This document shows, one piece after another, positions 1-53,921 of a stretch of DNA of 53,921 nucleotides (the first letter of the stretch is position 1; every line of letters begins with the position of its first letter). Source of the DNA: Planctomycetaceae bacterium (GTDB lineage: Bacteria > Planctomycetota > Planctomycetia > Planctomycetales > Planctomycetaceae); NCBI GenBank assembly GCA_020426325.1, contig JAGQQG010000038.1, positions 1 through 53,921 of the forward strand. The letters run 5' to 3'. The notes below the pieces were generated by a model. The model saw nothing but the letters and a program-made list of their open reading frames with translations, made no database searches and was not told the origin of the DNA. The translations under genes and the position numbers were made by a program.

Positions 1-78
1 GCGGTTTGGCATTCAGCCTGCTTTACATCTTGAGCATCGAGACAACAACAACTTCACCCCACACCTGCGAGGAACATC

Positions 79-357
79 ATGACTCAACTCTTCACCCAAC
101 TGCACAACGACGAAGCCGGTTTCATCATCTCTGCGGAGCTCGTGCTGGTCGCGACCATTTGCGTGCTCGGCATGATCGTCGGTCTGGCTGAACTGGCTCT
201 CAACGTCAATCACGAACTGGAAGACGTCGGCTCGGCCATGCAGTGCCTGCAGCAGTCCTACTATGTTGACGGGTTCAACGGTCATCAGGCTTGCACCCAT
301 GCGAGCAGCTTCGGTGACTGCCTGGAATTCTGTGCCGGCCAGGGCGACATCCGCTGA
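79..357 (+). CDS. Small pilin/TadE-like membrane protein
   Basis: A 92-residue protein. Residues 11-20 read DEAGFIISAE and lead into a hydrophobic stretch (about 15-40). This resembles the N-terminus of Flp/TadE-type prepilins: a Gly14-Phe15 cleavage position, a Glu at +6, then a helix. The C-terminal half carries four cysteines, which is not typical of Flp pilins. The ATG follows a GAGGAA at 69-74. It is a one-gene transcript as far as visible, ended by the strong terminator at 496-534. Similar short proteins with this N-terminus are common in planctomycetes and are sometimes given misleading enzyme names. A surface or pilus role is inference; no tad secretion genes are in view. Confidence 0.7.
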   Translation: MTQLFTQLHNDEAGFIISAELVLVATICVLGMIVGLAELALNVNHELEDVGSAMQCLQQSYYVDGFNGHQACTHASSFGDCLEFCAGQGDIR

Positions 358-495
358 GCCGCACTCCTCGCCCTCAGGCTTACGACCCCGCTCCCCTCAC
401 CCTCATTCGCCCCCAAGTCCGCCCGGCGTGACGACCCCTCACGCCGGCCCCTCGCTCCCAAGAAGTCAGCATCACGTGGGGTTGCTGTCTTGCTC

Positions 496-534
496 AAGCC
501 CTCGTCGCTCCACCCAGCGACGAGGGCTTTTTTT
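496..534 (+). terminator. Rho-independent terminator after the pilin-like gene
   Basis: A perfect 14-bp stem (496-509 with 516-529) closes a 6-nt loop and is followed directly by a run of T. It lies 140 bases beyond the stop of the pilin-like gene. The rest of 358-578 shows no convincing gene. Confidence 0.85.
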
Positions 535-578
535 GTCGATGCAGCATTCTTTCGATTTCGAATTGCCTGAAATGATCT

Positions 579-1136
579 CTAAGACCCCATTTCACGCTTC
601 AGTGCGGCAAGTTCATCTTCGATCCGTTGCTCACGTTCATCGTAGGACGTCACAGCCAAGTTGATCGAAGAGCTTTGTGAGCCCTTCTCGGCAGACTCAG
701 TGGTATCGGATCTTCCTGAGATGGCGGTGCGTCTTCGCAGGGCATCAGCCAGACGAGCTTCGAGTGCATGGAGTGTGGTGGTCAAATGCTGGAGTGTGGA
801 CTTGGCAGATTCGTGTTGCTGTTTGATTCCTGCGATCAGGTCTTCCACTTCACTCCGTCGCATGAGCGACAGTCGAGCTTCATCTTCGCGGCTTTCCTGG
901 AGATGCTGTCGGGCCTTGTCTCGCCAATAAATTGACTGATTGCACAGTTCTTCGACTTCCTGACAGATTCGGACTTCATTTGCAGCAGCAGTACTCACAC
1001 TTCGGCGGGCCGATTCAATGCCGGCACGCATTTCATCGATGATCTCTTCAAGTGTGGCTGACGGGTCATCGGCTTCTGCCAGAATCGTGCTCAGATTACA
1101 CGTGACGATATCCGTGAGACGGCTGAAGTAACTCAT
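579..1136 (-). CDS. PspA/IM30-family phage-shock-like protein
   Basis: A 185-residue, almost wholly helical protein opening MSYFSRLTDIVTCNLSTIL, with the acidic patch EADDPSATLEEIIDEM typical of PspA/IM30/Vipp1. A long coiled coil spans about 35-140 and a Ser-rich linker and short C-terminal helix follow. PspA-family proteins bind the inner face of stressed membranes and assemble into rings or rods. It is shorter than the usual 220-230 residues, losing the C-terminal part of the coiled coil. I place the start at 1136 because GGGAG sits about 8 bases upstream; an in-frame ATG 10 codons earlier lacks a site. It lies downstream of the ECF sigma gene on the same strand (175-base gap), suggesting co-regulation in an envelope-stress response (inference). 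Confidence 0.75.
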   Translation of the reverse strand: MSYFSRLTDIVTCNLSTILAEADDPSATLEEIIDEMRAGIESARRSVSTAAANEVRICQEVEELCNQSIYWRDKARQHLQESREDEARLSLMRRSEVEDLIAGIKQQHESAKSTLQHLTTTLHALEARLADALRRRTAISGRSDTTESAEKGSQSSSINLAVTSYDEREQRIEDELAALKREMGS

Positions 1137-1311
1137 GAGAAAACTCCCGGGGGAAATGACGTGCAACGATGAAACCTGGGTTGATGGTCCTGCCTCAGCG
1201 TCAGGTTTATCCCTTCCCCCCTTGATGGACCATTGAGAACAACGGAGAACATTAGCGATGGATCAGTCAAATCAGGAATTTGGACGGAATTTCGAGGACA
1301 ACAAAGTTCCA

Positions 1312-1902
1312 CTAGGATTCGCTCGGCACTGCTTGAAACCCCTTCTGATTGAGAAACTGGCCCAGTTTCTCGCGGGCGAGACGCAAACGACTCTTGCAGG
1401 TAGGTAATTTTGTTTTCATGATTTCGGCGACTTCGTTGAGAGGGAGTCCTGCATAATGGAAGAGGGTGAACGTCACTCGTTGTTCTTCCGGGAGTTGAGC
1501 GAGTGCCTCATCCACCAGTTCTGAGAGTTCATTGGAACTGGCACACTCTGCGGGGGAAAGGAACTCTCCCGCCAGCCGGCCCAGGGCATCGTCATCTATG
1601 TCTTTCTGCCCTTTGATTGACCGGATGAGCGCATCATGGGAACGCCGGCGGATGTCATCGATCATCAGGTTACGGGCGATGCGATACATCCACCCGCGAA
1701 ATCGGCCGCTTGGCAGGTAATTCCAGGATTGATCGAACACCTTGAGCAAAGTTTCCTGCGTCAGATCCTCGGCCAGAAACCGATCCCGTGTGTTTCGGAT
1801 GAAGAATCCCATCAACGGTCCTTCGTAACGTTCAACGAGTAAGTCGAACGCAGTCGCATCGCCGCCTTGAATGCGGATCATGAGTTGATCATCGTCGGGC
1901 AT
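1312..1902 (-). CDS. ECF-type RNA polymerase sigma factor
   Basis: A 196-residue sigma-70 family protein. Region 2 (about 20-85) holds LAEDLTQETLLKVFDQ and FRGWMYRIARNLMIDDIRRR, the core-binding and -10-recognition helices. Region 4 (about 130-185) holds LPEEQRVTFTLFHYAGLPL and a helix-turn-helix ending SRLRLAREKLG. There is no region 1.1 or 3, as in ECF sigmas. The start MPDDDQLM is chosen as the family-like N-terminus; no strong ribosome site is visible, and a TTG 19 codons upstream remains possible. No adjacent anti-sigma gene is seen. The neighbour downstream is the PspA-like gene and the divergent neighbour is the LarA-like gene. Confidence 0.85.
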   Translation of the reverse strand: MPDDDQLMIRIQGGDATAFDLLVERYEGPLMGFFIRNTRDRFLAEDLTQETLLKVFDQSWNYLPSGRFRGWMYRIARNLMIDDIRRRSHDALIRSIKGQKDIDDDALGRLAGEFLSPAECASSNELSELVDEALAQLPEEQRVTFTLFHYAGLPLNEVAEIMKTKLPTCKSRLRLAREKLGQFLNQKGFQAVPSES

Positions 1903-2101
1903 CAGCTGCGGACCATTGAGGATGAACGATTCCGGCAACAATTTGCATTCTGCACGCACGGCAACAGATGAAATGTTCTCCCTGCATCTCAGCAGGTTGC
2001 CCGGAGCAATGGCAACTAATATAGTTCCGCAGCAAGGGGATGGGAAATCCCTTCCTTTGAGTCACGTGTTGCACTCCCTGCGAGGATTCTCCCCAAGATT
2101 C

Positions 2102-3358
2102 ATGTCCATACTCGATATTTCACTCCCCTATGGAGCACACGAAGTCTTTCGATGCCGGTTGCCGGCCGACAAGGTCCTGATCCATCAGCGGGCACCGGAG
2201 CCGGTTGACGATCTCGCCAGTTTCATTCGTGACCGACTCGCATCCCCGCTGGACTTTCCTGCACTGTCGCAGGCATTGCTCGCTGACGATCGGATCGTGA
2301 TTGCACTCGATCACTCGACTCCCTGTGCAGCTGCGCTCGTTCGCGGTTGTTGGGACGTTATGGAAGCATGCGGCGTTGATCCCGCAAACGTGCTGATCGC
2401 GCGACCGTCCGCGAAGGAAAGTGGAAACGCCATCGATCCCCGGAGTGAGTTGCCCGACTCAGTCCGGGAACAGATACAAATGGTCAATCATGATCCTGCC
2501 GATCAGAAACGACATGCCTATCTGGCGACGACGACTTCGGGGGAACGAGTTTATCTCGCCCGAGAGATCGTTGAAGCCGAATTCGTGTTAAGCGTTGGTG
2601 CAGTCGCTTACGATCCAGTGCTGGGATTTCGAGGGACCAATAGCGTCCTGTATCCAGGGTTGTCGAACGCGGAGGCCATTCGTAAATCACACGGGCAGGG
2701 TCATGACGAGTTGGGGCCCAATGATATCCGGAATCTCAGACAGACGATTGACGAGGTTGGGTGGTTGCTCGGAGTCCAGTTCACCTTGCAGGTTGTGCCC
2801 GGAGGAAGGGGGCAGGTTGCTGAGGTCATCGCGGGTGCGTTGGAAGCTGTTTTCCAAAGGGGAAAGGATCGACTGGCTTCAGATTGGCTGGTGAATGCGG
2901 AAGAACGTCACGATCTGGTTGTCGTCGGTGTCGACCAGGAACCGGAGGGAGATGACTGGTCGGCCGTTGGCACTGCCCTTGCGACCGCGCGTCAACTCGT
3001 AAAACGCGAGGGAAAGATTCTTGTTTTCAGTGATCTCGACAGTCCCTTAACACCCGGACTCGAACTTATTCGTGACAGCCGAACCCCCCGTGATGCACTG
3101 CAACCTTTGAGACAAGCGGCACCAGAGGATCTGGTGGTGGCCACGCAAATCGCACATGCTGTTGACCGTGCGAATGTTTATCTGGTGAGTCAACTCGACG
3201 ACGACCTTGTCGAGGAGATGTTTATGACCCCGATCGTCTCCGCCGCCGAAGCCATACGACTCATCGAGTCGTGCAAGACCTGTGCCTTCATTGAATCTGC
3301 ACAACACACCTACGGTGTGGTCAAAGAGAATGCGTCACCGCTCAATCCTCATGCCTGA
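2102..3358 (+). CDS. LarA/DUF2088-fold protein lacking the Ni-pincer lysine
   Basis: A 418-residue protein matching the lactate racemase LarA superfamily in length and layout: an N-terminal strand-rich part with PYG near residue 10, an IALDHSTP segment near 67-74, and GFRGTNSVLYPG at 175-186. In true LarA the last motif reads G-x-S-G-G-x-K and its lysine carries the nickel-pincer nucleotide; here that place is Asn180. The GTHRP-type motif is ARPSAKESG and the E-x-H-F-F segment is AYDPVLGF, so metal and catalytic histidines are also absent. It is therefore unlikely to be a Ni-dependent racemase. The frame is open back to a TTG at 1916, but homology begins at this ATG. No larB, larC or larE is nearby. 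Confidence 0.7.
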   Translation: MSILDISLPYGAHEVFRCRLPADKVLIHQRAPEPVDDLASFIRDRLASPLDFPALSQALLADDRIVIALDHSTPCAAALVRGCWDVMEACGVDPANVLIARPSAKESGNAIDPRSELPDSVREQIQMVNHDPADQKRHAYLATTTSGERVYLAREIVEAEFVLSVGAVAYDPVLGFRGTNSVLYPGLSNAEAIRKSHGQGHDELGPNDIRNLRQTIDEVGWLLGVQFTLQVVPGGRGQVAEVIAGALEAVFQRGKDRLASDWLVNAEERHDLVVVGVDQEPEGDDWSAVGTALATARQLVKREGKILVFSDLDSPLTPGLELIRDSRTPRDALQPLRQAAPEDLVVATQIAHAVDRANVYLVSQLDDDLVEEMFMTPIVSAAEAIRLIESCKTCAFIESAQHTYGVVKENASPLNPHA

Positions 3359-3386
3359 ACGAGCCGATTGGCATCACCAAAGGAAA

Positions 3387-3420
3387 CGGCTCGCGGGAAC
3401 CATGTGGTCCCTGCGAGCCG
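3387..3420. terminator. Hairpin between convergent genes
   Basis: A 15-position stem (3387-3401 with 3406-3420) with one mismatch and one G-T pair closes a 4-base loop between the LarA-like gene and the convergent TPR gene. Neither side has a clean T-run, though the minus-strand side continues TTTCCTTT. It could stop transcription from both directions. Confidence 0.5.
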
Positions 3421-3442
3421 GGGTTGCCTTCAAATCCCGATC

Positions 3443-4774
3443 TCAGTCGTTTCGCAATTTGACGCCCATTTCGGTCAGTTTTTGCCGGATCTCGTTCAGA
3501 GACGTGACACCGAAGTTCTTGGCCGCGAGGAGTTCATCCGGGGTACGACTGATCAGCTGACCAATCGAGGTCAGTCCCAACCGAGTCATGCACTTGCGTG
3601 ACCTGACGGACAGATTGAGGTCCGACACTGGACGGTTGAGAACCGCCTGTTCAGCTGGGGAAAGATCCTGTGGAGAGTAAACAGGCTCAGAGTGGGACTT
3701 CTGGTTCAGATTCTGCCCGATCGACAATCCATGAATGCCCATCAGTTCACGGATTTCAGCGAGTGATGTCTCGCCAAAGTTCTTGCCAGCCAGCAGGTCC
3801 TGTTCTGTGATGCGGGTCAGATCGCCGAGTGTGTTAATGTCCATGCCAGTGAGACAGTTGCGACTGCGAACCGACAACTCGAAGTCGGAAATCGGACGGC
3901 TGAGCAATTGCTCCAGCTTGGCCTGATTCTTGAGCGTCTCTTCATCGTAGTACATGTCGCCCGTAGCTTCGATGTCCTTAAGGAACAGCAAAGCTCTTTC
4001 GTTTGTGGGATCGAAGCGAAGCACCTGACGGAAACAGTATTCCGCAGCCTGATAGTTCTCACGATCCTCGTACAGCAGCCCCAAATTCAGGATTGCCCCA
4101 AGGTAGTAGGGCGGTTTGGATAGAGCTCGTTCGTAGAGTTGAACCGCTTCCTCATCGTTGCCATAGAGGCTGTTCTTCACTGCCAGTGAGAACAGCGCCC
4201 GCGAATGATGCGGGTTCATGTCGACAGCACGTTCGAAGTACTCAATGGCGCCAAATGCGTCGCCCCGGTCAGCAAGGATACATCCCATCTGATACGAGTA
4301 CTCAGCGCGACGGGCTCCTTCGCCACCCGTACCGCGAACAATTTTCTCCGCTTCGTCCAACTGTCCCAGTTGTCGAACCTCTCCCGCACGACGCAACGTG
4401 GATTCGATGCGGTCGAAACCTTTTTCGGCAGCTGTCTCAAACTCACCAACCGCCTCTTCGTGGCGACCGAGCGTGGACAACGCCTGTGCCCGATAGAATC
4501 GAGCAGCCGGATCGCCATTGCCTTCAAGAACCGTCGCAGCCTGTTCGGGTTTCCCGAGGAAGAACAGCCCAATACCGGCACGAGCCGCTTTTCGCTCGTC
4601 TCCGGTCTGAGAGGCCTCCGTGTGCAAAGCACGGACGACCTGCTCAAATTCGGTCGCCTGTGGACCGGATGCAGCACGCAAAATCGTCTCAATGTCGGCG
4701 GACGTGAGGTTAGAGTTATTCACGAACATCGACTGGATGTCTACCGGTTCCATCGCGGTCTGTGAGAGTGACAA
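3443..4774 (-). CDS. TPR protein with two RNA polymerase alpha-CTD-like domains
   Basis: A 443-residue fusion. About 60-265 is a run of tetratricopeptide repeats (for example FYRAQALSTLGRHEEAVGEF and AILNLGLLYEDRENYQAAEY). Two domains closely resembling the C-terminal domain of the polymerase alpha subunit follow, at about 290-360 (RPISDFELSVRSRNCL ... NFGETSLAEI) and 375-440 (RPVSDLNLSVRSRKCM ... NFGVTSLNEI). The equivalent of alpha Arg265 is kept in both copies, Asn268 in the first only, and Lys298 is Thr in both. TPRs bind proteins and alpha-CTD binds UP-element DNA and activators, so a role at promoters or polymerase is plausible but inferred. The start is a TTG preceded by AGAGGAG at 7-base spacing. 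A promoter lies at 4853-4880. Confidence 0.9.
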   Translation of the reverse strand: MSLSQTAMEPVDIQSMFVNNSNLTSADIETILRAASGPQATEFEQVVRALHTEASQTGDERKAARAGIGLFFLGKPEQAATVLEGNGDPAARFYRAQALSTLGRHEEAVGEFETAAEKGFDRIESTLRRAGEVRQLGQLDEAEKIVRGTGGEGARRAEYSYQMGCILADRGDAFGAIEYFERAVDMNPHHSRALFSLAVKNSLYGNDEEAVQLYERALSKPPYYLGAILNLGLLYEDRENYQAAEYCFRQVLRFDPTNERALLFLKDIEATGDMYYDEETLKNQAKLEQLLSRPISDFELSVRSRNCLTGMDINTLGDLTRITEQDLLAGKNFGETSLAEIRELMGIHGLSIGQNLNQKSHSEPVYSPQDLSPAEQAVLNRPVSDLNLSVRSRKCMTRLGLTSIGQLISRTPDELLAAKNFGVTSLNEIRQKLTEMGVKLRND

Positions 4775-4852
4775 AGCGACGCTCCTCTGAATGAACGGTC
4801 AGCGGTCCGACTCGCGGATTTGGCGAGCCGGCATGTGTATTTCAAGCACAAC

Positions 4853-4880
4853 AGTATAATAGACAATCCCTTGCGTGCAA
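4853..4880 (-). promoter_or_regulatory. Putative sigma-70 promoter for the TPR/alpha-CTD gene
   Basis: On the minus strand, TTGCAC (4880-4875) and TATACT (4858-4853) are separated by 16 bases, and the gene's TTG start lies about 75 bases downstream. The rest of 4775-4993 shows no gene. Confidence 0.5.
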
Positions 4881-4993
4881 CAGGCACGAGGAATCCCGGT
4901 TTGGGGCCTCCAGCTTCGCGTGCCTGTCGAGGCAGTTTTCAGCAAGCATTGGCCGTAATCGCGTCATTTTCCTCCTAATGACAGGCAGAACGA

Positions 4994-5833
4994 GTGAGCT
5001 TACAACCACTTCTGGATTTCCGAGTCGTCAGTCTGGCTGTCAATCTCCCTGGCCCTGTGGCTGCATCCCAGTTGTGCAGGCTGGGGGCTCTAGTCACGAA
5101 GATTGAGCCGCCCGCTGGTGATCCGCTCTCTGTCTATGCCCCGCAGTTATACGAGCAGCTCCGGGAAGGACAGAACGTGCGAACACTCGACCTCAAGTCG
5201 CTGGCAGGCATGGATGAGCTTCGCGACCTGTTGACGGAGACCGACTTACTCCTGACATCCAGCAGGCCAGCAGCCCTGACCCGACTGGGGCTGACTTGGG
5301 AAGGTCTGCACCAGCGGTATCCCCGACTCGTGCAGGTCGCCATCGTTGGGTTTGCTGAACCGAGACAGGATGAACCGGGACATGACCTCACCTATCAGGC
5401 GATGACAGGACTTCTTGATCCGCCGCACCTCCCGCATGCCCTGATTGCTGATATCGGCGGCGCACAACAGGCAGTGATTGCCGCGATGAGCTTGCTGCTG
5501 GCTCGCGAGCGCGGTCAGGGGGCAGGTTATGTCGAAGTCAGTCTGGCCGAAGCCGCAGTGAGCTTCTCCGATCCCGTGAAGGCGGGCATGACCTCGAATG
5601 GCGGAATCCTCGGCGGCGGACTCCCTGGTTATGGACTGTACGACACATCCGACGGCTGGATTGCAGTTGCCGCACTGGAGCGTGCCTTCTGGGAACGGCT
5701 GCAATGTGAGCTGAACGTCACTGCCCCAACGAAGACAGACTTACAAAAGGTCTTCCGATCGAGGACAGCTGACGAGTGGGAAGAATGGGCACTCGAACGC
5801 GATTTGCCCATCGCAGCTGTTCGTCAGCCCTGA
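4994..5833 (+). CDS. Class III CoA-transferase (CaiB/BaiF) family, short form
   Basis: A 279-residue protein starting at GTG. Its N-terminus (FRVVSLAVNLPGPVAASQLCRLGA) and the run LVTKIEPPAGDPL match the nucleotide-binding part of class III CoA-transferases and alpha-methylacyl-CoA racemases. GHDLTYQAMTGLL (near 129-141) contains the Asp that forms the acyl-enzyme or acts as general base in the family. GYVEVSLAEAAVSF and GYGLYDTSDGWIAVAA continue the fold. Family members usually have 370-400 residues; this one lacks about 100, mostly from the interlocking C-terminal part. The substrate cannot be told from sequence. It stands alone and ends 25 bases before the convergent gene. Confidence 0.75.
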   Translation: MSLQPLLDFRVVSLAVNLPGPVAASQLCRLGALVTKIEPPAGDPLSVYAPQLYEQLREGQNVRTLDLKSLAGMDELRDLLTETDLLLTSSRPAALTRLGLTWEGLHQRYPRLVQVAIVGFAEPRQDEPGHDLTYQAMTGLLDPPHLPHALIADIGGAQQAVIAAMSLLLARERGQGAGYVEVSLAEAAVSFSDPVKAGMTSNGGILGGGLPGYGLYDTSDGWIAVAALERAFWERLQCELNVTAPTKTDLQKVFRSRTADEWEEWALERDLPIAAVRQP

Positions 5834-5858
5834 CAATTGTCGACCCTTGGGGACAACA

Positions 5859-6407
5859 TCACGACGTCTCTGAATGAGACTCAAACTCTTCGTTTCCTTC
5901 GAAGGCGTTTTGGCCGTCTTCGCCAATCTCGTTCATGCGAAACTCGGCTTCCTGTTGAGTAATCTCTCCATACGTCAGATCAATGATGATGCGTGCTTCG
6001 TCACTGAAGCCGATCGTGTCCGCGAGTTGGCAGGCACGCGTATATGAAGCTTGAGTGAAGAACTTCATCCTCATAGTCATGATCAGGGCCACGATCAGGG
6101 CGATCGTGACGATCAGTGCTTCCCATCCCTCCGCCGGGTTTGGTCCGGAAAAGGCGACAACGGTCGTCACGGCTCCCGCGATCGATCCAACGATCAGCGC
6201 CGCCCGCAGCCACCCGACGAGGACGGACTTGCCACTCAATGGGACTGATGCCCCCCGCCAGCCATCGCCTGTCTGCTCAATGACGAAATGCGAACCAGTG
6301 GGTATCAGGGGGATATACCAGAGATGCCCAAATTTGGTGGCCACATGTCCAAGCCCCGGGACCTCATCAGTGCGTCCGTACAGTCCGCTCCCCCAGATGA
6401 TGATCAT
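5859..6407 (-). CDS. Conserved membrane protein, MIIIWGSGLYGR type
   Basis: A 182-residue protein of unknown function. It opens MIIIWGSGLYGRTDEVPG, continues with an aromatic segment (HLWYIPLIPTGSHFVI), then has two hydrophobic helices at about 63-85 and 95-115, then a soluble helical tail with acidic residues. The N-terminal pattern recurs in bacterial proteins that often pair it with a zinc ribbon; none is present here. The start at 6407 is supported by GGGGAGG 9 bases upstream; an ATG 10 codons earlier is less likely. It converges on the CoA-transferase gene. Confidence 0.7.
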   Translation of the reverse strand: MIIIWGSGLYGRTDEVPGLGHVATKFGHLWYIPLIPTGSHFVIEQTGDGWRGASVPLSGKSVLVGWLRAALIVGSIAGAVTTVVAFSGPNPAEGWEALIVTIALIVALIMTMRMKFFTQASYTRACQLADTIGFSDEARIIIDLTYGEITQQEAEFRMNEIGEDGQNAFEGNEEFESHSETS

Positions 6408-6595
6408 TCCACAATCCTCCCCAGGCCAGTCTGACAATCACGCTTGAGATGCGCATCCCGATGGCACGTAATCTACCGGATGGGTCCTGCGTGAGGAATC
6501 GAGAAAGTGCCTGTCTCCGGAGGCGGCACCAACACAATCGCAGAAACATCACAGGTCCCGATGTGCCCTCAAAGATTCTTCTGCCTGACGAACAA

Positions 6596-6624
6596 TTGTC
6601 GATTGACGTTGTTAAGATTTAAAT
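6596..6624 (+). promoter_or_regulatory. Weak candidate promoter upstream of the 6695 gene
   Basis: TTGTCG (6596-6601) and TTAAAT (6619-6624) are spaced by 17 bases, each matching four of six consensus positions. The surrounding stretch 6408-6694 is AT-richer than the coding sequence and shows no gene. Confidence 0.3.
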
Positions 6625-6694
6625 CGTGGGAACGAAAGACTCCCAGACGAGTCAACGTTGATCAATCTTCAATTCCTTGGGGGAGTGCGTGAAC

Positions 6695-7297
6695 ATGTCC
6701 AGTGTCCAGCGAATCGTTGTATTCTCTGCTGTACTATTGCTGTTACCACTGAGTGTGATCGCTCAGGAAGAACATGCAGATCCGCCTGCCCCGGACGGTC
6801 TGACTGTTGAGTCAGCTCGGGAAACGGCTGAGGAGCTGGCGGCAGAGACGAAGGAGAAAGTCAACGAACTGGCTCAGCAGGTGGATCAAAACCCCCAAGC
6901 GCACGAAGTGTCTGCGGGTCTGCTGCAACCCATCTATTCGCTGGCGGAAGCGATGTCGATCCCTTCTTTCCACTGGATCGCATTCACGTTCATGATGATC
7001 GGAGTGGTGAGCTATGCACTCCAGTTGGTGCTTGGCAAGCTCGTGTTACTCAGTAAAATGAGTTTCAGCATCAAGGAGATCCTGTCTGACTCGGTCAGCT
7101 TCATCATCAGTCTGATCGGTCTGGTTCTGACAACTCAGGCGGCTGCCGAGAACTCCACGTTCACCAGCAGTCCGGCCGCTGTGCTTTCTGCTGCGGGTAT
7201 CGGTCTCGTGATGGGATTCATCTTCTATTTGTGGGGACAATCTCAGGAGGTCGATGCTGCCATCGGTCGCAAGGCCACAGCGAAAGTCACAAGCTGA
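6695..7297 (+). CDS. Exported/membrane protein with three C-terminal helices
   Basis: A 200-residue protein of unknown function. An N-terminal signal sequence (VVFSAVLLLLPLSVIAQ) is followed by a charged helical segment rich in Ala, Glu and Lys (about 35-75, possible coiled coil), then three hydrophobic helices at about 92-118, 130-150 and 160-185. The start at 6695 is chosen because GGGAG (6681-6685) lies 9 bases upstream; the frame extends six codons further. It ends 9 bases before the convergent hydrolase gene. I do not recognise a named family. Confidence 0.65.
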   Translation: MSSVQRIVVFSAVLLLLPLSVIAQEEHADPPAPDGLTVESARETAEELAAETKEKVNELAQQVDQNPQAHEVSAGLLQPIYSLAEAMSIPSFHWIAFTFMMIGVVSYALQLVLGKLVLLSKMSFSIKEILSDSVSFIISLIGLVLTTQAAAENSTFTSSPAAVLSAAGIGLVMGFIFYLWGQSQEVDAAIGRKATAKVTS

Positions 7298-7306
7298 TGC
7301 CCAGGA

Positions 7307-8020
7307 TCATGCGAAGATTTCGGCGAGAAAGTTCGTCATCGCCTTCCATGATCGTGCATCAGCCTTTGGATTGTAGACAGTCCCCATTTGAGGGTCATTG
7401 GCCTGCCTGTTGGTGAATGCGTGCATGGTGCCGCCGTAAGCATGGAGCTGCCAGTCAGCTCCCGCTTTGGTGAATTCGCTGGCAAAACCTCGGACGCTTT
7501 CAGGATCTGCCATCGGATCGTCCCAGCCATGCAGCGCGAGAACCTTGGCTGTGATGGGCGTGCCTTCGAGCGTGGGATCGGGAGAGAAGAGACCGTGAAA
7601 CGAAACGACACCCCGAACGTCGGCCCCTGTTCGTGCCAGATCAAGCACACAGAGTCCACCAAAACAGTAGCCGATCGCCGCAATGCGTGAGGAGTCAACA
7701 TTCTCCAGTCCACGAGCCGTCTGAAGGGCAAGTTTGAGCCGACTCTGTAGTTCGGTCCGGTTCTCCAACAGTGGCATCATGAGTTGCGTGTTCTCCTCCA
7801 CGGAGGTCCCGCGTTTCCCCTTGCCATAGACGTCAATCGCAAAGCCGACGTATCCCAACTCGGCCAACCGATCCGCGACTGCAAATTCGTGTTCGCCCGG
7901 TCCCGCCCAGGCATGGGCGATCAGCACCACAGGAGCATCGGATGCAGACGGCCTGCTGAGATAACCTTCAAACGTCATCCCGTTTCCTGAGTATTCAATT
8001 GTGGAGCCGTGACCTGCCAT
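7307..8020 (-). CDS. Dienelactone hydrolase family protein
   Basis: A 237-residue alpha/beta hydrolase. The catalytic triad of the dienelactone hydrolase family is visible: Cys in IGYCFGGLC (near 118), Asp in LHGWDDPMADP (near 170) and His in GGTMHAFTNRQAND (near 201). The N-terminus (FEGYLSRPSASDAPVVLIAH) is the usual first strand pair. Such enzymes open cyclic esters in chloroaromatic degradation, but most genomic members have unknown substrates. AGGAA lies just upstream of the ATG. No other aromatic-degradation genes are near, so a specific pathway is not claimed. Confidence 0.88.
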   Translation of the reverse strand: MAGHGSTIEYSGNGMTFEGYLSRPSASDAPVVLIAHAWAGPGEHEFAVADRLAELGYVGFAIDVYGKGKRGTSVEENTQLMMPLLENRTELQSRLKLALQTARGLENVDSSRIAAIGYCFGGLCVLDLARTGADVRGVVSFHGLFSPDPTLEGTPITAKVLALHGWDDPMADPESVRGFASEFTKAGADWQLHAYGGTMHAFTNRQANDPQMGTVYNPKADARSWKAMTNFLAEIFA

Positions 8021-8271
8021 TCTCTCGTTCCTGTTTGATTAAGTGAGCCGAGTCCGTTTTGTGCCAACAGGTGGCCATATCAGAATCCACATGAGTATAG
8101 CGATGTGGTACGGCTCTCGCCTCGTGAGACCTCCAAACCGGTGTATTCATCCTAATCGGACTCCGAGTGAGCTCTCGCCTCAAGTTCTTGCGGTTTCACT
8201 AACAAGGCTGACATAGAGTTCTGTGTCAGAGATTTCGACGGAATCAGCACTTTTTCGGAGAGACCCCCCAA

Positions 8272-8742
8272 ATGAGTTGCTCACCTGTACTAAACGGAGT
8301 GAATGCGTCCGAGATCCAAACCGACCGCCGTGAGCACATGCGGGTCGATATCCCAGCGGCTGCGGTCGTGGTTGGACAACCAGGCGAAAACCCGCAGGTT
8401 CTGACGACCCGCATCTGCAATCTTTCGCAGTCAGGTGCGAGTATTGTCTCTGACACCCGGATCGACCAGGAACGTCTGTGGCTTGCATTCACAGCAGATG
8501 AGCGACTGATTCTCGAATCCGAGCTGATCTGGACGGACGATGAGGCTGAAGACGGGGACGAGTTCCATTATGGCGTCCGTTTCCTGCGTTCTCTTCAGGA
8601 GCACGAATTCCTCGAAGTCATCAAGGAACTCCAGACTCAACCGAAAGTGACATCCGAAATCAATCCGAGTCTGCGTCAGCGAGAAGAATCACTCTTCTCA
8701 CTCTTCCGCGGCCATTCCCCGAAGGGGGCTCGAGCCATTTAG
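8272..8742 (+). CDS. PilZ-domain protein (likely c-di-GMP receptor)
   Basis: A 156-residue protein with a PilZ domain at about 17-115. The two c-di-GMP-binding signatures are present: an R-x-x-x-R type motif in DRREHMRVDI (19-28) and NLSQSGASI (about 50-58, matching D/N-x-S-x-x-G). The C-terminal 40 residues are polar and unclassified. The ATG follows GGAGAGA. It stands alone, with about 250 bases of non-coding sequence before it and 207 after. PilZ proteins bind the second messenger and act through partners in motility, polysaccharide synthesis or secretion; the partner is unknown here. Confidence 0.85.
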   Translation: MSCSPVLNGVNASEIQTDRREHMRVDIPAAAVVVGQPGENPQVLTTRICNLSQSGASIVSDTRIDQERLWLAFTADERLILESELIWTDDEAEDGDEFHYGVRFLRSLQEHEFLEVIKELQTQPKVTSEINPSLRQREESLFSLFRGHSPKGARAI

Positions 8743-8949
8743 AGTGTGCGATTTCTGACGGCGCGAATGCTGATCCTTCCGGTCGGACACCTGTATGCCC
8801 GCCCTGCCGGATAGTAGACCGCATCTTGCCGCGACTTTCGGGTTGTCCTAGAATCTCAGCGTGGGTCATTCATCCCACCGGACTTTGCCTCGTTTATGTT
8901 TCAAGGCTGATGTCCGTCCTCTGTGATTCGATCGATCGGGAGAACCTGG

Positions 8950-10389
8950 ATGCCATCTTCTGCTCAGCGTGCGGCTTGGGGAGTGACTTTTGTCCTGCTG
9001 CTGACCGCGTGTATCGCTCAGATTGCCCGTGCGGATGATCCTGAGAACTCGAAGCCTGCGGAAGTGGCTGAGGACGACTATGCGTTGATGCAGATCTTCG
9101 TCGATACCTTCCAAGAGGTGGACCGCAATTACGTGAAGGACGTTGATCGTCGGAAACTGATTGAGGCAGCCGTCCGTGGAATGTTGACTGAGTTGGATCC
9201 CTACTCCAACTTCATCGGGCCTGATGACCTCAACCAGTTTAATGAGGACGTTGAACAGGAATTCGGTGGAATCGGAATTCAGGTTCAATTCGACGCCGAC
9301 ACGCGTCAGCTCGTCGTCCTGACTCCGCTGTCCGGAAGTCCTGCACATGCGGCGGGTGTGCTTGCCGGTGACAAGATTGTCGAAATCGAAGACAAGCCAG
9401 TGGCCGAGTTTCCTCCGAATCAAGAGTTACAGACCGCGGTGAAGCTGCTCAAAGGCAAGCCGGGCGAGCAGGTCACGATTGGCGTGATGCATCCGGATGC
9501 CGAAGAGGTTGAGCACCTCACGATTACCCGCGAGATCATTCAACTGGAGACCGTGCTTGGTGATCATCACAACAGCGACGGAGCATGGGAATACCTCATC
9601 AATGAGGCTGAAAAGATCGGATATATCCGCATTTCGCACTTCTCGCGTCGCACGGCAGACGAACTCCGCGATGCCATGAAAAAGGTCAAGGAGCAGGGCG
9701 TGAGAGGTCTGATTCTGGATCTCCGTTTCAACCCCGGTGGTCTTTTGACAGCTGCGGTTGATGTGAGCGACATGTTCATCGAGAAAGGGAAGATCGTCAG
9801 CACCGAGGGTCGCAACAGCCCCAACCGCACCTGGTCTGCCAAACGATTTGGAACATATAACGACTTCCCGATGGTTGTCCTCGTCAATCGATACAGTGCC
9901 TCCGCCAGCGAGATCGTTAGTGCAGCTTTGCAGGATCATGAACGGGCCATCGTGGTTGGCGAGCGGACGTGGGGGAAAGGCAGCGTGCAGAACGTGATCG
10001 AGTTGGAGAATGGAGAGAGTGCCCTGAAACTCACCACCGCCAGCTACTATCGTCCCAGCGGACAGAACATTCATCGGTTCCCCGATTCCAAAGAAGAGGA
10101 CGTCTGGGGTGTGATGCCCAACGATGGTTACGAGTTGAAGTTCTCGAACGAACAAATGCGAGGATTGATGCAGAGCCAGCGACAGAAGGAATTCATCAGC
10201 GAAGAACCGGCCGAGACAGAGTTCGAAGACACTCAGCTTTCCAAGGCGCTGGAGTACCTCGAGTCAAAACTGAAACCTGCCGAAGAAAAAGCTGCTGATG
10301 CAAACCCGCCCGCTCCAGCGACCCGTGAGAAGGACGCTGCTGCTCGATTCGTGCCTCACGTTCCTCTGACACCAATCGCAGCCACCTAG
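8950..10389 (+). CDS. CtpA-type carboxy-terminal processing protease (S41)
   Basis: A 479-residue periplasmic serine protease. A signal peptide ([21 protein letters not shown]) is followed by a helical region, a PDZ domain (about 90-175, with [11 protein letters not shown] and [13 protein letters not shown]) and the S41 catalytic domain. The nucleophile is the Ser within [19 protein letters not shown] and the general-base Lys lies in [12 protein letters not shown]. The C-terminal 50 residues are Lys/Glu/Ala-rich. Family members trim or degrade periplasmic proteins at their C-termini. GGGAG upstream supports the ATG at 8950. Its stop overlaps the tsaD start by one base, implying translational coupling. 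Confidence 0.92.
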
Positions 10390-11414
10390 TGCGACTCTTA
10401 TTGGCCATTGAGTCCTCCTGCGACGAAACGGCTGCCGCCGTCGTGTCTCAGGAGCGACAAGTGCTCTCGAACATCGTAGCATCCCAAACCGAATTGCATG
10501 AGCAGTTCGGTGGCGTGGTTCCCGAGATTGCCTCGCGAGCCCATGTCGAGAGGATTTTGCCGGTCATCGATCGGGCGCTCTCCGAGGCAAATGCTGGATT
10601 GACCGATCTCGCAGGGATTGCAGTTATCACCGAGCCGGGACTCGTGGGATCACTCCTTGTCGGACTGACTGCGGCCAAGACACTCGCGATGGTGCTTGAT
10701 CTGCCGCTGGTGGCGGTCAATCACATGGAGGCTCATCTCTATGCCTGCCGACTGGCTGCGGGGAGAGATGTCTTTCCAGCGGTCGGGTTTGTTGTGAGCG
10801 GCGGACATTCGAATCTCTACAACTGCAAATCGGCTGTCGAGTATGAACTCCTGGGGACAACGATTGATGATGCAGCGGGGGAAGCGTTCGACAAGGTGGC
10901 TGCTATTCTCGGATTGAGCTACCCCGGCGGCCCTTCCATTGCAGAGGCAGCGAAAGCCGGTAGTTCCACCGCGTATCACTTTCCGCGGACATTCCTGCGG
11001 GATGCGCAACTGCGATTCAGTTTCAGCGGTCTGAAAACAGCAGTGCTCTATGAAGTCCGAGGGACTCCCGGATCGAATCGTGAGGTGCCGCCGCTCACGA
11101 CACAACGGGTCGCTGATCTTGCTGCGAGCTTTCAGGCGGCTGCCGTCGAGGTGCTTGTTGAGAAATGCCGTCAGGCTGTCCTGTTGCTCGGACACGATCG
11201 GCTGTGCGTTGGGGGCGGTGTGGCAGCGAATCATCTCCTGAGAGATGAACTGCAAACGATGGCCGAACAAACCGGAGTTGAACTCCTGATTGCTCCCCCG
11301 GAATTCTGCACCGATAATGCAGCGATGGCCGGGCTCGGATGGGAGTTGCTTGAGCGAGGGTTGACGTCTCCACTCGACCTCGACGTAACCCCGGGACTCG
11401 TCCGCATGCGTTAG
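10389..11414 (+). CDS. tsaD: tRNA N6-adenosine threonylcarbamoyltransferase TsaD
   Basis: A 341-residue ASKHA-fold protein opening [17 protein letters not shown]. The iron-binding motif NHMEAHLYA, the nucleotide-binding [13 protein letters not shown] and the C-terminal [15 protein letters not shown] and CTDNAAMAG signatures of TsaD/Kae1 are all present. It transfers threonylcarbamoyl from its AMP ester to A37 of ANN-decoding tRNAs, working with TsaB and TsaE; tsaE is at 30.7 kb in this window. The start is a GTG whose G is the last base of the protease stop codon. The gene ends three bases from the convergent DUF2135-type frame. Confidence 0.97.
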
Positions 11415-11417
11415 CCG

Positions 11418-12854
11418 CTAGGGAACCTGCTGCCCCCCGGATGTGGTGGTCAGAAAACTGAACGTGAAGACATCCGTCAGCGTCGTGAACTGCGGATTGA
11501 CGGCGACACGGACGTAACGTCTGTCAGCAGACACAACCGGGTTGACCTGCAGGAAAGTACCATCGTTGACGGTCGAGATGACGGACTGGAATCCGACTGC
11601 TCCAACCGTCGGTGCCGCCTGATTTGTCCCTGCAACAACTGCGGAGTTTCGTCGGGACTGGTTGAACCGATCCAGGTCCGCCTCTGAGTGTCCGGCGGTG
11701 ATGACGCTCGATCGCGCAGAGAAGCGTTGTTGCGGTCGAGCGGCACTGACTGGATCAATTTGGCTGGTGGTCACCGTTCGGGGATGCGTTCGCCGACCGT
11801 TCTTCAGAGTCATCGGGACAACTGAATCGGAATCACCGATGGTGACCGTTTGCCGGATCGTCTTCTCATCGGGTGACCCCTCATGTTCTGTGATGGTCAA
11901 TTGAGCGCGGCGACCAACGACGTCCCCCCAGGCATGCTTGATACGAAGTCGATAGGTCCCGGACACTCCCTGGGGGCAGACATATTCTTCGCGGCAATTA
12001 CTGGCGACGGGACCGAAACCATCGTGCAGATGGATGCCACCGCCCGGCGTGTCAGCTGAATCGAAAGAACACACTGTTCCCCCCGGTTCTTCAACAATCA
12101 GATCCAGATCGGCCGGTCCATTCCAGGTTAGCGTGACTCTTAAATCACGTCGCCTGGCTTGCTGGATGGCTGACTGAAAGGTGGCCAATGCCTGCTGATC
12201 GTTCGTCTTTCGAAGTCGCCGGGTCTCTTCCACAATCGCGTCTTCGGCCTCCTGATGAAGTTGTTCGTAGTTCTTGGTCCAGCCGTATTCGAGAACACCG
12301 GTGGCGGCCCATTGGACTGCATCGTCTTGCGGATGCTGGCGGGCGAGCTTCAGGCCGAGGATGTAGGGTTCTGCCCGTTCGGGAGCCTGCCGAGAGGCCT
12401 GTCGATACAGCCGCAGGGCCATCTCATCACGACCAAATCGGAGGAGATAGGCAGCAGAGTACATCATGGACTCAAAGTTGGCACTGCCGAAATCGGTTAA
12501 CGAGAGGAGAACTCGCTGCACCTCTTCCTTCGGGCGGCCAGCGATTTCCATCGAAAGTGCCAGGACTTCGTACATCCACGGCTGAGACTGCCCATTCAAC
12601 AGAGCAGACTGGATCGCATGAATGACATGTTCGTGCTCACCCTGGTTGTGCAGATTGAGAATCTCCTTTCTCAAAGCTGCTTCAGTGGGGCGATTGCGGC
12701 CGAAATAGTCTGACCAGATCAGGTTGGGTGGTCCGCTTTTGATGTCGGGGAATGGTGCAGCCTCGGCATCCTCAGCTTCCGTCTTACGAATCGCGCCAAC
12801 AGAAAACGCAGGCTGCTGCTGATATGCAGGAGCCTGCGCAAGAACGGTTTCCAA
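11418..12854 (-). CDS. DUF2135-type protein, probable C-terminal part of the VWA gene
   Basis: A 478-residue frame with a helical, TPR-like first half (about 60-200) and a beta-rich domain at about 228-345 (VTLTWNGPADLDLIVEEPGG ... GTYRLRIKHAWGD). The latter matches the YfaP/DUF2135 fold often joined to VWA domains. The tail is low in recognisable motifs. Nothing supports an independent start: the only candidate here is TTG, with no ribosome site at proper distance and no signal peptide. The frame is open upstream to 12941, running through the A9 tract at 12911-12919. One base of -1 slippage there, or one extra A, would join it to the VWA gene as a 1370-residue protein. I favour that reading. 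Confidence 0.7.
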   Translation of the reverse strand: METVLAQAPAYQQQPAFSVGAIRKTEAEDAEAAPFPDIKSGPPNLIWSDYFGRNRPTEAALRKEILNLHNQGEHEHVIHAIQSALLNGQSQPWMYEVLALSMEIAGRPKEEVQRVLLSLTDFGSANFESMMYSAAYLLRFGRDEMALRLYRQASRQAPERAEPYILGLKLARQHPQDDAVQWAATGVLEYGWTKNYEQLHQEAEDAIVEETRRLRKTNDQQALATFQSAIQQARRRDLRVTLTWNGPADLDLIVEEPGGTVCSFDSADTPGGGIHLHDGFGPVASNCREEYVCPQGVSGTYRLRIKHAWGDVVGRRAQLTITEHEGSPDEKTIRQTVTIGDSDSVVPMTLKNGRRTHPRTVTTSQIDPVSAARPQQRFSARSSVITAGHSEADLDRFNQSRRNSAVVAGTNQAAPTVGAVGFQSVISTVNDGTFLQVNPVVSADRRYVRVAVNPQFTTLTDVFTFSFLTTTSGGQQVP

Positions 12855-12892
12855 CTGAGGACAAACAGCCCCAGTCTTTCTATCTCCCCCAG

Positions 12893-15529
12893 TCAGCGAG
12901 AGAGGGTCGGTTTTTTTTTCAGCGGATGACTGACCTCGTTCTCAAGCATCTTTGAAACTTCTGGTGCTGAGTCATTGACGGGGTCAGAGACGCTAAAGAA
13001 TCCGCCGCCACCACCGCCTATTCCGCCACCGCCGCCGCCGAATCCGCCGCCGCCACCGCCGAATCCGCCGCCGCCGCCACCGATTCCGCCTCCACCGCCA
13101 CCGAATCCACCGCCACCACTGGAACCCACATTGCCTTGCATAACACTTGGCGGAAAGACGAGGTCACCGACCGGATACACGCGAGTCTGGAGTGTTTCGT
13201 CAGCGTCTTCCTGCGAAGTGATGTACATCACTTCGTCGTCCACGACCCAGGTGAGTCCCAGCGGTTCAAGCATGATCTTCATCGCACTTCGGAGACGGAT
13301 ATTGCTGATAATCAGATTGACCGGTTCGTCGGTCGGGACGCCGATGTCAGAAAGAATGTCTTCCTTGATGAGGATCGTGATGTTATGCAACTGACCGATG
13401 TATTCGATCGCTTCGGACAGCGGGGTATCGACGAACTCCAACTCCGTGTCCTGATCCATTTCAAAGAGAATTCGTTCTTCGTTCGGACTTTCCTGGTGCA
13501 GGTCGACGGAACGCCACTTGGCACGTCGTTCTGTCAATCGCCGCCAGACAGCCGGTTCGGGATATCTAACCGGAGGCTCGTCCGGAAACGGGACATGTGA
13601 CAGTTCCACTTGGTAGAGGGTGGCCAGGAACCGATCGGCACGCAGACTTCTCAGGCGGTAGGCCTTGTCGATGTGGCCTGCTGCCTCCGTCCACAAAACT
13701 GTTTGAGTTCCCAAGGCAGCCCCGGGACGTCGGCTTTCAACGACTCGGGCGACTGCTTCTGCATCTTCGAATGCCTGTGGGTTGCCGGCAAATCCTTCCC
13801 GCATCAGGGCGCTGATGCGGTCGACCATTTGACTCAGTTCCCGTTCTCTTAACAGCTTCTGGTCAATCAACGCCTGCTGTGCTTCAACTTCAGCCTGCAG
13901 TTGTTGAGCTCGGATCTGATTCGCTTCCAGCACTTCCAGTCGGCTTTGGGCTGACAGTAATGCATCAGCGACGCGACGAAGCAGTTGTGCCTGCACATCA
14001 GGATCGACATCAGTCGCTGATTTCACTGATGCCAGTGCTGCCTTCAGGTCGGCCTCGACCCCGGCAGGATCTTCGATAATGCGACGACGTGAGACGTCGA
14101 TAATCTGGTTGATCTCGAGTGCCAGCTTCTCGCTGAGAATGGTACGACGGACGTCTTCCTGCTCAATGAGAGACTGAGGTGTCTCAAACTCGCGCTGCTG
14201 AAGCCCGTTCGCCTGTGGTTGCAACAAACGACTGGGAGGCAGGTTGTCTGTCGGTGCAGGCTGCGGTGGAACCGCTTCTGTCGGCGGATTGTTGGCTGGC
14301 TCGAAGGGATTGGGCTCTTCTGCTTGGACTTGAGCGACATGGTTCTCGCTCAATTCACCAGCAGCACCAATCAACACTTCCGCTCGAACATTCTGCGGGT
14401 CGACCTTCTTGATGGTCAGGCCGATCTGTTCTGCCTGTTTGAATTTGCCAGTGGCGATCGCCTGTTCACCGAGAGTCTCCAATCGAGCAATCTCATCTTC
14501 GAAGGCCTGCTGGGCAGCCCGGAAGAAGGACATGCCGGCCAGCGGGTTCAATTCATGATCAAGAACCGCCTGACGGTAGGTGCCGTAGAGAAATGTATTG
14601 CCGGCCTGCGATGGCGTTGCATCCAGAGACCATGTTTCGTTGACGGACTTTCCGTTAATCACCCCTTGTACGGAGATCTGTGTCTTCGCAGCGAGATCTC
14701 CACGGCCCAGATAAATCGTCTCACGATCTGACCGCAGCGGGAGAATATGACTGACAAGCAAACCATCTGTTGGCGGAGTCACTTGAATCTGACTGGGGTA
14801 GAACACGGCACGATGAGTTGCAGCCGCGAGTTCTTGTGCACGAGGAACCGGGTTCGCAGATGTCTCCATCCCGGAATCGATCATCGCCAGCCCGCCTGTG
14901 TGATGGCTGAGGATTCCCAGCAACTGTCGATCCTGGTTCGGTCCGACTCCATAGGCGTGGACAGGGATCTGCCGGGCCTGCAATTTCTCGATCAACTGCA
15001 GCATGTCCGACTCCTGAATCAGGTTGGCGGTGCTCATGCCATCACCGATGTACAGGACCGAGCCAGCTGAGCTCGTGTCAAGCAATGAGATTGCAGCCGT
15101 CAATCCGGCGGCCATGTCGGTCGAACCGGCGGGAAAACGTGCTTTCAAAGCAGACCATCCGGAGTCAAGCGTCGTGCTCACTGAGACGAAACCCTCTGTC
15201 AGTGGAACTGCCTGGACATCCAACGCGTACAAAGCAACGCGATCGTCAGCCGGCAGCGACTTGAGAAAGGCTTCAACGACTGTCAGGGCATGCGCTCGAT
15301 GTTCGCCAATCTGACTGGCAGATGTGTCGAACAGGATGACGTGCTCAACTTGAGCAATCGGCGTTTGGGGCACGCTCTGACTTTGCAGGGTTATTGCATA
15401 GTACGTCTCACCATCGGGGGCGTTCAACGACTGCACTCCGGCCTGTTGACCCGCATGTGCGAGCGAAGCCGTCAGGGTGAGAGAGAGAAACGTGCAGGAA
15501 AACCCCAAGCGACTTTTTTGCATCATCAT
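12893..15529 (-). CDS. Secreted VWA-domain protein with STN-like domain and Gly-rich tail
   Basis: An 878-residue protein with a signal peptide (LGFSCTFLSLTLTASLAHA). A VWA domain follows at about 60-230, with the metal-site pattern DTSAS in HVILFDTSASQIGEHRA. Next come a beta-rich part (240-330), a long coiled-coil segment (about 465-610), a short secretin/TonB-N-terminus-like domain (about 700-795, DTPLSEAIEYIGQLHNITIL) and a Gly-rich tract (803-843). It stops 18 bases after an A9 run, and the next frame continues into the DUF2135-type region. GGGAG lies 9 bases before the first of three ATGs. The role is unknown; a cell-envelope assembly is likely. Confidence 0.88.
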   Translation of the reverse strand: MMMQKSRLGFSCTFLSLTLTASLAHAGQQAGVQSLNAPDGETYYAITLQSQSVPQTPIAQVEHVILFDTSASQIGEHRAHALTVVEAFLKSLPADDRVALYALDVQAVPLTEGFVSVSTTLDSGWSALKARFPAGSTDMAAGLTAAISLLDTSSAGSVLYIGDGMSTANLIQESDMLQLIEKLQARQIPVHAYGVGPNQDRQLLGILSHHTGGLAMIDSGMETSANPVPRAQELAAATHRAVFYPSQIQVTPPTDGLLVSHILPLRSDRETIYLGRGDLAAKTQISVQGVINGKSVNETWSLDATPSQAGNTFLYGTYRQAVLDHELNPLAGMSFFRAAQQAFEDEIARLETLGEQAIATGKFKQAEQIGLTIKKVDPQNVRAEVLIGAAGELSENHVAQVQAEEPNPFEPANNPPTEAVPPQPAPTDNLPPSRLLQPQANGLQQREFETPQSLIEQEDVRRTILSEKLALEINQIIDVSRRRIIEDPAGVEADLKAALASVKSATDVDPDVQAQLLRRVADALLSAQSRLEVLEANQIRAQQLQAEVEAQQALIDQKLLRERELSQMVDRISALMREGFAGNPQAFEDAEAVARVVESRRPGAALGTQTVLWTEAAGHIDKAYRLRSLRADRFLATLYQVELSHVPFPDEPPVRYPEPAVWRRLTERRAKWRSVDLHQESPNEERILFEMDQDTELEFVDTPLSEAIEYIGQLHNITILIKEDILSDIGVPTDEPVNLIISNIRLRSAMKIMLEPLGLTWVVDDEVMYITSQEDADETLQTRVYPVGDLVFPPSVMQGNVGSSGGGGFGGGGGGIGGGGGGFGGGGGGFGGGGGGIGGGGGGFFSVSDPVNDSAPEVSKMLENEVSHPLKKKPTLSR
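12911..12919 (-). other. A9 homopolymer, possible -1 frameshift site
   Basis: Nine consecutive T on the plus strand encode Lys871-873 of the VWA protein. Its own frame ends five codons later, whereas the -1 frame stays open into the DUF2135-type region. Such A-runs are known substrates for ribosomal or transcriptional slippage and also common sites of sequencing error. Confidence 0.5.
13001..13120. repeat. Imperfect CCG-rich tandem repeat encoding a Gly-rich tract
   Basis: About 120 bases of imperfect units of roughly 15-21 bases (CCGCCGCCACCG then AATCC or ATTCC) encode Gly runs broken by single Phe or Ile in the VWA protein. The tract is likely length-variable between strains. Confidence 0.85.
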
Positions 15530-15724
15530 GTGTCGTTACTCCCAGTCTTGGACTGGCCTACCTCGAACAGACGAATGTCTCAGATGAGGAGTGGATGGAA
15601 ACTTTACTGGACTGTCGGAACAACCTTTCTCACAACCAACAGGAATGTGAGAGAGATGGAGTGTCCACGACATTGGTCCGATGTGCCCGGTTCCTTCCGC
15701 GCAGCACGACCCTCCGATGGCGTC

Positions 15725-15754
15725 ATTGTATAAAGTGAGTCGGACGCGTCCCAA
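15725..15754 (-). promoter_or_regulatory. Putative sigma-70 promoter for the VWA gene
   Basis: On the minus strand TTGGGA (15754-15749) and TACAAT (15730-15725) are 18 bases apart, about 190 bases before the VWA start, so a long leader is implied. The interval 15530-15858 otherwise shows no gene. Confidence 0.45.
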
Positions 15755-15858
15755 GCAAATTCGTGGGAAAAGATTGGGAAACGTTGCAAACAACGCAAGT
15801 TGGACAACGGAATAACGTCTCGCCCGACTGTGCGGTCGCGCAGACCGGGAACAGTGGT

Positions 15859-16344
15859 TCACAGTCCCTCTTCGGCAAACTTCATTCGCTGTTCGTACAT
15901 TTGTCGTAATCGGGAAACTGAGTACATCCGGACCACCTTGTTCTGGTAGGTCAGACGCCCCTGTTCGTCATACCCGAGATGATCTCCGATCTCCGGCAAG
16001 GCATATCCTGCATACAGGGCAGCGAACGTTTCCGGGTCCACTCCTCGTCCGGATTCCAGATCCTCGCGGGCATTGCCCCCGCCGCTCAGGAGCAAGAAGG
16101 GATTGACGTCAGCTGCGATCGATTCATACTTCCCCTCTCCTTCGAGGGTATTGACGGCTTGTCGCATGGCAACCCTCAGATCCTGAATCCGCTCGGCCAC
16201 TTCCTTGGAAACATCCATGCCCGGCAACCCGGCCACCGGTGGCTGTGCCTGAGCCTGTGCGGGCAGCGAAATGTCCGCTGTGCCTGCCAGATATCCAAGT
16301 CCGAACACCACCAAACCAATCACCATCTGTCCACCGCGCGTCAT
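15859..16344 (-). CDS. Exported hypothetical protein
   Basis: A 161-residue protein. The N-terminus (MTRGGQMVIGLVVFGLGYL) is a signal anchor or signal peptide followed by an Ala/Gln/Pro-rich linker. The remainder is soluble, with helical stretches around IQDLRVAMRQAVNTLEGEG and a Tyr-rich C-terminus (MYSVSRLRQMYEQRMKF). The start at 16344 is supported by GGGAG 6 bases upstream; the frame extends 16 codons further without a site. It lies upstream of the VWA gene on the same strand, separated by a 329-base gap with its own promoter. I recognise no family. Confidence 0.65.
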   Translation of the reverse strand: MTRGGQMVIGLVVFGLGYLAGTADISLPAQAQAQPPVAGLPGMDVSKEVAERIQDLRVAMRQAVNTLEGEGKYESIAADVNPFLLLSGGGNAREDLESGRGVDPETFAALYAGYALPEIGDHLGYDEQGRLTYQNKVVRMYSVSRLRQMYEQRMKFAEEGL

Positions 16345-16570
16345 GGATATCTCCCTGTGTGTCCCGGAAGGGGTCTGCGAACCGTACGTCACAACTTGTT
16401 ATTCTAGCCGAATCAACGGAGTCGAGCGTACCCCATCTTCGGCCAATCGCAAGAGGGTTCTTGTGGCCTCGTGAGCGAGAAATCTTGAGTGAACTCCACG
16501 CCAGAGAAATATCGAGAAGATGGCTGGGGATCGAGGACTCAATGACATGTCACAGGAAATTTCACTCGCG

Positions 16571-17662
16571 TTAGAACGCAGGGGCAGCTGACGCCGCAGC
16601 GACGAAGGACCATGTAAAGCAGAGTACGCCAGTTCCCGCAACCAGAATGAGCCAACTCGGTGCATAGACTAACGGAGTGACATCGCCTGAGAGGCCTGCT
16701 GTTGAACTGTGCGTCGTGCCATTCATCAGATGTGTCCAGAGCTGACCCACGAAGGGACGTTCATTTCGCAACAAGAGGAATCCGATGGCTGTCACATAAA
16801 CGACGGCGGACAAAATCAGAATCATGGAAATCTGGACGTTCTGGCCCAGCTCGTACTTCATCATCGTGACCGACAATGCATTGTTCAAAAAGTGAACGAG
16901 AATCGGAGCCCAGAGGCTGCCCGTTGCCAGGTATGCCACATGCAGAAAGACGGCAATCGGAAGCGTGGCCAATGCGTGTGCGGGAGACAGGTGGGCCATG
17001 GCAAACAAAACCGAGGTCAACAAGACACCCCGAACGATTCCACATCGGGCGATCAATCCCTTTCCGATCACCCCCCGAAAGATGACTTCCTCACCAATCG
17101 CCGGGCCAACCCCCACGATCACCAGCAACTGCGAATAGGCCGTGTTCGTCGTTTGACCATGGATGATGCTGATCGAGTCGGAGTCCAGCTTCAGGCTTGC
17201 GAGAACTGGCCATTGAGCGATGAGGAGTTCGTGAACATGTGCCATCAGCAGAGAAGCGGCCCGGTACAATTCGTCGGACAGAATACCCAGCGGTACGACC
17301 GCTCCCGTTAAGAGGACCAACTGACGGCGTGTCGGCAGTTCCATCCCGAACGACTGCCTTGGGCGGGGACTCATTCGCCAGAAAGCGAGCGGGAGCACCA
17401 CGAACAACGATCCTAGCGTCGCGCATCCCAAGAGAGATGTCAGCAGCCAATCGAGTTCTCCCTGGCCCAGTTGGGTGGCGAACTGCTCAAACTCCATCCA
17501 GTCGTTCGGAAATCCATTGAAGGCAGTTAGGAGCAGCAATAGGAGAAGCAACCCACCAGCCAGCGTTTGGGCCAGATGATAGCCGCTGACCCACATCATC
17601 GACTCCATCAACCCGGGCCCCCTGGAAGCCTGATCGAAGGGTTGAGGCTGACGGTTCGTCAT
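16571..17662 (-). CDS. CPBP-family intramembrane metalloprotease
   Basis: A 363-residue polytopic membrane protein with about eight hydrophobic helices. The three CPBP/Abi (Rce1-like) motifs occur in order: EEVIFRG in IGEEVIFRGVIGKGLIARCG (near 195), the F-x-x-x-H of SVLFAMAHLS, and the H-x-x-x-N/D type of HFLNNALS. These provide the glutamates and histidines of the intramembrane active site. Bacterial members include prenyl-protein-protease relatives and bacteriocin self-immunity proteins; the substrate is unknown here. The N-terminal 30 residues are cytoplasmic and polar. Confidence 0.88.
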   Translation of the reverse strand: MTNRQPQPFDQASRGPGLMESMMWVSGYHLAQTLAGGLLLLLLLLTAFNGFPNDWMEFEQFATQLGQGELDWLLTSLLGCATLGSLFVVLPLAFWRMSPRPRQSFGMELPTRRQLVLLTGAVVPLGILSDELYRAASLLMAHVHELLIAQWPVLASLKLDSDSISIIHGQTTNTAYSQLLVIVGVGPAIGEEVIFRGVIGKGLIARCGIVRGVLLTSVLFAMAHLSPAHALATLPIAVFLHVAYLATGSLWAPILVHFLNNALSVTMMKYELGQNVQISMILILSAVVYVTAIGFLLLRNERPFVGQLWTHLMNGTTHSSTAGLSGDVTPLVYAPSWLILVAGTGVLCFTWSFVAAASAAPAF

Positions 17663-17838
17663 GGAAATGTAGTCCCAAAGTCCAACGACTCATCCGAAGA
17701 AACCGCTCTCATCGTCCATTGCGACAACAAAAGAAGCCTTTCGATCCCATCACTCTCCTGCCGATTCACTGTATACTCGCAGATAGCGGTCGTCAATTTG
17801 TTGTTGCTGTCACTGAGATCATTCACTCTGTAACTTCC

Positions 17839-19269
17839 TTGTCAGAAAACTCGCAAACTCCGTTGGATTGTTTCTGTGTGGGCTGCAACATGCGGTTTGC
17901 AGCCGATGTATGTGAGGCGTGTCCACGATGCGGAGTTGCGGTGGATCTCGGCTTGACCCTGACGTCGCTGCCGACTCAATTGTTCAAGTCGGGGCCTCTC
18001 AAAGGGGACGCCGCAGACTCGACAGACATCGAGTCGCTGAACCATCTGGTGGGACGAGCCTTACACGTTTACCAGTGTCGATCTCTGCTGGGCCGAGGTG
18101 GGATGGGATGGGTCTATCTGGCCCAGCATCGAGATCTCGGGCGAGACTGTGCACTGAAGATCCTGTCTCCGAAACTCGTGCAGAAGGATCCGAATTATCT
18201 CCAGAGTTTCTGGAATGAAGGGAGAGCTGCCGCCAGTCTTGTCCATCCGAACATCGTGACGATTCATGCTGTCGGAGAGTCTGACGGCCATCACTTTCTG
18301 GAAATGGAATTTGTTCGCGGTCAGTCCCTTCAGCATTTGATTGACGACGCTCCTCTGTCTCCTCTCAAAGCGACTTCAATCATCTGTCAGATTGCTGAAG
18401 GACTCTCTGCCGCCCATCGTGCGGGGATTCTGCATCGGGATTTGAAGCCGGATAACATCCTGCTCACGCATCGCGGGATTGCGAAGATTGGTGACTTCGG
18501 CCTGGCAAAACGCGTGCATGCCTCAACGGCAAATGAGTTCCCGGAAGCTCTCGCCGGCACGCCTCATTTTATGGCTCCGGAACTCTTCCAGGGAGCCGGC
18601 GCAACGCCTGCGAGTGATGTTTACTCACTGGGGATCTGTTACTTCCTGCTGCTGACAGGCCGACTTCCTTTTGCTCGCCGAAGTCTCAATGAGTTGATGT
18701 CCGCGTCCCTCTCCGAGCCGCTTCCCAGGATCGACCAGTTCTGCCACGAGGCGACCCCCGAGATGGCCTACTGCCTCAACGCGCTGACTGCTCGCAGCCC
18801 TGCCAACAGGCCGCAGTCCGGACTCGAAGCCTGCTCTCTCTTGCAGGCGGTGCTCGGCCATTTGAGAGATGTCGAGACACTCATGCATGACGCTTTCGAT
18901 CCCACGCCGGGCGTCACATGGACACGCGAGCAGAATCGGTTCGAACTAAAAGTTCCTTTGCCTGATGGACGGAATCAAACCGTTTATGTCGAAAGTAGTG
19001 ATCATGCCAGTCAACACAGCCTGCTGACGATCTTCAGCAGATGCTGCCCGGTCCAACCCCACTATTTTGAGCAGGCCTTGCGGCTCAATGCCGAGATTTC
19101 TCACGGAGCAATCTCCATTCGTGAGGTCAATGGACAGTCTTTCTTCGTCATGGTCGATACTTATCCCAGTGCGACCGTCGATGCGGAGGAGATCCGCCAG
19201 AGCGTGTTCGAGATTGCCAAACAGGCGGATTTTGTCGAGGACAGACTGACCGGCCGGGACGTCCATTAA
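17839..19269 (+). CDS. Ser/Thr protein kinase with zinc ribbon and secretion-chaperone-like C-terminus
   Basis: A Hanks-type kinase of about 476 residues. An N-terminal zinc ribbon uses CVGC and CPRC (13-31). The kinase domain (about 75-345) has LGRGGMGWVYLAQH, the Lys of CALKIL, HRDLKPDNILL and DFGLAK, so it should be active. There is no transmembrane helix. The last 120 residues (TWTREQNRFELKVPLPDG ... YPSATVDAEEIRQSVFEIA) look like a YbjN or type III chaperone-type alpha/beta domain rather than a PASTA sensor. The start is uncertain: this TTG is downstream of a TATACT at 17772-17777, while the frame is open back to a TTG at 17719. Substrates are unknown. Confidence 0.88.
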   Translation: MSENSQTPLDCFCVGCNMRFAADVCEACPRCGVAVDLGLTLTSLPTQLFKSGPLKGDAADSTDIESLNHLVGRALHVYQCRSLLGRGGMGWVYLAQHRDLGRDCALKILSPKLVQKDPNYLQSFWNEGRAAASLVHPNIVTIHAVGESDGHHFLEMEFVRGQSLQHLIDDAPLSPLKATSIICQIAEGLSAAHRAGILHRDLKPDNILLTHRGIAKIGDFGLAKRVHASTANEFPEALAGTPHFMAPELFQGAGATPASDVYSLGICYFLLLTGRLPFARRSLNELMSASLSEPLPRIDQFCHEATPEMAYCLNALTARSPANRPQSGLEACSLLQAVLGHLRDVETLMHDAFDPTPGVTWTREQNRFELKVPLPDGRNQTVYVESSDHASQHSLLTIFSRCCPVQPHYFEQALRLNAEISHGAISIREVNGQSFFVMVDTYPSATVDAEEIRQSVFEIAKQADFVEDRLTGRDVH

Positions 19270-19386
19270 GGAGTTCCGATCGAAACTGCGAAAGTCGCAC
19301 TTGCTGGTCGTGTTCAGAGTCCGGTACGTTGAGTGGTGGAACGGGGACGAATATCTATGCCCCACTCCTCCGATTAAGGAATCGTC

Positions 19387-20208
19387 ATGCAGCGACGTCA
19401 TATACTCCGATTGCTCGTCTCGCTTCCCGTTGTGCTTGCATCAGCCGGATGGTCCAGCGATGCACCTGCTCAGGTGACGCGTGGGTTCGACACGGTCGCC
19501 CGTGCTATTGCCACCGGTGAAGAGCGACAACGTCAACCGGATCTTCGAGTCTTTGAAGTTCAATACAAGCTGCCGCGAATCGTGTGGGTCGACATCACCG
19601 ACCCCAAAACCGGGCAGCAGCAGAGAGAGCAGATCTGGTATCTTGCTTACCGCACTGCCAACCGTGTTCTGGCAAATCGCGAAGACGACACGAACACGAC
19701 CCCCGTCAACGTCCTTGACCCCTTGCCCGGACCAACTCAGTTCATTCCTGAGTTCACGCTGACCACCTACGACCAGCAGGGATCTGAGCAGTACCTGGAG
19801 CAGTACCTGGATGTGATTCTCCCGGAAGCAACTGCCGTCATTAACACCATCGAACGGCGTCGGCCCAGCGACCCGGTGTTTCTTGATAGTGTTAACATTG
19901 TGCAATCCCTTCCCCCCGCTGTTCCTTCGGATGCAGAAGATGTCGACTGGATCTATGGAGTCGCCACCTGGCGAAACGTCGATCCGGAGACTGACTTCTT
20001 CACCATTTCCATGCGGGGCTTCTCGAATGGTTATGAGTTGAAAGCAGGGCCGGATGGAGAGACCGTCACTTGGCGGAACACGCTCGTCCAGCAAGTCTCG
20101 CGGCGAGGTGATCGTTTTGATCCCGATCAGATCGAATTCGAGTACACAGAACCTCCGGAGTGGGTCTATCTCCCCGACCTTCCCCCCGGTGAGTCCGAGA
20201 ATCTGTAA
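19387..20208 (+). CDS. Exported hypothetical protein
   Basis: A 273-residue protein with a signal peptide (ILRLLVSLPVVLASAGWSSDAPA). The mature part is rich in beta strands and acidic residues and includes FEVQYKLPRIVWVDITDP, DWIYGVATWRNVDPETDFF and the C-terminal PPEWVYLPDLPPGE. No catalytic motif or named domain is apparent. Lone genes of this type with a WVYLPDLPP-like ending occur in planctomycetes as far as I recall. It follows the kinase gene by 117 bases on the same strand and may be co-transcribed. Function unknown. Confidence 0.7.
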   Translation: MQRRHILRLLVSLPVVLASAGWSSDAPAQVTRGFDTVARAIATGEERQRQPDLRVFEVQYKLPRIVWVDITDPKTGQQQREQIWYLAYRTANRVLANREDDTNTTPVNVLDPLPGPTQFIPEFTLTTYDQQGSEQYLEQYLDVILPEATAVINTIERRRPSDPVFLDSVNIVQSLPPAVPSDAEDVDWIYGVATWRNVDPETDFFTISMRGFSNGYELKAGPDGETVTWRNTLVQQVSRRGDRFDPDQIEFEYTEPPEWVYLPDLPPGESENL

Positions 20209-20258
20209 GCACTCGGACGACTCCCAAACACGTCCGCGTTAGCATATGCTGACGCGTG

Positions 20259-21809
20259 ATGATCACTCAAGCCTCCACCAGTGTTGCCCGCGATCGCATT
20301 GCGGCTGCCTATTCGCCCGACCTCATCGGACGTCTGGCACACCAGCTTGCTGACCAGTTGAAGTCGCACTTTCAAATGGTCATGCGGTCGAATGGGAATG
20401 TCCTTAACTGGAACGTCCCCGCTGTGAATCTCGCCTGCGCTCATCAGCACCTTGAACAGGAGCAGATCGAGGCCGATCCCACTCATCCTGACTTTGCAGA
20501 ACAGGTCGGACAACGATTCGCGTCACTTGTTCAGACCATTCTCGATCGAAGCCACAACCTGCACGATCCGAGATACATCGGGCATCAAGTGCCTGCCTCG
20601 TCTCCGCTTGCTGCCCTGTTCGATGCCGTCGGCTCCGCCACGAATCAGGTGATGGCGATCTATGAAATGGGGCCGTGGGCGAGTGCGGTCGAGCGAAGTG
20701 TTGTCGAAGCGGTCGGTGAACAGATCGGATTGACGCGGGGCGAGTTCGCAGGGCTGATCACTCACGGCGGCTCGCTCGCCAATCTGACCGGCCTGCTCAC
20801 AGCACGCAACGTCCGACTGGCACAGTCATGGGAGTCGGGGGTCGCGCGACCCGGTCGACCCCCGGTGCTGGTCGTTCATGCCGATGCCCATTACGGAATC
20901 ACGCGCTCAGCCGGCATTCTGGGAATCGGGACGCAGCAGGTCATTCGTGCCCCGCTCGATGAGCGTCGCCGGATGGAACCGCGACAACTTGATCAATTGC
21001 TGACGGATCTGCGGAATGCGAGCACTCCTGTCGTCGCCGTGGCTGCCTGTGCGTGTGCGACACCCATCGGTGCCTTCGACCCTCTCCCTGACATCGTCGA
21101 GGTCTGTCGCAAGCACGATGTCTGGCTGCACGTCGACGCGGCTCATGGCGGCGCTGCTGCGTTCAGCGACCGCTATCGACATCTCGTTGCCGGACTCGCC
21201 GACGCCGACAGTTTCATCTGCGACGCCCACAAGATGATGTTCGTCCCGGCCCTGTGTGCGTTCGTGTTCTATCGCAATCCGTCTCACCGGTTCGAGGCAT
21301 TTCGTCAAGATGCCCCCTACCTGTTCGACCCGACGACTCCCGGCGATACGGCTGACTTTGACAGCGGCCTGACAACGATCGAATGCACCAAACGGGCCGC
21401 TGCATACGGTTTGTGGGGCCTCTGGTCACTCTTCGGCCGACAACTGTTCGCAGACCTGGTCGACACGACGTTCGATCTCGGTCGGCGATTTGCTGAGATT
21501 CTCCACGAAGCACACGACTTCGAATGCTTATACGAGCCTCAATGCAACATCGTGGTGTTCCGCTACATTCCGGACGAGCTTCGCAATTCCCCTCCTCAAC
21601 AAGTCGGCGAATTCAACCGCCGCATTCGCCGCCGCCTCATCGAATCGGGCGAGTTCTACATCGTCCAAACCAACATCAACGGCATCGGCGCCCTGCGGAT
21701 CACGATCATCAACCCACTCACGACCGAGGACCATCTGAGAGGATTACTCGATGCAATCCGACAGACCGCTCGTGACATCTCATCCTCACGACCACCACTT
21801 GCGGATTAG
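20259..21809 (+). CDS. PLP-dependent group II decarboxylase
   Basis: A 516-residue fold-type I PLP enzyme of the glutamate / diaminobutyrate / aromatic-amino-acid decarboxylase group. THGGSLANLTGLLTAR provides the phosphate-binding turn, HVDAAHGGAA the Asp and His that contact the cofactor ring, and DSFICDAHKMMFVP the Schiff-base lysine, Lys325. The N-terminal HNLHDPRYIGHQVPASSPL matches the substrate-side segment of diaminobutyrate-decarboxylase-like members. The exact substrate is not decided by sequence. The ATG at 20259 directly follows an in-frame GTG at 20256. It is monocistronic as far as visible. Confidence 0.88.
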   Translation: MITQASTSVARDRIAAAYSPDLIGRLAHQLADQLKSHFQMVMRSNGNVLNWNVPAVNLACAHQHLEQEQIEADPTHPDFAEQVGQRFASLVQTILDRSHNLHDPRYIGHQVPASSPLAALFDAVGSATNQVMAIYEMGPWASAVERSVVEAVGEQIGLTRGEFAGLITHGGSLANLTGLLTARNVRLAQSWESGVARPGRPPVLVVHADAHYGITRSAGILGIGTQQVIRAPLDERRRMEPRQLDQLLTDLRNASTPVVAVAACACATPIGAFDPLPDIVEVCRKHDVWLHVDAAHGGAAAFSDRYRHLVAGLADADSFICDAHKMMFVPALCAFVFYRNPSHRFEAFRQDAPYLFDPTTPGDTADFDSGLTTIECTKRAAAYGLWGLWSLFGRQLFADLVDTTFDLGRRFAEILHEAHDFECLYEPQCNIVVFRYIPDELRNSPPQQVGEFNRRIRRRLIESGEFYIVQTNINGIGALRITIINPLTTEDHLRGLLDAIRQTARDISSSRPPLAD

Positions 21810-21862
21810 CGGTCCGTAGAAAGCTCGGATTCACCACAGGCAGAAATGCCTGTGCCACACTT

Positions 21863-22921
21863 TCAACGGAGAGTGAGCGCATCAATCTGTCGCTTTGTCA
21901 CCGGCATCGGCGTCATTGGTTCGGGAACAATGGGAATGAGTTTCTGAACAATCCGCTCGACAAGCTCATTAACACCTGCACCGGATTTGGATGAAACCAT
22001 GATGGCCGCTTGCGGTTTTGCACGCCCCCAGACATCCTCCAGATCACACTTATGGGCAACGACCAGCACGTCACCCCATTCGTCCAGCAGCTTAAAATCC
22101 TCTTCGGTCGGTGACTGACTCACATCGATCAACACAATGCGCAAGTCGGCTTCCTTCAGACGATGCCGGGCTCGTCTGATTCCCTCTGCTTCGAGTTCAT
22201 CCGGCTGTTCTCGGATGCCCGCAGTGTCTGAGAAGGCGATCGGCCAGCCGTCGAAGGCCGTCTCGACTGAAACGACATCCCGCGTCGTCCCCGGTTGATC
22301 AAACACAATGGAGCGGGCATAACCAACGAGGGTATTGATAAGACTCGACTTGCCGACGTTTGGACGACCACAGAGGACGACCTGCCAGGGGTGAGTCAGA
22401 TGTAAACCGAAATCCGCCCATCGCAGCAACTCCTCGACTCGTCGTTTCGCATCATCAGGAGGCAGTTCATTCAGTTCGCCAAGGTAACGCGGCAGCAACG
22501 TCTGCTGTTGCAGCAGTAGATCCGCTGTCCGCAGTGTCGTCGCGCGGGTCAGGGCGTCGCGGCACTCGGTCTCGATGAGGTCCTCCATCGAACCGGACAA
22601 GTGACTTGCATCGACCGCCACGCAGCCGCGTGACTCCAGATCGGAGATGATTCTGGCGACGGCTGCCCGTCCGCCGTGACACTGGATCTCGGTCGTCTCT
22701 GGACCAACACGGCACAGCACGACGGATTCGGGTGAGTCGGTTCCCCATTGACCATAGCAGAGGCGGTTCAGGCGCTGCTTCATGACTGGTCGACCATTGG
22801 CAGCACGAAACAGAATCGGGGCATCATCGAGAATCGAAGGCGGACCTTCCAATTGCAGGACCGCGACCGCACCAGCACCTGCGGGAGTGAGCCGACTGAC
22901 GGTGTGACGAACATCCTTCAT
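21863..22921 (-). CDS. Truncated MnmE-like GTPase lacking the modification motifs
   Basis: A 352-residue TrmE-type GTPase. A divergent TrmE N-terminal domain (1-115) and a helical part hold a G domain with GRPNVGKSS, PGTTRD, DTAG and SSKSG. Compared with MnmE (about 455 residues) it ends about 100 residues early and has no C-terminal C-x-G-K cysteine motif. The N-terminal GEFT-R-AFLNGK block is unrecognisable, and the base-specificity motif is HKCD rather than NKxD. It probably does not carry out wobble-uridine modification. Its ATG overlaps the coaX stop by four bases, so the two are co-translated. Confidence 0.8.
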   Translation of the reverse strand: MKDVRHTVSRLTPAGAGAVAVLQLEGPPSILDDAPILFRAANGRPVMKQRLNRLCYGQWGTDSPESVVLCRVGPETTEIQCHGGRAAVARIISDLESRGCVAVDASHLSGSMEDLIETECRDALTRATTLRTADLLLQQQTLLPRYLGELNELPPDDAKRRVEELLRWADFGLHLTHPWQVVLCGRPNVGKSSLINTLVGYARSIVFDQPGTTRDVVSVETAFDGWPIAFSDTAGIREQPDELEAEGIRRARHRLKEADLRIVLIDVSQSPTEEDFKLLDEWGDVLVVAHKCDLEDVWGRAKPQAAIMVSSKSGAGVNELVERIVQKLIPIVPEPMTPMPVTKRQIDALTLR

Positions 22922-23733
22922 GAGGACGGACCAAACAACTCGGGAACGTTCATCGCGGCCACGGCGATTCCCTTAAGCGTCAAATGCGGCTCGTAGATCC
23001 ATCTGTCTGGGAGGTTGTGTGTCCAGACGCGAGCCGCCCCGCCGGTCAGCACGACCAGCGGTGACTCCGCCTGCTCACCCAGTTCACGCCCCATCTGATC
23101 GACCAACTCCCTCACAGACCCACGCAGGCCCCAGTACAGGCCGCTCGCAATGGCTGCTTCGGTATGCCGACCGACAACGTCGGGCTCATGAACGAGCAAC
23201 TGCTGCCAATCCAGTTCGGGAAGCAGTGCGGTGTATTGATGCAAAGCCCGGGCGGAGAGTCCCAGGCCCGGCAGGATCGCCCCGCCACAAAACGTCCCCT
23301 CCATTGAGACCGCATTCACCGTGACGGCTGTCCCCGTGTCGACGACGATGGCGGGACGATTCGCAGGTCGCAGAGCATTCGCCGCGATGCATGAGAGCAG
23401 TCGATCGATGCCCACCCGATCAGGAAACTCGACGTCGAGACGGATTGGCAGGCGCGATCGATCGAGGAGACCGTGCAGCGGGGGAAGATCCTCGGGCCAT
23501 TCCTCCAGCAGTCGCCGGACCGTTGACGGATGTGATCCGGTGACGATGGCTCTCACATTTTTTTCATTCTCTAGCTGACGACGAAGCACATCCCATGGCA
23601 AGTTCTCATCACGCCGGGCGACCAACACGCCTTCGCACTCGGGGAGTTGGGAAGTCTCTGAGGAGATATTCCTGCAGATCCCCAGTTTGATCTGTGTGTT
23701 GCCGGCATCAATGGCGAGGATGTGAATGGACAT
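22918..23733 (-). CDS. coaX: Type III pantothenate kinase
   Basis: A 271-residue ASKHA-fold kinase opening LAIDAGNTQIKLGI, the phosphate-binding DxGNT motif of CoaX. DRVGIDRLLSCIAANALRP, IVVDTGTAVTVNAV and FCGGAILPGLGLSARAL are family signatures. It phosphorylates pantothenate, the first step of coenzyme A synthesis, and unlike CoaA is not feedback-inhibited by CoA. panB of the same pathway is at 39.6 kb. It lies 56 bases downstream of pntB and overlaps the MnmE-like gene, so it may be at the end of the pnt transcript. Confidence 0.94.
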   Translation of the reverse strand: MSIHILAIDAGNTQIKLGICRNISSETSQLPECEGVLVARRDENLPWDVLRRQLENEKNVRAIVTGSHPSTVRRLLEEWPEDLPPLHGLLDRSRLPIRLDVEFPDRVGIDRLLSCIAANALRPANRPAIVVDTGTAVTVNAVSMEGTFCGGAILPGLGLSARALHQYTALLPELDWQQLLVHEPDVVGRHTEAAIASGLYWGLRGSVRELVDQMGRELGEQAESPLVVLTGGAARVWTHNLPDRWIYEPHLTLKGIAVAAMNVPELFGPSS

Positions 23734-23789
23734 TGATCACTGCCTCGAAAACTCCCCGAGGGGGGAGTCAGAAAGATGAGAGAGCTCGA

Positions 23790-25184
23790 TCAACCTTCCT
23801 TCAGAGCTGAGAGGATGTCAAGGACGGCTTGTTTGCCGTCAGCAAAGAGCATCAGCGAATTGTCCGCTGCGAACAGCGGATTCGGGATCCCTGCAAAGCC
23901 CGGTGAGAGACTGCGTTTGATGACGACACAGGTGCGGGCCTTGTCTGCGTCGATGATAGGCATGCCTGCGATAGCGCTGTTAGGCTGTCGAGCATCCGGG
24001 TTCACCGTGTCGTTGGCACCGATGACAAGGCATACATCTGTCTGCTCCATCGAGGTATTGATTTCGTCCATCTCCTTGAGGAGTTCGTACGGGATATCCG
24101 CCTCAGCGAGCAGCACATTCATGTGCCCCGGCATACGGCCCGCAACGGGATGAATGCCATACTCAACTTCCATCCCCTTGGCGATGAGATGGTTCGCCAG
24201 ATCTCGAACCGCGTGCTGTGCCTGAGCGACAGCCATCCCGTATCCCGGGACGATCACAACACGGCGTGCCACATCCAGCAACATCGCAACTTCGTCCGGG
24301 CCAGTCGCTTTGACGTTCTGATAAACCTCGTCGGCATCCTTGGTTTCTCCGGTTGGTCCCAGGGTGCCGAACAGCACATTCGTCAGGGAACGGTTCATCG
24401 CCTTGCACATGATCTGTGTCAGGATGAGTCCCGACGCACCCACAAGTGACCCGGAGATAATCAGTACGTTGTTCTCAAGCACGAAGCCCGTCGCAGCAGC
24501 GGCAAGTCCGGAATAGGAGTTCAGCAGGGCGATGACCACCGGCATGTCAGCACCGCCAATCGACACTGTAAGGCAATAGCCGAGTCCAAGCGATGCAATC
24601 ACCAGCAGCCAGAAGAAAACGTCGTTGCTTCGGGAGATCGCGCATACAAACATGAGGAGCAGCGTGACTCCCCCCACGATTGCATTCGTGACTGTCGAAT
24701 TGGTGATCTTCGGCAGGGTCTTCATCAGCGGATGCTCTGCAAGCTTGCCGAATGCGACCAGACTGCCGGTCAGCGTCACCGCTCCGATCAGACCGCTCAA
24801 TGCGGTCGCGAAGCTCGTGTCGAGAGGGATCTCAGCAGATGTCATCGCGGAAACATATGAACCGGCAACGACGAACGAAGCTGCTCCCCCCAGTCCATTG
24901 AACAGTGCGACCAGTTCGGGCATCGACTCCAGACGAATCGTGATCGCCAGCCAGGCTCCGATGCCAGCGCCGATCGCCATCCCGATGAAAACCAACGAGT
25001 AACCGAGGATGCCCGCTCCCAGCACCTGCTGGTCGACGAGAGTCACAAGGACTGCCAACAGCATCCCCACAGCCCCGATCAGATTGCCTCGCACAGCGGT
25101 CCGAGGGTGCGTCAGGCCTTTCAGTCCCAGGATGAACAGGACGGCAGCGATCAGATAGGCAAGATCAACCCAGGTACGCGACAT
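23790..25184 (-). CDS. pntB: NAD(P) transhydrogenase subunit beta
   Basis: A 464-residue protein with about nine transmembrane helices in the first 270 residues and a C-terminal NADP(H)-binding domain III (about 290-464) containing VPGYGMAVAQAQHAVRDL and VIGANDTVNPDAR. With the alpha subunits it couples proton entry across the inner membrane to hydride transfer from NADH to NADP+. Length and motifs are typical. It is the last gene of pntAA-pntAB-pntB, which has the three-subunit arrangement of Rhodospirillum rather than the two-gene form of E. coli. Confidence 0.96.
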   Translation of the reverse strand: MSRTWVDLAYLIAAVLFILGLKGLTHPRTAVRGNLIGAVGMLLAVLVTLVDQQVLGAGILGYSLVFIGMAIGAGIGAWLAITIRLESMPELVALFNGLGGAASFVVAGSYVSAMTSAEIPLDTSFATALSGLIGAVTLTGSLVAFGKLAEHPLMKTLPKITNSTVTNAIVGGVTLLLMFVCAISRSNDVFFWLLVIASLGLGYCLTVSIGGADMPVVIALLNSYSGLAAAATGFVLENNVLIISGSLVGASGLILTQIMCKAMNRSLTNVLFGTLGPTGETKDADEVYQNVKATGPDEVAMLLDVARRVVIVPGYGMAVAQAQHAVRDLANHLIAKGMEVEYGIHPVAGRMPGHMNVLLAEADIPYELLKEMDEINTSMEQTDVCLVIGANDTVNPDARQPNSAIAGMPIIDADKARTCVVIKRSLSPGFAGIPNPLFAADNSLMLFADGKQAVLDILSALKEG

Positions 25185-25264
25185 TTTTGATGCAGGGAAT
25201 AGCGAACAGGGAGCAGGGAATAGCGTTCATGCCCACGGTCAACGTCCCGTGGGAAGCGTAGGAC

Positions 25265-25579
25265 TCAGCGACTCTTGAATTTTTCCAGCATGCGATGCGT
25301 CACAAGAAAGCCCCCCACGACGTTCACGGTTGCCAGAATGATCGCGATGAATCCGAGGATTCGGGCGAAACCCGGATATTCACCAGCAGCCAGCACGGCC
25401 CCGACAATCGTGATTCCGGAGATTGCATTCGATCCGGACATCAGCGGCGTGTGGAGCGTTGGCGGAATCTTGGTGATGATTTCGATGCCCACGAACACGG
25501 CGAGGGCGAAGATCGTCAGCCCGATGATGAGAGGGTTGGCGGCTGAGGTCGCAGCGAGGAGCTGAATGGCGTGAAACAT
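25265..25579 (-). CDS. pntAB: NAD(P) transhydrogenase subunit alpha 2 (membrane part)
   Basis: A 104-residue protein with three to four hydrophobic helices (LIIGLTIFALAVFVGIEIIT, ISGITIVGAVLAAGE and FIAIILATVNVVGGFLV). It matches the separate membrane subunit that in E. coli is fused to the end of PntA. The segment KIPPTLHTPLMSGSNAISG is highly conserved in the family. It lies 38 bases after pntAA and 80 bases before pntB; the latter gap holds G-rich direct repeats. Confidence 0.95.
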   Translation of the reverse strand: MFHAIQLLAATSAANPLIIGLTIFALAVFVGIEIITKIPPTLHTPLMSGSNAISGITIVGAVLAAGEYPGFARILGFIAIILATVNVVGGFLVTHRMLEKFKSR

Positions 25580-25617
25580 CTTGGATTCCCGGTGACTTCG
25601 CGAGAGGAATGCGGAGG

Positions 25618-26886
25618 TCAGTTGTCTGAAAGTTTATAGGTGTCCGTCGGCTCTTCGTCAGGCGGAGGACTTGGGGCCGGAGCTGGCGGAGTGTCAGCAG
25701 CTTCGGGGGGAGGAGCAGCCGGAGCTTTCTCCTCGAGTGGTCCCATGCCGGCCAGTTCGCGAACAAAGCTGTGCACCACGTCTCCACCGCGAGTCACGAG
25801 TGTGCCCGCGATGCATTCGTCCGTCATGTCGAGAACCGGCTTTCCGTCCTTGATCAGCGATTTCAGGAACGTCGTCAGATTGTTTGAATACATCTGACTG
25901 GCATGCTTGGGGATCTCCGACGGGATATTCAGCGGACCAATGATGGTGACATCATGAGCGATGATGGTCTCGCCCCCTTTGGTGAGTTCACAGTTGCCTC
26001 CGCGCTCGGCTGCGAGGTCGACGATGACCGATCCGGGGGGCATGACCTGCACCATGTTCTCTGTTACGAGAATCGGTGACTGCTTGCCGGGAATCGCGGC
26101 TGTCGTAATCACGACGTCCATATCCGCGACCACTCGCAGCATGAGTTCCCGTTGTCGACGGTAGAACTCTTCATCCATCGCGCGCGCATAGCCGCCTTCG
26201 CCTTCGGCGGTATCGAGTTCCATTTCGACGAACTTGGCACCAAGGCTTTGCACCTGCTCCTTCACGGCCGGGCGAACATCGTAAGCACTCACAACCGCTC
26301 CCAACTTGCGAGCAGTCGCAATCGCTTGCAGACCGGCCACGCCTGCACCGATGACGAAGACTCTCGCAGGGGTCAACGTCCCGGCAGCCGTCATCATCAT
26401 GGGAAACATCTGAGGCAGATGGCTGGCGGCTATCAAGACAGCCTTGTATCCGGCGATTGTCGCCATCGAGCTGAGCACGTCCATGCTCTGCGCTCGTGTG
26501 ATCCGGGGCATCAACTCCATCGCAAAGGCGACAGCTTTTCGCTCGGCAACCTTGGACATCGCTTGCGGGTCGGTGAGCGGATCGCACTGTGCGACGAGAA
26601 TCTGCCCTTCTCTCAACCGCTGAATGTCAGCTTGTCCCTGATCGGGGTTGGCGACAGCTGCTCGAACCTGACAGATGATGTCAGCATCCCCGAACAGCTG
26701 ATCGCGGTCCGAAACAATGGTCGCGCCTGCTGAATTATAGGATTCGTCGAGAAATCCGGCTTGCTCACCCGCTCCGGATTCGACGAGCACCTCGGCTCCC
26801 AGCTTCTTGAGAGCGGCCAACGATCCCGGCACGAGTGCGACACGTCGTTCGCCCGGAAATGTCTCCTTCGGGACACCAATCTTCAC
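25618..26886 (-). CDS. pntAA: NAD(P) transhydrogenase subunit alpha 1 (NAD-binding)
   Basis: A 422-residue soluble subunit related to alanine dehydrogenase. It opens VKIGVPKETFPGERRVALVP, has the NAD-binding VFVIGAGVAGLQAIATARKLGA, and a mobile-loop region around DEEFYRRQRELMLRV. The C-terminal 50 residues form a Pro/Ala-rich tail, a linker to the membrane subunit in related systems. The start is a GTG at 26886, where homology begins; an open extension of 31 codons has no support. It is first in the transhydrogenase operon and divergent from the DUF2784 gene. Confidence 0.95.
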   Translation of the reverse strand: MKIGVPKETFPGERRVALVPGSLAALKKLGAEVLVESGAGEQAGFLDESYNSAGATIVSDRDQLFGDADIICQVRAAVANPDQGQADIQRLREGQILVAQCDPLTDPQAMSKVAERKAVAFAMELMPRITRAQSMDVLSSMATIAGYKAVLIAASHLPQMFPMMMTAAGTLTPARVFVIGAGVAGLQAIATARKLGAVVSAYDVRPAVKEQVQSLGAKFVEMELDTAEGEGGYARAMDEEFYRRQRELMLRVVADMDVVITTAAIPGKQSPILVTENMVQVMPPGSVIVDLAAERGGNCELTKGGETIIAHDVTIIGPLNIPSEIPKHASQMYSNNLTTFLKSLIKDGKPVLDMTDECIAGTLVTRGGDVVHSFVRELAGMGPLEEKAPAAPPPEAADTPPAPAPSPPPDEEPTDTYKLSDN

Positions 26887-27037
26887 TTTGAGACGTCTTT
26901 CTTGAGCAGAGTTGCGTCGTGCAGAACCCAATGAGGCATATCCTAAAGATCCCCAGCCGGTCCGTCGACGGACTGGCAAAAGAATCTCTGCAATTGGATT
27001 CAGGGAATATTCGTGCTTCTGCGTGGATCAGACAGAC

Positions 27038-27445
27038 ATGCCGATGTTTTATCGCCTGCTCGCCGATTTGATTGTGGTGGTGCACTTCGCGTACGTCCTG
27101 AGCGTGATCCTGGGACTGGTCGCGATTCTGATGGGACGAGTGTTGAAGTGGGACTGGGTGCGGAACCGCTGGTTCCGCGGGTTGCATCTGGCGATGATCC
27201 TGATCGTCGTGCTCGAAGCGTGGATCGGCTTCACCTGTCCACTGACGACATGGGAGAATCAGCTGAGGTCACTCGCCGGTCAATCAACACACAAAGGGGC
27301 CTTCATTGCGGACTATGTGCACGAGTTGTTGTTCATCGACGCCGAGCCCTGGGTCTTCACCCTTTGCTACACGCTGTTTGGTACAGCTGTGATTGCAAGC
27401 CTGTTTTTGGTCCCTCCGCGTTGGCGGAAGTCTCAAACAGTCTGA
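27038..27445 (+). CDS. DUF2784 family membrane protein
   Basis: A 135-residue protein with four predicted membrane helices. It matches the DUF2784 pattern: VVVHFAYVLSVILGL in helix 1, RNRWFRGLHLAMILIVVLEA in helix 2, the signature GFTCPLTTWENQLR, and FTLCYTLFGTAVIASLFLVP near the end. Function is unknown in any organism I can name. The ATG at 27038 gives the usual family length; the frame is open further upstream without support. It is a single gene ending 28 bases before the convergent lysC. Confidence 0.85.
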   Translation: MPMFYRLLADLIVVVHFAYVLSVILGLVAILMGRVLKWDWVRNRWFRGLHLAMILIVVLEAWIGFTCPLTTWENQLRSLAGQSTHKGAFIADYVHELLFIDAEPWVFTLCYTLFGTAVIASLFLVPPRWRKSQTV

Positions 27446-27473
27446 AGGCGATCAATCCCTGCGGTAGAGCTGA

Positions 27474-29258
27474 TCAGCTGCCGAACGCCGAATGCAAACT
27501 GGCAACGGCCTGCTTGCCCTGACCTGCACCGACCACGACTGAAAGTCTCACCTCGCTGGTGTTGATCATCTGGACGTTGACGCCTGCGTCTCCCAGAGCG
27601 CGGAATATCATCTCACCGACACCTGTATGACTGCGAAGACCGATGCCGGTGACCGTGAGTTTGTCGATCTCCCGGTCGAAGGTCAGTTCGGCCCCTTTCC
27701 ACTGAGAGACCACTTCCCGTACCAGGAGCAGGCAGCGCTCGATGTCGGATCGCAGGACGGTGAACGAGACCTCAGCACTCCCCTGACGGCTGACGTTCTG
27801 GACGATCATGTCGACCATGACGTCCCCCTCAGCAACCGCCTCGAACAGGTCGGCACAAACACCGGGAGCATCCGGGATGTGATGAATGCTGATTCGCGAC
27901 TGCGTCTCATCAAGGTCGACATCGTTGACCACAAGTTTTTCCATATTGGCCAGGCTGCCGACCACCTGCGATTCCAGGCTTCCCTCGGCTCCATGCGCTT
28001 GCTTCTGCGCAGACTGGCGGAATCCAATGGATGGTGGCCGGGCGTCTGCCTGATCAAGACCAAAGCCTGTGTGAACCGTCCTCAAGGCCGTGTCAGCATC
28101 ATCACGATTCACAAGAACAGAGATCTTGATGTCACTCGTGGTGATCATCTCAATGTTGACACCTGCATCCGAGAGTGAGCGGAACAACTGTGCGGCCACC
28201 CCGCTGTGCGATCGCATCCCATCCCCGACAGCCGAGAGCTTGGAGACGTTGGTTCCACTTTGCACCGAACCGGCTCCCAGTTCGCGGATTGCCTCGCGAG
28301 CTGCGGTAAGCGTCGCAGCGAGGTCATCTTCAGGAACGGTGAAGGAAACTTCTGCCGTTTCGTCCGTCCCCACGTTCTGTACGACCATGTCAACCGGGAT
28401 CTTGCGATTGGCCAGACGGGAGAAGATGACACTCATGACCCCCGGACGATTCGGCAGATCCGCGAAGGTCACGCGCGCCTCCTGACGAGCGAGCGCCAAC
28501 CCCGTCACGACCGGTGCGTGATCGTCACCATGCGGAGCAATGAGAGTGCCCAAGGCATCCGAGAAAGAAGGTCTCACTCTCAGCGGAACGTCGAACTTCT
28601 TCGCAAACTCGATCGATCGCGAGTGCATCACGCCAGCACCGAGACTCGCCAGTTCCAGCATCTCGTCGTGAGAGATCGTGTTGATCTTCCTCGCCTCAGC
28701 AACAATTCGTGGATCAGTCGTGAAGACGCCTTCCACGTCTGTGTAGATCTGACATTCATCCGCTTTGAGGACGGCTGCAAGTGCAGTGGCAGTCGTGTCA
28801 CTCCCGCCGCGCCCGAGGGTCGTGATGTTGCCTTCGTCATCGACTCCCTGAAAGCCGCAAGCAACGACGATCGCACCATCGGCCAGATGCTTGCGCATAC
28901 GTTCCACAGAGATTTCCCGGATGCGCGCCTTCGAATACTGCGAATCGGTGATGATGCCAATCTGTCCGCCGGTCAGACTGACCGCCTGTTCTCCCAACTC
29001 CTGAATGGCCATCGCCATCAACGCGACAGACTCTTGTTCCCCCGTCGAGAGCAGCATGTCCATCTCACGCCGGGGCGGATCGGCAGTTACTTCCGCAGCG
29101 AGTGTGAGCAGTTCATCCGTCTTCTTGCCCCGCGCGCTGACCACCATCACGACCTGATGTCCGTCACGCTTGGCGGCAACGGCGCGCTGCGCCGCAGCCC
29201 GAATTTTTTCGGCGGTCGCGACACTTGTCCCGCCAAACTTCTGTACGATCAATCCCAC
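27474..29258 (-). CDS. lysC: Aspartate kinase with four ACT domains
   Basis: A 594-residue aspartokinase starting at [18 protein letters not shown], the catalytic region [14 protein letters not shown] and [13 protein letters not shown] occupy about 1-245. Two pairs of ACT domains follow, at about 262-410 and 435-590. Each pair starts with a V-x-F/I-H-x-I-P/L-N-x-P-G element ([26 protein letters not shown]) and continues with [10 protein letters not shown] or [10 protein letters not shown]. Most LysC enzymes have two ACT domains in about 405 residues; the doubled form is known from cyanobacteria. It makes aspartyl phosphate for lysine, threonine and methionine; ACT domains mediate feedback inhibition. 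hom lies 17 kb away. Confidence 0.95.
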
Positions 29259-29344
29259 GTGAGCAGCCTCGTCCGAGTGAGCAAATGAAATTCAACCCGG
29301 CAGGATATCACAGGGTCCGCGACCTGCAACTCGACACACAAACG

Positions 29345-29380
29345 AACGACACCCGATCCTCACGAGGACCGGGTGTCGTT
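29345..29380 (-). terminator. Terminator-like hairpin after the amidotransferase-like gene
   Basis: A 16-position stem with one mismatch (29345-29360 with 29365-29380) and a 4-base loop lies between the minus-strand amidotransferase-like gene and lysC. On the minus strand it is followed by the T-containing CGTTCGTTTGTG rather than a clean T-run. Confidence 0.6.
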
Positions 29381-29402
29381 GCAATTCATTGAGAGGCCGC
29401 CA

Positions 29403-30206
29403 TTAGGCAACGCGGCGCTCGCTCATTCTGGAAGCAGGAGCTTCTTCGCCAACTCCAGGCATCGTGAGGATCGAAGGCATCGCCTGCGTCTTGCAACCTT
29501 CCATGAAGGCGTCGAAGACCTGCATATCGAGGGCAGAAGCTGACTGATTCTCCGGATGGAACTGCACACCGATGCAGAACCAGTTTTCGTCGATGGATTC
29601 GTACGCTTCGACCACACCATCCGGTGAAGCAGCACCAACTCGGAAGCAGGAGGCAACCTGATCGACGGCCATGTGGTGATCGCTGTTCACGCGAATCTCG
29701 CCGGGACCGTAAATGTGGTCCATCCTGGTTCCAGGGACGATTTCGATCAAATGACGGTTGCAGGACTCGACAGGATCGCGGTGGTGAAGTGGCTTCAGCA
29801 CGTCTTCCGGCACGTGTTGGAAGAGCGTCCCGCCGCAGATCACGTTGAGCGTCTGCATGCCGACTCCGACGGCCAGCGTGGGGATCTTCATTTCGTAGCA
29901 CAGCTTGGCCAGGCGACGATCAAAATCCTCGCGGCGAAGCGGCATCGCCCGGGTGGCGGGATGCCGATCCATCCCCAGTCGAACCGGATCAAGGTCGAGC
30001 TTGCAGCCGGTGAGCACGACGCCATCGAGTGTACTGAGAATCTGACGGAGATCATCGTCCTCTGCAAAGGGAGGCATGATCAAGGGAATGCCGCCAGATG
30101 CGCTGATGCAGTCGTAATAGCCCGAGTTGATCCAGGACAGCGGGATGCTCTCATTGCGCTCGGGACGAAAGTCTGCATTCAGGCCGATGACTGGTTTGGT
30201 GCTCAT
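29403..30206 (-). CDS. Class I amidotransferase-fold (peptidase C26-like), nucleophile missing
   Basis: A 267-residue protein aligned over its length with gamma-glutamyl-GABA hydrolase / PuuD-type C26 proteins: PVIGLNADFRP, a LDGVVLTG segment, TLAVGVGMQTLNVICGGTLF and a C-terminal VQFHPE. In active members the third motif reads G-I-C-R-G-M-Q; here Gly114 replaces the Cys and Val115 the Arg. The QFHPE His and Glu are kept. Hydrolysis by the usual mechanism is therefore not expected. The start at 30206 is chosen because GGAAGGA lies 10 bases upstream; another ATG 6 codons earlier overlaps that site. The 55-residue gene is just upstream. Confidence 0.85.
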   Translation of the reverse strand: MSTKPVIGLNADFRPERNESIPLSWINSGYYDCISASGGIPLIMPPFAEDDDLRQILSTLDGVVLTGCKLDLDPVRLGMDRHPATRAMPLRREDFDRRLAKLCYEMKIPTLAVGVGMQTLNVICGGTLFQHVPEDVLKPLHHRDPVESCNRHLIEIVPGTRMDHIYGPGEIRVNSDHHMAVDQVASCFRVGAASPDGVVEAYESIDENWFCIGVQFHPENQSASALDMQVFDAFMEGCKTQAMPSILTMPGVGEEAPASRMSERRVA

Positions 30207-30239
30207 AACTGATGGTCCTTCCATGGGAAAACGCGCAGC

Positions 30240-30407
30240 TTATTCCACTAGGCTGCTGGGGAGGGAAAACCGCGTCACCAGAGACGTGACGGGGAACGAC
30301 GCGCCCGCGATGGCAGCAACTGCCGGGACGCGAGTGAAGCAGCGAGTCAGTGTGGTGTCTTCGTGGGTCAGACGATTGAAACGGACACAAAACGTCTCGC
30401 GCATCAT
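30240..30407 (-). CDS. Small basic protein, 55 residues
   Basis: A short frame opening MMRETFCVRFNRLTHEDT with a moderately hydrophobic middle (VPAVAAIAGASFPVTSLV). What argues for it is an excellent ribosome-binding site: AAAGGAG ends 8 bases before the first of two ATGs. It ends 33 bases before the amidotransferase-like gene on the same strand, so it probably heads that transcript. No family is recognised. It could be a leader peptide or a small partner protein. Confidence 0.5.
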   Translation of the reverse strand: MMRETFCVRFNRLTHEDTTLTRCFTRVPAVAAIAGASFPVTSLVTRFSLPSSLVE

Positions 30408-30706
30408 TGGGTGAACTCCTTTCACCGATTCTGGAATCCGATCCGTCGGTTCCTGCGATTGCATGACAACAAGTCTGCACTCGCGGGTTGGTGATCACTC
30501 AAAATCCATGAGTTCGTCGATCAACCAAGTGGGCACACTCTATGGCAGTTTCTGCCGATGTAAAGCAATTCGTCGATCTTGTACAACATTGGCCTTGCAA
30601 GCCTGATGTGCCACGACATCTTGTGCGATACACTTGCACAGTACGCAGGATCATGTGGTGCTGGCCCTCAAGGCAGTTTTGCTCACATTCATGGGGAGAG
30701 AGTGCG
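30408..30706. other. Divergent intergenic region
   Basis: This stretch between the minus-strand small gene and plus-strand tsaE must hold promoters for both. I see no convincing gene or clear -35/-10 pair in it. Confidence 0.4.
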
Positions 30707-31183
30707 TTGTCAGCATTACAATTCCAGGCGAAATCAGAGGATGACACCGATCGGCTCGGGCAGGCGGTCGCAGGGATCCTGCGGGCGGGAGATGTCGTCA
30801 CGCTGAATGGAGAATTGGGAGCAGGGAAAACGCGACTTGTCCGGGCAATCGTGACGTCACTCACTGGCGAGAATCAACTCGTCAACAGCCCGACCTTTGT
30901 GCTGATTCAGCAGTACCCGGCTGCGATCCCCATCTATCACATGGATGCGTATCGGTTATCCAACGAAGACGAGTTTCTCGCGTTAGGTGCAGAAGAAATC
31001 CTCGAAGGTGACGGAGTCTGCCTGGTCGAATGGGCCGAACGGATCGCGGGAGTCTTGCCTGCGGATCACCTGCGTATCGACATCATCTCGACAGGAGAGT
31101 ACACACGTCAGTTCCAGCTGACCGGCACCGGCCCGCGATCAAATCAAATGGTCAGTCAGTTTTTCAGACAGCTGAATGACTGA
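30707..31183 (+). CDS. tsaE: tRNA t6A synthesis ATPase TsaE
   Basis: A 158-residue P-loop protein. GELGAGKTRLVRAI is the Walker A region; NSPTFVLIQQYPAAIPIYHMD and CLVEWAERI are the TsaE signatures (S-P-T-F and the V-E-W-x-E motif). It drives turnover of the TsaB-TsaD complex in making t6A37 in tRNA. The start is taken as TTG at 30707, with GGGGAGAG about 8 bases upstream; the frame is open 55 codons further, but that extension is Trp/Cys-rich and lies outside the usual 150-residue family length. Confidence 0.93.
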   Translation: MSALQFQAKSEDDTDRLGQAVAGILRAGDVVTLNGELGAGKTRLVRAIVTSLTGENQLVNSPTFVLIQQYPAAIPIYHMDAYRLSNEDEFLALGAEEILEGDGVCLVEWAERIAGVLPADHLRIDIISTGEYTRQFQLTGTGPRSNQMVSQFFRQLND

Positions 31184-31216
31184 AGCGCATGAGGTCGAGT
31201 CTTTCGCCAGCTTCGG

Positions 31217-31630
31217 TCAATGACCGTGGCTATGGTCAACTGCTTCGGGAGTCTCTTCTTCAAAGTTGCAAAAGGGGCCGCACAAACCTGCGAGTTGGAC
31301 CGAACCGCAGAGCAGTGCGATGACCGCGAGGGCAGTCACGTACACCGTTTTGCCGACAAAGTTCGTGACCGACAGACCTAGAATCGCGTGCCTGCCTGAT
31401 TCCGGAGGAACAATGACACCCCAAGTGATGATCGCCATCAACATGATCAACAGGACACCGATCGCTCCTCCTTTGAGCAAAACCTCTCGCAACTTAACCC
31501 AGTTGACACCCAGCAACCAGAACGCAATCCAAACGAGCAGCGGGGTCAACGGCAGGATGAGCTGAACCAGTTCAGCACCAACGTGCAGCAGTGCTGAGAA
31601 GAGATCTTGCAGTGAGACGAGGAAATCCAT
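31217..31630 (-). CDS. Hypothetical membrane protein with His-rich C-terminus
   Basis: A 137-residue protein with three hydrophobic helices (about 20-45 LVQLILPLTPLLVWIAFWLL, 52-72 and 92-115). The last helix is followed by a Cys-containing GLCGPFCNFEEE and the tail DHSHGH, which could bind metal. I do not recognise the family. It converges on tsaE with a 33-base gap. Upstream lies a 0.5 kb non-coding stretch with repeats. Confidence 0.7.
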   Translation of the reverse strand: MDFLVSLQDLFSALLHVGAELVQLILPLTPLLVWIAFWLLGVNWVKLREVLLKGGAIGVLLIMLMAIITWGVIVPPESGRHAILGLSVTNFVGKTVYVTALAVIALLCGSVQLAGLCGPFCNFEEETPEAVDHSHGH

Positions 31631-31826
31631 GGGAGTCTCGGATGGACGGAGTTTCGGACTTTTTTTCGAATCTACTGTGGCACGAATAGCAGAAAGCCCG
31701 CTCCGCTTCCAGTGATCGAATGCTCTCGAAAGGGTCCGACTGTTTTTTCATGTTGGACATGCTGGCTCTCATGAAGACGAGGCACATGCCGTCCCGCATC
31801 ATGTCCTCTCTGTGCGTAACATGCAT

Positions 31827-31852
31827 GTCATTCCCGCGAAGGTGGGAATCCA
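31827..31852 (+). repeat. REP-like inverted repeat, left arm
   Basis: A 26-base element beginning GTCATTCCCGCGAAGG. It is the reverse complement of 31903-31928 at 25 of 26 positions, and is itself a small imperfect palindrome (ATTCCCGC ... GTGGGAAT). Elements of this sequence type are widespread in Proteobacteria. Confidence 0.85.
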
Positions 31853-31902
31853 TCAAGCGAGGTCTATGGTCTCTCAGGCTCTTTCTGTTCTTACCGACGG
31901 CC

Positions 31903-31928
31903 TGGATTCCCGCCTTCGCGGGAATGAC
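31903..31928 (-). repeat. REP-like inverted repeat, right arm
   Basis: The matching arm, opening TGGATTCCCGCCTTCGCGGG. The arms are 50 bases apart and could fold into a long stem in RNA or single-stranded DNA. Confidence 0.85.
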
Positions 31929-31958
31929 TGCTCGAGAACGGGAATGACTGCTCGAGAA
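31919..31958 (+). repeat. Two exact 20-base tandem copies
   Basis: CGGGAATGACTGCTCGAGAA occurs twice in succession (31919-31938 and 31939-31958). The first copy overlaps the end of the right REP-like arm, suggesting a local duplication of the element's edge. Confidence 0.9.
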
Positions 31959-32125
31959 GAGGATTGCTTCACAGAATCACAATTCCATCTGGTCTGTCAG
32001 CGGTACGGCGTCCGGTTCCTGCGACCCTGATCGTCGATCGGTTGCAGACGGTTTGATCGGGATGTAGCGTGACCTGACTGATCGCCAACAACAGGCGAAG
32101 ATCTTGACGTCGGGGAGATCCGGGG

Positions 32126-32704
32126 ATGAGCGACAGCGAGCTGCCAATGGAGTCGGTACAAATTGTTGCGGAGATCTTGCGGTTGTTTCGGGAGCGGGGT
32201 GACTCGGAGTACGGTGGCGAGTCTATCACGCAGGCGGAGCATGCTTTTCAGGCAGCCGACCTTGCCCTCGAAAACGGTGCGGACAGCACACTCGTCGTTG
32301 CTGCGTTACTGCATGACATCGGACACCTGCTCCATAATCTGCCGGACGATGCCCCGGATCAGGGGGTCGACGATGAGCATGAGGAACTGGGCGGGCGCTG
32401 GTTGGAGAAGCGGTTCGGTCCTGCCGTTACCGAACCGGTTCGACTGCACGTCGCAGCCAAGCGGTACATGTGTGCCAGTGATCCGGAATACTACAATTTG
32501 CTCAGCGAGCCGTCGCGAGTCAGTCTGGCACTTCAAGGGGGGCCAATGAGTGCAGAGGAGGTGGCGGAGTTTGAACGCAATCCGTTCCATGAGGCTGCGG
32601 TCCGCGTGCGTCGTTGGGATGATGAAGCAAAGATTGTCGACAAAGTAACAACACCTCTCGAGGGATTCGTTGAACACATTGAGCGTGCACTTGCCCTCTC
32701 GTGA
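32126..32704 (+). CDS. PhnZ-like HD-domain protein of phosphonate degradation
   Basis: A 192-residue HD-domain protein. The metal ligands of the family are visible: His in TQAEHAFQAAD, LLHDIGHLL, DDEHEELGG, VRLHVAAKRYM and Asp in RWDDEAK. An EYGGE segment near the N-terminus matches the Tyr/Glu lid pair of PhnZ. PhnZ is a mixed-valence diiron oxygenase that cleaves 2-amino-1-hydroxyethylphosphonate to glycine and phosphate; a related group is named for its place in phosphonate operons (TIGR03276). It is first in the set HD protein, FAD oxidase, phnX. No PhnY dioxygenase is in the window, so the substrate source is unclear. Confidence 0.85.
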   Translation: MSDSELPMESVQIVAEILRLFRERGDSEYGGESITQAEHAFQAADLALENGADSTLVVAALLHDIGHLLHNLPDDAPDQGVDDEHEELGGRWLEKRFGPAVTEPVRLHVAAKRYMCASDPEYYNLLSEPSRVSLALQGGPMSAEEVAEFERNPFHEAAVRVRRWDDEAKIVDKVTTPLEGFVEHIERALALS

Positions 32705-32712
32705 GACGACCG

Positions 32713-33849
32713 ATGATCACGCGATCTTCTTCGTATGACGTCGGCATCATCGGGGCAGGGATTGCTGGACTGGCGTTTGCCTGGGCAGCTCTGCGTCGAG
32801 GGCTGCGGGTCGTGGTGCTGGAACGCGACGACCGGTCAGACGGGGCATCGGTCCGCAACTTTGGAATGATCTGGCCGATGGGGCAGCCGCCGGGACCCGG
32901 ATTGAAGACGGCACTCAGGTCACGAGAACTCTGGCTTGAACTGGCAGAAGCTTCGGGCTTGTGGCTGAAGCAGTGTGGATCACTCCATCTGGCTCATCGT
33001 GATGATGAATGGGCCGTCCTGCAGGAGTTCAACACAACTGCTGCTGCCGATGGCTATCAGGTTCAAGTGCTTACTCCTGAAGAAGTGCTCACAAACGCAC
33101 CAGCTGCGAACCCGCAGGAGTTGCGAGGGGGACTCTGGAGTCGGATGGAAATGGGGGTGAATCCTCGAACCGCTCTTGCGAAGTTCGCAAACTGGTTGGC
33201 AGAACAACAGGAGTGCACAATCTGTTTCGGTCAGTCCGTCATCAAGGCCGAGACCGGACGAATCACAACAGAACAGGGGGATGTGATTGATGCAGACCGC
33301 ATCATTATCTGTTCGGGTAGCGACACTCGCACGCTCTTTCCGGAGGTGTTCAATCGGAGTGAACTCCGCCTGTGCAAGTTGCAGATGTTACGCACTCCAC
33401 CTCAGCCGGACGGATGGATACTGGGACCTCATCTCGCGAGTGGACTCACGCTGCGCCATTACCCGGTCTTTCAATCGTGTCTCTCATTTCCTGCACTCAA
33501 AAACCGGATCGCAGAGGAGACGCCGGAACTCGATCGGTACGGGATTCACATTCTCGCTGCACAGAACGATCGAGGCGAAATCATCCTGGGAGACTCCCAC
33601 GAATACGATGCAGCGATCAAACCGGAGGACAAGGCGGAGATTGATGAGTTGATTCTCGGGAAGGCACGCAAGATGATCCGTCTGCCGGACTGGACGATTG
33701 CTCATCGCTGGCACGGCCTCTACGTCAAACATCCGACGCAGCCCGTGCTGGACATCGAGCCGATGGATGGAGTGCGTCTTGTCACCGGCTTTGGTGGAGC
33801 GGGCATGACGCTCGCCCTGGGTTATGCAGACCTCAACTGGAAATCGTGA
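32713..33849 (+). CDS. FAD-dependent oxidoreductase of phosphonate clusters (TIGR03364-like)
   Basis: A 378-residue DAO-fold flavoprotein: YDVGIIGAGIAGLAFAWAA is the dinucleotide-binding motif, VVVLERDDRSDGASVRNFGM the following segment, and VTGFGGAGMTLALGYAD the C-terminal FAD motif. The ASVRNFGMIWPMGQ sequence is typical of the group found beside phosphonate genes, thought to oxidatively deaminate aminoethylphosphonate-type amines, giving phosphonoacetaldehyde. That product is exactly the substrate of the next gene, phnX. An in-frame GTG at 32701 overlaps the previous stop and is an alternative start. One base separates it from phnX. Confidence 0.87.
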   Translation: MITRSSSYDVGIIGAGIAGLAFAWAALRRGLRVVVLERDDRSDGASVRNFGMIWPMGQPPGPGLKTALRSRELWLELAEASGLWLKQCGSLHLAHRDDEWAVLQEFNTTAAADGYQVQVLTPEEVLTNAPAANPQELRGGLWSRMEMGVNPRTALAKFANWLAEQQECTICFGQSVIKAETGRITTEQGDVIDADRIIICSGSDTRTLFPEVFNRSELRLCKLQMLRTPPQPDGWILGPHLASGLTLRHYPVFQSCLSFPALKNRIAEETPELDRYGIHILAAQNDRGEIILGDSHEYDAAIKPEDKAEIDELILGKARKMIRLPDWTIAHRWHGLYVKHPTQPVLDIEPMDGVRLVTGFGGAGMTLALGYADLNWKS

Positions 33850-33850
33850 C

Positions 33851-34681
33851 ATGAGCCAATCCCCACCCCGCTTGCAGGCAGTGGTCTTCGACTGGGCCGG
33901 CACGACCATTGACTTCGGCAGCCTTGCGCCCGCGGGGGTGTTTCGGGAGATCTTCCAGCAGGAAGGGGTCGAGATCACCGTCGCGCAGGCGCGTGAGCCC
34001 ATGGGGCGGGCCAAACGGGAGCACATTCGAGCGATCCTCGACATGCCCGATGTCTCAACCCGGTGGGAGTCGATCCAGGGTGCACAGGCGACAGAGGCTG
34101 ACATCGACCGTATGTACGAACACTTTCTTCCATTGCAACTTCAGGTCCTTTCGAAACACAGCGCCCTGATTCCCGGAGTGGTGGAGACTGTGAGCGATTG
34201 CAGAAAACGGGGCATGAAAATCGGGTCGAGTACAGGGTACACACATGAGCTGATGGAAGTTGTGCTCCCTCTGGCGAAAGCACAGGGATACGAGCCGGAC
34301 TGCGTGCTGTGTGCGGGTGACACGCCCGCAGGACGTCCCAAGCCCTGGATGCTCTTCGAAGCAGCCAAGCGTATGGATGTGTATCCCATGGACACAGTCG
34401 TCAAAGTGGATGACACGCTGGTGGGGATCGAAGCCGGTCACAACGCGGGCTGCTGGACGGTTGCGGTCACGATGTCGGGCAACGAACTCGGGCTCACGGA
34501 GGCACAACTTGCCGAACTCTGCGTCGACGAACGGGTCGCACGGAAAACCGCAATCGAACAGAAGTTCGCATCGGTCCGCCCACACTATCTCATCGAAAGC
34601 GTGGCCGATCTTCCGGAAGTTCTGGAAAACATCGAAGCACGCCTCCGGGCGGGCGAATCACCTCGGGTGATCTGCTCCTGA
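33851..34681 (+). CDS. phnX: Phosphonoacetaldehyde hydrolase
   Basis: A 276-residue HAD-superfamily enzyme. FDWAGTTIDFGSLAPAGVF contains the nucleophile Asp in the D-W-A-G-T motif specific to phosphonatases. MGRAKREHIRAIL holds the Schiff-base lysine of the cap domain. IGSSTGYTHELM, CAGDTPAGRPKPWM and VKVDDTLVGIEAG are the remaining HAD motifs. It splits phosphonoacetaldehyde into acetaldehyde and phosphate. No phnW transaminase is present, so the adjacent FAD enzyme probably supplies the aldehyde (inference). Confidence 0.96.
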   Translation: MSQSPPRLQAVVFDWAGTTIDFGSLAPAGVFREIFQQEGVEITVAQAREPMGRAKREHIRAILDMPDVSTRWESIQGAQATEADIDRMYEHFLPLQLQVLSKHSALIPGVVETVSDCRKRGMKIGSSTGYTHELMEVVLPLAKAQGYEPDCVLCAGDTPAGRPKPWMLFEAAKRMDVYPMDTVVKVDDTLVGIEAGHNAGCWTVAVTMSGNELGLTEAQLAELCVDERVARKTAIEQKFASVRPHYLIESVADLPEVLENIEARLRAGESPRVICS

Positions 34682-34709
34682 ATGACAACTCCTCCGTCGA
34701 ACGCACCTC

Positions 34710-35888
34710 ATGTGGAATCCGCTGCAATCTCTGCGATGGTCGCAGACGCCCGATGAGATCGCAGCTCAGCGTGAGTTGCTGCTCAAAGAGGCGCCGATTC
34801 CCTGCCTGTGGCTGTTCGGCAAAACAGGAAGCGGGAAGACGTCCATCATCCGTTATCTCACCGGTGCAGCTGAGGCCGAGATTGGCTCCGGGTTTCGACC
34901 GCAGACGAAACTGTCGCAACTGTATGCATTCCCCGATGAGGATCTCCCGATCGTCCGGTTTCTCGACACCCGCGGACTGGGAGAAGCTGCTTATGATCCA
35001 AAAGCGGACATTGCACAATTCGATGAAGAGGCCCATCTCATCATCGTGACGGTTCGGGCGACCGATCAGGCCATGGCAGAGGTCATCGAGCCGCTACGGG
35101 TGATCCGGCGAGAGAATCCTGAGCGACCTATTCTCCTGGCTGTCACCTGTCTGCACGATGCGTATCCGGGTGAACAACACATCACACCCGACCCTTTCAC
35201 CATGGAGGCGCGACCGCAATCCTCAGAGGTCTCGGAAACTTTGTCTCGCTGTCTGTCAGCTCATTATGACCGGTTTGCAGGGCTGTTTGATTGGGCCGTC
35301 CCGATCGATCTGACGAAACCTGAAGATGGATTTGACGTGACGGACTTCGGCGGCGAACGGCTCAAGCATGCCGTCATTGACCTCTTACCTGCAGCGTTTC
35401 GTCAGACGCTGATGCGGATGGAGCATGTGAGGAACGAATTAGGAGATCAGCTTCGGCAGCGTTCCGATCGAACGATCATCGCTCACAGTCTCGTTGCAGC
35501 CTCAGCCGCTGCGGTCCCTCTACCGTGGATCGATATCCCGGCTGTCATGGCAACACAGTCGCACCTCCTTCATCGCCTGGCGACCGACTACCACCAGAAA
35601 CTGGACTCTGCGACGCTCCTGAAGTTCTCGGGGGTCGTTGGAGGTCGAATCGCCCTGCGAATGGGCATGCGTGGCTTGCTCAAGTTCATCCCCTGGGTCG
35701 GCATGGCAGCAAACGCGGCTGCGGCGTTCGCCTTCACGTTTGGTTCCGGCAAGGCGGCCAGCTGGTACTTTCGTGAGGTAAGGGCAGGGCATATCCCTTC
35801 GGCCGATGAACTGCGCGAGGTTTATCAGGATCAATTGAAGGTCGGCGCTGCACTCTGGAAGACGACCGGTGAGGAGACGGACGCATGA
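34710..35888 (+). CDS. GTPase with DUF697-like membrane-associated C-terminus
   Basis: A 392-residue protein. The G domain has LWLFGKTGSGKTSIIRYLTG (P-loop), VRFLDTRGLGE (G3) and AVTCLHDAYP in the G4 position, where the usual N/TKxD is not intact. The C-terminal part (about 255-360) has hydrophobic stretches (SLVAASAAAVPLPWIDIPAV and LLKFIPWVGMAANAAAAFAF) like the DUF697/YcjF group. It starts 29 bases after phnX and its last codons overlap the next GTPase by four bases (ATGA). A membrane-linked role is inference; nothing ties it to phosphonates other than position. Confidence 0.8.
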   Translation: MWNPLQSLRWSQTPDEIAAQRELLLKEAPIPCLWLFGKTGSGKTSIIRYLTGAAEAEIGSGFRPQTKLSQLYAFPDEDLPIVRFLDTRGLGEAAYDPKADIAQFDEEAHLIIVTVRATDQAMAEVIEPLRVIRRENPERPILLAVTCLHDAYPGEQHITPDPFTMEARPQSSEVSETLSRCLSAHYDRFAGLFDWAVPIDLTKPEDGFDVTDFGGERLKHAVIDLLPAAFRQTLMRMEHVRNELGDQLRQRSDRTIIAHSLVAASAAAVPLPWIDIPAVMATQSHLLHRLATDYHQKLDSATLLKFSGVVGGRIALRMGMRGLLKFIPWVGMAANAAAAFAFTFGSGKAASWYFREVRAGHIPSADELREVYQDQLKVGAALWKTTGEETDA

Positions 35889-37456
35889 TCTCAGCCCGTT
35901 CCATCATTCTTTCGGTGCTCATCAGTCTGCCGATCGTGATCTTCGCAGCCGTCGGGGGCTATGCGATCTGGCAGAACGGCAACCTGAACTGGATCTGGTG
36001 GCTGATGACCGGCTGTGCGGTCGCCGCCTGGGGACTGTCGAAGTTGTGGAAAACATCGCCGACGTCAGCACGAAAACAGCATCACATCACAGAACCCACA
36101 CACTGGACGCCACGGGATCGCGATGCGGCCGAGATCGTTCGCAACTATCAACTGGCAGTCGAGTCGCACACCGCCGAGCAACTCACCGATCCACACTTCT
36201 ACCTCCAGCAGGTCCAGTCTCTCGCGATGGAACTCGCGCGCCTCTATCACCCCAAGGCGGCTGATCCGCTGGACCAATTGACCGTACCGGAGGTGCTGGC
36301 CGCGATTCGTCTGGCTGGCGATGATATGGAGCGATGGATGCTGGAGTCGGTCCCCGGAAGTCGCATGCTGACGATCCGGCACTGGCAGCTGCTGCAATCG
36401 GCTCCGGAGTGGGCGAACAAGCTCTCGGAGGCGACCTGGGTTGCATCGGTGCTTTTGAACCCGGCCAACATCGTCCGCTATCTCGCCTCCAAATGGACAT
36501 GGGGACCAGTCTCAGTGCAGATCCAGTCAGAGGTGTTGGCGGTCGTCTATCTTCGCTTCATCAGGCAGGTCGGGTATTACCTCATCGAGATGAACAGCGG
36601 CCGTCTGCGAGGCGGGGCTGATGCCTATCGAGCCGCTTTCGGTCAACGAGGTCAAACAGATCGCCCCTTAGAGGTCAATCGAGACTCGAAGTTCACCAAT
36701 TCGCCGCCCATCACGATCGCGCTGGTCGGTCAGGTGAGTTCGGGCAAGTCCAGTCTGATCAATCGACTGACCGGGCAGGTCCAGGCAGCGGTCGACATCC
36801 TGCCTGAGACGAAACAGGTCCTGCGCTATCAGTATTCCGTCAGTCAGCCGCCAGTGACAGTGACGCTACTGGACACTCCCGGCTACGGCGAGAGCGGCGC
36901 ATCGAACGAGCAGATCCGACACATTCAGCATGCACTGGAAGTCTCGGATGCGGCTCTCCTCGTCATGGACGCCCATTCACCGGCACGTGAAGCCGACCGC
37001 GTGACTCTGGAGCAACTGCGGGAAGTGTATGCTTCGCAACTGCATCTCAAGCCGCCACCGGTCGTCGGTGTGCTCACGCATGTTGACCTGCTGTCGCCTC
37101 CACTGGAATGGTCTCCCCCGTACGACTGGAAAACTCCCGCATCAACCAAGGCGAAGAGCTTGCACGATGCTGTGGACTACACGATGGAGGTGTTTAAGGC
37201 ATCACTGAAACAAGTGGTCCCAGTCTGTACCGATGCCCGTGAGGAACGTCAGTGGGGAGTGACCGAAGAACTCCTGCCGGTCCTTGCAGGAGTCCTCGAG
37301 GACGCAGCTGCAGTCTCACTGTTGCGAGCTTATGAGTTGCAGTTGGACCGCGATCGTTGGAGAATCCTGCTCAAACAGGTTGCCAGCGGCAGTCAGCAAC
37401 TGGTTCGTGTGTGGATCGACGAGCGCCTTGCTCAGGTCGTAACAAGCTCTGAGTGA
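35885..37456 (+). CDS. Membrane-anchored GTPase
   Basis: A 523-residue protein with two N-terminal transmembrane helices (about 5-30 and 35-55), a helical middle region (80-260) and an Era/dynamin-like G domain at about 275-440. The G domain has LVGQVSSGKSSLINRLTGQ, VTLLDTPGYGES and GVLTHVDLLSP (THVD in place of NKxD). The C-terminal 80 residues are helical. Overlap with the preceding GTPase gene indicates that the two are made together and may form a pair. Specific function unknown. Confidence 0.8.
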   Translation: MISARSIILSVLISLPIVIFAAVGGYAIWQNGNLNWIWWLMTGCAVAAWGLSKLWKTSPTSARKQHHITEPTHWTPRDRDAAEIVRNYQLAVESHTAEQLTDPHFYLQQVQSLAMELARLYHPKAADPLDQLTVPEVLAAIRLAGDDMERWMLESVPGSRMLTIRHWQLLQSAPEWANKLSEATWVASVLLNPANIVRYLASKWTWGPVSVQIQSEVLAVVYLRFIRQVGYYLIEMNSGRLRGGADAYRAAFGQRGQTDRPLEVNRDSKFTNSPPITIALVGQVSSGKSSLINRLTGQVQAAVDILPETKQVLRYQYSVSQPPVTVTLLDTPGYGESGASNEQIRHIQHALEVSDAALLVMDAHSPAREADRVTLEQLREVYASQLHLKPPPVVGVLTHVDLLSPPLEWSPPYDWKTPASTKAKSLHDAVDYTMEVFKASLKQVVPVCTDAREERQWGVTEELLPVLAGVLEDAAAVSLLRAYELQLDRDRWRILLKQVASGSQQLVRVWIDERLAQVVTSSE

Positions 37457-37658
37457 TGCCGCACAGTGGATCTCAATATACGATCTTGCGTAACCGGCAC
37501 GAAAAGCCAGAACTGCCTGTCGCTAGGCAAGATGTGACGATCGCTGATTGACCTCACATCAGGCCAGTCATACACTGGAATACCCGGATCATGCTGATGC
37601 CGGTGAATCGTCAGTTGGTCAGTGATCGACCTCTTCCATCGAAAACATGAGAGGCCAC

Positions 37659-38681
37659 ATGAGTGATTCCATGATACGTATTCCTGTGCTCATCCCAGTT
37701 CTTCGAGAAACCTCGGTGCAGCATGGCTCGTTCGTGGCACTCATGGCAGTCGCCATGGTTCTTGGTGTTGCCGCGACCGATGTCGCCGCCGATGACTCCG
37801 CTCAAAACATCACACTGCGATCCGAAACGGATGGCTTCCCGATTCACATTACCTACTTTCCTGCCTTCTCGAAGGACTCGAACCAGTCAAGCCAAGAAGC
37901 GACAGGATCGCCGGATGCAGGAGTTGTGATCCTGATCCACGGGAAGGATGGAAACCGACTCGTCTGGGATCAGAAGCACGGCAATGCCAAGTTCTCGTTC
38001 GTCGATGGCTTGAGAAAAGAACTGGGATTCGCAGTCGTCACAGTCGACATGCGAAAACATGGGGAAAGCAAGAGTCCCGATGGAGCACAGGATGATGCAA
38101 TCGTACGAAGTGAAGACTACGACAATATGTGGCGTGGCGATCTGGAAGCCGTCAAACAATTCCTGATGAAAGAGCATCAGGAGAAGAAACTGAACGTCAA
38201 CAAGCTGGGGATCATCGCGGCTGACGACATGGCCCCGGTTGTAGCCCGCTTTGCGGTGTTCGACTGGAGCAAGCCTCCCTTCGATGACGCCCCTGCGACA
38301 CAACCGGAGGCCCGAACTCGTCGCGGGCAGGATGTTCGAGCACTCGTGTTCCTCTCCCCCAGCCAGACTGCGGGCAAAGTCAACCTGATGAGCGCGGTCA
38401 AAACTCTGCGCGATCCCAGCGCAGGCATCGCTATGCTCGTCGTTGTGGGAGAAGACGATGAGAGTGATCGCGGCACCGCGAGAAGCGTTTATCGGGTCAT
38501 CTCAGCCACTGATCGTGAGCATGAGCGGACGTATTTGCAGTCCTATGAGAAACTGAAATTCCATGGGACCGACCTGTTGAATCATGTCCAGACGCTCGAC
38601 GTGATGGCGCAGTTTCTCGACAAGCACGTCCAGCAACTCGACAGCCCCTGGCAGGACCGTCGCAGTCGACTCGAACGTTGA
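37659..38681 (+). CDS. Exported alpha/beta-hydrolase-fold protein without nucleophile
   Basis: A 340-residue protein with a signal or anchor segment (FVALMAVAMVLGVAATDVAA). The fold is suggested by VVILIHGKDGNRLVW (oxyanion-side HG), AVVTVDMRKHGES, MLVVVGEDDESDRG (acid position) and FHGTDLLNH (His position). At the nucleophile elbow, expected as G-x-S-x-G, the sequence reads LGIIAADDMAPVV, so the catalytic Ser is absent. It is probably non-catalytic or uses another mechanism. AGAGG upstream supports the ATG at 37659 over one four codons earlier. It follows the GTPase pair after a 202-base gap with nothing recognisable. Confidence 0.7.
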   Translation: MSDSMIRIPVLIPVLRETSVQHGSFVALMAVAMVLGVAATDVAADDSAQNITLRSETDGFPIHITYFPAFSKDSNQSSQEATGSPDAGVVILIHGKDGNRLVWDQKHGNAKFSFVDGLRKELGFAVVTVDMRKHGESKSPDGAQDDAIVRSEDYDNMWRGDLEAVKQFLMKEHQEKKLNVNKLGIIAADDMAPVVARFAVFDWSKPPFDDAPATQPEARTRRGQDVRALVFLSPSQTAGKVNLMSAVKTLRDPSAGIAMLVVVGEDDESDRGTARSVYRVISATDREHERTYLQSYEKLKFHGTDLLNHVQTLDVMAQFLDKHVQQLDSPWQDRRSRLER

Positions 38682-38771
38682 GGCCATTCATCCTTCACAC
38701 GTCGACCTCACAAAACTCGAACACCTGCCTTCTAAATCTGATACTCCCCTCCGCGACAGACAGGCAATCCG

Positions 38772-39527
38772 TTGTCCGCTGATGATTCTGAGACGCTTGC
38801 CGGAGGAAGACGCGTTCTTGTGTCGTTGTGCACCTACAACGAACGCGAGAACATCGAACGGTTGATCCCCCGGATTCTGGCAGCCGCTCCGCAGGTGGAG
38901 ATTGTCGTTGTCGATGATCATTCGCCCGACGGCACAGGAGAATATGCTGACGAACTTTCGGAGGCTGACCCCAGAATCCATGTGATGCATCGCCCCCAGA
39001 AGCTCGGACTGGGAGTTGCGACATTGGCCGCTCTCGGCTACGCGATCGAACACGATTATGACGTCTGGCTGAATATGGATGCGGATTTCAGCCACTCACC
39101 GGAGAAGGTGCCGGAACTGATCGCCCGCATGCAGGAAGCTGACGTCGCCATCGGCTCACGATACGTTCCTGGGGGAGGCGTGGAAGGCTGGGGGTTACGA
39201 CGCCATCTGATGAGTCGCTCGATCAACTGGTATACGAGGTTGCTGCTCGGCCTGAGAACGAAAGACAACAGCGGTGCCTTTCGCTGTTACAACCTCTCAC
39301 GGCTGCGAAAACTCGATCTGACTCGGTTTCGCGCGACGGGTTATGCGATTCAGGAAGAGCTGCTCTATCGCTGCCGTCAACTGGGGTGCACGTTTGTCGA
39401 AATACCGATCACCTTCTCGGATCGCGAGTTCGGTGAATCGAAGATCAACCAGAAGGAGGCGGTGCTCGCCGTCTGGGTCATCTTTCGCCTGGCACTCGAT
39501 CGGGTCCTTCACATCTCAGTCACCTGA
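38772..39527 (+). CDS. Dolichol-phosphate mannose synthase-like glycosyltransferase (GT2)
   Basis: A 251-residue GT-A fold enzyme: RRVLVSLCTYNERENIERLI, VVVDDHSPDGTGEYA, LNMDADFSHSPEKVPEL (metal-binding DAD) and DNSGAFRCYNLSRL are the DPM1-type signatures, and FSDREFGESKIN is the diagnostic C-terminal motif. It lacks the C-terminal membrane helices of larger forms. It likely transfers a hexose from a nucleotide sugar to polyprenyl phosphate. The start is uncertain: TTG at 38772 keeps the first strand whole; GTG at 38820 lies 12 bases after GGAGGA but would cut it. Confidence 0.9.
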   Translation: MSADDSETLAGGRRVLVSLCTYNERENIERLIPRILAAAPQVEIVVVDDHSPDGTGEYADELSEADPRIHVMHRPQKLGLGVATLAALGYAIEHDYDVWLNMDADFSHSPEKVPELIARMQEADVAIGSRYVPGGGVEGWGLRRHLMSRSINWYTRLLLGLRTKDNSGAFRCYNLSRLRKLDLTRFRATGYAIQEELLYRCRQLGCTFVEIPITFSDREFGESKINQKEAVLAVWVIFRLALDRVLHISVT

Positions 39528-39550
39528 GCAGGCGGAACACGGTTGAGTCC

Positions 39551-40357
39551 TCAGTCGTGGCTGTGAGCAGCGTCCGGAAAATGGCCGTTCTGAACCTCGT
39601 CGATGTATTGTTCGACGGCCCCTCGTGCCACATCCCGAATCTCCGCATACCGTTTGAGGAATTTCGGGTGAAATCCGGGCGTCAGGCCGAGCATGTCGTG
39701 GCTGACGAGGACCTGTCCATCACAATGCGGACCAGCTCCAATTCCGATGGTGGGAATGCTGATCTCCTCGGTGATGTGTTTGGCAATCTGTTGCGGAACA
39801 AGTTCCAGTACGACTGCAAACGCCCCGGCCTCTTGTGCAGCTCGGGCATCGGCGAGCAGTTGTTCTTCATCCCGTTGAACAATCGCCATGCGACCCAGTT
39901 TGCGAACCGACTGAGGCTTCAGGCCCACATGTGCCATCACCGGGATATCGGCCTCGCTCAACCGTTCGATCGTATTCGCCTGATTTCTCCCCCCCTCCAA
40001 TTTGACAGCAGAGGCTTGCGTCTCTTTAAGGACCCGTCCTGCATTTTCGACGGCCTGCTGTGGACTGACCTGGAATGTGAGAAACGGAAGATCGACAACA
40101 ACGAGGGCACGTTTCACGGCCCGTGCAACGATCTCGCCGTGGTAGATCATCTCATCCAATGTGACGGGGAGGGTCGTGGATTTGCCTTGCACGACCATTC
40201 CCAACGTGTCACCAACGAGCAAAGCGTCGACCCCCGCCTCATCGAATAGCGACGCCCAGAGGTATTCGTATGCGGTCAGCATCGTCAGCTTCCGGCCATC
40301 CCGCTTGGCCTGGATGAATCCGGGAACAGTGACCGGTTTGGAGAGATCAGCGGGCAT
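39551..40357 (-). CDS. panB: 3-methyl-2-oxobutanoate hydroxymethyltransferase
   Basis: A 268-residue TIM-barrel enzyme. KLTMLTAYEYLWASLFDEAG, ALLVGDTLGMVVQGKSTTLP, LPFLTFQVSPQQAVENAGR, VKLEGG and IGIGAGPHCDGQVLVSHDML match PanB throughout, including the Mg-binding Asp and the Glu of VKLEGG. It adds a hydroxymethyl group from methylene-tetrahydrofolate to 2-oxoisovalerate, giving ketopantoate for pantothenate and coenzyme A. It converges on the glycosyltransferase with a 23-base gap. Confidence 0.96.
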   Translation of the reverse strand: MPADLSKPVTVPGFIQAKRDGRKLTMLTAYEYLWASLFDEAGVDALLVGDTLGMVVQGKSTTLPVTLDEMIYHGEIVARAVKRALVVVDLPFLTFQVSPQQAVENAGRVLKETQASAVKLEGGRNQANTIERLSEADIPVMAHVGLKPQSVRKLGRMAIVQRDEEQLLADARAAQEAGAFAVVLELVPQQIAKHITEEISIPTIGIGAGPHCDGQVLVSHDMLGLTPGFHPKFLKRYAEIRDVARGAVEQYIDEVQNGHFPDAAHSHD

Positions 40358-40659
40358 TTCGCGACCACATTTGGGAGAGGAGTGGAAAGAATTCGATCAG
40401 GATCGATCGTAGCAGTCAGTATGTCGGTTGCCACGTCGAAGGCAACCGCATTGCCCCGATGATTCGTTCAGGTCACGCTGGCAGAACTTTCAGAGTTCAT
40501 TTTTGAGACAAGCAAATGACAGAAATGTGCAAAATCGAACGCGCATCAGCATTGCGAGTCATTTTGCAACGCTTTCTCGCGGCTCTACTTTCCTGTAGAA
40601 AACCAGAAATTAATCTGTAAGCTATTTCTATAAAACATCTTGTGATAAATTCGCTTCGT

Positions 40660-40791
40660 TATTCGACATATTGGCACAGTGCATGCTAAATATTCTGTGC
40701 AGCCGTGGTGGCAAGCGTTGGCCCGCACTTGCTCCATCGGCGCTCACGAAAGCCCTTCGAGTGATTTCTTCGCTCGAAGGGCTTATTTTTT
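40660..40791 (+). ncRNA. Candidate small RNA with intrinsic terminator
   Basis: An imperfect hairpin at 40702-40741 (outer stem GCCG/CGGC, inner CAAG/CTTG) precedes the terminator hairpin, with no coding gene upstream on this strand for which the terminator could serve: panB points the other way. The 5' end is a guess. No known RNA family is recognised. Confidence 0.35.
40750..40791 (+). terminator. Strong intrinsic terminator of an unassigned transcript
   Basis: A perfect 12-bp stem (40750-40761 with 40773-40784) is followed by ATTTTTT. The T-run is on the plus strand, so the transcript it ends comes from the gene-free region to its left. Confidence 0.8.
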
Positions 40792-41149
40792 GAGTTCTGC
40801 TTTTGCTGTCAGACGACTTCGAATCGGGAGACTTTGAGGGGAGATCCTTGTCGCCTGCCTGATGTCGGGATAGCATTGACTCATCGCCTCTTCAGGCGGT
40901 TAAACCTCTGCGGTGTTCGAGACCGGGCTTCCAGATTGTTGGCCCTACAAGTATTTCTCTGGAGAGCGCGACAGTCGGCAGCGTGTTTATCCCGTGTGGC
41001 GTTTCATCGCGTCTCACAGGACCACACAATCCAATTGAGTGCATCCCCCCTTGGACTGATTGGGTCCAAACAAAGTTGCCTGAACGGCACCTGCGGAGGT
41101 CTTTTCTGGTCTTGGCCGAGTTGACAGCTCACGTTGCATCACCCTCATG

Positions 41150-41179
41150 TTGATTGACTTGCGGTAATCGCATTATCAT
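41150..41179 (+). promoter_or_regulatory. Putative promoter of the HtrA-type protease
   Basis: TTGATT (41150-41155) and TATCAT (41174-41179) are 18 bases apart. Between them lies the small palindrome TGCG-GTAAT-CGCA, a possible operator. The start codon is about 140 bases downstream. Confidence 0.4.
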
Positions 41180-41320
41180 CTCTCGTCTGTCGTGGGTGTA
41201 TTTGAGCTGAGAGGATTTCCTGTCTACATTTCGGTTCCTTGAAGGATTCCGGGATGTTGTGACAATCCTCTTGCCCGCATTGTCGTGATTTATGACACCG
41301 TAAAACTCAGGGGATGAGCC

Positions 41321-42517
41321 ATGCGGTCGATGAGCCTCGCCGTACTTGCTGGAATTCTGGGAAGCATTTTCACACTATTCTGGACCGAGGGCGTCCTGCA
41401 CCATACCAACGTGGCGCAGGCACAACCCGCAGCTGGACCGCGCCTGTCTGAGCCGGCTCAACCCTATCTTCCCCCAGCTGACATATCCTCAGGACTGACG
41501 CCCGATGAGCGGGTCAATGTGGCTGTCTACGAGAAGACCAATCAGAGCGTGGTCAATATCTCGACGCTGACACTCCGGCCAGACGGCTGGTTGCTCCGTC
41601 CCGTGCCCGCGGAAGGGAATGGATCGGGGTCTGTGATCGACAAGAGTGGACACATTCTCACAAATAACCATGTGATCAGCGATGCGCGGCAAGTGGTCGT
41701 CACGTTATTCAATGAGGAGTCCTATCCCGCCAAACTGGTTGGAGCCGATCCGATCAATGACATCGCTGTTATCAAGATTGACGCTCCTCCCGAGCAGTTG
41801 TTCCCGATCAGCCTCGGTGACTCTGACGCCCTGCGAGTCGGCTTGCGAGTCTTTGCCCTCGGCAACCCCTTCGGCCTTGACCGTACGATGAGTACCGGAA
41901 TCATTGCCAGTCTCAACCGAACCCTGGAAGTTCAGGAGAACTGGGTTATCAAATCGATCATTCAGATTGATGCTTCGATCAACCCCGGGAGTTCGGGCGG
42001 GCCACTCCTCGATACGCAGGGGCGTCTCATCGGAATGAACACAGCGATCGCCACGGGCGATTCACGAAATCTCCGACAAAGCGCGGGCATCGGCTTCTCG
42101 ATTCCCGTGAACCTGATCCGACGGGTGATTCCCGAATTGATCCAGCATGGACGCGTGATTCGAGGCGACCTCGGCATTACGCACGTAACGGAGACGGAGG
42201 ACGGCCTCCGCATCGCTCGACTTGAACCCGGAGGACCTGCAGAGCAGGCCGGTCTCCGCGAACCACAAGTCACACGCCAGCGACAGGGGCCGTTTGTTTT
42301 TGAACGAATTGATCGCAGCACAGCTGACGTCATTACTGCGGTCGATGGAGAGCCCGTCCAGACTGCTGCGGAGTTCCTCGGGATGATCGAACAGAAAAAA
42401 CCCGGCGATGTGGTCAATCTGACCATCCTCCGTGAAGAGAAGACGATGAATATTATCGTGACTCTCGGCGGCGACGAGCCTGCTCAGAAGGTCCCTCCAC
42501 GACAGCGATCGATCTGA
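41321..42517 (+). CDS. HtrA/DegP-type periplasmic serine protease
   Basis: A 398-residue S1C protease. An N-terminal signal anchor (LAVLAGILGSIFTLFWTEGV) precedes the trypsin-like domain with His in LTNNHVISDA, Asp in DPINDIAVIKI and Ser in INPGSSGGPLLD. A single PDZ domain follows (about 280-385), interrupted by a polar insert around VTRQRQGPFVFERIDRS. These proteases degrade or chaperone misfolded envelope proteins. One PDZ domain places it closer to DegS/HhoA forms than to two-PDZ DegP. It ends 16 bases before the convergent mqnC. Confidence 0.94.
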   Translation: MRSMSLAVLAGILGSIFTLFWTEGVLHHTNVAQAQPAAGPRLSEPAQPYLPPADISSGLTPDERVNVAVYEKTNQSVVNISTLTLRPDGWLLRPVPAEGNGSGSVIDKSGHILTNNHVISDARQVVVTLFNEESYPAKLVGADPINDIAVIKIDAPPEQLFPISLGDSDALRVGLRVFALGNPFGLDRTMSTGIIASLNRTLEVQENWVIKSIIQIDASINPGSSGGPLLDTQGRLIGMNTAIATGDSRNLRQSAGIGFSIPVNLIRRVIPELIQHGRVIRGDLGITHVTETEDGLRIARLEPGGPAEQAGLREPQVTRQRQGPFVFERIDRSTADVITAVDGEPVQTAAEFLGMIEQKKPGDVVNLTILREEKTMNIIVTLGGDEPAQKVPPRQRSI

Positions 42518-42533
42518 CTTTGATCCGGAGAGC

Positions 42534-43733
<1,200 letters not shown>

Positions 43734-43764
43734 TTGTCGTAATGGATGGGAGTCGCAATTGGCG

Positions 43765-45306
43765 TTAGCGTGTGGGTGGTCTGTGGTAATGATACAGCAT
43801 GGCCCACGGTTCGTGACCCGTCAGCGGCGTCCCTGCATAACCGAATTGATGAAGAATTCTGTCAAATTGCTCGTAGGAAGCACGATTCACGTCGGTATCC
43901 GTCGCCACTGCCACGAATAAGTCGCTCGGCTCATGCCCGGCTGTCTCTGTCAGAGTTTTCATGAAGAACTGCAGCAGTTGCTGATTGTCTCCCCCCCAGA
44001 ACATCGGCAGCGCGTATCGCGGATTGGGCGTGCGAGCATAGAAGCGGCCCATTCGACTCGAAACGTACCCATGAAACTGCACGTCCTCAGGGAAAACGGG
44101 GATCAGTGTTCCCTCGATGAGTCCGCTCTGGACGAAGATGGGAGCCTGCTCCAGTCCCTCAGCATTCACAGTCTGTTCGAGCGTCTGTCCCATTTCCCGC
44201 CAGATGACCGCTTGCGGTGTACCCAATCGAACGAGTTCAGTCGGCAGTCGCCCCACAGCCATCCACCCGGCCAGCAATGACACCAGCAGACAAGTGACTC
44301 CGGCCCAGGTCCACTTCGGTCTGGACACAATCAGTCCCAGTACGCAAGCGTTTGCTGCGGCCAAAGGGACGCGGTAACGCGGATTCGCCAGACTTGAGAG
44401 ATCGTCACTTCCGACCAGTGCAAGGACGATCAGCGGCACGATTCCCAGTGCAACCGCGACCGTCAGATTGTTTCTGAAGGGCAGAACACCGACTCCCGAT
44501 GACACTCTCCCACCGAACCGCGAAAGAGTAATGGCGAAAACCAACCCAACCGGTAGTGACAACCAGAGAAACGATCCCATCACGGACAGGATGGATGCGT
44601 CACCGGTCTGATAGTTCAAAGCGTGCCGCCACTCCCAGATACGTTCGATCATCGGAATCAAAGGTAGGCAGAGGATCACAGCGGCTCCCCACGCGACCAG
44701 CGTCTGTGGCCGCAGGCTCCGCACATGACGGACGTCGCTGACGAGCATCATCAGCGCTGACATGCCCACAACGGGAATCGTCAGGATGTGCGTCCAGACG
44801 GCTGCGGTCGCCGCCATCGCCCAGTACAGAGCGTGCTTCCAACGGACCTCCTTCTGTTGCCAACGCAGCGTCAGTACGAGCAGAGTAGTTGTCCACAACA
44901 CGACGAGCCCGTACGTCCGTCCAATCCTGACCTCATCAACCACATCCGGATGGAGCGCTAACGCTCCGGCCGAGAGTGCTGCCGCTATGGCCCCCAACGA
45001 AGCTCTGGCTCCCAAGGCCATAACCAGAATGGCGGACAGATATCCCAGGACAGACGGCATTCGCAAAGCGAGTTCTGTTTCTCCCAGCACCTTCATCGAC
45101 ATCGCCTGAATCCAACAGGCAAACGGCGGAGCAGCCGCATATCGCAGAGATCGCTCGGTGACGGACAACTCTCCATCGGGAGCACTCAGCCAGTACGCAG
45201 CATGCTCGTCGAGGACCAGCGGGCCGCCAGAAAACACAGGAACCATCACAGCCACTGCAGTCGCCATCACGCCAATCACCAGGAGATTCTCAGCGGAGAG
45301 ACGCAT
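43765..45306 (-). CDS. Membrane glycosyltransferase, PMT/ArnT (GT39/GT83)-like
   Basis: A 513-residue protein with about ten membrane helices. The first periplasmic loop holds LDEHAAYWLSAPDGE, the D/E-type acidic pair of the GT-C fold, and WIQAMSMKVLGETELALRMP, a segment typical of the ArnT/PMT family. The C-terminal 130 residues are soluble and likely periplasmic. It should move a sugar from a polyprenyl-phosphate donor, which the dolichol-phosphate-mannose-synthase-like enzyme at 38.8 kb could make. The ATG at 45306 is preferred over an in-frame TTG six codons upstream. It lies between mqnA (27 bases) and mqnC (31 bases), though no link to menaquinone is known. Confidence 0.85.
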   Translation of the reverse strand: MRLSAENLLVIGVMATAVAVMVPVFSGGPLVLDEHAAYWLSAPDGELSVTERSLRYAAAPPFACWIQAMSMKVLGETELALRMPSVLGYLSAILVMALGARASLGAIAAALSAGALALHPDVVDEVRIGRTYGLVVLWTTTLLVLTLRWQQKEVRWKHALYWAMAATAAVWTHILTIPVVGMSALMMLVSDVRHVRSLRPQTLVAWGAAVILCLPLIPMIERIWEWRHALNYQTGDASILSVMGSFLWLSLPVGLVFAITLSRFGGRVSSGVGVLPFRNNLTVAVALGIVPLIVLALVGSDDLSSLANPRYRVPLAAANACVLGLIVSRPKWTWAGVTCLLVSLLAGWMAVGRLPTELVRLGTPQAVIWREMGQTLEQTVNAEGLEQAPIFVQSGLIEGTLIPVFPEDVQFHGYVSSRMGRFYARTPNPRYALPMFWGGDNQQLLQFFMKTLTETAGHEPSDLFVAVATDTDVNRASYEQFDRILHQFGYAGTPLTGHEPWAMLYHYHRPPTR

Positions 45307-45333
45307 GGGGTGCGGATTCCACAAGGAGGCACG

Positions 45334-46215
45334 TCAGGATTCAGCCAGCGTCGTCACACGCAACGGGGAAGACTTCGTTGGCTGAATCGGACGGAACTGT
45401 GGGATCGTCTCATTCGGCGCCAATCCTCTTTGGGCGGCAAGACGATGAAACAACTTCAGGCCGTTCCTTTCTGCAGATTCCAGACGAAAGTGCAGGTTGC
45501 GGGTGAGGTAATTGAAGGCTGCAGAACGATCGATCCCGAGTCCGGAAGCCTCCCGCTGTGCAATCCTGGCGACCTCTCGCATTCCACGGTCGCGTGCCTG
45601 TTCCAAGGCGAACGGAACTGGTCCAAGATCCGTTCCTGCCCGAGTCACCCACATCGCGAATACAAACGGCAGGCCAGTCCATGCCAGCCATTCCTCGCCC
45701 AGGTCCCAGACGGTATGAAATGTTTCCTGCGGCGGATGCATGGCTCGGTCGCCGATGAGCAGGACGGCATCCGCTTCGCTGTCTTCGACGCCACTCCCCA
45801 TCGGGAGCATGCTGAGTTTCGGAGAAACTCCGAATCGGTCGTGCAACATAATCTGGACCAGAGCCGCACTCGTCCGCGAGCCCTCGTCCAGAGCAAGCGT
45901 CTTCACATCACCGGGGTGAACACGAGAGTACAGTTTGACGCTGAGCACAGGACCTCGCGTGGCCACGCACGCATCTGAGACGATCTCATAGTCCGGATCA
46001 GCAAAGGCTTCCACCGAAGGAATGAGTGCAACATCGAGCTCGCCACGTGCGAGCCCATCTGCCAGGCGACTGGGCAGGTCGAGGATCAACTCAGCATCCG
46101 GCACTAGCTCTTCCAAACCCTCGATCAGAGGTTTTGAGTTGAGATAGCTCACCGCTCCAATGCGGATGGGGCAGCCGTCCAAATCCATTTGCGGCACTCG
46201 ACTGATGTCAATCAT
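45334..46215 (-). CDS. mqnA: Chorismate dehydratase
   Basis: A protein of about 293 residues of the MqnA/MqnD periplasmic-binding fold. PIRIGAVSYLNSKPLIEGL is the MqnA N-terminal signature, and LPSRLADGLARGELDVALIP, TLALDEGSRTSAALVQIML and ADAVLLIGDRAM follow. It removes water from chorismate to give 3-enolpyruvylbenzoate, the first step of the futalosine menaquinone route. Start MIDISRVPQMD at 46215 is preferred; the frame is open 43 codons further, with a Cys-rich unlike sequence. It is divergent from hom. Confidence 0.93.
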   Translation of the reverse strand: MIDISRVPQMDLDGCPIRIGAVSYLNSKPLIEGLEELVPDAELILDLPSRLADGLARGELDVALIPSVEAFADPDYEIVSDACVATRGPVLSVKLYSRVHPGDVKTLALDEGSRTSAALVQIMLHDRFGVSPKLSMLPMGSGVEDSEADAVLLIGDRAMHPPQETFHTVWDLGEEWLAWTGLPFVFAMWVTRAGTDLGPVPFALEQARDRGMREVARIAQREASGLGIDRSAAFNYLTRNLHFRLESAERNGLKLFHRLAAQRGLAPNETIPQFRPIQPTKSSPLRVTTLAES

Positions 46216-46356
46216 GATTGAGGGGTCACTGCTACTATGGCTGTAGAGTATAGCGCATCCACGCTCCAATGCGAACCAGTCACACGTGCATTCGGTGAAG
46301 CGTCCGTTTACGATGCCGTTTTCCGAACCGTAACCAGCTCTCATTGATAACAGAAT

Positions 46357-47670
46357 ATGCAGCCTCTTCGCGTGGGATTGATTGGATTAGGGACCGTGGG
46401 CAGCGGGGTCGCCAAAGTCCTCATCGAGCATCCGGAACGCATGACCCACCGTGCCGGGCGACCGCTTGAGCTGGTTCGCGTCGCAGTTAGGGACGTCCAG
46501 AAGCCCAGAAATGTCAGCCTCCCGGGTAACATCTTGACCGATGATCCCCGAGCGGTCGCGGTCGATCCGTCCGTTGATGTTGTGATCGAGCTGATCGGAG
46601 GACAATCGCCCGCAAAGGAACTTGTGCTGACGGCTCTAGAAGCCGGCAAGGACGTCATCACGGCCAACAAGGCCCTGTTGTGTGCGGAAGGAACTGTACT
46701 CTTCACCAGAGCGCGCAACGCCGGTCGTTGTATCGCCTTTGAGGCAGCCATTGCAGGCGGGATTCCAGTCGTCCATGTTCTGGGGCAGGCACTCGCAGGC
46801 AATCAGGTAACCGCCATTGAGGCCATTCTCAACGGGACGAGCAATTTCATTCTCTGCGAAATGCTCGACCGCGGAGAATCTTACGAGGATGCCGTGCGAA
46901 AAGCTCAGGCGTTAGGTTTCGCAGAGGCCGATCCAGCCATGGATGTTGACGGAACGGATGCAGCCCAGAAGTTGTGCCTGCTGACGCAACTCGCCTTCGG
47001 AACTCGCGTGACCCCGGAATGTTTCCCGCAACAGGGGATCGACACACTCGACCTCACCGACCTGCAGTATGCAAACGAGTTGGGATACGCCGTCAAGCTC
47101 CTCGCGACTGCCAAGCTGGTCAACGGCCGGTTGGAGATGCACACACAGCCCACGCTCATCCGCCGCGCCCGTCCTCTCGCGCAGGTTGATGGCGCTTACA
47201 ACATGGTTGCGTTAACGGGGGATGCTGTCGGGCCGACCTGGCTCTCCGGCCAGGGGGCTGGCCAGATGCCCACCGCCTCAGCCGTGCTGTCAGATCTCAT
47301 CGATGTCGCCATCGGTCGGGCACAATCGACGTTCGCCCGACTCGACCTGTGGGGAGAACGTTCCCCGGTTCCAGTACAGCCGGCGGAGGAAATCTATCGC
47401 CGCTACTACCTCCGGTTCCCCGTCGAAGACCGTCCCCACGTGATCGCAGACATCACAGGCATCCTCGGGAACCATGCAATCAGCCTGGCCTCGGTCATAC
47501 AGCACGAAGCCCCCGAGATCGACGACGAGACGGATTCGGGAACTCCCCTGGTGCCGCTGGTGATCATGACCCACCGGACACGCGAAGGGCAGATTCGCGA
47601 TGCCTCGGTTGAGTTGAACCAGTTAGCATCCGTGAAACAACCCTGGGTCTGCATGCCTGTCAGCGACTGA
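46357..47670 (+). CDS. hom: Homoserine dehydrogenase with ACT domain
   Basis: A 437-residue protein: VGLIGLGTVGSGVAKVLIEH binds NAD(P), VITANKALLCAEGTVLF and AAIAGGIPVVHVLGQALAGN are the substrate-binding segments with the catalytic Lys region, and GFAEADPAMDVDGTDAAQKL is the family signature. A C-terminal ACT domain (about 350-437, YYLRFPVEDRPHVIADITGI) should bring threonine feedback. It reduces aspartate semialdehyde to homoserine. The ATG begins 12 bases after the open region of the divergent mqnA. Confidence 0.96.
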   Translation: MQPLRVGLIGLGTVGSGVAKVLIEHPERMTHRAGRPLELVRVAVRDVQKPRNVSLPGNILTDDPRAVAVDPSVDVVIELIGGQSPAKELVLTALEAGKDVITANKALLCAEGTVLFTRARNAGRCIAFEAAIAGGIPVVHVLGQALAGNQVTAIEAILNGTSNFILCEMLDRGESYEDAVRKAQALGFAEADPAMDVDGTDAAQKLCLLTQLAFGTRVTPECFPQQGIDTLDLTDLQYANELGYAVKLLATAKLVNGRLEMHTQPTLIRRARPLAQVDGAYNMVALTGDAVGPTWLSGQGAGQMPTASAVLSDLIDVAIGRAQSTFARLDLWGERSPVPVQPAEEIYRRYYLRFPVEDRPHVIADITGILGNHAISLASVIQHEAPEIDDETDSGTPLVPLVIMTHRTREGQIRDASVELNQLASVKQPWVCMPVSD

Positions 47671-47750
47671 TCCCAATCAACAATCCACTTGCGCATCAAA
47701 TCTCGAATCACTCCACTCCCAACTGCCCACTCCCCATTGCCCCCCCAGCC

Positions 47751-48242
47751 ATGTTCTCAACGCTCATCGTCCCCCTCGCAATCGGCTCCCTGATCATCGG
47801 CGGGGCGCTAGGACTGCGGCCGTTTCTGAAATGGCTGCAGGATCGCGAAGCGCGACAGGCCATTCGTGAGTTCCGCCTGCGAAGAGAAGCCCTTGAGGCC
47901 AAGTTTCTCGATGTGGCAGCGTCCGTAGGCAAGCCGCGTGGACTGCGTTGGAAAGAGTGTGACTGGCAGGACGCCGTCACCTTCGGACGCGACGTCCAAA
48001 CACAGCTGCTCACAGCGTTTGCCTCCGTCGAGATCCACTTTGAAGCCGTTGAAGGAGGCGACATGGAGGACGTCGAAGCCGTGAGCACCATCCGCGACGC
48101 GTCTGCCGTCTTCCACTATCAGAAGGGCCGCTGGGGGACCGGTGGACGGGCTCTCTTCAACATGAACCCTGACGACGCCATAACGCACCTGCAGGGACAA
48201 TACGAACCTGTCAGCAGCTCAGTCGCTCCCGGCAATCTGTAA
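47751..48242 (+). CDS. Hypothetical membrane-anchored protein
   Basis: A 163-residue protein with one N-terminal transmembrane helix (LIVPLAIGSLIIGGALGL), a charged helical segment (LKWLQDREARQAIREFRLRR), and a soluble alpha/beta part with LRWKECDWQDAVTFGRD and VFHYQKGRWGTGGRALFN. No family is recognised. It follows hom by 80 bases on the same strand; the gap contains CACTCCC-type repeats. Its 3' end overlaps the convergent E2 gene by 32 bases. Confidence 0.7.
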   Translation: MFSTLIVPLAIGSLIIGGALGLRPFLKWLQDREARQAIREFRLRREALEAKFLDVAASVGKPRGLRWKECDWQDAVTFGRDVQTQLLTAFASVEIHFEAVEGGDMEDVEAVSTIRDASAVFHYQKGRWGTGGRALFNMNPDDAITHLQGQYEPVSSSVAPGNL

Positions 48243-49635
48243 TCAACTCGCAGAATCGTTGCAGCCAGGCAGCGGCGGGGGCTCCGTCGATCACCCGATG
48301 GTCAAAAGTCAGACTCAGACTGAGAGTGTGACCGATCGCCAGCTGATCGTCGCGGACAACCGGCTCCTGCCGGATGCGACCGACGCCCAGAATGGCTGCC
48401 TGAGGGAGGTTGATGATTGGCGTGAAGAAATCGATCCCAAATGAGCCGAGGTTGGTGATCGTAAAGGTTCCCCCTTGCAACTGGTCCTGCGTCAGCGTGC
48501 CTGAGCGAGCCTGTTCTGCCAGTGATCGTGAACACACCGCGATCTCATTCAGAGACAACTTGTCGACGTCTCTGACGACCGGAGCGAGGAGCCCCGCAGG
48601 TGTCTCTACCGCAACGCCAGCATGGACCTCGTCGTAAGTCCAGATCCCGTCATGGTGCCAGCAGGCGTTGAGTTGCGGATATTCACGCAGAACGATTGCT
48701 GCGAGCTTGACGAGCATGTCGTTGTAACTCGGGACGATGGCCTCGGCGCTGCCTGCCTTCAATTCCTCACGCAGACGAACGATTCCAGACGCATCCACCT
48801 TCGTCGTCAGGGTGACAGGAGCAGTTTGAGTCACCCCCGCTAGCATTCTTTGAGCAATCGTGCGCCGAATTTTGGAAGCGGACTCAAAGCGTCCGGATGT
48901 TGATGGAGCAACCAAGCTTTGCGCACGAGCAGCGACTCCCGACGCTGCAGACTGAGAATGCTGACGCTCTTTCACAGCCGCAACGTGAGAGATGACATCA
49001 CGTTCGCGGATGCGTCCGTTGCGACCTGTTCCCTGAACCTGATGCCAATCGATCCCGAGTTCGTTTGACAGTCGACGGGCCCGAGGCGTCGCCACGATTC
49101 TGTCGCTTGTCCTTGAGACTGTTAGTGACGTACCGATCGTGGCCACTCTGAGAACATCTTCGCAGATGACTCGTCCAGTGGGATCGGGCGTAGGGATTGC
49201 GTTCAGGTCGATCCCGAATTGGCGTGCGAGTCGCCTCGCTGCGGGACCTGCCGCGCGGGGGGAGGACACCATCGGTGCGTTGGCAATCTGCCCGGCCAGT
49301 TGTCTCGGCCGTGGCGACTGTGGAGTTGTCCCGGTGGCTGCTGGATTCACCAGGCGATCAGTCGTCCCAACGGACGATGGTGGTGCTTCTCCCTCAGCCA
49401 GTAGGAAACCGATGACCTGTCCGACTTGGACGGTCTCTCCGGGTTTTGGAGCGTCCGCGGGGACACACAGAATGCCAGCATCGATCGCTTCGATCTCGTG
49501 GACCGCCTTCTCTCCCTCCAGGATGAAGACCATGTCCCCCGCATGCACCTGATCGCCCGGTTGCTTCAGCCATTCGCCCAGGATGCCCTCATCCATGGAC
49601 CAGCCGAGACGTGGAATCACTATTTCGATCGGCAT
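48211..49635 (-). CDS. 2-oxoacid dehydrogenase E2 acyltransferase with two PSBDs
   Basis: A 474-residue dihydrolipoamide acyltransferase. The lipoyl domain (1-78) has Lys43 in LEGEKAVHEIEA as the lipoylation site. Two peripheral-subunit-binding domains follow at about 125-160 (ARRLARQFGIDLNAI) and 185-218 (ARRLSNELGIDWHQVQGTGR), where one is usual. The catalytic domain (about 245-474) ends with SLTFDHRVIDGAPAAAWL, the H-x-x-x-D-G motif. It transfers the acyl group from the E1 product to CoA. A ribosome site AGGAG overlaps the E1 stop codon, so translation is coupled. No E3 gene is in the window. Confidence 0.93.
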   Translation of the reverse strand: MPIEIVIPRLGWSMDEGILGEWLKQPGDQVHAGDMVFILEGEKAVHEIEAIDAGILCVPADAPKPGETVQVGQVIGFLLAEGEAPPSSVGTTDRLVNPAATGTTPQSPRPRQLAGQIANAPMVSSPRAAGPAARRLARQFGIDLNAIPTPDPTGRVICEDVLRVATIGTSLTVSRTSDRIVATPRARRLSNELGIDWHQVQGTGRNGRIRERDVISHVAAVKERQHSQSAASGVAARAQSLVAPSTSGRFESASKIRRTIAQRMLAGVTQTAPVTLTTKVDASGIVRLREELKAGSAEAIVPSYNDMLVKLAAIVLREYPQLNACWHHDGIWTYDEVHAGVAVETPAGLLAPVVRDVDKLSLNEIAVCSRSLAEQARSGTLTQDQLQGGTFTITNLGSFGIDFFTPIINLPQAAILGVGRIRQEPVVRDDQLAIGHTLSLSLTFDHRVIDGAPAAAWLQRFCELITDCRERLSC

Positions 49636-49640
49636 CTCAG

Positions 49641-51653
49641 CTACTCCTGCATGAGGTCGCGAATGGCCTGAGCGATCGTCCCGACATTGGGCACAACCGC
49701 CTGCTCCAAAGCCGGGGCATAGGGTGTTGGTGCGAACGCTCCGTGCAGCCGTTTAATCGGTGCGTCGAGATCGTCGAAGCCCGCATCGGCCACCTGTGCA
49801 GCAATCTCGGAGGCCAATCCGCATGGACCAAAGGCTTCGTCGACGATTAGTAATCGTCCTGTCTTCGCGACCGACTGGAGGATCGTCCCGGTATCAAGCG
49901 GCGAGACCGTGCGGGGGTCGACGATTTCCACCGAGATGCCTTCCTGCGAGAGTTGATCGGCCGCTTGTAATGTGTGCTGCACCATCAGTGACAAAGCGAC
50001 GACCGTCACATCGGTCCCGGATCGATGGACTCGTGCCAGTCCGAACGGGATTTCGTAGTCCTCTTCAGGCACGGGACCTTTGACTGACATCAGTTCGCGG
50101 TGTTCCAGAAAGAGGACCGGGTCGTCACTCCGGAGTGCGTGAGCGATGAGGCCCTTCGCATCGTAGGGGGTCGCCGGGAGCACGACCCGCAGGCCGGGGA
50201 TGTGTGAATAGATCGAGTGATACATGCCCGAATGGTGAGTGGCAGCCGAGTGACCGACGCCCCCGCATCCGCGAAGCAGCACCGGCATTTTCAGGCGGCC
50301 GCTGCTCATGTACTGCATCTTGGCGATCTGATTCACGATCTCGCCAAATGAGTCGTTGATGAAGTCGATGAACATGAAGTCGATCACCGGCCGTGTCCCC
50401 GTCATGGCCGCTCCACATCCAAGGCCGACAAACCCGCGTTCGCAGATGGGCGTGTCACAGAGCCGGTCCGGTCCGTACTTGTCGTAAAGCCCGAGCGTGG
50501 TCGTGAAGTTTCCGCCACGCACACCGATCCCTTCCCCCATGACGAAGATGCCCGGATCCTGCTCCATCGCCCGATCGAGCGCTTCGAGTGTCGCTGCGAC
50601 AAAGGTGGTTTGCCGATCCGACGCTGCGGGCGTTGCGGGATTCGGTTTTGGCAGCGAGTAAACGTGCTCCGTCGCGGACGAGGGAGGCGGCTGACCGCTG
50701 GATTCCGCAAAGCTGCGTGCCTCCTTCACCGTCTCAGCGGCCCGATGGTCGATCTCGTCAAACTGTGTCGCAAGTTCGTCGCTGTCATTTTCGATGACCG
50801 TCGACCGGAGTCGCACGATGGGACAACGCTCTTTCCAGGCAGCCACGTCCTCTTTCGTGCGGTAGGTGAAGTCTCCCATCCCCTCTGCGTGTGCTCTTGT
50901 GCGATAGGTCTTGCACTCAATCAACGTCGGACCTTCCCCCGCACGAGCGCGGGTGATCGCCTCTCCGGCGACGCGATGGACTTCCAGGACATCGTTCCCG
51001 TCGACCTCGAACCCTGGCATGCCGTAGGCCGCCCCGCGTGATCCGACGCTGGGGTTGCCGCTGGAGTACGCAAAGGCCACTTCAGTTGCAAACTGATTGT
51101 TCTCGCAAACGAACAGTACTGGCAGCTTCCAAATGCTGGCCATATTGAGGCCCTCATGGAAGGCTCCATTGTTGACGGCACCGTCACCGAAGAACGCGAC
51201 CGCGACTGTTTTATTCTTGAGGATCTTCGCACTGTATCCCCCGCCGCAGGCCTGCAGAATGCACGGTCCGACGATTCCGCTCGTGCCCATCATGCCGATC
51301 TCCGGAGAGAACAGGTGCATGCTGCCCCCTCGACCTCGCGAGCAACCGGTCTCACGTCCAAACAACTCGGCCATGAGTTCCCGTGGAGGCATCCCCTTCG
51401 CCAGCGCATGACCGTGCCCCCGGTGTGTCGAGAAGACGACATCCTTCTCAGTCAGGTGAGCACAAACGCCGGTCGCAATTGCTTCCTCTCCGACATACGT
51501 GTGACACGCACCGTGAATCAGGCCACGCTGATGGCATCGCGCCAACTCCTCTTCTGTCTGTCGAATCAATTGCATCGTTCGATAGAGCGCGAGGGCAGTC
51601 GGGAGTGGGGAGTGGGGAGTGGGGGGGAGCGGGTCGACGCGGACAGAGGACAT
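49641..51653 (-). CDS. Fused 2-oxoacid dehydrogenase E1 alpha-beta
   Basis: A 670-residue fusion. The alpha part (about 20-320) has LYRTMQLIRQTEEELARCHQ, the thiamine-diphosphate motif FFGDGAVNNGAFHEGLNMAS and YRTRAHAEGMGDFTYR. After a Pro/Ser-rich linker, the beta part (about 345-670) has TLEALDRAMEQDPGIFVMGE, DTPICERGFVGLGCGAAM and VLFLEHRELM. It decarboxylates a 2-oxoacid and passes the acyl group to the E2 encoded 5 bases downstream. Pyruvate, acetoin-type or branched-chain substrates cannot be told apart by eye. The N-terminal PPTPHSPLPT is encoded by a G-rich DNA repeat on the plus strand. Confidence 0.92.
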   Translation of the reverse strand: MSSVRVDPLPPTPHSPLPTALALYRTMQLIRQTEEELARCHQRGLIHGACHTYVGEEAIATGVCAHLTEKDVVFSTHRGHGHALAKGMPPRELMAELFGRETGCSRGRGGSMHLFSPEIGMMGTSGIVGPCILQACGGGYSAKILKNKTVAVAFFGDGAVNNGAFHEGLNMASIWKLPVLFVCENNQFATEVAFAYSSGNPSVGSRGAAYGMPGFEVDGNDVLEVHRVAGEAITRARAGEGPTLIECKTYRTRAHAEGMGDFTYRTKEDVAAWKERCPIVRLRSTVIENDSDELATQFDEIDHRAAETVKEARSFAESSGQPPPSSATEHVYSLPKPNPATPAASDRQTTFVAATLEALDRAMEQDPGIFVMGEGIGVRGGNFTTTLGLYDKYGPDRLCDTPICERGFVGLGCGAAMTGTRPVIDFMFIDFINDSFGEIVNQIAKMQYMSSGRLKMPVLLRGCGGVGHSAATHHSGMYHSIYSHIPGLRVVLPATPYDAKGLIAHALRSDDPVLFLEHRELMSVKGPVPEEDYEIPFGLARVHRSGTDVTVVALSLMVQHTLQAADQLSQEGISVEIVDPRTVSPLDTGTILQSVAKTGRLLIVDEAFGPCGLASEIAAQVADAGFDDLDAPIKRLHGAFAPTPYAPALEQAVVPNVGTIAQAIRDLMQE
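51599..51632. repeat. GGGGAGT-type tandem repeat in the E1 N-terminus
   Basis: Three to four units of GGGAGTG run into a G-run on the plus strand. The reverse complement of 47703-47748 carries a similar string, so this is a dispersed low-complexity element that here lies inside a coding region. Confidence 0.6.
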
Positions 51654-51749
51654 ATCGGTTATTTCCTGGATTGAATGGCTCGAATGAGAGAGCGAAGCAT
51701 ACGGCCGATGCGGTCAGTCGAATTCAACATTGATATCGCAAGTTGCAAT

Positions 51750-52583
51750 TCATCGTTGCTCCGATCGAAACGACTGTACTGCCCGTTCCTCATGCCCTGG
51801 CGTGCCGCCGGCGTTCATGGCCATGTTCCCACCGTCCATCGGGATGATGGCTCCGGTAATCCACTCGGAGGCATCTGAGGCCAACAGGACGGCGAGGCCT
51901 GCGATGTCCTGGGGCTGGCCCATTCGCCCGGCGGGAATGCCACGGAGAAACCGGCCTTCGAGTGTGGGATCGTCTTGCATGCGGGCGGTCAGGCTGGGGT
52001 TTACCACTTGTGCCGGGGTGACACAGTTCACGCGAACGCCGCGATAACTCCATTCGGTGCTCAACTCGCGCGTCATCTGCACCACGGCCCCCATCGCCAT
52101 GCTGTAGGCGATGTGACCACGTCCCAAGGCAGTGCTGCTGGCGAGTGAGCCAATGTTCATGATTGACCCTCGTCTTTGATTGAGCATCCGTCGTCCTGCC
52201 TCCTGACACATCGCGAAGCGACCCACCACGAGATTCTGGAGCACACGATGCAGGTCATCAATCGTCAGGTCTTCCGGTTTCGACAGGCACCCGTCGCCGG
52301 CGATGTTGCCTAAGAAGTCGACGTGGCCAAACTCGGTGTCAACCTGTTGAAACAGCTCAGCGATCGCTGCCGGGTCTGAGACGTTCGTTTGAGTGACCAG
52401 CGTGCGTCGGCCGAGATAACGAATCTGTTCGCATGTCGCCTCTGCACCTTCGAGGTTGCGATCGATGAGCACAACGTCGGCCCCCTGTTGAGCAACCGCA
52501 AGGGCAGTGGCGCGGCCCATTCCCTGTGCAGCCCCGGAGACGACGGCGACCTTTCCTGTGAGGTTGAAGAGTGTCTCAGTCAT
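51750..52583 (-). CDS. SDR-family protein with catalytic lysine replaced
   Basis: A 277-residue short-chain dehydrogenase/reductase: GKVAVVSGAAQGMGRATALA (TGxxxGxG-type cofactor motif), FLGNIAGDG (NNAG-type), NIGSLASSTA and VRVNCVTPAQVVNPSLTAR. The active site should be Y-x-x-x-K, but the sequence is AYSMAMGAVVQM: Tyr160 is present, position 164 is Met. Codons are unambiguous (TAC AGC ATG GCG ATG). Asn117 and Ser146 appear kept. Normal SDR proton relay is therefore doubtful. Its start overlaps the MFS stop by eight bases, and the E1 gene follows after 96 bases. Confidence 0.85.
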   Translation of the reverse strand: MTETLFNLTGKVAVVSGAAQGMGRATALAVAQQGADVVLIDRNLEGAEATCEQIRYLGRRTLVTQTNVSDPAAIAELFQQVDTEFGHVDFLGNIAGDGCLSKPEDLTIDDLHRVLQNLVVGRFAMCQEAGRRMLNQRRGSIMNIGSLASSTALGRGHIAYSMAMGAVVQMTRELSTEWSYRGVRVNCVTPAQVVNPSLTARMQDDPTLEGRFLRGIPAGRMGQPQDIAGLAVLLASDASEWITGAIIPMDGGNMAMNAGGTPGHEERAVQSFRSEQR

Positions 52584-53853
52584 GTTGATTTGTCTTGGAA
52601 CTCGAGGTGTGGGAGATCGAGACGAACGACGTCATCGCTGCCCCGGCCAGAAGGATACCTGCCATGGACCATAATCCGAACTGTCCCAGAATCGTCGCTC
52701 CGAAGAAGCCGCCGATGTTCGCGACCGAGTTGATGAGTGCGATCCCGCCCGCAGCAGCCGCCCCGGTGAGAAATGCACTCGGCAGCGTCCAGAACACGGG
52801 CAACATGCTCATCATGCCAGCTTGTGCGAGGCAGAGCCCGACCATGGCCACAATTGGAGAAGGACCCCAGGCCACCAGGCTCCAGCCACCGGCAGCCACG
52901 ATTGCAGACCCAGCCAGGTGCGCACGACGCTCACCCGTGCGATCCGAACTGATGCCGACTAATGACATCGCCACGACGGCACAAAGATGCGGCAGAGCGC
53001 TGAGCAGTCCGATCTGAAACTTGTTGAAATCTGTGAACTGTTCCTTGATCAATGTCGGGAAATAGGCTCCACCCGCGTTGGCACCGACCGCGACCGTGAA
53101 ATAGATGGCGATCAACAGCCAGACACGTCTCTGCAGCATCGCTCCGAGCCGATCCGCCTGATGCACTCGGCGTCGATCGTCCTCTTCCTGCTGCATGCGG
53201 TTCATGAGCCAGTTGCGTTCTTCATCAGTGAGCCAGTGTGCTTCGTGAGGATGATCGGTCAAATACCACAGCACCACAAAGCCGATCAACATCGAGGGGA
53301 TGCCTTCGAGCAGGAACAGCCACTGCCAGCCATGCAGACCCGCGACGGTGTCCAGGTACTGCATGATCAACCCGGAGATCGGATTGCCGAACACGCTCGC
53401 CAGACCGATCGCCAACATGAAGAACGCAGTTACCTTGCCGCGCTCCCGATCAGGGAACCAGTAGCTGAGGTAGAGGATGATCCCTGGAAAAAAGCCGGCC
53501 TCCGCGACTCCCAGCAGGATTCGCATGCCATAGAAAGTCCATTGGTCGCGGGCGAGCATCGTCATCGCGGAGATGATCCCCCATGAGATCATGATCCGGG
53601 CAATCCACCGGCGGGCTCCCACCTTCGTCATCAACAGGTTGCTGGGGACCTCGAACAGGAGATACCCCAGGTAGAACATCCCGTAACCGAGATCGAACGT
53701 CGCCTGACTTAGCCCCAGGTCTTCCTGCATCGTCAGCCGGGCAAAGCCCACGTTGGCCCGATCGAGAATATTGAGCAGGTAGAGCAGGCACAGGAACGGA
53801 ACAATCCGCCATGCGACCTTCTTCAGTGTCGAGCGCTCGAGGTCGTGAGTCAT
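52576..53853 (-). CDS. MFS transporter, anion:cation symporter (ACS) family
   Basis: A 425-residue protein with twelve predicted membrane helices. VPFLCLLYLLNILDRANVGF in helix 1 and LLFEVPSNLLMTKVGARRWI after helix 2 are signatures of the ACS family, whose members import organic anions such as sugar acids, tartrate and phthalate. The central loop contains HWLTDEERNWLMNRMQQEE, also typical. It leads the minus-strand operon with the SDR, E1 and E2 genes, suggesting uptake and oxidation of a small organic acid (inference). No regulator is visible before the window edge. Confidence 0.92.
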   Translation of the reverse strand: MTHDLERSTLKKVAWRIVPFLCLLYLLNILDRANVGFARLTMQEDLGLSQATFDLGYGMFYLGYLLFEVPSNLLMTKVGARRWIARIMISWGIISAMTMLARDQWTFYGMRILLGVAEAGFFPGIILYLSYWFPDRERGKVTAFFMLAIGLASVFGNPISGLIMQYLDTVAGLHGWQWLFLLEGIPSMLIGFVVLWYLTDHPHEAHWLTDEERNWLMNRMQQEEDDRRRVHQADRLGAMLQRRVWLLIAIYFTVAVGANAGGAYFPTLIKEQFTDFNKFQIGLLSALPHLCAVVAMSLVGISSDRTGERRAHLAGSAIVAAGGWSLVAWGPSPIVAMVGLCLAQAGMMSMLPVFWTLPSAFLTGAAAAGGIALINSVANIGGFFGATILGQFGLWSMAGILLAGAAMTSFVSISHTSSSKTNQHD

Positions 53854-53921
53854 CGTGAAGAGAGCCTGTCAGAGAGGAAGTCAATACAGCACGATGGCCC
53901 GACCGGGACCTCCGTGACAAT

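Follow-up and report, generated by a model that had tools for sequence, protein, structure and literature searches.

A conserved A9 run at a frame junction suggests programmed slippage in a VWA-STN gene of the family Planctomycetaceae

In the bacterial family Planctomycetaceae, a gene for a predicted exported VWA-STN protein carries a run of 8–10 A where its reading frame meets that of a downstream module. We found this run in 132 of 132 family loci holding the module, among the matches listed (120 loci, plus 12 from a further search), as expected of programmed slippage, in which a homopolymer of about 8–9 or more A or T is kept at the frame junction. We consider it almost certain that slippage of some kind is programmed here and probable, judging from the sequences, that transcriptional slippage on A9 yields two protein forms from one gene. 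On transcripts with nine A, translation would end at a nearby stop and produce an exported VWA-STN protein of 878 residues. Slipping of RNA polymerase on the tract would add one A to some transcripts; on these, the ribosome would enter the downstream frame and make a 1370-residue protein with a C-terminal module of TPR and beta-rich parts.

The site was read in the window, that is, the whole stretch of 53,921 nucleotides analysed here, which belongs to a draft assembly of 424 contigs. The run lies on the minus strand and appears on the plus strand as T9 (12911–12919); in the upstream frame (0), the junction reads CTG AAA AAA AAA CCG ACC CTC TCT CGC TGA. The features of the gene are given below; domain coordinates were taken from models and are approximate.

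12893–15529, minus strand: upstream open reading frame of 878 aa, the predicted short form, with a signal-peptide-like N-terminus, VWA domain, helical region, STN/N0-like domain and Gly-rich tract
14885–15340, minus strand: VWA domain, residues 64–215 (Pfam VWA_3, E 2e-18, 67.3 bits against a cut-off of 27)
13187–13456, minus strand: STN / secretin N0-like domain (AlphaFold model and Foldseek)
12992–13123, minus strand: Gly-rich tract between the STN-like domain and A9
12911–12919, minus strand: A9, the candidate slippage run, AAA AAA AAA in the upstream frame and matching the family-wide run of 8–10 A
12893–12895, minus strand: TGA, the stop of frame 0, five codons past A9
12893–12941, minus strand: 49-nt overlap of the two frames, inside which the frame switch must fall
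11418–12941, minus strand: downstream (−1) frame, open through A9, with linker, TPR helices, beta-rich domain and C-terminal tail; stop at 11418
12156–12728, minus strand: TPR-like helical repeats (model; Foldseek matches mostly TPR)
11805–12149, minus strand: beta-rich domain (model), earlier called DUF2135-type

On re-reading the sequence, we confirmed what the preliminary description had reported of the site: the A9, the stop five codons on and a −1 frame open from 12941. Its proposal that a slip by one base produces a single 1370-residue protein agrees with the arithmetic, since one extra A in the transcript would join 873 residues to 497. Its claim that the downstream frame has neither an ATG nor a ribosome site of its own was likewise borne out: between A9 and the module there is no ATG, and the sole start-type codon of the −1 frame is a TTG at 12854, with no 5-nt Shine-Dalgarno sequence ahead of it. 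A9 occurs once in the window, against a mean of 0.14 in shuffled sequence, and the 6.85-Mb assembly holds nine distinct runs of at least nine A on both strands (18 overlapping matches), the longest having sixteen A (C151:2960–2975).

We assessed the conservation of the run across the window's GTDB family (f1, Planctomycetaceae; the genera named include Gimesia, Schlesneria, Planctomicrobium, Fuerstiella and Alienimonas) by searching 59 relatives and 170 family genomes, 145 of the latter matching at E 1e-50. Among the matches listed, at least 148 distinct family loci were obtained: 120 with the module, 3 with a run whose sequence ends before the module, 16 module-less paralogues and 9 that end too early, in two of which (L081, L084) a stop with no run before it lies 9–19 nt from the contig end. 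Genomes G140, G095 and G170, matched at a contig end, were excluded from the locus set; within the 120, the contig end cuts the module match of L108 and L166 down to 52 and 131 residues. Of the 25 genomes unmatched at first, 20 were searched again and 17 then matched; we took the 12 loci with long matches and left out 15 with a match of only about 60 residues. The run is present in all 12 (11 of A9, 1 of A8), the upstream half being unmatched within the available stretch in 4 of them. Run lengths in the 123 loci of the main set, including the 3 that end before the module, are A9 in 115, A8 in 5 and A10 in 3, among the matches listed, so that exactly nine A are found in 126 of the 135 runs when the 12 further loci are added. 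The A-run adjoins the stop of frame 0 in all 120 module loci, every run is A9 in 45 of the 49 genera of the 123-locus set, and both sets together cover 51 genera of the family.

These counts bear on two explanations that do without programmed slippage. Because errors are common in homopolymers and the window belongs to a draft assembly, one might suspect an in-frame gene whose run had been miscounted; yet all 20 single-contig genomes tabulated have both the A9 and the −1 relation (G068 agrees too), 45 of 49 genera have A9 exclusively, and 16 of 16 paralogues have no run. We give sequencing or assembly error next to no weight: judged on the sequences, the run is not an error for the family. The preliminary description had left the choice between slippage site and sequence error open. 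The second option is refuted for the family by the single-contig genomes, and the first gains support from the family-wide run, the −1 relation, the open linker, the fused homologues and the run-less paralogues. Phase variation, in which slippage of the DNA itself would toggle the gene between A9 (off) and A10 (on), finds a possible example in locus L137, where A10 leaves a single open frame. That state is met in just 1 of 120 loci, however, and the length is fixed at nine in 45 of 49 genera, which counts against phase variation because phase-variable tracts are expected to vary; we regard it as extremely improbable.

We then determined the frame of the module relative to the upstream frame. 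Among the matches listed, it is −1 in 113 of the 120 loci, +1 in 5 and the same in 2; the relation is readable in 8 of the 12 further loci and is −1 in each. Homologues hence share the two-frame organisation expected of programmed slippage. Two of the deviating loci are probably artefacts, since the frame break of L060 (+1) falls inside the Gly-rich tract and some bases upstream are unread in L131 (same frame); both remain counted in the 120. In L137 (G163:C61), A10 stands in place of A9 and both halves form a single open frame. Four loci (L015, L090, L156 and L174) truly need a +1 shift; all four come from multi-contig drafts, and L156 and L174 belong to two genomes of one genus with identical sequence at the site.

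Between run and module, none of the 120 loci has a linker with a stop in the module's frame, and each of the other frames is stopped in 119 of 120, which indicates that the module's frame is in use from the run on. Substitution patterns are less uniform. The first 50 codons past the run evolve fast and show weak or mixed coding periodicity in the 8 genera compared: the third position is the most variable in g54 (0.314, 0.256 and 0.395 by codon position), g71 and g5, slightly the fastest in g72 and g75, and not the fastest in g73, g1 and g31. Beyond these codons the module has a third-position bias in 8 of 8 genera. Because the periodicity test is mixed, we relied on the open-frame count instead.

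The DNA does present two open reading frames, and they might be two separate genes, the downstream one starting alone or by coupling near the stop; indeed, an ATG, GTG or TTG occurs within the linker or the first 60 nt of the module in 44 of 48 genera. The position and type of these codons vary, however, an ATG being present in the downstream frame in only 10 of 48 genera, and none of the 48 (one locus each) has a start codon with a 5-nt Shine-Dalgarno sequence, an absence that is weak evidence because known starts of these genomes gave no control. Relatives with separately started genes, which the preliminary description had named as the observation that would overturn its proposal, were thus looked for and not seen. 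Since the linker is free of stops in the module's frame all the way from the run in each of the 120 loci, and since fused homologues exist, we hold the two-gene explanation to be very unlikely.

Natural controls are available inside and outside the family. Within it, none of the 16 module-less paralogues of the upstream half, read at least 1496 nt beyond the stop, has a run of seven or more A, among the matches listed. Outside it, the search for single-frame homologues suggested in the preliminary description was successful: in 16 fused homologues, both halves lie in one frame with no run between them. The module match spans at least 275 residues in all 16; the tree contains 19 fused rows, of which L178, L179 and L181 were then dropped from the count because they match only over a tail of 37–63 residues, and the class loci L187, L190 and L191 ended too early to be classified as fused. 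Eleven of the 16 come from other families of the class and three are labelled Thermogutta, Thermoguttaceae or Pirellulaceae; L267, labelled Planctomycetaceae, and L269, with no family, both group with other-family rows in the tree. In the tree of the STN region, the fused rows (including the three since dropped) form two clades, each with a support of 100/100, and none falls among the family rows. The two clades join in 29% of bootstrap trees, in a tree whose root is untested. On the same tree, the paralogue label (run and module absent) needs six changes, and a near-identical pair from one genome consists of L016, which has both run and module, and L143, which lacks them. The simplest history read from these sequences would be that a fused gene became slippage-dependent in the family and that the paralogues lost module and run together. 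VWA-STN copies also occur clustered on contigs (L101/L104 on G166:C47, L109/L128/L130 on G164:C44 and L142/L144 on G111:C404); of these seven copies, only L109 has the module and the run.

We next considered whether the polymerase or the ribosome slips. The run is out of codon phase 0 in 19 loci, all with exactly nine A (including L131, with its upstream gap); A9 is thus kept in every codon phase, so that the nucleotides are what is kept. Of the 104 phase-0 loci, 99 have AAA as their third Lys codon, compared with 42% among the other Lys codons of these genes. The sequence on either side of the run drifts, and its best-kept position is the one just after the run, with C in 41 of 49 genera. No 5-nt Shine-Dalgarno sequence was found in the 20 nt upstream of the run in any of the 49 genera, and 4-nt cores occur in 5 of 49 versus 3 and 3 in controls. 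Downstream folding, assessed for hairpins and not pseudoknots, falls inside the range spanned by three control windows (mean z of −0.93 over 48 genera versus −1.30, −0.26 and −0.46). Stimulators of the dnaX type, namely an upstream Shine-Dalgarno sequence with a downstream hairpin or pseudoknot, were accordingly not detected in an analysis that did not model pseudoknots.

Alternatively, uniform transcripts would yield the long form if the ribosome made a programmed −1 shift on A AAA AAA or A AAA AAG. The heptamer A AAA AAA is contained in A9 whatever its phase, and the pattern X XXY YYZ is present in both the A9 and the A8G runs. G follows each of the six A8 runs and so completes the dnaX-type ribosomal heptamer A AAA AAG, although a G replacing the final A of the last Lys codon is also a simple synonymous change. 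The shift direction also leans this way. Antonov et al. 2013 (PMC3711429) read a shift direction that varies among homologues as pointing to transcriptional slippage and a uniform one as pointing to ribosomal frameshifting; by this rule the −1 relation in 113 of 120 loci speaks against the polymerase. Several features are nevertheless awkward for a ribosomal mechanism. In each phase two of the nine A fall outside the heptamer, yet they are kept; AAG is rare at the third Lys codon (5 of 104); no Shine-Dalgarno sequence or hairpin is conserved, pseudoknots not being modelled; and four loci, all multi-contig drafts, would need +1 against the −1 of nearly all others. We therefore regard ribosomal frameshifting as the less likely mechanism, although one of some weight. 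A9 in all phases, the lack of a conserved stimulator and the four +1 loci are best fitted by transcriptional slippage, and it is probably RNA polymerase, not the ribosome, that slips. Both products would be made and needed, and the best reading of the sequences is that slippage sets a ratio of short to long form, for which the published values for Thermus dnaX and spa13 quoted below offer a guide. Taken as a whole, we lean towards a scenario in which the family made a fused exported protein slippage-dependent and kept A9 since both the short form and a rarer long form are needed, with RNA polymerase setting their ratio without any stimulator beyond the run.

The protein itself is predicted to be exported and to combine VWA and STN parts with a TPR module that is optional. 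Its N-terminus looks, by eye, like a signal peptide, which suggests export. The modelled domain upstream of the Gly-rich tract resembles the STN/N0 domains of PupA, PilQ and GspD: Foldseek matched it to the PupA signalling domain (TMt 0.72, E 0.0064), the N0 domain of PilQ (TMt 0.53) and the N-terminal domain of GspD, none of the matches reaching E 0.001, and by sequence the Pfam N0 match is sub-threshold (E 0.096). The model of the downstream half (mean pLDDT 81) comprises TPR-like helices and a beta-rich domain; Pfam TPR_14 is matched in 12 of 39 members and is absent from the window's own protein. The DUF2135-type label given earlier to this region was not upheld, as there is no DUF2135 Pfam match in the window's protein or in the 39 members; the module consists of the TPR helices and the beta-rich domain. 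No match to the module was found on plasmids at E 1e-5. The last ~60 residues of the downstream protein (11420–11612, minus strand; motif VSADRRYVRV) also match 15 loci of the same family (L284–L298) at 48–59%, 13 of which have open frames of 1039–2144 aa.

Other A-runs of these genomes were surveyed as well. The single-contig genome G011 (5.5 Mb) has two runs of exactly nine A on both strands, one of them being the site described here; other genomes among the 13 single-contig ones searched have more A9 runs, up to 54. A crude junction-rule screen of the other A9 runs of the window's own genome and of 30 loci from 13 single-contig genomes returned, besides the A9 gene, two weak candidates, L301 and L073/L074 (one run). 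The latter is an A10 in the window's own genome (C372:28785–28794), where an 825-nt upstream frame closes 8 nt later and the other frame runs for 1116 nt; this junction may be due to chance.

Among the best-ranked literature matches, none dealt with slippage in this gene, and none described transcriptional slippage in a planctomycete. The Antonov et al. 2013 table includes two planctomycete genomes (PMC3711429), and the available text of the Atkins 2016 review (PMC5009743) contains no word beginning 'planctomyc'. If transcriptional slippage is indeed at work, few other bacterial genes that use it outside mobile elements would be as broadly conserved. Automatic annotation likely lists it as two open reading frames or as broken. 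Few conserved bacterial cellular genes are known to need a frame slip, among them prfB, dnaX and copA. As the run is kept while its surroundings drift in 51 genera, and as controls exist in the family (paralogues without module and run in the same genomes) and outside it (fused homologues), the gene offers a clean test bed for what slippage needs, why nine A are kept, and whether two useful forms keep slippage in place.

The frameshifting of E. coli dnaX uses an upstream Shine-Dalgarno sequence and a downstream hairpin. The present site resembles it in its poly-A heptamer and −1 direction and differs from it in that neither the Shine-Dalgarno sequence nor the hairpin was found to be conserved. 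A close parallel in kind is dnaX of Thermus thermophilus, in which transcriptional slippage on A9 accounts for half of the product, as described by Baranov et al. 2005 (PMC1088944); in both cases a cellular gene carries A9, the stop lies near the run and two C-terminal forms arise, or would arise, per gene. In Thermus, the templated frame gives the long form and slippage the short one, whereas here the templated frame gives the short form, and the proteins are unrelated. In mxiE and spa13 of Shigella, a slipped transcript joins overlapping open reading frames and the longer product depends on slippage, as would be the case here, the slippage product of spa13 amounting to 25–30% (available parts of PMC1088944 and PMC5009743); those are, however, plasmid-borne secretion genes of one pathogen group, while the present arrangement spans a bacterial family. 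Insertion sequences with 9A slippage likewise have A9 inside the overlap of two open reading frames, and a screen of 9A and 9T gave seven conserved cases, namely six insertion sequences and mapW (Baranov et al. 2005, PMC1088944, in the part available). Insertion sequences encode mobile-element transposases, whereas the gene described here encodes a protein with VWA, STN-like and TPR parts, and nothing about it suggests mobility. Poly-A slippage leading to a longer protein is described also for tssM1 of Citrobacter and for rescued genes of endosymbionts (available parts of PMC4256274 and PMC5009743); these cases concern single species or reduced genomes, whereas the run described here extends over 51 genera of one family.
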